Source: a virus. From it: DNA of 31,877 nucleotides. A program made the position numbers and the translations under genes. The notes under the pieces were generated by a model. That model searched no databases. It was not told where the DNA came from and saw only the letters and a program-made list of their open reading frames with translations. Shown here piece after piece: positions 1-31,877 of the stretch; positions within the stretch are counted from its first letter, which is position 1, and the number at the start of each line of letters is the position of its first letter. The stretch spans positions 1-31,877 of the IMG/VR virus record IMGVR_UViG_3300037247_000117. One strand, given 5' to 3'.

Positions 1-44
1 CTGCCACTCCGAAGCCCAAGAAACAGGGCAAGGGCAGAAAGTAA
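1..44 (+). CDS. C-terminal end of an upstream gene (partial)
   Basis: Only the last 13 codons are present, in the frame starting at base 3. They encode a short, basic tail rich in Lys, Pro and Gly that ends at the TAA at 42-44. The stop overlaps the ATG of the next gene by one base, as at many junctions here. Its position before small structural genes would suit a head gene, but nothing in the tail identifies the product. Confidence 0.5.
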   Translation, partial: ATPKPKKQGKGRK

Positions 45-223
45 TGCCGGAACGTATCAGATGCGTCGAATGTGCCAGGGCGGGACGGAACCTATCACAC
101 CGCCCTGACACGTTCGGTCCGTGCAACACATGCGGCGGCAAAGGGTATGTGCCAAAGCCGCCGATAGAACGCGCTGTGACAGAGGTGCCAGAACACAGGT
201 TCGGCAGACAGACGGAGGCATGA
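44..223 (+). CDS. Small Cys-rich putative zinc-binding protein (59 aa)
   Basis: This short frame starts one base inside the preceding stop codon. The protein has two CxxC pairs: CVEC near residues 7-10 and CNTCGGKG near 27-34. The second resembles the CxxCxGxG knuckle of DnaJ-type zinc fingers. Known families with such pairs bind one zinc, so a small structural zinc site is likely. No family could be assigned. It ends one base before the ATG of the following gene, consistent with one operon. The function is unknown. Confidence 0.6.
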   Translation: MPERIRCVECARAGRNLSHRPDTFGPCNTCGGKGYVPKPPIERAVTEVPEHRFGRQTEA

Positions 224-224
224 T

Positions 225-473
225 ATGGCATGGACAGCAACAGTCAACCGAGACGCCGATCAAGACGATGTCGGGTCTGCTACGTTGACGTGGGATTTGG
301 GCGGACCTGACGAGTTCGTTTATTCAGACAGGGTCAAGTTGACGCCCGCTAAAAGAGACGTGTTCATTGCAGAAGCGCAAGTGGCACGCGATTTTTATCT
401 TGCCAAGAGCACCAGTGAGGTGGCCCTGACAGCCAACCTACAGAATGCGGCGAACGCGGCGGAAGGCGGTTAA
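225..473 (+). CDS. Hypothetical small structural-region protein (82 aa)
   Basis: The ATG at 225 lies directly after the stop of the Cys-rich gene. The protein is acidic, with a beta-prone N-terminal half rich in Thr, Val and Asp and a helical C-terminal half rich in Ala and Glu. It has no cysteines, signal peptide or membrane segment. Its place between a presumed head gene and the connector genes suggests a minor virion or head protein, but that rests on position only. No family was recognised. Confidence 0.65.
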   Translation: MAWTATVNRDADQDDVGSATLTWDLGGPDEFVYSDRVKLTPAKRDVFIAEAQVARDFYLAKSTSEVALTANLQNAANAAEGG

Positions 474-475
474 TC

Positions 476-838
476 ATGGCAGCGACAAAAGCATTAACAC
501 AGATATTTAACGCCGTAACCTTGACCGCTGGCGCTGGCGACAATACAAGTTCGGCTGTCGATCTGACAGATGGATACGGCGGAACGCTCAACTTCAAAAT
601 CACGAACGGTGGCACAGGTCCGACGATACCGGCGCAGGTTACGATTGAAGTCAGTGAAGACAACACAAAATGGTATGAGGTGAGCGTACTGGTCGCAAAT
701 TTAGGCAATAATGTAGTGACGTCATCCGGCATGGTCCCCATTTCCATAGCCACCCAATACTTGCGTCTAATAGCAGGTTCTAACACAGATCAAGACGTTG
801 TAATTGACGCAGACATAAGCGAGGTCACAGCGATCTAA
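476..838 (+). CDS. Hypothetical beta-rich structural protein (120 aa)
   Basis: The sequence alternates hydrophobic and Thr/Asn/Gly residues and contains IEVSEDNTKWYEV, a pattern common in beta-sandwich virion proteins. A likely role is a head decoration or minor structural protein, inferred from composition and from neighbours on the head-to-connector side of the operon. It has no transmembrane segment and no cysteines. Its TAA overlaps the next ATG by one base, so the two are probably translationally coupled. No specific family was recognised. Confidence 0.7.
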   Translation: MAATKALTQIFNAVTLTAGAGDNTSSAVDLTDGYGGTLNFKITNGGTGPTIPAQVTIEVSEDNTKWYEVSVLVANLGNNVVTSSGMVPISIATQYLRLIAGSNTDQDVVIDADISEVTAI

Positions 839-1575
839 TGGCAGCTTTCAAACCACAGATCGGCGCACAGTTACAACGAGGGCATCCTCTTGCCCGTGGA
901 TTGGTTGGGGCTTGGCTAATGAATGAGGGTAGCGGTGAAAATGTTGCCGACTTGTCTGGGCGAAGCAATGCGGGGGTGCTTCAAGATGATGCCTCGTGGG
1001 GGGTTGGGCTTTCGGGATACGCGATAAACCTTGATGGTACGAATGATTTTGTAGACATTGATTATATATCGCTTGGAAGTGATGCAACATATATATTTAT
1101 GTTCAAGCGGATAGGAACAGGCACACAATACCTATTTTCTATTATGGACATTCTGATACGAGTAACCAATACCGTAATAGAATACTTCCCGAACGTATCC
1201 GACGAGGGCGGTGAGGCTGGCTCTTGGACGCAAAATTCTGGCTGGAACTATCTAGTGATAACGCAAGGAGGAACGGTTTGCAATATGTATCTCAACGGCA
1301 GAATAATATTAGATAATGCCGCGTGTGCTGTATTAGACAACACGGACCGAAATAGGGATGCTATTGGGGCGTGGACAACAAATCATTGGGAGGGCGTGAT
1401 AGACCATGTGTTGCTTTATAATCGGGCATTGTCACAGCAAGAACAATCCCAACTAAACCGCGATCCATACGCAATGTTCCGGGCGCAGAACATCTTTGAA
1501 TATCTGACAGCGGCGGCCCCGGCAGGCGGCATACCCTTATTCATGCACTCATACAGACGGAGGCGTACAGCATGA
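838..1575 (+). CDS. LamG / concanavalin A-like lectin domain protein (245 aa)
   Basis: Residues about 15-215 form one LamG-like domain of the jelly-roll lectin fold. Visible marks are the opening GLVGAWLMNEGSGENVADLS, a following LDGTNDFVDI strand, a central WNYLVITQGG strand and a closing segment with IDHVLLYNRALS. Such domains often bind carbohydrate. Before the connector genes it may be a head decoration or fibre that displays a lectin on the capsid; that is inference. The last residues are basic (RRRR). The stop overlaps the next gene by four bases (ATGA). Confidence 0.85.
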   Translation: MAAFKPQIGAQLQRGHPLARGLVGAWLMNEGSGENVADLSGRSNAGVLQDDASWGVGLSGYAINLDGTNDFVDIDYISLGSDATYIFMFKRIGTGTQYLFSIMDILIRVTNTVIEYFPNVSDEGGEAGSWTQNSGWNYLVITQGGTVCNMYLNGRIILDNAACAVLDNTDRNRDAIGAWTTNHWEGVIDHVLLYNRALSQQEQSQLNRDPYAMFRAQNIFEYLTAAAPAGGIPLFMHSYRRRRTA

Positions 1576-2972
1576 CAATGCCTTTGAAACAAAGTACCGC
1601 TGTTACTGTCAAAATTGGTCCGTTTCTCGACAGCACAGACGGGGTAACGCCGGAAACCCTGCTTACAATTTTACGAGCCGATGTGCGTCTTTCAAAGAAT
1701 GGCGGAGCCTATGCACAGAAAACCGAAGCGTCCGCCTCTAGTCACGATGAAAACGGCGAATATGATGTCAACCTTGACGCCACAGACACCGGGGCACTCG
1801 GGCTTCTGAAACTAACAATACAAGAGGCCGGTGCGACGCCAGTGTGGGAATGGTTCGTGGTGCTGACAGCAAACGTCTATGATTCGTTGATAGCCGGTAG
1901 CGATAGGCTGGACGCTACCGTGAACGTTGGGTACGTGGGTGGCGCGGTCTCGATAGATACAAGCTTGGCTAACACTAATACGGTTTCATATGTTGATGGG
2001 ACGAGGGATAACCCTGTTAGCACCATCGCCGCCGCCACAACAATCGCTGTGGCTTTGAAGCTAAAGAAGTTTCACCTTTTTCCAGGCTCATCTATAACTT
2101 TAGCACAAGCCTATGATGATTATGTCTTTGATGCGTGCCATGCCATTATTGCTCTAGGTGGTCAGAGTCTCAATAATTCGGTCTTTCTCGGGGCGATGAT
2201 TACAGGAAACGATGACGGGTCTAATGCTAATCACGTACAGTTTTTTGATTGCTTCTTTGGTTCCAGCACGTTGGGTCAATTCGTCTTTACGAGATCATAC
2301 ATCTCCGGGACGATAACTTTAGCGCAGACAGGTGACTATTATATGCACCAGTGTTTTTCCGCTGTTGCCGGGACAGGGGCTCCGGGATTAGATTATGGCG
2401 CGGCTTTGGCTGTGTCAAATGTAAACATGAGGGATTTTTCTGGAGGCATCGAGATTCAGAACATGGGGAATACGGGAGCGGATACTCTGTCTCTTGAGGG
2501 AAGAGGCCAGTTGATTCTAAATGCTAATTGCAATCCTGCTAATTCCCCGGTGATTGCTGTTCGGGGAAACATCGCGCCTTTGACGGATAACGTTGTAGGC
2601 GGGTTTGTTGCAGGTGGCGGCACAATTTCACAGGCCGCTAGATATTCTCAAAACCAAGTGCTTGACGCTATTACCGATGACGCTACGCAGATAGACGGCA
2701 GTCAGTTGAACACGCATACAGCAATAACCCCGACGTCGGCGGGCTCGGGCGCGGTCACTTGGACGTATGACGTCACCGATGGTTCAGACCCGATACCGGG
2801 CGTTGGGGTATGGGTTAGCACAGACCTTGCGGGGTCGAACGTGATAGCCGGGACGCTGACAACAGATGCTAATGGTCGAGTAACGTTTTTCTTAGACGCT
2901 GGCACATACTATTTCTGGTCGCAGAAGTCGGGATTTAACTTCACGAATCCCGACACGGAGGTAGTTGCATAA
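1572..2972 (+). CDS. Large beta-rich virion protein, likely fibre or decoration (466 aa)
   Basis: Three parts can be seen. Residues about 1-120 form a beta domain that starts with a VKIGPF strand and ends near WEWFVVLTANVYD. Residues about 135-380 are rich in Gly, Asn, Ser and Val, with short strands that suggest a parallel beta-helix as in tail spikes. The last 80 or so residues (from AGSGAVTWTYDV) look like a carboxypeptidase-regulatory or transthyretin-like beta sandwich, with TDANGRVTFFLDAGTYYFW. No catalytic motif is visible. It overlaps the LamG gene by four bases and the connector gene by one, so the three are probably co-translated. The virion role is inferred. Confidence 0.75.
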   Translation: MTMPLKQSTAVTVKIGPFLDSTDGVTPETLLTILRADVRLSKNGGAYAQKTEASASSHDENGEYDVNLDATDTGALGLLKLTIQEAGATPVWEWFVVLTANVYDSLIAGSDRLDATVNVGYVGGAVSIDTSLANTNTVSYVDGTRDNPVSTIAAATTIAVALKLKKFHLFPGSSITLAQAYDDYVFDACHAIIALGGQSLNNSVFLGAMITGNDDGSNANHVQFFDCFFGSSTLGQFVFTRSYISGTITLAQTGDYYMHQCFSAVAGTGAPGLDYGAALAVSNVNMRDFSGGIEIQNMGNTGADTLSLEGRGQLILNANCNPANSPVIAVRGNIAPLTDNVVGGFVAGGGTISQAARYSQNQVLDAITDDATQIDGSQLNTHTAITPTSAGSGAVTWTYDVTDGSDPIPGVGVWVSTDLAGSNVIAGTLTTDANGRVTFFLDAGTYYFWSQKSGFNFTNPDTEVVA

Positions 2973-3595
2973 TGGGTGGCGGAACTATAGGAACTCCGGC
3001 GGCGGCTACGAGCGGCGTACCAGGACTGGTAACGCCACCCGCTATTGAGCCGGTGACGGTTGTTCAGGCGAAAACGCATCTACGGGTAACGGCCGCCACG
3101 GATGACACCTATATTGGCATTATCATAACATCGGCCCGAGAATGGGTTGAGATGGTTTCTGGCCGGTCATTCATAACGCAGACGTGGGATATGTATCTGG
3201 ACAGGTTCCCGGTATGTGATGATTTCATAGAGTTGCCGCGCCCTCCATTGCAGTCCGTGACATCGGTGAAATATACGGAATCGGACGATACGGAGAACAC
3301 GTTCAACGCCAGCAACTATGATGTCGACGACGACAGAGATCCGGGCCGGGTGGTGTTGGGATATACTAAGTCGTGGCCCACGGCAACCTTGCGGCCCATG
3401 TCGCCTGTGGTCGTGCGTTTTGTGTCCGGGTATGGTGATAGCACCACAAATGTGCCGGAACGCTTTAGACAGGCAATTCAGTTCCTTGTGGGCGAAATGT
3501 ATGAAAACAGGGAACCACAGGTCACAGGCACGATAGTCTCGGCATTGCCGACATTGAAGAGACTGATAACTGTTGATGGGTGGATTACGCTATGA
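2972..3595 (+). CDS. Head-tail connector protein, gp6 / phiE125 gp8 family (207 aa)
   Basis: After a Gly/Ala-rich leader of about 27 residues the protein follows the gp6-like connector pattern: VTVVQAKTHLRV, then DDTYIGIIITSAREWVE, RSFITQTW, a LPRPPLQSVTSVKYT strand pair, and a C-terminal helix with FRQAIQFLVGEMYENRE. Known members form the ring below the portal that adapts the head to the tail. The order connector, head closure, gp10-like, tail terminator is the usual siphovirus order and supports the call. It ends with an ATGA overlap to the head-closure gene. Confidence 0.88.
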   Translation: MGGGTIGTPAAATSGVPGLVTPPAIEPVTVVQAKTHLRVTAATDDTYIGIIITSAREWVEMVSGRSFITQTWDMYLDRFPVCDDFIELPRPPLQSVTSVKYTESDDTENTFNASNYDVDDDRDPGRVVLGYTKSWPTATLRPMSPVVVRFVSGYGDSTTNVPERFRQAIQFLVGEMYENREPQVTGTIVSALPTLKRLITVDGWITL

Positions 3596-4092
3596 GAGCG
3601 GGCCGACTTGACAAGCTGGTAACTATCGAGACTTCGACAACGGCCAAGAATAGCCGAGGCGAAGAGGTCGAGACATGGAAAGAGCTGGCCGATTATGTTG
3701 TCGGCACGGATACGAACGACTACGTGTGTATCGCAGATCATACGTCTGTCACGGCGGCTAACAAGCCGATTACCGGCACGGACTATACAGGCGCATGGGA
3801 AGCAAGCGGTACGAGTATAGGCAGCGCGTGGGCCGACGCCACGGCCTACACGTCTGGCAGAGTGTGGGCGCGGATAAGGCCACTGGATACGAGCGAACGA
3901 TTTGAGTCCCAACAGATACAGTCGAGCACAACGCATCAAATAGATATTCGGTATCGGTCGGATGTCAAGACGGATATGCGGATAGTGTTCGGCTCAAGGA
4001 CATTCTATATTGAAGGTATCAGAAACAACCCGCGCGTGCGGGATCACGAACTGTTCTTGGATTGCAGAGAACATACAGATGATGATGATTAG
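3592..4092 (+). CDS. Head-closure / head-tail joining protein with an inserted domain (166 aa)
   Basis: I chose the ATG at 3592, which overlaps the previous TGA, because the family begins with a short basic start (here MRAGRLDKLVTIE). The core matches the SPP1 gp16-like joining family: the start, then VWARIRPLDTSERFESQQ, then HQIDIRYRSDV and a C-terminal IEGIRNNPRVRDHELFLDC. About 55 residues (roughly 35-89) interrupt the core between the first strand and the VWARIRP strand. The insert contains YVCIADHTS and WADATAYTSG. Without it the length would be about 112, usual for the family. The protein closes the head after packaging and docks the tail. Confidence 0.85.
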   Translation: MRAGRLDKLVTIETSTTAKNSRGEEVETWKELADYVVGTDTNDYVCIADHTSVTAANKPITGTDYTGAWEASGTSIGSAWADATAYTSGRVWARIRPLDTSERFESQQIQSSTTHQIDIRYRSDVKTDMRIVFGSRTFYIEGIRNNPRVRDHELFLDCREHTDDDD

Positions 4093-4100
4093 AGGTTAAC

Positions 4101-4571
4101 GTGGCAGAACTTATATCGTTTAAGATTACGGGCCAAAGGGCGTTTGACCGCAAGGTTAAGCAGACCATCAAAGCTATCGGCCCTGTGCAAACTGGCAAGA
4201 TACTTTTGCGAAATGCGAACGGATTGCGTGATGACGTGAGAGCCGTTACCCCGAGAGACGTAGCAGGGAAAACACAGCAAGCCAGAACGGGCGTTAACGA
4301 AGATTACGATAAACATATCGGAACGGGCACGCTGCGACAGAGCGTAATGGCAAAGCTGCTGCGAGCGGTTGGCGGCGTGATATTTGCTATCGTTGGTTTT
4401 GATTATCGCATATCGTCGGTAGCGCATTTGGTAGAACGTGGACACGGCGGCGAGAACCCTGCTCCGCCACACCCGTTCTTTAGACCAATAGTAGACGAAA
4501 AGGGACCGGGCGTGTTAAGGCAGACAGTCTCTGAAATGAAAGACGCGGTGATTAAAGCGTGGAATAAATAA
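4101..4571 (+). CDS. HK97 gp10-like tail component (156 aa)
   Basis: The frame begins with GTG at 4101, with AGAGG just upstream at 4091-4095. The protein is basic and helical at the N-terminus, with PRDVAGKTQQARTG and a DYRISSVAHLVERGHGG segment. It ends with the family's hallmark PHPFFRPIVDEKG followed by a helix. HK97 gp10-family proteins act at the head-tail junction or tail completion step in siphoviruses. It is flanked by the joining protein and the DUF3168-type gene, the usual order. The stop TAA and the next ATG share one base. Confidence 0.85.
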   Translation: MAELISFKITGQRAFDRKVKQTIKAIGPVQTGKILLRNANGLRDDVRAVTPRDVAGKTQQARTGVNEDYDKHIGTGTLRQSVMAKLLRAVGGVIFAIVGFDYRISSVAHLVERGHGGENPAPPHPFFRPIVDEKGPGVLRQTVSEMKDAVIKAWNK

Positions 4572-4969
4572 TGGATGCAGGCGAGGCAGTCTATTGGAAG
4601 CTATCAACGACGTCGGGCGTGACAGACCTCACGACGAACATAGAACCGGGGAAAAACAAACAGGGTTCGTCGTTGCCGAGAATCGTCTACCACTGGATAA
4701 GCGATCCGCCTTTGCACACGATGGGTTCCGATGACGGCGAAGGTCATCCGAGGGTGCAAGTTGATTGTTTAGCTTCTACCGTTGACGGCGCGTACACGTT
4801 GGCCGATGCCGTAGAAGCCGCTCTAAAGGATGCGACTGGCACATTTGGCACGGGCGGCGATACATTGGAAGTAGAACGGATATTCAAAAAGGACAAAGGC
4901 GATTTGCCTTATGACGATGTGAACAAAGTCGCAACTGTATCGCTTGACTTCGAGGTGTGGCATGAGTGA
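4571..4969 (+). CDS. Tail terminator / completion protein, DUF3168-like (132 aa)
   Basis: Features of the DUF3168/gp17 family are visible: a short N-terminal helix (AGEAVYWKLST), an IVYHWISDPPLHTMG strand region, then HPRVQVDCLASTVDGAYTLADAVEAAL, which matches the family's strand then helix (qvdv.a.t...a..la..v..aL). Known members cap the growing tail tube and join it to the head. Length is normal. It overlaps the next gene by eight bases (4962-4969). Confidence 0.82.
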   Translation: MDAGEAVYWKLSTTSGVTDLTTNIEPGKNKQGSSLPRIVYHWISDPPLHTMGSDDGEGHPRVQVDCLASTVDGAYTLADAVEAALKDATGTFGTGGDTLEVERIFKKDKGDLPYDDVNKVATVSLDFEVWHE

Positions 4970-5189
4970 AGAAATTCTAATGGCGTTGTTGAAAAGTATA
5001 CGCAGTGCGGTGGACGCTGCGATAACTGTGTTGGAAAACATGATCTGCGATGAACCCGAGTGCATATGTCCAGAGCAGGAAAAGGAAATACCCGCAGATT
5101 GTACGATGGGGAACGTTTATAGGATATGCAAACTGTGTGGAAAACGACACGAGATAGAAGTGGACGATGAAGGAGGTGATTCAGAATGA
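4962..5189 (+). CDS. Small Cys-rich putative zinc-binding protein (75 aa)
   Basis: The ATG at 4962 lies inside the end of the tail-terminator gene and is preferred over an upstream in-frame ATG at 4944. An N-terminal amphipathic helix (about residues 1-28) is followed by a Cys-rich half with CDEPECICPEQ and CKLCGKRHE, so up to five cysteines could hold a metal. It overlaps the major tail gene by four bases, and its last codons contain that gene's very strong Shine-Dalgarno sequence. A Cys-rich microprotein at this point in a tail operon is unusual. The function is unknown. Confidence 0.65.
   Translation: MSEEILMALLKSIRSAVDAAITVLENMICDEPECICPEQEKEIPADCTMGNVYRICKLCGKRHEIEVDDEGGDSE
5170..5180 (+). 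promoter_or_regulatory. Full-length Shine-Dalgarno sequence for the major tail protein
   Basis: AAGGAGGTGAT pairs along 11 bases with the usual 3' end of bacterial 16S rRNA. The GGAGG core ends nine bases before the ATG at 5186. It is the longest ribosome binding site I found in the window and implies very high expression of the next gene, as expected for a tail-tube subunit. Confidence 0.85.
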
Positions 5190-5956
5190 GCTCCATAACG
5201 AATGCCCGTATCTTGATGGACGAGTTTGAGTTCACGGGCGATCTAAACAACGTTGACTATGGCGTCGACGTTGATATGATAGATGACACGCGGTTCGGTG
5301 CGGCGGTTGATACGCGGGTAATGGCTCCCGGTTTAGTAGTCCCGCGTTTATCGTTCTCAGGGTTTACGCTGTCGGGCGTAGGTGAAATCGAAACGGAACT
5401 GGCGGGGGTTCTAGGGGTGGACGACAGGTTGCTTTCGATTATCCCGACTGGCGGCGCGGAAGGCGCGCGCGTATTCCCCATGTTCGGGTCAATGGCAAAC
5501 CTGAAGCCGTTCGGCGGGTCGGTAGGCGACCCAAACAGAATAGAAAGCGGGTGGCAAGCGTCTGCGTCCGGCGTTGATAACATACCGTTCTTGGCCGGTA
5601 TCTCGTTGGCGACAGGCGCAAAGACATCGAGCGATACCGGGACGGGCGTTCAACAGGGGTTAGTCAGCGCAGCGGATACACTTTATGCGTGGATGCACGT
5701 AACGGCCGTCTCTGGCACAAACCCAACGCTTGACATGATAATCGAGAGCGATGACGGCGCGGGGTTCGCTTCGGCGGCCACCCGATTCACATTCGCACAA
5801 GCGACGGGAATCACATCTGAATGGATGACGCCGGTAGTAGGCCCGATAGCAGACGATGCTTACTGGAGGGCTAACTGGACTATAGGCGGCACGGACACCC
5901 CGACATTCACGGTGCTTGTCGGGCTTGCAATTAGCGGACACGCAGCATCAATCTAA
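5186..5956 (+). CDS. Putative major tail (tube) protein with C-terminal domain (256 aa)
   Basis: Residues about 10-115 follow the tail-tube-like pattern seen in siphovirus major tail proteins: FEFTGDLNNVDYGVDVDMI, then DDTRFGAAVDTR, a glycine-containing turn and SFSGFTLSG. The remainder (about 150-256) is a second beta-rich region with SAADTLYAWMHVTAVSG, like the extra Ig-like or lectin-like domains displayed on many tails. The exceptional ribosome binding site upstream supports a highly expressed tube subunit. The gene after it encodes a shorter relative sharing the DDTR-x5-DTR segment, so which of the two forms most of the tube is not certain. Confidence 0.75.
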   Translation: MSSITNARILMDEFEFTGDLNNVDYGVDVDMIDDTRFGAAVDTRVMAPGLVVPRLSFSGFTLSGVGEIETELAGVLGVDDRLLSIIPTGGAEGARVFPMFGSMANLKPFGGSVGDPNRIESGWQASASGVDNIPFLAGISLATGAKTSSDTGTGVQQGLVSAADTLYAWMHVTAVSGTNPTLDMIIESDDGAGFASAATRFTFAQATGITSEWMTPVVGPIADDAYWRANWTIGGTDTPTFTVLVGLAISGHAASI

Positions 5957-5970
5957 GGAGGTAAAATACC

Positions 5971-6375
5971 ATGTCGGTTGTAAGTGATTTTGTTGCGAAT
6001 ATTGATAGTAACGATTTGAGCGAGTGGCTTATATCGCTCGACCTTTCACAAGACCCGGAAATGCACGACGATACCCGTATGTCATCGACTACTGATACAC
6101 GGGCAAGCGACGCGGGTCTAATCGTCGGGACGTTGACCTGCACGTTCAAGCAAATCTACGCCAGCGTTGACGCTGTTCTCGCTCCGTTGGTAAAAGCAGC
6201 AGCGTTTCCCGTTATCGTAAGTCCGGCATCGGGCGCGGTTGGCGCAAGCAACCCGTACCGGACAGGCGATATGGTTATCAGCAGCTATAACCCGCTATCA
6301 GGCACCGTCGGCGATCATGACGTGTGTACCGTAGTGTTCGCGAGCGCAGGGACAATGACAAGGACGGTAGTATAA
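5971..6375 (+). CDS. Second tail-tube-like protein (134 aa)
   Basis: A strong AAGGAGGT site at 5955-5962 precedes the ATG at 5971. The protein shares with the gene before it the arrangement LSEWLISLDLS, then DDTRMSSTTDTR and a glycine turn followed by GTLTCTFKQIY, which suggests a common tail-tube fold and an old duplication. It lacks the extra C-terminal domain of its neighbour. It may be a minor tube or tail-completion subunit, or itself the main tube protein with the longer one as decoration. No cysteine pairs or membrane segments are present. Confidence 0.7.
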   Translation: MSVVSDFVANIDSNDLSEWLISLDLSQDPEMHDDTRMSSTTDTRASDAGLIVGTLTCTFKQIYASVDAVLAPLVKAAAFPVIVSPASGAVGASNPYRTGDMVISSYNPLSGTVGDHDVCTVVFASAGTMTRTVV

Positions 6376-6398
6376 AAGAAAACAAGGGAGACAAAACA

Positions 6399-6785
6399 AT
6401 GGCGTTGATGAACAAAGACGACATCCTGTCGCAAGACGACCGGGAATTCAAAGATGTGTTTGTGCCACAGTGGGCGGGCACGGTTAGGCTGAAAGGACTG
6501 TCAGCAAAGGGCAAAGATGTCCTGACTCTAAAGACCGGCGAAATGCGAGACGGCGATTGTGACATCAATTTCCGCGCGTTGCTGGTATCGTTGTGCGCTG
6601 TGGACAAAGAGGGCAATCGTCTATTCAGTTCGGGCGATATAGAAGCTCTTGGCGAGAAGAACAGCGACGCTATGGAGACTCTGTACGAAGCGGCTGGCAA
6701 GTTGTCAGGCCTGCTCGACGAAAGCGAACAGGAAGCAGTTGAGGCTTTCGACGACGCCCAGGACGACGATTTGAGTTCCGACTAG
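6399..6785 (+). CDS. Tail assembly chaperone, gpG-like (128 aa)
   Basis: The start at 6399 follows AAGGGAGA (6384-6391), the ribosome binding site style of this phage; longer in-frame starts upstream run into the preceding gene and are unlikely. The protein is acidic and helical, with ILSQDDREFKDVFVPQWAG and LCAVDKEGNRLFSSGDIEAL, a pattern typical of chaperones placed between the tube and tape measure genes. It ends with a very acidic tail. Known members bind the tape measure protein during tail assembly. A second chaperone part follows in the -1 frame. Confidence 0.78.
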   Translation: MALMNKDDILSQDDREFKDVFVPQWAGTVRLKGLSAKGKDVLTLKTGEMRDGDCDINFRALLVSLCAVDKEGNRLFSSGDIEALGEKNSDAMETLYEAAGKLSGLLDESEQEAVEAFDDAQDDDLSSD

Positions 6786-7003
6786 CTCTTGCCCTGGGCA
6801 TGACACATGCTGAAATGTTGGGCAGGATGTCCAGCAAAGAACTGACCGAATGGTTTGCGTTCAACCATCTCGAACCGTTTGGCGAAGTTCATGCCGATAT
6901 GCGGTCTGCTTTGATAGCGTATAAGGTCGGGACGATAGCACACGCTTTTGGCGGCAAGGGACCGCCGCCTAAGTTCAGCGACTATAGAACATGCGAGGAC
7001 TGA
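6743..7003 (+). CDS. Tail assembly chaperone second part, gpT / DUF4035-like, probably made by -1 frameshift
   Basis: This frame is offset by -1 from the preceding chaperone and is open from 6743, overlapping that gene by about 43 bases. An ATG occurs at 6800, but no Shine-Dalgarno sequence precedes it. The family-like sequence begins before that ATG: LALALG leads into MTHAEMLGRMSSKELTEWFAF and LEPFGEVHADMRSALIA, the pattern of gpT-like proteins. This argues that ribosomes enter from the upstream frame, as in lambda G/GT. No canonical X-XXY-YYZ slippery heptamer is visible in the overlap, so the exact site is open. The alternative is independent translation from 6800. Confidence 0.6.
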   Translation, partial: GFRRRPGRRFEFRLALALGMTHAEMLGRMSSKELTEWFAFNHLEPFGEVHADMRSALIAYKVGTIAHAFGGKGPPPKFSDYRTCED

Positions 7004-7004
7004 C

Positions 7005-8954
7005 GTGGCAACAGCATCGTTAATGGTAAGGTTGGGCGCGGACACCACGGCGTTTCAACGCGGATTCAAGCGAGCGCAAAGTACGATAAAGAACTTCGCC
7101 CGCATATCAGGCGGAGCTATGCGCGGGCTGACCCGCCAGATATTCAGTCTTAAAAGCGCGGCAATAACGCTGGCGGCCGTGTTCGTTGCGCGCGACTTTA
7201 TCAAGACCGCCGACATGTTTGAACAGTTGGCGATCCGGCTAGAGACAATCGAGGGCAGTTCCAAGAAGGCCGAGAAGTCTCTGCGTTGGGTTAAAGAGTT
7301 CGCAAAAGATACACCGTTCAGATTGTCGGAAGTAACCGACGCGTTCATTCAGATGCGGAACTTTGGCATTGAGCCAACGGACGGCGCGTTGCAAGTCATC
7401 GGCGACACGGCAGCGGGTATGGGGAAAGACATCCGCCAAGCCGTCGAAGCTGTCGGCAAAGCGATGGTCGGTGAGAATGAACAGCTTAAGAACTTCGGAC
7501 TTGTGGCAAGGGTCGAGGGCGAAAAGTTGCGGCTATCGTGGGAGCAAAGCGGCACGCAGTTCACGCAGACGATTGACCGCAACAACCGCGATGTTATCAA
7601 GAGCACCATCCTTGCTATCTGGAATCAGAAATACGCCGGTGGCATGGAAAAGATGAAGACTTCATGGCGCGGTATATGGTCGAACATCGGCGACGCGTGG
7701 GACGAGTTCAAGGACAACGTACTTAACGAGACGGGTCTGTGGGATGCGCTCAAAATAGGGGCGAAAACGTTCGGGATTGTTGCGTCAAAAGCATTTGATT
7801 CTATTATGGAATCGCTGAAAGATAATCAGATGAGCGCACAGGATTGGACAAGCGGTCTTCTTTCTGCTATTGATGCTATACTTGTTGGGCTGGATCGATT
7901 GGTTGCCGGGATAGAAATTGTCACAGGCCTGTTCAACCAGGTCGAAATTCAATCGCTACGAATTCAGATACTTGCTGTTGGAGCGCAGAGACGTCTTGTA
8001 AAACCATTTTTCGGAGCCGACACAAGCGAGAACATACAGAAAAATCGCGCTGCTATATTGGACAAAGAATTCAAAAGGCGTCATCTTGGCAAACCATTTG
8101 GCGATGAAATAGCAGGATTTGAAGGATTGTTAGCACAGTATGATTCGTTTACTGGAACGTTGGAAGAACTGAACGACAGACTTCTTGAGCTTACAGACAA
8201 AAGCGGCGGGGCCACAAGCGCGTTGCGAGAACGAATCCAACAGTTACGCCGCGACCTACCTACTATTGCATCGCTCGCTTTTGAAACGATAACCGGGAAG
8301 GGAGTTGCGGGAGGGGTTGGCCAATTTGATAGCGGAACGGAAGCTGCCAAAAAGGGCCTATCGGATTTAGAACAAGCTGGTGTACGGGCCGGCAAAAGTA
8401 TCACCTCTGCATTTTCTGACACGTTTGCAACGATTCTTAAAGGGACAGAGAACGCCCGGCAAGCGTTCGCGCGCCTTGGTGAACGGGTACTCGACATTAT
8501 GGTACAGGTGGCAACTCAACAGCTTGTGCTTAGAGCTATCGGTGGCATAGGCGGCGCGCTTGGCGGGTTTGGCGCAGCGTCCGCAGCTCCCACCGTGCCC
8601 GTAACGATGGGGGCTGGACAAGGCGCAGGGCTTGGCGGCCCGGGCGGATTTGGGTTCGGGGTTACACCGTTTGCATCCGGCGGAATAGCAACGTCGCCAA
8701 CGAACGCTATTGTAGGGGACACGAGGTTCGGAGAAGCTATCATACCGTTAGCGGCTAGCGGTAGCGTCCCCGTCCAGTTCAAGGGCGGCGGCATGGGTGG
8801 GCAGACAAACTATTATGATTTTTCACACTCCGTTTTTCAAGACCAGCGCATTTTAGACGAACGGCTGAAAATCATTGCTCAAAGAACGTTTAACGAAGGG
8901 CTAGAAAACGACGGCGCACCGCGAGGCGCAGTAAAATCAGCGCGGAGGTTATAA
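7005..8954 (+). CDS. Tail tape measure protein (649 aa)
   Basis: GTG at 7005 is chosen because a GAGG site lies at 6994-6997 and the protein then starts MATASLMVRLGADTTAFQRG, a usual tape-measure opening. Residues about 60-200 match the tape-measure N-terminal domain (WVKEFAKDTPFRLSEVTDAF, IQMRNFGI, GMGKDIRQAVEAVGKA). Helical segments follow, then a Gly/Ala-rich hydrophobic stretch near residues 515-560. The C-terminus has the familiar ASGGIATSPTNAIVGDTRFG and EAIIPLAASG. Such proteins set tail length; 649 residues at 0.15 nm each give roughly 97 nm. It lies directly downstream of its chaperones. Confidence 0.92.
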   Translation: MATASLMVRLGADTTAFQRGFKRAQSTIKNFARISGGAMRGLTRQIFSLKSAAITLAAVFVARDFIKTADMFEQLAIRLETIEGSSKKAEKSLRWVKEFAKDTPFRLSEVTDAFIQMRNFGIEPTDGALQVIGDTAAGMGKDIRQAVEAVGKAMVGENEQLKNFGLVARVEGEKLRLSWEQSGTQFTQTIDRNNRDVIKSTILAIWNQKYAGGMEKMKTSWRGIWSNIGDAWDEFKDNVLNETGLWDALKIGAKTFGIVASKAFDSIMESLKDNQMSAQDWTSGLLSAIDAILVGLDRLVAGIEIVTGLFNQVEIQSLRIQILAVGAQRRLVKPFFGADTSENIQKNRAAILDKEFKRRHLGKPFGDEIAGFEGLLAQYDSFTGTLEELNDRLLELTDKSGGATSALRERIQQLRRDLPTIASLAFETITGKGVAGGVGQFDSGTEAAKKGLSDLEQAGVRAGKSITSAFSDTFATILKGTENARQAFARLGERVLDIMVQVATQQLVLRAIGGIGGALGGFGAASAAPTVPVTMGAGQGAGLGGPGGFGFGVTPFASGGIATSPTNAIVGDTRFGEAIIPLAASGSVPVQFKGGGMGGQTNYYDFSHSVFQDQRILDERLKIIAQRTFNEGLENDGAPRGAVKSARRL

Positions 8955-8957
8955 GAC

Positions 8958-9320
8958 ATGGCAGCCGGCGACGCATTTACATGGACGCCTAATAAGGTTA
9001 AGACGGACGAACCCGAGTTCCCTGTCGTCGTTACAGAAGCGGAATCGTTTAAGAAAGTAACCGCGCTTATCGACGTCGATGAGAATATGCGGTGGCAGCT
9101 TTTGTTTAAGAACGCATCGCTCGCAGACAGGAATGCTATCCTTGCGCATTTCAGAGATCAAAGCGGCGGATACTTTCCGTTCTCCTGGACTACCGTACCC
9201 GCGTATGTTGAAGCCGGAGCTAATCAGACGGTGCGATATAAGATCGAAGGCGGGTATAACGAGACGCCGCTAGATCATTATAAGTTCCGGCTTGTGATAA
9301 CGTTGGAGTTGGTGGTGTAA
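8958..9320 (+). CDS. Minor tail protein in the gpM position (120 aa)
   Basis: The gene lies three bases after the tape measure gene and one base overlaps the gpL-like gene, matching the tape measure, M, L order of lambda-type tail tips. Visible features are an N-terminal beta segment (FTWTPNKVKTDEPEF), a central helix (LADRNAILAHFRDQSGG), YFPFSWTTVPAYVE, and a final beta pair ending in VITLELVV. A distal tail role is supported by order and by the F-x-W-x-x-P pattern of minor tail proteins, but the match is weak. The TAATG junction suggests coupling. Confidence 0.68.
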   Translation: MAAGDAFTWTPNKVKTDEPEFPVVVTEAESFKKVTALIDVDENMRWQLLFKNASLADRNAILAHFRDQSGGYFPFSWTTVPAYVEAGANQTVRYKIEGGYNETPLDHYKFRLVITLELVV

Positions 9321-11461
9321 TGAAGGAACTTGAACAGGCTGTTCTCGATGAGATGTTCGCTAGTCAGATGCGTCCCGTTAATCTCATTACGTTTGAACTC
9401 GACGGGCTGACATTGCGGTACGCGGCCAGCAAAACAAACGTCACGTTTGACGGCGACACATACACCGCGAAAGCGTTTGAATATGGCGACGTGCTACAGA
9501 CGTCTGAAGGACAGATAGGACGCGTCTCTGTTCGCATGGACAATGTAGGCGCAACGTTAAGCGCGTTCGCCGCAAGCTATGTATTTGCGGGCCGCACGAT
9601 GTTCATATATAAAGTGTACCGGGACGCGCTTGGAGCCGGGGCGAATTTTGAAGAGGTGTTTCGCGGCAAGATGGAAGCCCCCCGGTTTACTAACACGTTG
9701 ATGGAACTGACCGCTACCGCTGGCGCATCGTTGACCCGCAGATACCCACATAGAATTTATCAACGGTTATGTCCGCATACATTTGGCGCAGGGGATTGCG
9801 CTCGTGAATTAGAGGGCGAGGTGAGCGGGCAAGGGTCAATCGGAAATGAGAAGTTTGAGTTCGTTGTTGGTTCTGAAGCCACAGATATTGGCGCGTATAG
9901 CGGCACGGTCACAGATGGGACAAGTACAAAGATATTTGATGCCGACGATTTTATTGGACATGAGAATGATGCGTGGAATGGTAGGCAGTTGACGTGGATA
10001 TCAGGCGTTGACAATGAAGGCTTGTTTGAAAACATCGACGACTTTGATTCAACGAACGGGCGGTTTACGTTTACGGTAGGATTTGTGGGCCCGCCGGGGA
10101 CGGGCGATCTGTTTGTAATCGGCGCGGTGTTCGTGGGCTATAGAATACAATGGAAGACCGGCAACAATGCCGGAGAGTTTGCGCAGATAAGTTCGTTCGT
10201 GCCACATCATAACGCGTTCGGCGGCGATGCGTTCTTTGCCGTGGACGCTGGCGACGCGTTCACCGCAGACATCGAGGCAGGCGACACGTTTATAATCAGC
10301 AACGCCGATCTAGAACGGGCTCCGTTAAAACAATCTGATACGTTGAGCGCGACAAGCTCAGATGATGTCACGGCCATTGACAACACCCGGTCGGAAGCAG
10401 ACGATTTCTGGAACTTTGGGAAACTGACTATTACGAATGGCGCGGTTACGGAGACGCGGACGGTCGTGACTTTTGTGAACAGCACAAGCACGTTCACGGT
10501 AGACCTGCCGTATTCGTTTACGCCTACCAGCGGCGACAGCTATTCTGTAATAGCGGGATGTGATAAATCATGGGTGGCATGTCAGGCCCGGGACGTTGAC
10601 GAGCTTATGGCAAACGAAGGGTTTGAGGCTGCCGACTTACGTGTATGGTCGTATGTCAACGGTCTTATTGATTCGCTTGAAAGTGAAATCAGCAAAACAA
10701 TCGGGTCTGACACTACGAAGACTACTGGCAACGGATATGTAGACGATGAGTTTAACGGTAGAGAACTCAGGTTCACAAGTCCGAACAGCACAAACTTTCG
10801 ACTGTCGAGAGATGTTTCAGACTTCGATGCGCAAGCAGGAAAAGGGAAATTTACAACAGTTGCCTTTCCAGATTTTATGGGGTTGCGGGCTACTGGGTCC
10901 AGCACACGAGACGCCCCATATGATGTTGAATTCGTTGCCACTGACAATACGATCACCCGCGACAACCTAACGTATACGGTTGAGGCCGCCGCAAAACAAG
11001 GCGGGGCCGTAGGCTTGAACATAACGGCGGGCGCGGCGCAAGATTTTGAACTGGGACAAACGGTGTTATCAGGCTACGAAGAACGGGACGCGCTCACCGC
11101 CACGGCATCTATCAACATCGACAATGCGGCTACCGTCACGAGCATCACATTAAAAATATACGTCATGTACGATGGGAGTTCGCGGGCGTGGGAACTGTTA
11201 GGCTCCGACTCATTCAACGTTGCGACAAAAGGCAGTTGGCAGACGGCGACGATTTCAGCTATCGAAACGGACGGAGCAAAGGTTCTAAAGATTATTAAGT
11301 TTGCTATCGAAGGCGTGGCATTGAATGGCACGGTCTTTATTGACGACTGTTCAATGACGCGGAACGTTGTGCCATACGGGCCGGTTGCGGACAATACAGA
11401 AAACTTCGGCGGATTTATACACATCGGTCGAGAGGGAGACATGCCCCTTGTTGGGATCTAA
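9320..11461 (+). CDS. Tail tip protein, gpL / DUF2163-like core with large inserted modules (713 aa)
   Basis: Residues 1-160 form the gpL-like N-terminal part, ending in YPHRIYQRLCPHTFGAGDC. Cys151-x8-Cys160 and Cys414-x6-Cys421 (in IAGCDKSWVACQAR) have the spacing of the four cysteines that, as I recall, hold an iron-sulfur cluster in lambda gpL. The family's closing motif occurs only at the end, as NTENFGGFIHIG (692-703). Between these core pieces sit two blocks: about 250 residues of repeated beta modules (near 192-410), and a carbohydrate-binding-like region (about 431-682, from NEGFEAADLRVW to VFIDDCSMT) with another module nested in it. The core acts at the tail tip; the inserts probably face outward. 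Usual relatives are about 200-300 residues. Confidence 0.8.
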   Translation: MKELEQAVLDEMFASQMRPVNLITFELDGLTLRYAASKTNVTFDGDTYTAKAFEYGDVLQTSEGQIGRVSVRMDNVGATLSAFAASYVFAGRTMFIYKVYRDALGAGANFEEVFRGKMEAPRFTNTLMELTATAGASLTRRYPHRIYQRLCPHTFGAGDCARELEGEVSGQGSIGNEKFEFVVGSEATDIGAYSGTVTDGTSTKIFDADDFIGHENDAWNGRQLTWISGVDNEGLFENIDDFDSTNGRFTFTVGFVGPPGTGDLFVIGAVFVGYRIQWKTGNNAGEFAQISSFVPHHNAFGGDAFFAVDAGDAFTADIEAGDTFIISNADLERAPLKQSDTLSATSSDDVTAIDNTRSEADDFWNFGKLTITNGAVTETRTVVTFVNSTSTFTVDLPYSFTPTSGDSYSVIAGCDKSWVACQARDVDELMANEGFEAADLRVWSYVNGLIDSLESEISKTIGSDTTKTTGNGYVDDEFNGRELRFTSPNSTNFRLSRDVSDFDAQAGKGKFTTVAFPDFMGLRATGSSTRDAPYDVEFVATDNTITRDNLTYTVEAAAKQGGAVGLNITAGAAQDFELGQTVLSGYEERDALTATASINIDNAATVTSITLKIYVMYDGSSRAWELLGSDSFNVATKGSWQTATISAIETDGAKVLKIIKFAIEGVALNGTVFIDDCSMTRNVVPYGPVADNTENFGGFIHIGREGDMPLVGI

Positions 11462-11921
11462 AAAGAAAAAAGAGCAGAAACCCAAAAAGGTTAAGAGGAC
11501 ATACGAAGTGCGCCGGGTGGCTACGCCGCCGGATGTCGTCATGGTATCGAGGTATAAGGATAACTTTGACGAACTCACAACCAGTATGTCCCGAGACGAA
11601 ATGATTCAGCTTTTAATGAGCGGGCTGACTGTGCCGAATTCAGTAGTAGCATGGGGTGTGTGGGATAACGCCAACAGATTGCGAGGTTATCTGGTTGCGC
11701 TCAATACTATCTACCCGCCGTTGTCGCAAGGCATCTCTATTATATACGCACATTCAACAGCTCCAACATCGGCGCAACGGAAAGTCTTGGTAGAGGTCGA
11801 GACGTGGGCGAAAGAGTTGGGCGCGAACAGTATAATGATTCACACCAAGCACCCCGGTCTATTGTTCGCAAAATTTGGGTTTGTCGACAGCCACATGGTA
11901 ACGATGGAAAAACAGATATGA
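11448..11921 (+). CDS. GNAT-like N-acetyltransferase fold protein (about 157 aa)
   Basis: No good ATG exists near the start. TTG at 11448, overlapping the end of the tip gene and preceded by GAGGGAG (11432-11438), is the best start. A very basic N-terminus (KKKKEQKPKKVKR) precedes a domain with a central VVAWGVWDNANRLRGYLVAL strand pair and a C-terminal AKELGANSIMIHTKH, then LLFAKFGFV, which fits the last strand-helix-strand of GNAT acetyltransferases. The acetyl-CoA loop (Q/RxxGxG/A) is not clearly present, so the fold may be kept without activity. It sits in the gpK position between the gpL-like and gpJ-like genes and ends with an ATGA overlap. Confidence 0.6.
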   Translation: MLGSKKKKEQKPKKVKRTYEVRRVATPPDVVMVSRYKDNFDELTTSMSRDEMIQLLMSGLTVPNSVVAWGVWDNANRLRGYLVALNTIYPPLSQGISIIYAHSTAPTSAQRKVLVEVETWAKELGANSIMIHTKHPGLLFAKFGFVDSHMVTMEKQI

Positions 11922-14900
11922 AGCTGTTGCGCATACTTGTAGCCGCGCTCGTTCTGTGGTTCATACTGTTTGTGCCGGGCGCAGAGAAAGAGTCAGAGCC
12001 GCCCGATGTATATATGGCAGTGCCGACGCTTATCGTTGCCGGCATAGTGATCACAGCCCAACTCTTGTATACGTTTGCGAACGACACCATTCTGCTCATA
12101 ACGTCGCCGCTATTATACCTGTTGAGGAAATCACAAGAACAAGACCTACAAGACGGTAATACATATTTCGGTGACACGATCCGAGACACAACGTCAAACG
12201 AAACGCCGATACCGTTAGCGGTCGGCAGCGTTCGTCTCGGCGCAAACAAGGTCCGTATGAGCGAACCGGGCAAGACCAAGCGCGTGTTCGATCTCACGGT
12301 ATGCCAAGGCGAAATCGAAAGTTTCGATCAGACATGGGTCAACGATATTTTGTGGGAAGACCTGAAAGGCAATGCAACGAATGACGCCCATACTAAAATA
12401 GAATATCTTGGGACAAAATATCAACAGGCGGACTTCCGTTTCGATGCAACGACAGAGCAGGCGGAATCATACCGGGGCATAGCGTATGTTGCGGCGCGGG
12501 TAAAGGCCACGCCACAGATGGGCGGCGACCCCACGTTCGTATTCCAGATCAAGGGGAAAAAGATTCCTACGTTGGCGGCCCTTTCGGTCGATGCGTTTAC
12601 CAACACCCCTGCGGTGATCTTGCGTTACATCATAAGCGAACTCGAAGGGAAGTCAGACGCCGAGATTGACACCGCTGAATTCCAGGTGTTAGAAACCTAT
12701 TGTGACACCGTGCCGACGGACGGGACTGAAGCTCGATACCAGTTCGACTATGTGTTCGATGTCAGATCGTCATTGAACGATATGAAAAAGCTGTTATGGG
12801 AATCGTTTAACGGTCGTACCATATGGAGTCAGGGCAAGATCAAACCCGTATGGGAAAGGGACTTGAACTACGGGACCGGCACGGCTACGGCTGTCACGGT
12901 CGGGAAAGAGAAATACGAGTTCACGGACGGTGCTTTGGCCGGTGTTCATTCCGACAACCATTTCATCGGCTATGTGCTCAAGTGGACGTCCGGTAACAAC
13001 GCCAATGAACAGGCAGAGATACTTGAGTATGTCGGCGCGTCGGGCCTCATAACGTGCGCTGTAGGCGCGTTCACTGCCGACATAGTGGTAACGGATGCCT
13101 ATGAACTTGTCGCCTGTTACACGTTCACGCTAGACAATATCGTCCGGGGTACGTTTGGGTTCGCCCAACAGACGACGCCCAACATTGTGCGGGTCCACTA
13201 TATCAATGGCGAACGCGACTGGAAAAAAGATAGCGTTGAGATTCGGGACGAAGACCTGATAGATAGACACGGCGAAATTCTGGATGAACGGAATCTATGG
13301 TATATTACGCGACCGGAAGTTGCCCGACGTCGAGCTCAATTCATATTTGATAAGGGCCGGGTGATGGATTACCTGACAGAGTTCACCGGGTTCACGTCGG
13401 CGGCCAAGCTGGAAGTGTTTGACGTCGTGGCTGTGTCACACGTAACGCCGGGGTGGACTTTGAAACGGTTCTTAGTACGCGAAAAGTTCCAAGACTCGTT
13501 AGGCCGTCCGCGTGTAAGTCTGGAAGCATACGACAGCAACATCTATCACGACCGGGAAGCCACAAAACAAACCGGCTACTATCCCGACGTGGTATCGCAG
13601 TTTGAACCTACCAGCATCGAAGACATTACATTGACTGAAGACTTTGAAATTCAGTCCGGCTACTACTATCCGATAGTACGCATCACGTTTACCCTGCCAG
13701 CCGGAAACGATTATCGGTTTTGGGCATACGCCGAGATATGGGTTGCGACCGATAGGGACGGCGTGCCCACGGACGCTGACTATATCATGCGAGAGACATC
13801 GAGTGACGGCACGACGGGCGCGGTGATATCGGGGTTGCAAGCAGAGTTCGAGGGCGGCGACACAGTCTATGTCAAGATACTGAGCGTCAATGTAAACGGC
13901 GCGAAAGAAGAACTCGAAGACGTTGACGCGACTACCATCACGCTAGTGGCCTACGCGCCGATAACACCGCCGACGTTCACGGCGGGATGCTGGACTACAG
14001 CAGTCATCGGGGCTGGCGATAGCAGCATTACGGTTACAAATACCAACGACTTCCCGGCCAGTGGGACAGCTCGGATACACGACCCCGCTGGCATAGATGA
14101 GTTCACGTTCAGCGGCAAGACAGCGACAACTTTCACGGGGATACCCGGTGGGGGGGATGACGCTGTGACGGCGCATACAACCATCGGGTTGCCCGTCACG
14201 CCCGCCAATACGAAACACATTGAGATCATGTCGAGTGACGGCGAACTGCATTTCTATGGGGACCGTGGCGACACCACTATAGAAGAGATTGCAACAATAG
14301 GAATAAAAACAAGCGGTGGTGATAAGGTAATAGGCAGCTTCGGTTCCGGTGATACGTCCCATATAGCGATACAAGCCGAGTCTTCTAGTGCCGATGCTAT
14401 TGTTGGGACTTCGTCTACAAACAACGGGGTTGCTGGCATAACTAACGGTCTTGTCGCTGGAAAGTCCGGCGTTATTGGCATATCTAATTTGGACGGGTAC
14501 GGCGTTACGGGTTTTATAAGCGATGAAGCTGATGTATCTGCTGTCCGCGGGTGGATAGGTAGTGCCACGTTGCCGGATTTGGTTAATGGTTCTTGTTTTG
14601 TCGCTCAGCATTCTGGTGCGGGTGACGCAACGTTTGATTTTTGGTTATCTATCCCAAACGTGCGCTGGCGAATGGGAATCGACAACTCCGTCGCAGGCGA
14701 TCCGTTCGTGCTGTCCACAGACCACGACCTTGCAAACGCCGTGTTGACCGTAACGACTGCGGGCGCGTTTACGCTTGGCGGGGATGTTAGCATCACCGGG
14801 AATTTAGGAGTAGGCATAGCGATTCCAGAGACCAGACTACACGTTGCAGAGGGAACTTTTGCCGACATCCCAATGTTTGAAAGAACCGGGGCTAATACAA

Positions 14901-15808
14901 ATGCTATATGGGCTTCTGGGAAAATAAGGTCTACGCACACTGGGAACATGGGCGATGACTTTGGAACTGGTTTATTCTTTTACATACAAGATGACGCAGC
15001 CACCGAAAACGTAATTGCTAGTATATCGGCGACACGGGAAGGGGCCGATGATAGCGGCAAACTTGAACTGCAAACAGTTAGTGCAGGAGCTAGGTCAACA
15101 AAGGTAACTATCCTGCCTGGCGGCAACGTAGGCATACTTACTGCGGACCCGAGAACTCTACTAGATGTTAACGGAATCGCTACCATAGAAGACACCCTGA
15201 TTCTTTCTAAGACCTCCGGCAAAGGAATAAAAGTTGATACCACAACGCCGACGTTTGGGTGGCGCGACCTATTAGGAGACGTGTTTGCGCGGAACACGGG
15301 GGCAAGCAAACCGACGTTTGCGGTCTATCAAGACACATTAAGAGAGTTTCAGTTTGCCGCAGGCGACGAAGAGTATTTTAAGTTTCACATCCCACACGAC
15401 TACGTTGCGGGCACGGATGTCTTTCTACACATTCATTGGTCGCACACGGGGGCTCTTGTAACCGGGGGCACGATCACGTTTGAAGTCGAAACTACTTATG
15501 CGAAGGGGCATAACCAAGCGGCGTTCCACGGATCGGCCGACGGAACATTTGTTGGCACCGCGTCAACGACTCAATACCAGCACATAATCAGTGAAGTCCA
15601 ACTTTCCGATCCGACGCCTGTAGGCTTAGAGATTGAGACAGGCGATCTAGAACCGGACGGGGTAATTATAATGCGTATATTATTGGATGCTAACGCCATA
15701 ACCGTATCGGGCGGTGGTGTGCCGGACCCATTCATTCATTTCGTAGACATCCACTATCAATCCACGAACATCGGGACGAAGGATAAGGTTCCTGATTTCT
15801 ATAGTTAG
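11918..15808 (+). CDS. Central tail tip / fibre protein, gpJ-like, with N-terminal membrane-like segments (1296 aa)
   Basis: The ATG at 11918 overlaps the preceding stop. Hydrophobic segments occupy about residues 3-19, 33-52 and 57-69, like a fused gpI-type start. A gpJ-like tip region follows, beginning near PIPLAVGSVRLGANKV (97-112). A module shared with the gpL-like protein interrupts it near 320-404 (YVLKWTSGNNANEQAEILEY). After RRAQFIFDKGRVMDYL and the end of the tip core come a fibronectin-like domain (about 583-680) and a beta-rich shaft with VGIAIPETRLHV and VGILTADPRTLLDV. The C-terminal domain starts near 1114 (WRDLLGDVFARN, then FHIPHDY) and is the probable receptor-binding end. 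Confidence 0.88.
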   Translation: MKLLRILVAALVLWFILFVPGAEKESEPPDVYMAVPTLIVAGIVITAQLLYTFANDTILLITSPLLYLLRKSQEQDLQDGNTYFGDTIRDTTSNETPIPLAVGSVRLGANKVRMSEPGKTKRVFDLTVCQGEIESFDQTWVNDILWEDLKGNATNDAHTKIEYLGTKYQQADFRFDATTEQAESYRGIAYVAARVKATPQMGGDPTFVFQIKGKKIPTLAALSVDAFTNTPAVILRYIISELEGKSDAEIDTAEFQVLETYCDTVPTDGTEARYQFDYVFDVRSSLNDMKKLLWESFNGRTIWSQGKIKPVWERDLNYGTGTATAVTVGKEKYEFTDGALAGVHSDNHFIGYVLKWTSGNNANEQAEILEYVGASGLITCAVGAFTADIVVTDAYELVACYTFTLDNIVRGTFGFAQQTTPNIVRVHYINGERDWKKDSVEIRDEDLIDRHGEILDERNLWYITRPEVARRRAQFIFDKGRVMDYLTEFTGFTSAAKLEVFDVVAVSHVTPGWTLKRFLVREKFQDSLGRPRVSLEAYDSNIYHDREATKQTGYYPDVVSQFEPTSIEDITLTEDFEIQSGYYYPIVRITFTLPAGNDYRFWAYAEIWVATDRDGVPTDADYIMRETSSDGTTGAVISGLQAEFEGGDTVYVKILSVNVNGAKEELEDVDATTITLVAYAPITPPTFTAGCWTTAVIGAGDSSITVTNTNDFPASGTARIHDPAGIDEFTFSGKTATTFTGIPGGGDDAVTAHTTIGLPVTPANTKHIEIMSSDGELHFYGDRGDTTIEEIATIGIKTSGGDKVIGSFGSGDTSHIAIQAESSSADAIVGTSSTNNGVAGITNGLVAGKSGVIGISNLDGYGVTGFISDEADVSAVRGWIGSATLPDLVNGSCFVAQHSGAGDATFDFWLSIPNVRWRMGIDNSVAGDPFVLSTDHDLANAVLTVTTAGAFTLGGDVSITGNLGVGIAIPETRLHVAEGTFADIPMFERTGANTNAIWASGKIRSTHTGNMGDDFGTGLFFYIQDDAATENVIASISATREGADDSGKLELQTVSAGARSTKVTILPGGNVGILTADPRTLLDVNGIATIEDTLILSKTSGKGIKVDTTTPTFGWRDLLGDVFARNTGASKPTFAVYQDTLREFQFAAGDEEYFKFHIPHDYVAGTDVFLHIHWSHTGALVTGGTITFEVETTYAKGHNQAAFHGSADGTFVGTASTTQYQHIISEVQLSDPTPVGLEIETGDLEPDGVIIMRILLDANAITVSGGGVPDPFIHFVDIHYQSTNIGTKDKVPDFYS

Positions 15809-15854
15809 AACAAAAGACAACAACTGGTGGACAGTACACAAGAAAGGATAAGAG

Positions 15855-16211
15855 ATGGGTTCATCAAAGGCTAGGGGATACAAGATAACTATGGCAGGCG
15901 TAGTGGCGGCGTTAGCTATTCTAGGCACTGCGCTCAGCATCGGTTCAAAGTTTAACGCTGTAGAATACCAGACCAACGAGGTAACAAAACACGTCGACCA
16001 GAATACGGATAAGCTGGACGCTGTAGAATCTGAAGTTGACCGGCACGACGAACAGTTAAAAGCACAAGCGGAAACTGCAAAGGAAATCAAAGCCGGTATT
16101 GATTCCATCTTAATCGAGCAACGAACAGTTTCGAGCAATGTCGCTCGGCTGCAATCTGACACGGCTCATATCAGTGACGATATTGCGGCATTAAAAGCAG
16201 CGATACAATGA
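15855..16211 (+). CDS. Membrane-anchored coiled-coil protein of the lysis cassette (118 aa)
   Basis: AAAGGATAAGAG lies just upstream of the ATG at 15855. One transmembrane segment (about residues 12-31, TMAGVVAALAILGTALSIG) follows a short basic N-terminus. The rest (about 35-118) is a long heptad-rich coiled coil with no Pro or Cys. This N-in, C-out plan resembles an i-spanin or a XhlA-type lysis accessory. The gene overlaps the amidase by four bases and a holin follows, which places it in the lysis module. I found no Rz1-like lipoprotein frame embedded in it, so the spanin role is unproven. Confidence 0.7.
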   Translation: MGSSKARGYKITMAGVVAALAILGTALSIGSKFNAVEYQTNEVTKHVDQNTDKLDAVESEVDRHDEQLKAQAETAKEIKAGIDSILIEQRTVSSNVARLQSDTAHISDDIAALKAAIQ

Positions 16212-16678
16212 GACAAATCACAGACATCATAGTCCACCATTCAGCAAGCACATGGGGCTGCGCAAACGAGATTGATGAATGGCACAGAGACCGGGGCTGG
16301 GATGAAGTTGGATACCATTGGATCATATGCAACGGCGTGCTGGCCCCTGACATGCCGTATAACCAACTCTTTGACGGTATGCTGGAACGGGGCAGGCGCA
16401 CATCACAACAGGGCGCACACTGGAAACGTGGCAACGCTCACAGCATCGGGGTATGTCTGATAGGTTCCGGTGAGTATACGAACTTCCAGTTGATGAAGCT
16501 GTCTGAGTTGCTCTTGTTTCTGATAGATGAACACGGGGTGTCCGCCGGTAAGGTGCGGGGCCATTACGAAGTTGATCCGGGCAAGCCTGAATGCCCGATG
16601 ATAGATATGGCGCGGCTCAGGCAAAAGATATCGCGCCGTGAGTTTGTGTTTGAACAGGGTGACGTGTGGAGAACATGA
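16208..16678 (+). CDS. Endolysin: N-acetylmuramoyl-L-alanine amidase, Amidase_2 type (156 aa)
   Basis: The whole protein is one PGRP/Amidase_2 domain of usual length, close to T7 lysozyme in plan. It opens with IIVHHSAS (His10 and His11, one a zinc ligand), then WHRDRGWDEVGYHWII (Tyr36 in the expected catalytic place). Near the end, GHYEVDPGKPECP holds the other likely ligands His119 and Cys129. It would cut the bond between N-acetylmuramic acid and L-alanine in peptidoglycan. No export signal is present, so it should rely on the holin encoded next. It starts with an ATGA overlap to the coiled-coil gene. Confidence 0.93.
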   Translation: MRQITDIIVHHSASTWGCANEIDEWHRDRGWDEVGYHWIICNGVLAPDMPYNQLFDGMLERGRRTSQQGAHWKRGNAHSIGVCLIGSGEYTNFQLMKLSELLLFLIDEHGVSAGKVRGHYEVDPGKPECPMIDMARLRQKISRREFVFEQGDVWRT

Positions 16679-16690
16679 GAGGATAAGGAT

Positions 16691-17011
16691 ATGCCAAGTG
16701 ACGATCATGGATTTGAAACAACATCATTGCCAATAGGCGACACGGGGCCATTCAGGAAAGCCAAGGTGGCAGCGAAGGCCGGACAAGGAACGGCGATTGG
16801 CGCACTGGCCGGTATCGGGGCAGCCGTAGCCGCTAACGCTATCATCGCCAAGAACCCGGACATGGCGGAATATGTGGACAACGACGCGCTAAAGCAAGCT
16901 CTTTATGTCGGCATAACCGGGGCCGCTGCTGTTGGCGGCGGGATAGTATCGGGATTCGTCAACTGTTGGAAAAACTGGTGGCGTCGCCGCTATAACAAAA
17001 AAGGGAACTAA
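16691..17011 (+). CDS. Putative holin (106 aa)
   Basis: Two hydrophobic, Gly/Ala-rich segments at about residues 33-53 (GTAIGALAGIGAAVAANAIIA). Confidence 0.
   Translation: MPSDDHGFETTSLPIGDTGPFRKAKVAAKAGQGTAIGALAGIGAAVAANAIIAKNPDMAEYVDNDALKQALYVGITGAAAVGGGIVSGFVNCWKNWWRRRYNKKGN
16691..17011 (+). CDS. Putative holin, two membrane segments (106 aa)
   Basis: Two Gly/Ala-rich hydrophobic segments lie at about residues 33-53 and 69-90, joined by an acidic loop (NPDMAEYVDNDA). The C-terminus is strongly basic (WWRRRYNKKGN), as in many holins. The gene has an AGAGGATAAGGAT ribosome binding region and follows the amidase by 12 bases. Position, size and topology together suggest a holin that releases the amidase at lysis; no specific holin family was recognised. 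It is the last clear gene of the late operon before the gap and the early promoter. Confidence 0.78.
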   Translation: MPSDDHGFETTSLPIGDTGPFRKAKVAAKAGQGTAIGALAGIGAAVAANAIIAKNPDMAEYVDNDALKQALYVGITGAAAVGGGIVSGFVNCWKNWWRRRYNKKGN

Positions 17012-17256
17012 GCTGATGCTGTGCCGCGTCCGCTGAACCGGTACGACGGCACTATCGACGACGCGACATACCTCTCTGACTGCCCGTATTCTCTCGTCGT
17101 CGACTACAAGGCGTTGCCGGTGCTATGTCTCCCTGGCAGAACCCGGCAACGCCGCCTCCCATCTCGCGGCAAAACAGACCCACGTCAGCCCCCATTCCGC
17201 CGACAAAAAGACTTCGACTCCACTGAAACCCTTATAAACATTGAGAAAGATTCTTG
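17012..17256 (+). other. Intergenic region between late and early genes
   Basis: No convincing gene lies here. A GTG-initiated frame of 79 codons (17021-17260) has no ribosome binding site and an odd composition. The region contains several GTCGAC and CGACGAC motifs and the inverted repeat at 17110-17153. It probably separates the late and early transcription units. No tRNA-like fold and no clear U-tract terminator were found. Confidence 0.6.
17110..17153 (+). repeat. Perfect 11-bp inverted repeat, possible RNA hairpin or terminator
   Basis: GGCGTTGCCGG at 17110-17120 pairs without mismatch with CCGGCAACGCC at 17143-17153 across a 22-base loop. There is no T-run after either arm, so a simple intrinsic terminator is not supported. 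Lying after the last late gene, it could still end transcription with another factor, protect the 3' end of the late mRNA, or be a protein binding site. Confidence 0.6.
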
Positions 17257-17285
17257 TTGACACGCCACGCCACATCATGTATACT
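17257..17285 (+). promoter_or_regulatory. Strong sigma70-type early promoter
   Basis: TTGACA (17257-17262) matches the -35 consensus exactly. After a 17-base spacer comes TATACT (17280-17285), one base from the -10 consensus. Transcription should begin near 17292, about 18 bases before the ATG at 17310, with GGAG at 17297-17300 as ribosome binding site. It is the best promoter in the window and probably drives the long early operon. Confidence 0.85.
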
Positions 17286-17291
17286 ATACAT
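17277..17291 (+). promoter_or_regulatory. 15-bp palindromic operator over the early -10 box
   Basis: ATGTATA-C-TATACAT is a perfect palindrome around one central base. It contains the whole -10 hexamer, so a bound protein would block RNA polymerase. The first gene downstream encodes a ribbon-helix-helix-like protein, a class that binds short symmetric sites as dimers, and it is the natural candidate ligand. That link is inference. Confidence 0.65.
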
Positions 17292-17309
17292 AGATAGGAG
17301 ATGTAAACC

Positions 17310-17507
17310 ATGACGACACAAGAAAAAGAGCGGACCGTTCGGGCGGATGGCAAATCAGCCAATTTCTGGCAATATGATTACATCCACAACCGCATGATTA
17401 AATGGCTGAAAGTGCGGGCAAAAAAGCATCCGGAAGACCCTGCCATGAGCATAAGTGAGTTCATCCGGCGTGCGATGCTCGAGAAGCTGGAGAGGGACAA
17501 GCCATGA
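17310..17507 (+). CDS. Ribbon-helix-helix-like DNA-binding protein, putative early regulator (65 aa)
   Basis: The C-terminal 20 residues, with MSISEFIRRAMLEKLERD, match the second helix of ribbon-helix-helix (CopG/Arc/ParD) proteins. They are preceded by a first helix (NRMIKWLKVRAKKH) and a possible short strand (ANFWQYDYI). Small size, basic charge and position as first gene after a strong promoter with a palindrome over its -10 box suggest an autorepressor of the early operon. No toxin partner is obvious in the next genes, so an antitoxin role is less likely. The fold assignment rests on pattern only. Confidence 0.65.
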   Translation: MTTQEKERTVRADGKSANFWQYDYIHNRMIKWLKVRAKKHPEDPAMSISEFIRRAMLEKLERDKP

Positions 17508-17707
17508 AGTACCGCCTTTGTTGTGAGGATCGTGAGACCGGCGAGGTCCATCGTGGGCCGTGGAACACAAAAGAAGTATCACGCATTGCCTCGTTAATAA
17601 TGCGGGACATGGCGTCCTTCTACAGGTATTGGACCGAAGAGCTTGATCCCCTACCCCCAACCAACATCCCCGAGTTGCTGCGAGAGATACGGGAGGACGG
17701 GACATGA
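17504..17707 (+). CDS. Hypothetical early protein (67 aa)
   Basis: It overlaps the ribbon-helix-helix gene and the next gene by four bases each, so the three are coupled. The N-terminus (MKYRLCCEDRETGEVHRGPW) looks like a beta hairpin. A helical middle and a proline-rich segment (LDPLPPTNIPELL) follow. There is a Cys-Cys pair but no second pair for a zinc site. No family was recognised; it could be a partner or modulator of the regulator upstream, judged from coupling only. Confidence 0.6.
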   Translation: MKYRLCCEDRETGEVHRGPWNTKEVSRIASLIMRDMASFYRYWTEELDPLPPTNIPELLREIREDGT

Positions 17708-18081
17708 GCGAACCTAAACAACACTGGCTGCCGGGATGGAAGGTGGTTTATAGGGGCTACAGAGAAGGCAATCTCTGGTCATGTACAAACCTTTGCCGTG
17801 GCCGGTCTGTCAGATATGTAGAGAGTGAGGCAGTGCAACCCCAAAGGGGCATGGGGCCGCTTACTATTTTCAAAACATGGGCTGAGGCACACGAGTTTCA
17901 GGGGATTCATTTTTCTATGTTTCATACAACATACGCGATTAGAAAGTGTGCATATGTTCAAAGCGAACACAAGGCAGTGTGGGATGGGTCTCGATTCTTC
18001 GAGACAAATCGTTTGCCAGCGGGCACCGCACTGGCCGACGCAGTAATGTTATGGCCGCAAGCAAAGGACTCCAAGCCATGA
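17704..18081 (+). CDS. Hypothetical phage protein (125 aa)
   Basis: The sequence contains WKVVYRGYREGNLWSC, RYVESEAVQPQRGMGPLTIF and AEAHEF, an arrangement I associate with small uncharacterised phage proteins, but I cannot name the family. It appears to be one mixed alpha/beta domain with several aromatic residues and scattered cysteines, and no membrane segment. It is in the coupled string of early genes (ATGA overlaps on both sides). No activity can be proposed from the sequence. Confidence 0.65.
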   Translation: MSEPKQHWLPGWKVVYRGYREGNLWSCTNLCRGRSVRYVESEAVQPQRGMGPLTIFKTWAEAHEFQGIHFSMFHTTYAIRKCAYVQSEHKAVWDGSRFFETNRLPAGTALADAVMLWPQAKDSKP

Positions 18082-18377
18082 AAGAAAAACCGATTGATCT
18101 TAGCGAAGGACCGTGGTGTTGTCCAGAGGCTTACATCATACTTTCTAAAGACGGGACACAGGTTGCGGATATCTGTGACAACGCTTGTGTCGAGGCAAAC
18201 GAAGCTGTCATATCTCACAGCGACCACCTATACCTAGCCGCCCGCGAAGCAATAACCACCCGCGACGAGGCTGTGGTATCTGATAAAAAGTCCGTATACG
18301 AGTGTCTTGCAGAGATCAACGCCGCGATAGAAAAGCTGTCAGTTATCGTCAACGAGATCGAGGAGGCCGCAGGATGA
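18078..18377 (+). CDS. Hypothetical early protein (99 aa)
   Basis: The ATG at 18078 overlaps the preceding stop and is preferred over a longer in-frame start at 17946, which would lie deep inside the neighbour. The N-terminus has GPWCCPEAYIILSKDGTQVADIC, a beta-hairpin-like segment. The C-terminal half is helical and acidic (SVYECLAEINAAIEKLSVIV), perhaps a short coiled coil. No family was recognised. Confidence 0.65.
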   Translation: MKEKPIDLSEGPWCCPEAYIILSKDGTQVADICDNACVEANEAVISHSDHLYLAAREAITTRDEAVVSDKKSVYECLAEINAAIEKLSVIVNEIEEAAG

Positions 18378-18562
18378 CGACCGTACAGGGAGATGGAAAC
18401 CATCGGGTGTGTTGGGCTAGCAAAGTCACAACAACGACGGGGCATGGACAGTGGATAGGACCTGTTTCTGCACAGGCATGGTGCGATAAGGGCAACAGAG
18501 AATACCCCGATATTCATCATTGGGTAGAATGGCGTGGTGAGCCGGGGGTGCCATTAGAATGA
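18374..18562 (+). CDS. Hypothetical early protein (62 aa)
   Basis: It begins with an ATGA overlap at 18374 and is rich in Trp, Gly and His (HHWVEWRG near the end). Ribosome entry is probably by coupling, although AGGAGG occurs upstream at 18360-18365. It overlaps the next small gene by four bases. The composition suggests a compact beta domain, but no motif allows a function to be proposed. Confidence 0.55.
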   Translation: MTTVQGDGNHRVCWASKVTTTTGHGQWIGPVSAQAWCDKGNREYPDIHHWVEWRGEPGVPLE

Positions 18563-18705
18563 ACCTCCGCTCAATGCTATACAAGATCGCCCGCATAATG
18601 GGAGACTGGAATGCCATCAAGAAAGGCCGCGTGGCACGCCGTATTGGACGCAGGGCGGCTGGTAAGGTGACGGGTAGAGGGTTGGGCAGACTGTTTCGGA
18701 AGTAG
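18559..18705 (+). CDS. Very basic small protein (48 aa)
   Basis: A short frame that starts in an ATGA overlap and stops with TAG. It is strongly basic, with KKGRVARRIGRRAAGKVTGR and a final GRLFRK, and has an N-terminal amphipathic helix. Similar small Arg/Lys-rich proteins with a K-x-x-R-x-x-x-R helix followed by a GRxLGRL-type end are common in tailed phages, but none I know has a set function. Nucleic-acid binding is plausible from charge alone. Confidence 0.65.
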   Translation: MNLRSMLYKIARIMGDWNAIKKGRVARRIGRRAAGKVTGRGLGRLFRK

Positions 18706-18732
18706 GCTACAGAGGAAAGGGAGACCAAGACA

Positions 18733-19062
18733 ATGAGACACGGCAGAAGCGGTCCAAGGGTAGAGTCGGGGTGCATGGTGATTCTGTTGGCTGGGATCGT
18801 GGCCATTGTGTTGCTGGCATGCGGAGTGGCACGCGCGTTGATTAAGCAGGACGACATGAGCCGCTTCGGAGCAGACTACATGAACAACTACCACGGCGAC
18901 GTAGAGGCAGCCCTGCTCGACGCCGACGATGAGATTATAAGGTGCTACGATTGCCCCGATGTGATCTTGACTGAGTCAGACGGTGAACAGGACGGTGACG
19001 GAAACTGGCGGTGTCTATCTTGCGCCGCGAAACTTGAAAGGGAGACACAGCATGAAAATTAA
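18733..19062 (+). CDS. Single-pass membrane protein with a zinc-ribbon-like tail (109 aa)
   Basis: GAAAGGGAG precedes the start. One membrane segment spans about residues 15-36 (CMVILLAGIVAIVLLACGVA) after a basic N-terminus. The C-terminal half carries CYDC (71-74) and CLSC (94-97), a four-Cys zinc-binding pattern. A membrane anchor joined to a zinc ribbon is uncommon in phages; it could be a host membrane modulator. The positive-inside rule would put the short N-terminus in the cytoplasm and the ribbon outside, which is odd. It overlaps the next gene by 11 bases. Confidence 0.65.
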   Translation: MRHGRSGPRVESGCMVILLAGIVAIVLLACGVARALIKQDDMSRFGADYMNNYHGDVEAALLDADDEIIRCYDCPDVILTESDGEQDGDGNWRCLSCAAKLERETQHEN

Positions 19063-19267
19063 GAGCATAGAATCACAGAACAGACGTGACTTTTGGGCCA
19101 TATACGTCTGTGAACACTGCAACCATGAACACAGGGGAAGCGGATATGATGACGCCAACTTTCATCAGAACGTAATCCCCGATATGAAATGTCCTGAATG
19201 TGGCAAAAAGGCTGGCGAGAGCTACAGAGGGCTGGCACCAAAACATGACGCAAGCGTTGTCATATAA
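19052..19267 (+). CDS. Zinc-ribbon phage protein (71 aa)
   Basis: The ATG at 19052 follows AAAGGGAG by a suitable spacing. The protein opens MKIKSIESQNRRDFWAIYVC and carries CEHC (20-23) and CPEC (47-50) around GSGYDDANFHQNVIPDMK. The two CxxC pairs spaced by 23 residues form a classic zinc ribbon. I recall similar small proteins in many phages, without known function. Nucleic-acid or protein binding is the usual inference for such ribbons. Confidence 0.75.
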   Translation: MKIKSIESQNRRDFWAIYVCEHCNHEHRGSGYDDANFHQNVIPDMKCPECGKKAGESYRGLAPKHDASVVI

Positions 19268-19281
19268 AGGGAGGCGGGACA

Positions 19282-19662
19282 ATGAGTGTGACGATTGAAC
19301 AAACTTTCAGAAGCGATTCTCCGGGTGCTGGGTTGGGGGCAATGATCTCTGCTCACTATTCAATGGACAACACAGATGGGAAAGAACCTCATGCGTGGAT
19401 TTACGCTCGCACGTCAGAGGAACCTCAGCATAAAGCCGTGTTGTTGTTGAACACTTCCGACTGTGAACAGATCGCCTACAAGCTCAACAAATACCTTGTG
19501 GCGATTGGGGAAAGGAAAGAGCATAGATGGACAGCCCGTGCGCTTCTCGGCGACGACTTCATTCTCTATGAATGTCCTGAGTGTAGCGCCCGTTATCATG
19601 GATTTGATGTCAATGAACGCGGGTGCCCTGATTGTGGGGAAATGGTAGGGATACCAGTTTAA
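19282..19662 (+). CDS. Hypothetical protein with C-terminal zinc ribbon (126 aa)
   Basis: A GGGAGGCGGGAC site precedes the ATG at 19282. Residues 1-90 form a mixed alpha/beta region with AVLLLNTSDCEQIAYKLNKY. The C-terminus holds YECPEC (C98, C101) and GCPDCGE (C115, C118), a compact zinc ribbon. The domain order is the reverse of the previous small ribbon gene, and the two could act together, judged by adjacency only. An 80-base gap without a gene follows before the exonuclease. Confidence 0.65.
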   Translation: MSVTIEQTFRSDSPGAGLGAMISAHYSMDNTDGKEPHAWIYARTSEEPQHKAVLLLNTSDCEQIAYKLNKYLVAIGERKEHRWTARALLGDDFILYECPECSARYHGFDVNERGCPDCGEMVGIPV

Positions 19663-19742
19663 TCGGGAGTGCGCCGGGCGGGGCTGTCCTCCTCCCGCAT
19701 ATCCCCCTGGCTTCGTCCGACGCGGCTCTTAAGGGAGACGAC

Positions 19743-20675
19743 ATGGAAACCACACTTGACCTTGAACGAAGGCGACGCGGTATAACCGGCACAGATATTA
19801 GCGCAATACTTGGGATGAACCCGTGGCGCGGGCCTTTCGACGTCTGGCTTGATAAGACGGGCGAAGGGGTTGGCGTAGTCGAGACGGACGCGATGCGATG
19901 GGGCAAACGGTTGGAGCTTGCGGTCGCTACAGAGTTCACAGAGAACCACCCCGAACTTGGACCCATGACGATGGACGGCAAGACACGAACGAACGCCGCC
20001 GTCCCCATGATTACTGGTACGCCGGACGCCCTGTTTTGTGACGAAGCGCACGGGCTCGAAGTCAAGACGGCATCGTTCAACCGGGGCCAATGGGGGGAAC
20101 CGGGCAGCCTGGACCTCCCGCGCCATTATTATCTGCAATGTCTTTGGTACATGGCGGTCATGGATTGGGACGTCTGGCATGTGTCGGTCCTGATAGGCGG
20201 CCATGATTATCGAGAGTATACGATCAACCGCGATCTGGAAGTCGAAGCCAAGCTCATCCAGAAAGCCCAAGACTTTTGGGAGAACAACGTGCTGGCTAAC
20301 GTGGCCCCTGACATTGACGCGTCTCCCTCCGTCGCCAAATACCTGAAAGCTAAGTACCCGACATCGAGCGACAACATGTTAAAGGGGTCCATCGAACAAG
20401 GTTGCTTATTTAGGGGGCTACAGCTCGCAACACAAAAACGGAAAGAGTTTGAGGATAAAGAAGAGGAACTAAAGAACAAACTCAAATTCGACATAGGCGG
20501 GTCGGCTGGTATCGAGTTCGACACAGGCATCGTCACATGGAAACGAAGCAAGGACGGCAAAAAGACTGACTGGCGCAAGGTAGCTACGGACGCTAAGGCA
20601 ACGCCAGAACAGATAGCGGAGCATACGGAAGTCCGCGAAGGGTCGAGACGGTTCTTAGTGAAGGTTGACAAATAG
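19743..20675 (+). CDS. YqaJ-like viral exonuclease (310 aa)
   Basis: The start at 19743 follows AAGGGAG; a longer frame from 19632 would overlap the neighbour and adds GC-rich, unlikely sequence. The N-terminus has the family mark GITGTDISAILGMNPWRGPF, then RWGKRLE. The nuclease core is TGTPDALF (Asp95) with LEVKTA (Glu106, Lys108), followed by YYLQCLWYMAV (Gln132). This is the PD-(D/E)xK fold of lambda exonuclease and YqaJ, which resects one strand of double-stranded DNA ends. The next gene is its annealing partner RecT, and the two should work together in phage recombination. Confidence 0.92.
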   Translation: METTLDLERRRRGITGTDISAILGMNPWRGPFDVWLDKTGEGVGVVETDAMRWGKRLELAVATEFTENHPELGPMTMDGKTRTNAAVPMITGTPDALFCDEAHGLEVKTASFNRGQWGEPGSLDLPRHYYLQCLWYMAVMDWDVWHVSVLIGGHDYREYTINRDLEVEAKLIQKAQDFWENNVLANVAPDIDASPSVAKYLKAKYPTSSDNMLKGSIEQGCLFRGLQLATQKRKEFEDKEEELKNKLKFDIGGSAGIEFDTGIVTWKRSKDGKKTDWRKVATDAKATPEQIAEHTEVREGSRRFLVKVDK

Positions 20676-20688
20676 GGAGACACACATA

Positions 20689-21549
20689 ATGGGAAGCAAC
20701 GTACCGGCAAAACAAAGCAAGGGCGCAAAGTTCCGCGACATGATAATCGAGAGCGCGGATAGAATCAGAGAGGTTGCGGACAAGGCAGTCGACCCTAAAC
20801 GGTTGGCCCGCATATTTGCGATAGCCGCCAGCCACAACCCAGACCTGTATGAATGCACGAAGCTGTCTATCATATCAACGGCTATGACGGCGGCTGAGTT
20901 GGGGTTGACCGTGGGGGGGTCGCTCGGGCATCTATACCCCGTGCCATACGGGAAAGAGTGTGTCCCAATCATAGGCTACAAGGGCTATGTCACGTTGGCG
21001 ATCCGGTCTGGGAATATTGCTGCCATTGAGGCGCGCAATGTATTCGAGAACGATCAATTCGCCATTGACTATAGCAAGACGCCACAATTCACACACAAGC
21101 CACAGCTATCGAATACCGACAGGGGTGAATACAAGGGCAGTTATTGTGTGTCCACGACCAAAGACGGCATCCAACAATTCACATGGATGGATTGCCATGA
21201 AGTGTTCTTGATACGAAACCGCGCTCCGTCAAGCCGCAAGGGCCCGTGGAAAACCGACCTGTTGGAAATGTGCCGCAAGACCGTTACCCGCCGACACATT
21301 AAGTATCTTGATCTGAGCGGAGCGGCGGCCGATGCGATAGCTATAGCAGAAGCGGCGGAAGTAGGCGTCGTCATCAAGGACATAACGCCGCCCCGTCAGA
21401 ACGCGGAGGCTGCTCTGAGAGACGAACTCGGGTTGAACGAGGGTGAGGCCGCGGAGTACGCCGAGGTCGTGGAGCTTGAACCCGAGACGGATCCACAGGG
21501 CGAGCCGCATCAAGTAGAGCTCACTGAACAGGACAACGTAGGCGAATGA
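20689..21549 (+). CDS. recT: RecT-family single-strand annealing protein (286 aa)
   Basis: TAGGGAG lies before the ATG at 20689. Family features are clear: LARIFAIAASHNPDLYECTK, then IISTAMTAAELGLTVGG and SLGHLYPVPYGKECVPIIGY followed by KGYVTLAIRSG. The middle has WMDCHEVFLIRNRAP and WKTDLLEMCRKTVTRR, and the end is acidic. RecT binds the 3' single strands made by the exonuclease and anneals them to homologous DNA. Length is usual for the family. The stop overlaps the methyltransferase start by four bases. Confidence 0.94.
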   Translation: MGSNVPAKQSKGAKFRDMIIESADRIREVADKAVDPKRLARIFAIAASHNPDLYECTKLSIISTAMTAAELGLTVGGSLGHLYPVPYGKECVPIIGYKGYVTLAIRSGNIAAIEARNVFENDQFAIDYSKTPQFTHKPQLSNTDRGEYKGSYCVSTTKDGIQQFTWMDCHEVFLIRNRAPSSRKGPWKTDLLEMCRKTVTRRHIKYLDLSGAAADAIAIAEAAEVGVVIKDITPPRQNAEAALRDELGLNEGEAAEYAEVVELEPETDPQGEPHQVELTEQDNVGE

Positions 21550-22175
21550 AACCCTTTTATCAGGACGAACAGGCTACAATCTATCACGGGGATTGCCGGG
21601 ACATATTGCCGGGGCTGCCGAAGGTTGATCTTGTGTTGACCGATCCGCCGTATGGGATAGGCTTTAATTACGGGGGATATGATGATTCCCCTGAGTCGTG
21701 GTTCGTGCTTATGGATCGTGTTGTTCCGCAAATGCGAAATGTGGGCGCGTTTGTAGTAATGCCTTGCTGCAAAATTGCCAGACTGGCATGGTGGTATGTA
21801 CACCACACCCCCGACTGGATTATTTGTTGGTATAAGGGGTCTCCTGGGCATTGTGCCCAAATTGGATTCAATGATTGGGAGCCGCTGCTTACTTGGGGTA
21901 AACCCCCTATACAAATGCACGATTATTTTCAAAGCAAATGCGGATTTGATGACAATGGGCACCCATGCCCAAAGCCTATACAGTGGGCTGAGTGGTTAGT
22001 AAAACGAGGGTGTGCTGATGAAGGAACCGTTATCGATCCGTTCATGGGAAGCGGCACAACATTACTCGCGGCCAAGAACTTAGGGCGCAAAGCAATAGGC
22101 ATTGAGATCGAAGAAAGGTATTGCGAGATAGCCGTCCACCGCCTGCGCCAAGGCGTGATGGACTTGGGTTGTTGA
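21546..22175 (+). CDS. DNA methyltransferase, N6-adenine or N4-cytosine, beta-class order (209 aa)
   Basis: The catalytic DPPY motif is at residues 33-36 (LVLTDPPYGIGF), and the S-adenosylmethionine site DPFMGSGTT follows at 164-172, so the catalytic motif precedes the cofactor motif as in beta-class enzymes. The start HGDCRDILPGLPKVDLV is typical. DPPY enzymes methylate the amino group of adenine or, less often, cytosine. No restriction partner is nearby, so it is probably an orphan enzyme that protects phage DNA or marks it. It overlaps recT by four bases. Confidence 0.9.
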   Translation: MKPFYQDEQATIYHGDCRDILPGLPKVDLVLTDPPYGIGFNYGGYDDSPESWFVLMDRVVPQMRNVGAFVVMPCCKIARLAWWYVHHTPDWIICWYKGSPGHCAQIGFNDWEPLLTWGKPPIQMHDYFQSKCGFDDNGHPCPKPIQWAEWLVKRGCADEGTVIDPFMGSGTTLLAAKNLGRKAIGIEIEERYCEIAVHRLRQGVMDLGC

Positions 22176-22180
22176 AGGGG

Positions 22181-22209
22181 TTGACCTTAGCGCCCAAATA
22201 TGTTAAGAT
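22181..22209 (+). promoter_or_regulatory. Putative promoter for the replication gene
   Basis: TTGACC (22181-22186), a 17-base spacer and TAAGAT (22204-22209) form a sigma70-like promoter. A TG at 22201-22202, one base before the -10 box, gives an extended -10 element. It lies just after the methyltransferase and would start a transcript near 22216, leaving a leader of roughly 120 bases before the initiator gene. Confidence 0.6.
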
Positions 22210-22244
22210 AGAAGCAGGATGAAGTGGACTTTGGAGTTCAGACT

Positions 22245-22355
22245 ATGACAGTCACTGACCCGACCGGCAGTTGCACGCCTTTCCAAGGTTCGCTTTATCC
22301 CCTGCCGGGACGGGTCTCTTTTATGAAAGACCTGCCTCATGTATACCATAGTTGA
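22245..22355 (+). CDS. Possible leader peptide (36 aa)
   Basis: A short frame with GGAG at 22232-22235 before its ATG at 22245. It crosses the leader hairpin and ends 16 bases inside the next gene, whose own ribosome binding site is weak. Translating it could therefore both open the hairpin and deliver ribosomes to the initiator gene. The peptide is rich in Pro, Ser and Thr with no known motif. It may only be chance. Confidence 0.35.
   Translation: MTVTDPTGSCTPFQGSLYPLPGRVSFMKDLPHVYHS
22259..22322 (+). terminator. Hairpin followed by a short T-tract, attenuator-like
   Basis: CCCG-A-CCGGCAG (22259-22270) pairs with CTGCCGG-GA-CGGG (22302-22314): 11 base pairs with a small internal loop. TCTCTTTT (22315-22322) follows. 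The 31-base loop contains a smaller stem, CCTT-TCC-AAGG (22278-22288). It lies in the leader between the promoter at 22181 and the initiator gene, so it could attenuate replication-gene transcription. The long loop and imperfect T-run make it a weak terminator. Confidence 0.4.
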
Positions 22356-23289
22356 TTGGGAAGAATTGTATGAATATGTGCGTAGTGGTAGAGGCCAACT
22401 CCAAAAACTCCAATGGATTGCAGTCGTGAACAAACTCGATGGTCCAAACTACCGGTGGCTTGTGGCTCAGAAAAACGGGCTCGCCGCGTTCGGGTGCTTC
22501 ATCGCATTGCTCGAGGTCTGTGGAAGCGGGAAGCCAGAGCGTAATGGCGACCTGAAAGACGGCAAAGGAAGGCCTCTTGGCCTTGATGATCTTGATAGAT
22601 TGACAGGTATAAAAATGCCACAAATAGTTACGTCCCTTGAGTTTCTGACTTCTGATAGGCTACAGTGGATAGCACATGGTAACCACGTGGACGCCACGTG
22701 GTCGCCAGATGGTCGCCAAGAGGACGCCGTAGGGAATCCAGATGGTACTACTACATTACAAGACACTACACTACAAGACAAAACAAAAGAAGACAGGGAC
22801 AGACGATCTTCTCTCTTCGATGAATTATGGAAAGACTACCCTCGCAAGGACGGGAAGATCGCAGCGAGAGGCCATTTCAATGTCAGCGTTGAGACCGAAC
22901 AAGACGAGACTGATATCCGTACTGCGCTCACGAACTACAAAGCCGAGGTCGCAGGGGTTGAACTGCAGTATATCAAGAAGGGGGCGACATGGTTCTACAA
23001 CTGGCAAGACTTCATAGTGGTCGACCCTGACCCCATCGCAGAAAAAGAAACCCGAGAAAGCGAACAGAGTGCGAAAGAGAAAGCCGAGCGCAGGGTGATA
23101 TCTGAACAGCAAGAAGCAGATCGTATAAAGGCGGACGGGAAAGAAAGCAAGAAGAGCATGGACGCCATGAGACAGCGGATCAAGGATGGGACCGCCACTC
23201 TTTTTGAGATACAACTGATTGAAATGTCTGACAGAGATATAGCCATGCGCAACGCGGATGGAAGCCCGACCGAGGGCGCGGAGGGGTAA
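22339..23289 (+). CDS. Replication initiator / replisome organiser-like protein (316 aa)
   Basis: Residues about 1-105 resemble the winged-helix N-terminal domain of phage replication proteins, with NYRWLVAQKNGLAAFGCFIA and a LDDLDRLTGIKMPQIVTSLE helix pair. A low-complexity linker (about 112-155) includes TTLQDTTLQDK. A second domain (about 158-230) has FDELWKDYPRKDGKIAARGHF, ending GATWFYNWQDF, as in many phage replication and DnaD-like proteins. The C-terminal third is charged and helical. It probably binds the origin or loads helicase. The linker DNA carries several direct repeats. The start follows no strong ribosome binding site. Confidence 0.72.
   Translation: MYTIVDWEELYEYVRSGRGQLQKLQWIAVVNKLDGPNYRWLVAQKNGLAAFGCFIALLEVCGSGKPERNGDLKDGKGRPLGLDDLDRLTGIKMPQIVTSLEFLTSDRLQWIAHGNHVDATWSPDGRQEDAVGNPDGTTTLQDTTLQDKTKEDRDRRSSLFDELWKDYPRKDGKIAARGHFNVSVETEQDETDIRTALTNYKAEVAGVELQYIKKGATWFYNWQDFIVVDPDPIAEKETRESEQSAKEKAERRVISEQQEADRIKADGKESKKSMDAMRQRIKDGTATLFEIQLIEMSDRDIAMRNADGSPTEGAEG
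22683..22800 (+). repeat. Cluster of short direct repeats, candidate replication origin
   Basis: Inside the initiator gene are CCACGTGG at 22683-22690 and 22694-22701, TGGTCGCCA at 22699-22707 and 22710-22718 (both pairs 11 bases apart), and a 15-base tandem pair, CTACATTACAAGACA and CTACACTACAAGACA, at 22751-22780. An A-rich stretch follows. Lambda-type origins lie inside the initiator gene in this way. The repeats also encode a low-complexity linker, so they could reflect coding only. Confidence 0.4.
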
Positions 23290-23292
23290 GAT

Positions 23293-23739
23293 ATGAAACT
23301 CTATATAGCATCATCGTGGAAGAATGTAGATATCGTGAACCAGTGGGCTGCAGCGTTGCGCGATCGTGGCCATGAAGTAGACGCCTTCTGCGACCCACGG
23401 ACAGGGCGTCAGGTATATGATGCCGCAACAGCCGGTCAATCAGAGCGAAAGATGACGGCGGTTGAAATGGTTGCGAGTAAGCGCGGCCAGCTTTGTTTTG
23501 AAGAGGATTTGAAGTGGTTAGATTGGGCAGACGCTGTCGTTATGCTTTTGCCTTGTGGCAGCAGCGCGCATCTTGAGGCTGGCTACAAGAAAGGCCAGGG
23601 TGGCAAGCTGTTTATCGTAGGAATGTTTTGCCGGGGTGAATGGGACGTCATGTACGGATTCGCAGACGGCTTGTTTGACATGTATGACCCTGCTTGCTTT
23701 GAATTACTCGCAGCGGCGTTGGAACCGGAGGGAGCGTGA
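23293..23739 (+). CDS. Nucleoside 2-deoxyribosyltransferase-like protein (148 aa)
   Basis: The start MKLYIASSWKN begins a Rossmann-like fold. The conserved segment DWADAVVMLLPCGSSAHLEAGY has a likely catalytic Glu95, followed by KKGQGGKLFIVG. This matches the deoxyribosyltransferase and DUF4406-type superfamily, which transfers deoxyribose between bases or hydrolyses nucleotides. In phages such proteins are thought to take part in nucleotide metabolism or DNA modification. It follows the initiator gene by three bases. The substrate is unknown. Confidence 0.78.
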   Translation: MKLYIASSWKNVDIVNQWAAALRDRGHEVDAFCDPRTGRQVYDAATAGQSERKMTAVEMVASKRGQLCFEEDLKWLDWADAVVMLLPCGSSAHLEAGYKKGQGGKLFIVGMFCRGEWDVMYGFADGLFDMYDPACFELLAAALEPEGA

Positions 23740-23840
23740 TGATTAAGTGCGAGTGCGGCATTGTCATTCTTAAGCGCAACAGGACGTTATGCCCTGAGTG
23801 TTCATACAAACACCGCTTGGAGGCTGTGCGGACAGGTTGA
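23739..23840 (+). CDS. Zinc-knuckle microprotein (33 aa)
   Basis: A very short frame whose ATG shares one base with the preceding TGA, with GGAGGGAG (23727-23734) as ribosome binding site. It contains CEC near residues 4-6 and CPEC near 18-21, enough for a single zinc site. The rest is basic. It is too short for family assignment, but the strong start signal and Cys pattern argue that it is real. Confidence 0.55.
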   Translation: MIKCECGIVILKRNRTLCPECSYKHRLEAVRTG

Positions 23841-23873
23841 AAGCAACGGGCGAGACGATGGAGGGGGCGTGAG

Positions 23874-24293
23874 ATGAGTGGTGGAAAGACATGGACATAC
23901 TGGACGTGTCCCGTCTGCAATAACGAAACCCCAACGGGATTGTTGCGATGTAAAACGTGTGGCAACGGCATTCGAGATAACTGGGAATCACCAGATGTAT
24001 CCTTTGAGACCATCGCCGACCTCCGCCGCCAGCTCGAGCAAGCGCGCGCTGAGTTGGGGGTGTTGAAATATGCTGTAGAAATGCAAACGAAAGATAGGCT
24101 GCGCAGGTTATGTCTCGCGCCCCGTTGTGGAAAAATCCCACAGTACGTGTTTATGTTGGTAGATGATCTTCGAAAGAAAGAAAGCTTGTTTGATCAACAC
24201 ATGCCGAGGCGTTCAACGGCACACGACGCATTGATAGATGCTTACCCGTTGCCGCCCAGCGCGCCGGGTGACGAATCGAAGGGAGGCAGATGA
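23874..24293 (+). CDS. Zinc-ribbon and coiled-coil protein (139 aa)
   Basis: The N-terminus is a four-Cys zinc ribbon, CPVC (12-15) and CKTC (26-29). A helical region with ADLRRQLEQARAELGVLKYA forms a coiled coil at about 47-75. The C-terminus ends with a DAYPLPPSAP segment; a similar YPLP ending occurs in the gene at 27799-28365. GGAGGGGGCG precedes the start. The architecture suggests a dimeric zinc-binding protein, perhaps a nucleic-acid or host-protein binder. The function is not known. Confidence 0.65.
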   Translation: MSGGKTWTYWTCPVCNNETPTGLLRCKTCGNGIRDNWESPDVSFETIADLRRQLEQARAELGVLKYAVEMQTKDRLRRLCLAPRCGKIPQYVFMLVDDLRKKESLFDQHMPRRSTAHDALIDAYPLPPSAPGDESKGGR

Positions 24294-24294
24294 G

Positions 24295-24528
24295 ATGATA
24301 GCAAACATGCCGGAAAACCATGCTACGAGAAGGCACGGCGCGCTCAGTGCTTCGAGCATCGCGTTTGACCTACGAAAAGCCGAGGATCGTATCGCCGCGC
24401 TCAAAGCCGAGATTGCTGAGTTGCGGGCGGCGTGGGAATGGGACAATGAACATATGAGCAAGTGGCAAGAAACAGATCACATGCTCGCAGCCTACAGAGC
24501 GCATCTGGAAGGTGGTAGCAATGACTAA
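24295..24528 (+). CDS. Small coiled-coil protein (77 aa)
   Basis: The ATG at 24295 lies one base after the preceding stop codon, with GGGAGG at 24281-24286 as ribosome binding site. Residues about 27-50 (DLRKAEDRIAALKAEIAELR) form a clear coiled coil, and a second helix follows. It has no cysteines. It overlaps the next gene by eight bases. It could pair with the coiled-coil protein encoded just upstream; no family was recognised. Confidence 0.6.
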   Translation: MIANMPENHATRRHGALSASSIAFDLRKAEDRIAALKAEIAELRAAWEWDNEHMSKWQETDHMLAAYRAHLEGGSND

Positions 24529-25204
24529 CCGCGAGAAGCACGGTCCACTCAAGGGGTGTGAAGAGGTGTACACAAGCAGAACGGGCGAATGGACGGAACG
24601 CCCTGCTGATGAGCTAGAGTGGGCTAAAACGACATGTGCGCTTATCTGTGGGCACAACGTCATATGCCCCACTTGTGGTGGGGGAAAGAACGACAGGATC
24701 GCGGAGTTGGTAGAGCTGGCCGAACACGTAGTCGAAAGCCAAAAAGCGATACTCGTTATAATGCAGAAGCACGGTATTGTCATCGACGACCATAGCGACC
24801 CGATGCAGAAGTTTGCGTTCACCGTGTATTCATATTTGGCTGGTTGCTCGGGTATGGCCGAACGGTTGCTCGCTGCACAGATACCAGTAGACCCTGACGG
24901 TAGCGCCTATGTGGCCGTACCCGACAGCACACAGCAGCCGCTGGGTGTCGGGCAGTTGGTTGAAAAGTGTGAATGTGTACGCCACATAGGACCGATAGAC
25001 AACTGGACATCTATTGAACGGGACGAGGTCGCGCTGTTTGCCCCGCTGAAGGGGTATGTCGCACAAAGGAAATGCGCAAAATGTGGAGGCAGGGGGCAGC
25101 CGATTGTCAAAAAGCCGGAGTGGCCGGAGTTGAAAGACACGCACGGCGAACCGTTCACCGTCGATAAGGCGCGGCGGTTGATGGAGCTTATCGACGACAA
25201 CTGA
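24521..25204 (+). CDS. Multi-Cys protein with HGPL/GC domain, paralogue of the gene at 27799 (227 aa)
   Basis: ATG at 24521 is preferred over GTG at 24512 because GGAAGG lies at a good distance. Residues 1-55 contain KHGPLKGCEE, a WTER segment and ICGHNVICPTC, with Cys at 13, 39, 43, 49 and 52. The same layout recurs near the start of the gene at 27799. A helical middle follows, and a second Cys group near the C-terminus (CEC and CAKCGGRG) looks like another zinc site. I do not recognise the family. It is probably a zinc-binding scaffold of unknown role. Confidence 0.65.
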   Translation: MTNREKHGPLKGCEEVYTSRTGEWTERPADELEWAKTTCALICGHNVICPTCGGGKNDRIAELVELAEHVVESQKAILVIMQKHGIVIDDHSDPMQKFAFTVYSYLAGCSGMAERLLAAQIPVDPDGSAYVAVPDSTQQPLGVGQLVEKCECVRHIGPIDNWTSIERDEVALFAPLKGYVAQRKCAKCGGRGQPIVKKPEWPELKDTHGEPFTVDKARRLMELIDDN

Positions 25205-25219
25205 AAGGGAGCGCGGACG

Positions 25220-25423
25220 ATGATTAAACCACACTACTTTAATGACGTTAGCGAGGCGCAAAGCGACATGGCACTCAATATGGCAAAAGGTCAGGGCTAT
25301 GTTCCACGAGGATGTCTATTGGGCGGCATTATCGTGATGGGCCTAGTGAACCGGGGTGATGATCCGTGTAGGGGGTGTGCGTGCCCTAGAGACCTATGCA
25401 ACGGGAGGCCGGGCGATGGATAA
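25220..25423 (+). CDS. Small protein with C-terminal Cys cluster (67 aa)
   Basis: AAAGGGAG precedes the ATG at 25220. The C-terminus has DPCRGCACPRDLCNGRPG, with four cysteines (50, 53, 55, 60) in eleven residues. That is tight enough for a metal site or an iron-sulfur-like cluster. The first half has a short helix and a hydrophobic GGIIVMGLV stretch too short for a membrane span. It overlaps the resolvase gene by eight bases. The function is unknown. Confidence 0.6.
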   Translation: MIKPHYFNDVSEAQSDMALNMAKGQGYVPRGCLLGGIIVMGLVNRGDDPCRGCACPRDLCNGRPGDG

Positions 25424-25913
25424 GACAGCCTATGTGGGCATAGACCCAGGCTTGACCGGCGCGGTAGTTGGGATACGCCATGAGATTATCGAGTGCCATG
25501 TGACGCCGACACTCAAGGGCAAGGGATCGAGGCGGCTTTACGACGAAGCCGCTATGACGCGCCTGATAGCAAGTTTCGAGGACGCCGTGTTCTTCGTCGA
25601 GAGACAACAGGCATGGCCGGGGCAAGGCGTGTCGAGCACGTTTAAGACGGGATACGGCTTCGGGCTTTGGGTCGGCATTCTGGCCGGCTTGGCTGTGCCG
25701 TATAGAACCGTCCATCCGCGGACATGGCAGAAAGTTTCATGTGCAGGCATACCAGCGGGTGATTCCAAGACACGCACGCTGTTGGCCGTACAAGCCAGGT
25801 TCCCGGGCGTTGACCTGTTGGCAACGCCACGGTGTAGAAAGCCCCATGAGGGCATTGTAGACGCATTAGGCATAGCGTGGTATGGCAAAGTGACAGAGGG
25901 AGACGAGCGATGA
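25416..25913 (+). CDS. RuvC-like Holliday junction resolvase (165 aa)
   Basis: The start at 25416 places the RNase H-fold opening YVGIDPGLTGAVVG at residue 6, with Asp10 as first catalytic acid. The second acid is Glu62 in AVFFVERQQA. HPRTWQK (100-106) and HEGIVDALGIAWYG near the end give the last acids (Glu145, Asp149). This matches RuvC-type resolvases of phages. It would cut branched DNA formed by recombination or replication before packaging, working after the exonuclease and RecT. It overlaps its neighbours by eight and four bases. Confidence 0.86.
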   Translation: MDKTAYVGIDPGLTGAVVGIRHEIIECHVTPTLKGKGSRRLYDEAAMTRLIASFEDAVFFVERQQAWPGQGVSSTFKTGYGFGLWVGILAGLAVPYRTVHPRTWQKVSCAGIPAGDSKTRTLLAVQARFPGVDLLATPRCRKPHEGIVDALGIAWYGKVTEGDER

Positions 25914-26488
25914 AGGTAGACGAATGTGTAGTACATGTGGTGCATTGTTATGGCCGCGAAGTAGCTCTTGCGGTCAGAGAAAACGGACAGATAACCCTCA
26001 CGGAGCATGGCAACGTGCTTTATGAGAACCCCCCGCCCGAACCTGAGCCGACGTTTATGGTGGTGGATGTGAGGACAAGGACGGGGCCGCGATATTTCTA
26101 TAAGAAAGGCGGCTGTGCCACGTGGAACATAACTCCACCTAGTGAAACAGACGGTGGCATATCTTACGAATATGCGGCGAGTGTATTGCGTGGAGGCGGG
26201 GGTCTTGTTATATGCCCCTGCCGCAAGGGCACGCGATGGATCGTGGTGGGCCTGATAAGGGGCGTGTTCAGCATCGCAAGTCTTTCAATCGAACCCCATC
26301 TCCACAAGGGCTTCCGTTGCATCGATTTGAAAAGCGTCTGTAAGCACGAAAATGCGTACCGGCACCACATCCACGACCTCGAAACCGCAATCACAGAGCG
26401 AGACGCAATCCTCGCGCTGAACGACCGGAAGCTGTCAGACGTGCATATCGCGTGTATTGACATGATGCGCGAAGGCGGTGCGGGATGA
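25910..26488 (+). CDS. Hypothetical early protein (192 aa)
   Basis: It starts in an ATGA overlap with the resolvase. The N-terminal 140 residues are beta-rich, with a proline-rich turn (NPPPEPEPTFMVVDV), RTRTGPRYFYKKGG and IVVGLIRGVFSIASL. The last 50 residues are helical with heptads (HIHDLETAITERDAIL). Cysteines are present but not in a clear metal pattern. No family was recognised; the short C-terminal coiled coil suggests self-association. The gene ends with an ATGA overlap. Confidence 0.6.
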   Translation: MKVDECVVHVVHCYGREVALAVRENGQITLTEHGNVLYENPPPEPEPTFMVVDVRTRTGPRYFYKKGGCATWNITPPSETDGGISYEYAASVLRGGGGLVICPCRKGTRWIVVGLIRGVFSIASLSIEPHLHKGFRCIDLKSVCKHENAYRHHIHDLETAITERDAILALNDRKLSDVHIACIDMMREGGAG

Positions 26489-26772
26489 AGACATATATTC
26501 ATAGCGACTACAGACTTGAAATTGAGCCAAATGCTCCGCTGTCCATGCAAGACAAGAATGGGGGTGAAAAACACATCGCGTGGACGAACGCTCTCGATGC
26601 CCTTAAGCGGGATGTTGAGCGGCATGTAGACGGTGTCGAGAATGTTCGTGAGCTCTATGAGACGGAAGCGGTGTGTTCGTTTTGTGGGTGGCCATGGGAT
26701 GATGATAACGACGTTGCGCCAGATTGTTGCGACGCAGCGAACAGAGAATGGCAACAGGAGGCCAAACCATGA
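26485..26772 (+). CDS. Hypothetical protein with CxxC/CC motif (95 aa)
   Basis: It overlaps its neighbours by four bases on both sides. The C-terminal third carries VCSFCGWPWDDDNDVAPDCC (C64, C67, C81, C82), a four-Cys group that could bind zinc, preceded by a helix with LDALKRDVERHVDG. I recall CxxCGWPW-type segments in small phage proteins without known function. No other domain is visible. Confidence 0.6.
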   Translation: MKTYIHSDYRLEIEPNAPLSMQDKNGGEKHIAWTNALDALKRDVERHVDGVENVRELYETEAVCSFCGWPWDDDNDVAPDCCDAANREWQQEAKP

Positions 26773-27263
26773 AGACCCAAACCAAACTAATCATCGCGGC
26801 GTTGATAGTAGCCTGTCTGTTCGGCATAGCGACGGCGTGTATACACCAGGCGTATGGACAGGACGAACAAGTGCTTGAGACGAAAGACACCTTCACCATC
26901 ACGGGCACAATGCCAGATGAGCCGGACGTGGTAACGGCGATATTCTTGTGGCGCGCCCGAGGCGACTCTGCGGGTGAATGGACTGTGGCGGGTGAACTCG
27001 ATGCGGGGCCAGGTCAGTACGTCGAATGGCAAGTACGCGATTTGCCGGACGGCGGATATGATCTTGCGCTGGTGATAGAAGACGGCGCGGGCAACCTGTC
27101 AGCGAAACTACCCTCGTTCACCTATGTGTATGTTGATCGAGTGCCACCGTCAGATGTGCGGCCGGGCGTCATAGTGCCGCCCAAACGAGGGGATATGAAC
27201 GGCGACGGGCTGGTCAATGCCGTGGACATTCAGCTTGTGGTTAATTGGACGTTGGGGATATAA
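26769..27263 (+). CDS. Exported protein with beta domain and single dockerin-like repeat (164 aa)
   Basis: The ATG at 26769 overlaps the preceding stop. A signal peptide covers about residues 1-30: KTQTK, a hydrophobic IIAALIVACLFGIATA core, then AYG/QD as possible cleavage site; ATAC24 could instead be a weak lipobox. A beta-sandwich-like domain follows (about 35-125, with VVTAIFLWRARGDSAGEW). The C-terminus, GDMNGDGLVNAVDIQLVVNW, is one dockerin-type calcium loop (D142, N144, D146, N150, D153). Dockerins bind cohesin domains outside cells and usually have two loops. Finding one in a phage early operon is unusual, and its target is unknown. Confidence 0.7.
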   Translation: MKTQTKLIIAALIVACLFGIATACIHQAYGQDEQVLETKDTFTITGTMPDEPDVVTAIFLWRARGDSAGEWTVAGELDAGPGQYVEWQVRDLPDGGYDLALVIEDGAGNLSAKLPSFTYVYVDRVPPSDVRPGVIVPPKRGDMNGDGLVNAVDIQLVVNWTLGI

Positions 27264-27275
27264 AAGGAGCTTAAC

Positions 27276-27536
27276 ATGGACAAGATGGAAACCATATCAC
27301 AAACGTTTCGGAGGCGTGCAAAAGACGGCACTCTCTACAAGATGGATTGTATGCACCCCAAGCTGATACAAGCCGAGTATATCAAGTTCATTGAATGGAC
27401 TCCAAGCATAGCAGAACGCGACAAGGAGGCAGTAAAAAAGGTCGTTCGCAGAATGTTCTCGATAATGGGCAATATGGTGGGCATTATGGAACTTATGGTC
27501 CGCCGAGCAGAACAAACAGAAACGTTAGTGCTGTAG
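27276..27536 (+). CDS. Hypothetical helical protein (86 aa)
   Basis: AAAAGGAGC precedes the ATG at 27276, one of the stronger ribosome binding sites in this region. The protein is basic and helical, with KEAVKKVVRRMFSIMGNMVG and a Met-rich helix. It lacks cysteine pairs and a clear membrane span, although the MFSIMGNMVGIMELMV segment is moderately hydrophobic. No family was recognised. The start signal suggests fairly high expression. Confidence 0.6.
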   Translation: MDKMETISQTFRRRAKDGTLYKMDCMHPKLIQAEYIKFIEWTPSIAERDKEAVKKVVRRMFSIMGNMVGIMELMVRRAEQTETLVL

Positions 27537-27558
27537 ACTTCGAACGCGTGGAGGCGAA

Positions 27559-27786
27559 ATGAATATCCTCGTATCAGCATGTCAAAGCATAGTCAAAGAG
27601 GTAGCGGAACTCAAGGCTGAGAACAAAAAGCTCCAAGCCCGCAACAAATGCTTGAAGAGGGATAAGACCCGTGTCAAAGCCGACAATAGAGAGCTATTAA
27701 AACTGACGGAGCAACTTGATGAACACCCTGAAGGCTATGATGGACCGTGTTTTTGCAAGATGTGTGTGGGATACAACAGCGGATAG
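27559..27786 (+). CDS. Coiled-coil protein with C-terminal Cys cluster (75 aa)
   Basis: GGAGGCG precedes the ATG at 27559. Residues about 10-52 are a heptad-rich coiled coil (VKEVAELKAENKKLQARN and onward). The end has DGPCFCKMCVG, three cysteines (64, 66, 69) that could share a metal between two chains. The design, coiled coil plus Cys group, recurs in several neighbours. No family was recognised. Confidence 0.6.
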   Translation: MNILVSACQSIVKEVAELKAENKKLQARNKCLKRDKTRVKADNRELLKLTEQLDEHPEGYDGPCFCKMCVGYNSG

Positions 27787-27798
27787 GGAGGCAGTATG

Positions 27799-28365
27799 AT
27801 GGACGGGCAGAAAGAGACGCATGGACCTTTGGGCGGGTGTGAAAAAAGGTTGTTGACAAGCGGCGATGGTTGGGGAGAACGCACATGGTATGACAAAGGG
27901 GACCTTATGCAATTAATGACAGAAGTTGTTGTCGCCGGAATTTGTGGCAAGAACTGCCTCTGTCCAACCTGCGCGACCAAGCTGAAAAAGGAGCACAAAC
28001 TGTCAACACAGGTCGCGGCCAGTTCGCTGAAGGTTCAAGTTGCGCTGAGAGCTGAACGGGACGAAGCGCAGGCAGAGGCGGCCACAAACGCGCTGACGGC
28101 CAAGGCTTTCAAGAAAGAGTGGCAAGAGGCAAAGGACGAGGCCCGCGCCTTACGCGAAGACATGGAAGCATGGCACCCGTTCAGCGCGCAAGATATTATT
28201 GATGAACGGGATGCGTACAAGGCGCGGTGGGAGCTGTTTTGTAGCGTGATCAACCAATGCGATCATGGGCAGATACTAGATAAGCGCAGTGTGGACACAA
28301 TAGAAAACAAGTACCCGCTGCCGGCCGAGTCGCAAGGGGGCGCAGATGAACAGAAGCAAGATTGA
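27799..28365 (+). CDS. HGPL/GC-domain and coiled-coil protein, paralogue of the gene at 24521 (188 aa)
   Basis: AGGGAGG at 27785-27791 fits the ATG at 27799 better than the one at 27796. Residues 1-60 hold HGPLGGCEKR, a WGER segment and ICGKNCLCPTC (Cys 14, 49, 53, 55, 58), the same layout as at the start of the gene at 24521. The middle is a long coiled coil rich in Ala, Glu and Lys. The C-terminus contains NKYPLP, like the ending of the gene at 23874. The gene looks like a mosaic of domains used elsewhere in this operon. The function is unknown. Confidence 0.65.
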   Translation: MDGQKETHGPLGGCEKRLLTSGDGWGERTWYDKGDLMQLMTEVVVAGICGKNCLCPTCATKLKKEHKLSTQVAASSLKVQVALRAERDEAQAEAATNALTAKAFKKEWQEAKDEARALREDMEAWHPFSAQDIIDERDAYKARWELFCSVINQCDHGQILDKRSVDTIENKYPLPAESQGGADEQKQD

Positions 28366-28414
28366 GTGGTGTGATATTGAGACCATGAAAGGAAAGGACG
28401 ATGCAAACGCTTAA
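28346..28414 (+). pseudogene. Possible remnant of a DUF5131 (Gp37/Gp68) start (22 codons)
   Basis: GGGGGCG precedes an ATG at 28346 that overlaps the end of the previous gene. The peptide begins MNRSKIEWCD, which resembles the conserved start of DUF5131 phage proteins (KIEWxDxTWNPVTGC), then diverges and stops after 22 codons. It may be a decayed remnant left by a deletion, a coupling peptide, or a chance match. Confidence is low because only about eight residues agree. Confidence 0.35.
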
Positions 28415-28703
28415 AATGTACGGCGCGTCGGATGATCTCATAGAATGCGAGGGCGTTCACGGGACAGAAGAATTCAATGTATGCGCCGAGACGGGACAAG
28501 CACACGCGACCTTTTTGTTGGGAAACGCATTGCGAATCCATGCGATATATGACGGGTGTTGGTGTTTTGCGGTTGGTCTTATCGACGAAGACATCCCGCT
28601 GCCCGATTGGCCGATACGAATTCTGAATTCCACGAAATGCAGCTATTCGGTTGCATTGGAAATAGATGTGCCGGATGGAACGTTGTTGGCCCGCGATGCT
28701 TAG
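28401..28703 (+). CDS. Hypothetical phage protein (100 aa)
   Basis: GGAAAGG precedes the ATG at 28401. The protein has MQTLKMYGASDDLIECEG at its start and ALRIHAIYDGCWCFAVGL in the middle, then DEDIPLPDWPIRI. I recall this arrangement from uncharacterised phage proteins, but cannot name a family. It is acidic and mostly beta, with four cysteines but no CxxC pair. It is part of the same string of small early genes. Confidence 0.65.
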   Translation: MQTLKMYGASDDLIECEGVHGTEEFNVCAETGQAHATFLLGNALRIHAIYDGCWCFAVGLIDEDIPLPDWPIRILNSTKCSYSVALEIDVPDGTLLARDA

Positions 28704-28745
28704 AATCTCGCGGCTATACGTGACGCGAATGAAGGGAGATGAATG

Positions 28746-29150
28746 ATGAAAATAGAATGTCATGGCTGTGCGGAAGTATTGGATTTGGGGGCAGGCGACA
28801 GTGCGGGTGAGTGCCCCGTGTGCCATACCACAACACACTTATCTCTAGTGGCTGCCACCCGCGAACAGACGCAGAAGCTAGTTGAGGCCAAGGACCGCCA
28901 GACGGCCATGCAGAGGAAATTAGGGATAACTGCGTTAATGATGTTTAACTGTAAACTCGCACTCGACGGCATTGACTCTGAAATAGGCCAGTGCATGTGC
29001 GCAATGATAGATAGTTGCAGAGACCCGGCGCAGGACAAACTGCAAATCTTTCGCGATGGGCCAAAAGATGAAAGGATGATATGCCCGTGGTGTAAGGGCA
29101 AGGGTCGCTATGTAGAGGGACAGGACGAAGGGAGCCAGGCCGATGGCTGA
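28746..29150 (+). CDS. Protein with zinc ribbons at both ends (134 aa)
   Basis: The ATG at 28746 lies seven bases after AAGGGAG, a better fit than the ATG at 28743. The N-terminus has CHGC (5-8) with CPVC (23-26), a full zinc ribbon. A helical middle region contains further cysteines (FNCKLA, QCMCAMIDSC). The C-terminus has CPWCKGKGRY, a CxxCxGxG knuckle like the one in the first gene of the window. The function is unknown. It overlaps the next gene by eight bases. Confidence 0.65.
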   Translation: MKIECHGCAEVLDLGAGDSAGECPVCHTTTHLSLVAATREQTQKLVEAKDRQTAMQRKLGITALMMFNCKLALDGIDSEIGQCMCAMIDSCRDPAQDKLQIFRDGPKDERMICPWCKGKGRYVEGQDEGSQADG

Positions 29151-29403
29151 ACAAAACACAACCAACACGGAGTGGCCCGTTTGCCCGTATTGTGGCGATG
29201 TCAAGGGCATCTACACACGACGAAGGAAAGGCCACCACGCGCGAAAAGAGAAAGAGCAATACAAGAATATGTATTGTATCGGAGAATCAAGAAATTGCGG
29301 ACATTGGTATCGCCTGTTTGTAGAAACTAATGGCATGTACACCACGCGCAAGCTCGACGAAACCGAAACCAAGGGAGACGAACCCGGTGCCATTGACGTT
29401 TGA
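29143..29403 (+). CDS. Small zinc-ribbon protein (86 aa)
   Basis: AAGGGAG precedes the ATG at 29143. The protein has CPYCGDVKGIYTRRRKGHH, then a basic helix-like segment and CIGESRNCGHWYRLF, giving four cysteines spaced like a ribbon with a long basic finger. The charged loop could contact nucleic acid. The plan faintly resembles ogr/Delta-type phage activators, but the match is too weak to assign. It ends in an acidic tail. Confidence 0.6.
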   Translation: MAEQNTTNTEWPVCPYCGDVKGIYTRRRKGHHARKEKEQYKNMYCIGESRNCGHWYRLFVETNGMYTTRKLDETETKGDEPGAIDV

Positions 29404-29416
29404 GGGATATATCATC

Positions 29417-29527
29417 ATGGCGATCATGCTGGAAAAGGACGTGTCTGCGAAAGAGGCTAAGCGTATGTTGGACGAGGCTGTAGAACAGGCAGAGAAGGCA
29501 ACCAAGGGAGACCAAGACGATGAGTAG
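29417..29527 (+). CDS. Very small helical protein (36 aa)
   Basis: The ATG at 29417 lies nine bases after AGGGA (29403-29407). A GTG at 29387 with GGGAG before it would add ten residues and is a possible alternative start. The peptide is one acidic amphipathic helix (DVSAKEAKRMLDEAVEQAEK). The stop overlaps the next gene by eight bases. It could be a small regulatory or coupling peptide; no family was recognised. Confidence 0.5.
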   Translation: MAIMLEKDVSAKEAKRMLDEAVEQAEKATKGDQDDE

Positions 29528-29774
29528 AAAGACTGTATGCGACAGAGATTCAAGAGAAATCGACGCGGGCACCGAAATCAGGGATGTGACGATAGCCGTC
29601 TCATACCGTGACGAAGATGGAATGATACACAAGGCGGTCAACGAAGTCATCCCTGATTGTTGCCCGCAGTGCTTTCATGGAGCCGTGCGGAACGCTACGA
29701 AGTTCGTAGACGGGTATAAGAAGAAAAAGAACTCCGGCGCGGAAGTAGCCCCAGCGGAAGACCGCGAAACGTAG
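29520..29774 (+). CDS. Small protein with Cys motif, last early gene (84 aa)
   Basis: AAGGGAG precedes the ATG at 29520. A beta-rich N-terminal half (IRDVTIAVSYRDEDG) is followed by PDCCPQCFHGAV, whose cysteines, with one near residue 7 (TVCDRD), could form a zinc site. The C-terminus is basic, then acidic. It is followed by a strong hairpin and is probably the last gene of the early operon. The function is unknown. Confidence 0.6.
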   Translation: MSRKTVCDRDSREIDAGTEIRDVTIAVSYRDEDGMIHKAVNEVIPDCCPQCFHGAVRNATKFVDGYKKKKNSGAEVAPAEDRET

Positions 29775-29781
29775 CCGGATA

Positions 29782-29820
29782 GCGGGGCCGGGTTTGATTC
29801 GTGGCCCGGTTCCCCGCGTT
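29782..29820 (+). terminator. Strong GC hairpin, probable terminator of the early operon
   Basis: GCGGGGCCGGG (29782-29792) pairs with CCCGG-TT-CCCCGC (29805-29817): 11 base pairs with a two-base bulge and a 12-base loop. GTTTG follows, so the T-tract is short. Its place right after the last gene of the early cluster and before a new block of genes supports termination or 3'-end stabilisation. Confidence 0.6.
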
Positions 29821-29835
29821 TGAAAGGATGGATAA

Positions 29836-30087
29836 GTGCAAAAGACTATAAGCTACGCCAGACAACGCAGAGAATGTGAGCCCACACAAGGCAACAGCAT
29901 GATGGTGTCCTTACATGAAGGCAAGTACGACGAAAAGGACGTGGGTTCAGAAAGCGCAAAAATATACGAGCACACAGTTGAATGGTGCCAGTGGTTCAAC
30001 TGCGAGTGTAGGCCAGAGACATGCGCAAGGTTGCGTGCGAGAGGTATTCTCATAGCCAACGGGCATAACATTCTGCTTGCGCCGTAG
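29836..30087 (+). CDS. Cys-rich small protein, GTG start (83 aa)
   Basis: The frame starts with GTG at 29836 after AAGGAT. An ATG at 29899 is a shorter alternative. The C-terminal half has WCQWFNCECRPETC, four cysteines in fourteen residues, which suggests a metal site, followed by a helix (ARLRARGILIA). The N-terminus is basic and poorly structured. It is the first gene after the hairpin. No family was recognised. Confidence 0.5.
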   Translation: MQKTISYARQRRECEPTQGNSMMVSLHEGKYDEKDVGSESAKIYEHTVEWCQWFNCECRPETCARLRARGILIANGHNILLAP

Positions 30088-30105
30088 CGCGAAATGTGGT
30101 AGATT
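30077..30105 (+). promoter_or_regulatory. Weak putative promoter before the HNH gene
   Basis: TTGCGC (30077-30082), a 17-base spacer and TAGATT (30100-30105), with TG one base before the -10 box, resemble an extended -10 promoter. The -35 match is poor. A small GCGC-CGTA-GCGC palindrome overlaps it. It could start the right-end block of genes. Confidence 0.3.
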
Positions 30106-30122
30106 GAAAACGGAGACCATGT

Positions 30123-30464
30123 ATGCCCAACAGACCTAGATCGCCATGCAGTTTCGCAAGGTGCCCAGGCCGCGCTATCGGCATAACGGGCCGCTGTGCA
30201 GACCATCCGCGCAAGCCGCAGCCCGAGAACAGGCCGAATGCCGCGCAGCGGGGATATGGCGGGACGTGGCAGAAGCTGCGGTTGATGCACTTGGCGCGGT
30301 ATCCGCTCTGTGAGACATGCGGAGAAGACAACATCACCGAAGGGGCTACAGAGGTCCACCACGTCATTCCACTGGGAGACGGCGGTAGCAACGCAACGGA
30401 TAACTTGCAATCGCTGTGTAAGTCATGTCACAGCCGGATAAAGGGACAGGAGAAAGGGCAATGA
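30123..30464 (+). CDS. HNH endonuclease (113 aa)
   Basis: The core has CETC (63-66), EVHHVIPLGDGG (His79, His80), then NLQSLCKSCHSR (Asn94, Cys99, Cys102, His103). This is the beta-beta-alpha metal fold of HNH nucleases with a structural zinc held by four cysteines. The N-terminus has further cysteines (CSFARCPGRAIG, RCADH) and RGYGGTWQKLR, a segment usual in phage HNH proteins encoded near terminase genes. Such enzymes often help the terminase cut DNA during packaging. Terminase is not in the window and might lie beyond its right end. Confidence 0.88.
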   Translation: MPNRPRSPCSFARCPGRAIGITGRCADHPRKPQPENRPNAAQRGYGGTWQKLRLMHLARYPLCETCGEDNITEGATEVHHVIPLGDGGSNATDNLQSLCKSCHSRIKGQEKGQ

Positions 30465-30751
30465 ACGAACGGATAGTCAAGATGATTCTCATAGCGTGGT
30501 TAGCAGTGGTGGCGTGTGGCTGTGTCAGTGGGCGCGTGGAGCGGCAGAACCAAGCTCGCCATGCAGAGACAAAGGCGTTGATTGAGAAACACCACGCCGT
30601 CACCTACATTGCCATAACAAGCTTGCTGATAAAGAGCGAGGCATACCAATGCAAGAAGTGTGGCAGCCGAGAGCATATTAAGATGAACGACAAGGGCGGG
30701 CTGTGGTGTGCGGCCTGTCTGAAGACACAGGAGGTCAAGGCCGATGAATGA
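30461..30751 (+). CDS. Putative lipoprotein or membrane protein with zinc ribbon (96 aa)
   Basis: The ATG at 30461 overlaps the HNH stop by four bases, with GAGAAAGG upstream. The N-terminus is MNERIVKMILIAWLAVVACG, with a lipobox-like VVAC (Cys19) or ACGC (Cys21). A helical region (ERQNQARHAETKALIEKHH) follows. The C-terminus has CKKC (64-67) and CAAC (83-86), a zinc ribbon. A lipoprotein carrying a zinc ribbon is odd, because ribbons usually act in the cytoplasm. It could be a spanin-like or membrane-anchored protein. The function is unknown. Confidence 0.6.
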   Translation: MNERIVKMILIAWLAVVACGCVSGRVERQNQARHAETKALIEKHHAVTYIAITSLLIKSEAYQCKKCGSREHIKMNDKGGLWCAACLKTQEVKADE

Positions 30752-30929
30752 CCAGTATGAACGGCAGAAAGCACGATATAAAGGAATTACAGCCCCTCCA
30801 TTTGGCGAAGAGGTCATAGGCCATACGCCAGACGGGAAAGAGATTGTCACGCCGGTGTTAGAACGGGGGCCACAGACGGAGCGCAGCCATGAACGACAAG
30901 GTCAAAGAACAAGCCAAACAGAAGGCTAG
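30744..30929 (+). CDS. Hypothetical small protein (61 aa)
   Basis: It overlaps the lipoprotein-like gene by eight bases, with GGAGG at 30730-30734 as ribosome binding site. The sequence has YKGITAPPFGEEVIGHTPDG and a Gln/Arg-rich end, with no cysteine or membrane segment. It overlaps the following gene by 41 bases in another frame. That is more than usual here and weakens the call for one of the two. No family was recognised. Confidence 0.5.
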   Translation: MNDQYERQKARYKGITAPPFGEEVIGHTPDGKEIVTPVLERGPQTERSHERQGQRTSQTEG

Positions 30930-31203
30930 AGACGCACGGGCGACAAGGGCGGTGTGCCGCACCCCGTTTGTCACAAAGGCAAGGGACAGGGCGCGCCATG
31001 CGTGGGCAGAGGGGCGGATACACCGGATGGTTGTAGCAGCCCTGATAGCAGTGCTGTTGACAGGCTGTGCGCCGCCGGTGATGGAATCGGTTGAGTTGAG
31101 ACAGTCCATATATCTGCTGGAGGATGAAGAGGGCAATACGTGGACGGAATGCAGGGCTGAGATTGTGCGGCCAGTGGGCGTGCCACGGAGGGTGCCGGAA
31201 TGA
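30889..31203 (+). CDS. Putative lipoprotein with long basic N-terminus (104 aa)
   Basis: From the ATG at 30889 the first 46 residues are very basic. A hydrophobic stretch then leads to a good lipobox, VVAALIAVLLTGC (L57-T-G-C60), followed by APP. A short form from the ATG at 31027 would lack the usual charged n-region, so the long start, or an unrecognised start between them, is likely. The mature part is only about 45 residues, as small as Rz1-type outer membrane spanins. It ends in an ATGA overlap with the first Tat-signal gene. Confidence 0.6.
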   Translation: MNDKVKEQAKQKARDARATRAVCRTPFVTKARDRARHAWAEGRIHRMVVAALIAVLLTGCAPPVMESVELRQSIYLLEDEEGNTWTECRAEIVRPVGVPRRVPE

Positions 31204-31475
31204 ACAGACGAGGCTTTATGAAGGCGGCGGGTGTTGGCGCGGTTGCTTGCGCTGTGCCCCTTGCGGTAGTAGCAGCCAAGCCAAGCCCGCTGGCATTGTT
31301 CAACAACCCGGATGCACAAGGGGCTATATCGCTGAACGAGTACGCGGAAGTGACGATCTGCTATGTGACCACGGGCAAGGGCGGAGAGTTGCTGTATCAT
31401 AACCGGCGCGGTGTGGTTAAGTGCGGGGTTATTGTGGCTCTACATAAAGAAGCAGAGGTAATGAGGCATGAATAG
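31200..31475 (+). CDS. Exported protein with Tat-type signal peptide (91 aa)
   Basis: The N-terminus MNRRGFMKAAGVGAVACAVP has the twin-arginine pattern (RRxFxK), a mildly hydrophobic Ala/Gly/Val core and a probable cleavage site near VVAA/KPS. The mature part, about 65 residues, is beta-rich (EYAEVTICYVTTGKGGELLY) with no known domain. The Tat pathway exports folded proteins, often with cofactors. The next gene encodes a second protein of the same plan. It starts with an ATGA overlap. Confidence 0.72.
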   Translation: MNRRGFMKAAGVGAVACAVPLAVVAAKPSPLALFNNPDAQGAISLNEYAEVTICYVTTGKGGELLYHNRRGVVKCGVIVALHKEAEVMRHE

Positions 31476-31749
31476 ACGCCAGTTCACAAGAGCTATCGGT
31501 ATTGGAGCCGCCGCGTTGGTAGCGCCTGTGGCTGTGGTGAAGGTAGTAACCAGAAGCCCTATCAACAACGTATGCTGGAAGCCGTGCCACCCGAGTAGAG
31601 AAGGTTGCCGATATGCCATGAACCCAGTCAAAGCATTGTGTGACCTAGCAAGACAGACAGGGTGGACACTAGATGAAGCACAGAGGAAATCGCTCCACGT
31701 GCTTGCCCTTTATTGTGACGAACCTGTATCTATAAGCGCGCAGGGGTGA
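31468..31749 (+). CDS. Second exported protein with Tat-type signal peptide (93 aa)
   Basis: MNRRQFTRAIGIGAAALVAP repeats the RRxF twin-arginine pattern and hydrophobic core of the gene before it, and AGAGG (31455-31459) precedes its ATG. The mature part differs. It has VCWKPCHPSREGCRYAM and a helix with LCDLARQTGWTLDEAQRKSL, with five cysteines that could form disulfides in the periplasm or bind a metal. The two signals are alike while the mature parts are not, which suggests signal duplication or reuse. The function is unknown. Confidence 0.7.
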   Translation: MNRRQFTRAIGIGAAALVAPVAVVKVVTRSPINNVCWKPCHPSREGCRYAMNPVKALCDLARQTGWTLDEAQRKSLHVLALYCDEPVSISAQG

Positions 31750-31795
31750 GTTTGTGAACCGGCCCAACGCACGCGCACGCGCGAAGGGATAACAC

Positions 31796-31877
31796 ATGGG
31801 ATGTGATGTCAGACAGGTAGCAGGGGGCATCTGCGGGGAAGGGGCGGGTAAAATCCCTAGAGGCGTTTTCCCTAGAC
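31796..31877 (+). CDS. Start of a small gene cut by the window edge (partial)
   Basis: AAGGGA (31783-31788) precedes an ATG at 31796. The 27 codons visible include MGCDVRQVAGGICG, with two cysteines, and stay open to the end of the window. This resembles the start of another Cys-rich small protein. Too little remains to say more. Confidence 0.45.
   Translation, partial: MGCDVRQVAGGICGEGAGKIPRGVFPR

Follow-up and report, generated by a model that had tools for sequence, protein, structure and literature searches.

The window, i.e. the whole 31,877-base virus record, carries a siphophage tail module with the major tail protein, a chaperone, the tape measure protein, a protein at the gpM position, the hub and gpJ, and the tail module is followed by a lysis amidase and a RecE/RecT recombination region. 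The features around the hub gene are:

8958..9320, + strand: distal tail protein at the gpM position (33% identity, 5e-9, to the gene just upstream of the hub of locus L091; weak match to phrog_15525)
9320..11461, + strand: hub, a gpL/DUF2163-family baseplate hub protein of 713 aa with two inserts
11804..15808, + strand: gpJ/megatron-type central hub-fibre protein (phrog_31, 5.6e-28; PF13550)
12875-13111: OB-like module in gpJ, residues 358-436 (OB profile, full-sequence E 0.0012-0.0017)

The ORF at 11367-11921, between the hub and gpJ, encodes a protein that by eye resembles a GNAT-type acetyltransferase; neither Pfam nor PHROGs gave it a convincing match. Positions 838-1575, immediately before the head-tail connector genes, encode a protein of 245 aa that contains a lectin domain of the LamG/concanavalin type (Laminin_G_3, 5.2e-9) and on this domain match is likely to be a further virion protein with predicted glycan binding.

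The 713-residue protein is the baseplate hub of the gpL / RcGTA gp13 / JBD30 gp50 family (PF09931 + PF09356, DUF2163, phrog_778). The Pfam search matched PF09356 (Phage_BR0599, second Cys pair) to residues 363-424 above the cut-off (5.5e-9) and PF09931 (attachment domain) to residues 28-160 just below it (4.9e-5, 24 bits, cut-off 26 bits), with L091 scoring above the cut-off; in PHROGs the protein falls into phrog_778, tail assembly protein (7e-23). The PDB profile matches agree, as a 37-member family profile identified the solved hubs of Chi (9e-63), JBD30 (5e-41), RcGTA (1.7e-28), R4C (7e-23) and lambda (gpL, 8iyk_L, 2e-7). The gene lies between those of the distal tail protein and gpJ/megatron, as is typical of the family, and the protein ends with the closing N[FY]GG clip (NFGG at 695). 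Relatives of the hub came only via alignment-based searches: neither whole-protein tblastn against phages and plasmids nor single-protein scans of viral and genome contigs returned any, gpJ-based scans for relatives found nothing, and the scan with the tape measure protein gave one unhelpful contig (L010). The hub is built from the following parts:

9320..9745, + strand: attachment domain (HDI-like), residues 1-142 (pLDDT mostly >90 for 1-134; Foldseek matches to lambda gpL and JBD30 gp50)
9770..9799, + strand: first cysteine pair, Cys151-x8-Cys160 (invariant in 37 sequences)
9812..10339, + strand: insert 1, approximately residues 165-340, from Cys pair 1 to the ancestral OB domain (absent from L091 and canonical members)
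9887..10120, + strand: extra OB-domain copy (module 1, residues 190-267) within insert 1
10127..10291, + strand: module 2, residues 270-324, within insert 1, related to gpJ residues 387-433
10340..10558, + strand: ancestral OB domain, residues 341-413 (pLDDT ~94)
10559..10582, + strand: second cysteine pair, Cys414-x6-Cys421 (inside the PF09356 match)
10589..11371, + strand: insert 2, residues 424-684, from CQA to the clip PYGPVADN
10736..10870, + strand: weak OB-like module at the start of insert 2, residues 473-517
10883..11368, + strand: CBM-like jelly roll (low confidence), approximately residues 522-683
11372..11458, + strand: clip and closing motif YGPVADNTENFGGFIHIG

Cysteines occur at positions 151, 160, 414, 421 and 677. 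As the preliminary description had stated, the first four form a C-x8-C and a C-x6-C pair with 253 residues in between, and the second block, put there at about 250 residues before NFGG, is confirmed as 273 residues from Cys421 to Asn695. In the alignment of 37 family members C151, C160, C421, G413, N692 and G698 are invariant, while C414 and N695 are conserved in at least 90%. The spacings of lambda gpL that had been given for comparison proved exact (Cys173-x8-Cys182-x22-Cys205-x6-Cys212 in J02459), but lambda gpL was rejected as a yardstick and its 22 residues as the baseline, since in the nearer family the pairs are already ~80 residues apart. Canonical members have ~75-90 residues there, and N[FY]GG follows their last cysteine after 7-10 residues, or after 14 in the clade to which the window hub belongs. 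The ion-binding domain of the RcGTA hub is discontinuous, with residues 143-167 and 250-263 arranged around the OB domain 168-249 (PMC7296036), that of the R4C hub is likewise split into 142-161 and 244-266 around an OB domain (PMC10276861), and JBD30 gp50 has its cysteines at 147, 156, 238 and 245 (PMC11445458). The OB domain is termed 'oligosaccharide-binding', and sugar binding is deduced in the literature from fold similarity (PMC7296036, PMC10276861). As one OB domain of ~80 residues normally lies between the pairs in RcGTA, R4C, Chi, JBD30 and YuA, ~80 of the 253 residues in the window hub are ancestral. Threading a domain between the two pairs is thus the ordinary family design, present in RcGTA, R4C, JBD30 and canonical members and missing from lambda, and not an unusual arrangement as had been supposed; L156 and L198 even carry larger cargo there. 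Judged by alignment, the real excess in the window hub amounts to about 175 + 260 residues (~430 extra) at two points of the core, and what is unusual about it is insert 2, which separates Cys414/421 from the closing motif.

The boundaries of both inserts are given by L091 (IMG/VR 3300040801_000653, 6001-6873), a 290-residue hub that lacks them and is flanked by relatives of the same neighbours, i.e. the gpM-position protein upstream (see above) and gpJ downstream (27.5%, 4e-11). It aligns to the window hub in three blocks: residues 1-206 to 1-220 (1e-36), 184-266 to 343-425, including the ancestral OB domain (38.6% identity, 1.7e-13), and 260-285 to 675-703, the clip (65%, 8e-8). The clade motif after the second pair runs uninterrupted in L091 (CQANNNYGPIADNKNNFGG), while in the window ~260 residues split it between CQA and PYGPVADN, and no other family member found has an insert at this point. 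These alignments show that no core part is missing from the window hub: attachment domain, all four cluster cysteines, OB domain and clip follow one another in the same order as in L091. Together with the profile and PDB matches, this comparison bears out the central claim of the preliminary description, namely a gpL-like hub in which the halves of the metal site are separated by large inserted domains; these domains are probably of a carbohydrate-binding type.

Insert 1 had been described as repeated beta modules, which holds for its first part only. Residues 190-267 (module 1) score 18.1 bits in the clade OB profile, insert 1 as a whole scores 16.7 bits, and none of 500 shuffles exceeded 8.1 bits; the Smith-Waterman (SW) comparison with module 3 gives z = 6.3, and the hub profile passes through the OB domain twice. 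At the sequence level, module 1 is thereby shown to be a genuine second OB domain of the family's type, one OB copy having been duplicated. Module 2 was considered as another OB copy and rejected (7.0 bits in the broad model, 0.8 in the clade model); instead it strongly matches the phage's own gpJ (SW score 88, z = 13.7, 0/1000 shuffles). The gpJ segment 358-436, which spans the module 2-like residues 387-433, is itself a weak OB match. The hub and gpJ, two tail-tip genes of the same phage, therefore have a module in common, and the DNA similarity between them is limited to a short patch, which indicates that the sharing is old. Searches with the inserts only returned nothing useful, leaving both without a database match.

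For insert 2 the predictions are of lower confidence. Residues 473-517 resemble module 1 (SW z = 7.2), score only 8.8 bits in the enriched OB profile and show no similarity to module 3. The remainder may be a CBM-like jelly roll, a low-confidence prediction from two structure models with pLDDT of about 50-70: in Foldseek searches both the full model and the isolated insert 2 match CBM4 1gui (6.4e-5 and 2.4e-5, respectively) and CBM16/22. Insert 2 folded alone has a mean pLDDT of 47.5. No part of the window matches PF02018 even with the E-value limit set at 10, insert 2 alone matches no CBM family profile, and its alignment with the CBM of L156 was poor and was set aside. In the full model, residues 136-153 and 155-318 fall below pLDDT 50, and Cys151/160 and the clip are not placed (the structure-model alignment rows were made without annotated phage records).

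Among relatives, inserts recur at site 1, the stretch from Cys pair 1 to the OB domain, and include tandem OB, CBM_4_9 and LamG-like domains. L150 has two tandem OB domains with 159 residues between the pairs, a parallel to module 1 of the window; L156 and L165 carry CBM_4_9 (2e-9), with 404 residues between the pairs in L156; L198 has ~566 extra residues and L190 a short insert. The prophage hubs L188, L189, L196 and L197 have closely similar flanks and differing jelly-roll-like cargo, and together with L195, which has none, they form a presence/absence and swap series. The jelly-roll or LamG-like labels of L188, L189, L196, L197, L198 and L178 were read by eye from the sequence, and Pfam found no CBM in L188, L196 or L198. 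The position between the second Cys pair and the clip (site 2) is occupied in none of L150, L156/L165, L188/L189, L196, L197, L198, nor in any relative found among the ~174 distinct hub-profile matches. In the loci read, the hub profile matched 194 frames (174 distinct), 182 of which cross the second Cys pair and the clip as one block, and the remaining twelve comprise the window hub, hubs that are truncated or partial, and long non-hub proteins with an OB module, so that the window alone is split at site 2; such site frequencies are not estimates, because length played a part in the choice of loci and the closing motif served as a selection criterion in some scans. Most matches in the surveys at phylum level (398 genomes) and class level (385 genomes) are of ordinary length. 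Site 2 may be a new insertion site.

Several further proteins in these loci depart from the simple hub. L178 (4768-6366) has apparent LamG-like cargo inside the hub attachment domain, a possible third insertion site. Long proteins with an OB-type module occur in the same loci as hub genes (L094 4577-7831, L097 1541-4771, L176 2308-7323). L007 (4001-6811, ctLpZ231) encodes a 936-aa protein with a gpL-like attachment domain at the start followed by a large hub-like body, possibly a fused gpL-gpJ.

The reading that we consider probable starts from a window hub that keeps the attachment domain, four cysteines, OB domain and clip in the order of L091 and to which two blocks were added, and holds that the cysteines refold around the cluster while the inserts project and bind glycans. 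The added blocks are ~175 residues ahead of the OB domain, comprising a second OB copy and a module found also in gpJ, and ~260 residues downstream of Cys414/421, with a putative CBM-like jelly roll at their end. The four cysteines presumably still meet around the predicted iron-sulfur cluster, as their strict conservation and the solved relatives suggest, folding back together as in those structures. The tail tip would hold three copies of the hub, their inserts pointing outward, so that several extra sugar-binding-type domains would be displayed around it. The inserts might then bind surface glycans weakly and multivalently, holding and orienting the virion on the host before the gpJ fibre commits it. 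A glycan contact in early adsorption has been proposed for RcGTA and R4C (PMC7296036, PMC10276861), and in lambda the cluster domain lies at the surface (PMC10721106).

Among the alternatives, the one that survives best, though we regard it as unlikely, is that the inserts are structural and do not bind glycans but prop the hub on a neighbour, be it gpJ, the distal tail protein or side fibres. OB and Ig-like folds serve also as spacers in phage tails, and module 2, resembling gpJ as it does, could mediate hub-gpJ packing. However, the cargo at site 1 is varied and lectin-like and differs between the closely similar hubs L188, L196 and L197, with L195 lacking the jelly roll, and such variation fits a host-facing role better than a fixed contact. 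Loss of the metal core, with the cysteines left as relics or disulfides and the hub serving now only as an adhesin scaffold, appears improbable: the region between the pairs is not resolved in the model and gpL homologues without the cluster exist (PMC13243795), but all four cysteines are retained at exact x8/x6 spacing together with G413, N692 and G698, and lost sites usually decay. An assembly or frame artefact joining unrelated sequence within the hub gene would agree with a site-2 insert found in no other member and with inserts lacking database matches, but is very improbable given the unbroken 713-codon frame, the equal GC and GC3 of inserts and core, the homology between module 1 and the ancestral OB domain, and the preservation of CQA and YGPVADN at the junctions.

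The window hub can be compared with known systems. RcGTA gp13 (6TBA) and the R4C hub (8GTC) share its attachment domain, discontinuous ion-binding domain, OB domain between the Cys pairs and clip (PMC7296036, PMC10276861), but have a single OB domain of ~82 residues and an uninterrupted clip, whereas in the window hub OB-type modules have been added and 260 residues are inserted ahead of the clip. JBD30 gp50 (8RK3), which has the same x8/x6 spacing (PMC11445458), and Chi gp27 (8VJH) are the best profile and fold matches; unlike the window hub, they are ~272 residues long and free of inserts. Lambda gpL (8IYK) shares the HDI attachment domain and the C-x8-C ... C-x6-C iron-sulfur site (PMC10721106), but has no OB domain and only 22 residues between the pairs. 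The nearest precedent is that of the 'evolved' Dit and Tal proteins with BppA-type CBMs, in which CBMs sit in loops of a conserved tail-tip core, as in the window; the BppA CBM resembles 1GUI/1GU3, structures matched also by the models of insert 2 (PMC7291167). 'Evolved' Dit/Tal are best documented in phages of Gram-positive hosts, while in the window the carrier is an iron-sulfur hub instead. The window hub thus belongs to a known family and decorates the tail tip by a known strategy, in an extreme form. A more far-reaching proposal, which we put forward tentatively as a possibility against the balance of our expectation, is that site 2 is an undescribed permissive site, with adhesin domains on both chain crossings of a small metal-bound core and modules exchanged within one phage by the hub gene and gpJ.

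The hub joins Dit and Tal as a tail-tip protein displaying exchangeable, putative sugar-binding modules, and the series at site 1 (one OB, two OB, CBM, LamG-like) constitutes a natural experiment on host adsorption. The iron-sulfur site of these hubs, strictly conserved yet functionally unexplained, may serve to staple the exit and re-entry of the chain around foreign domains.
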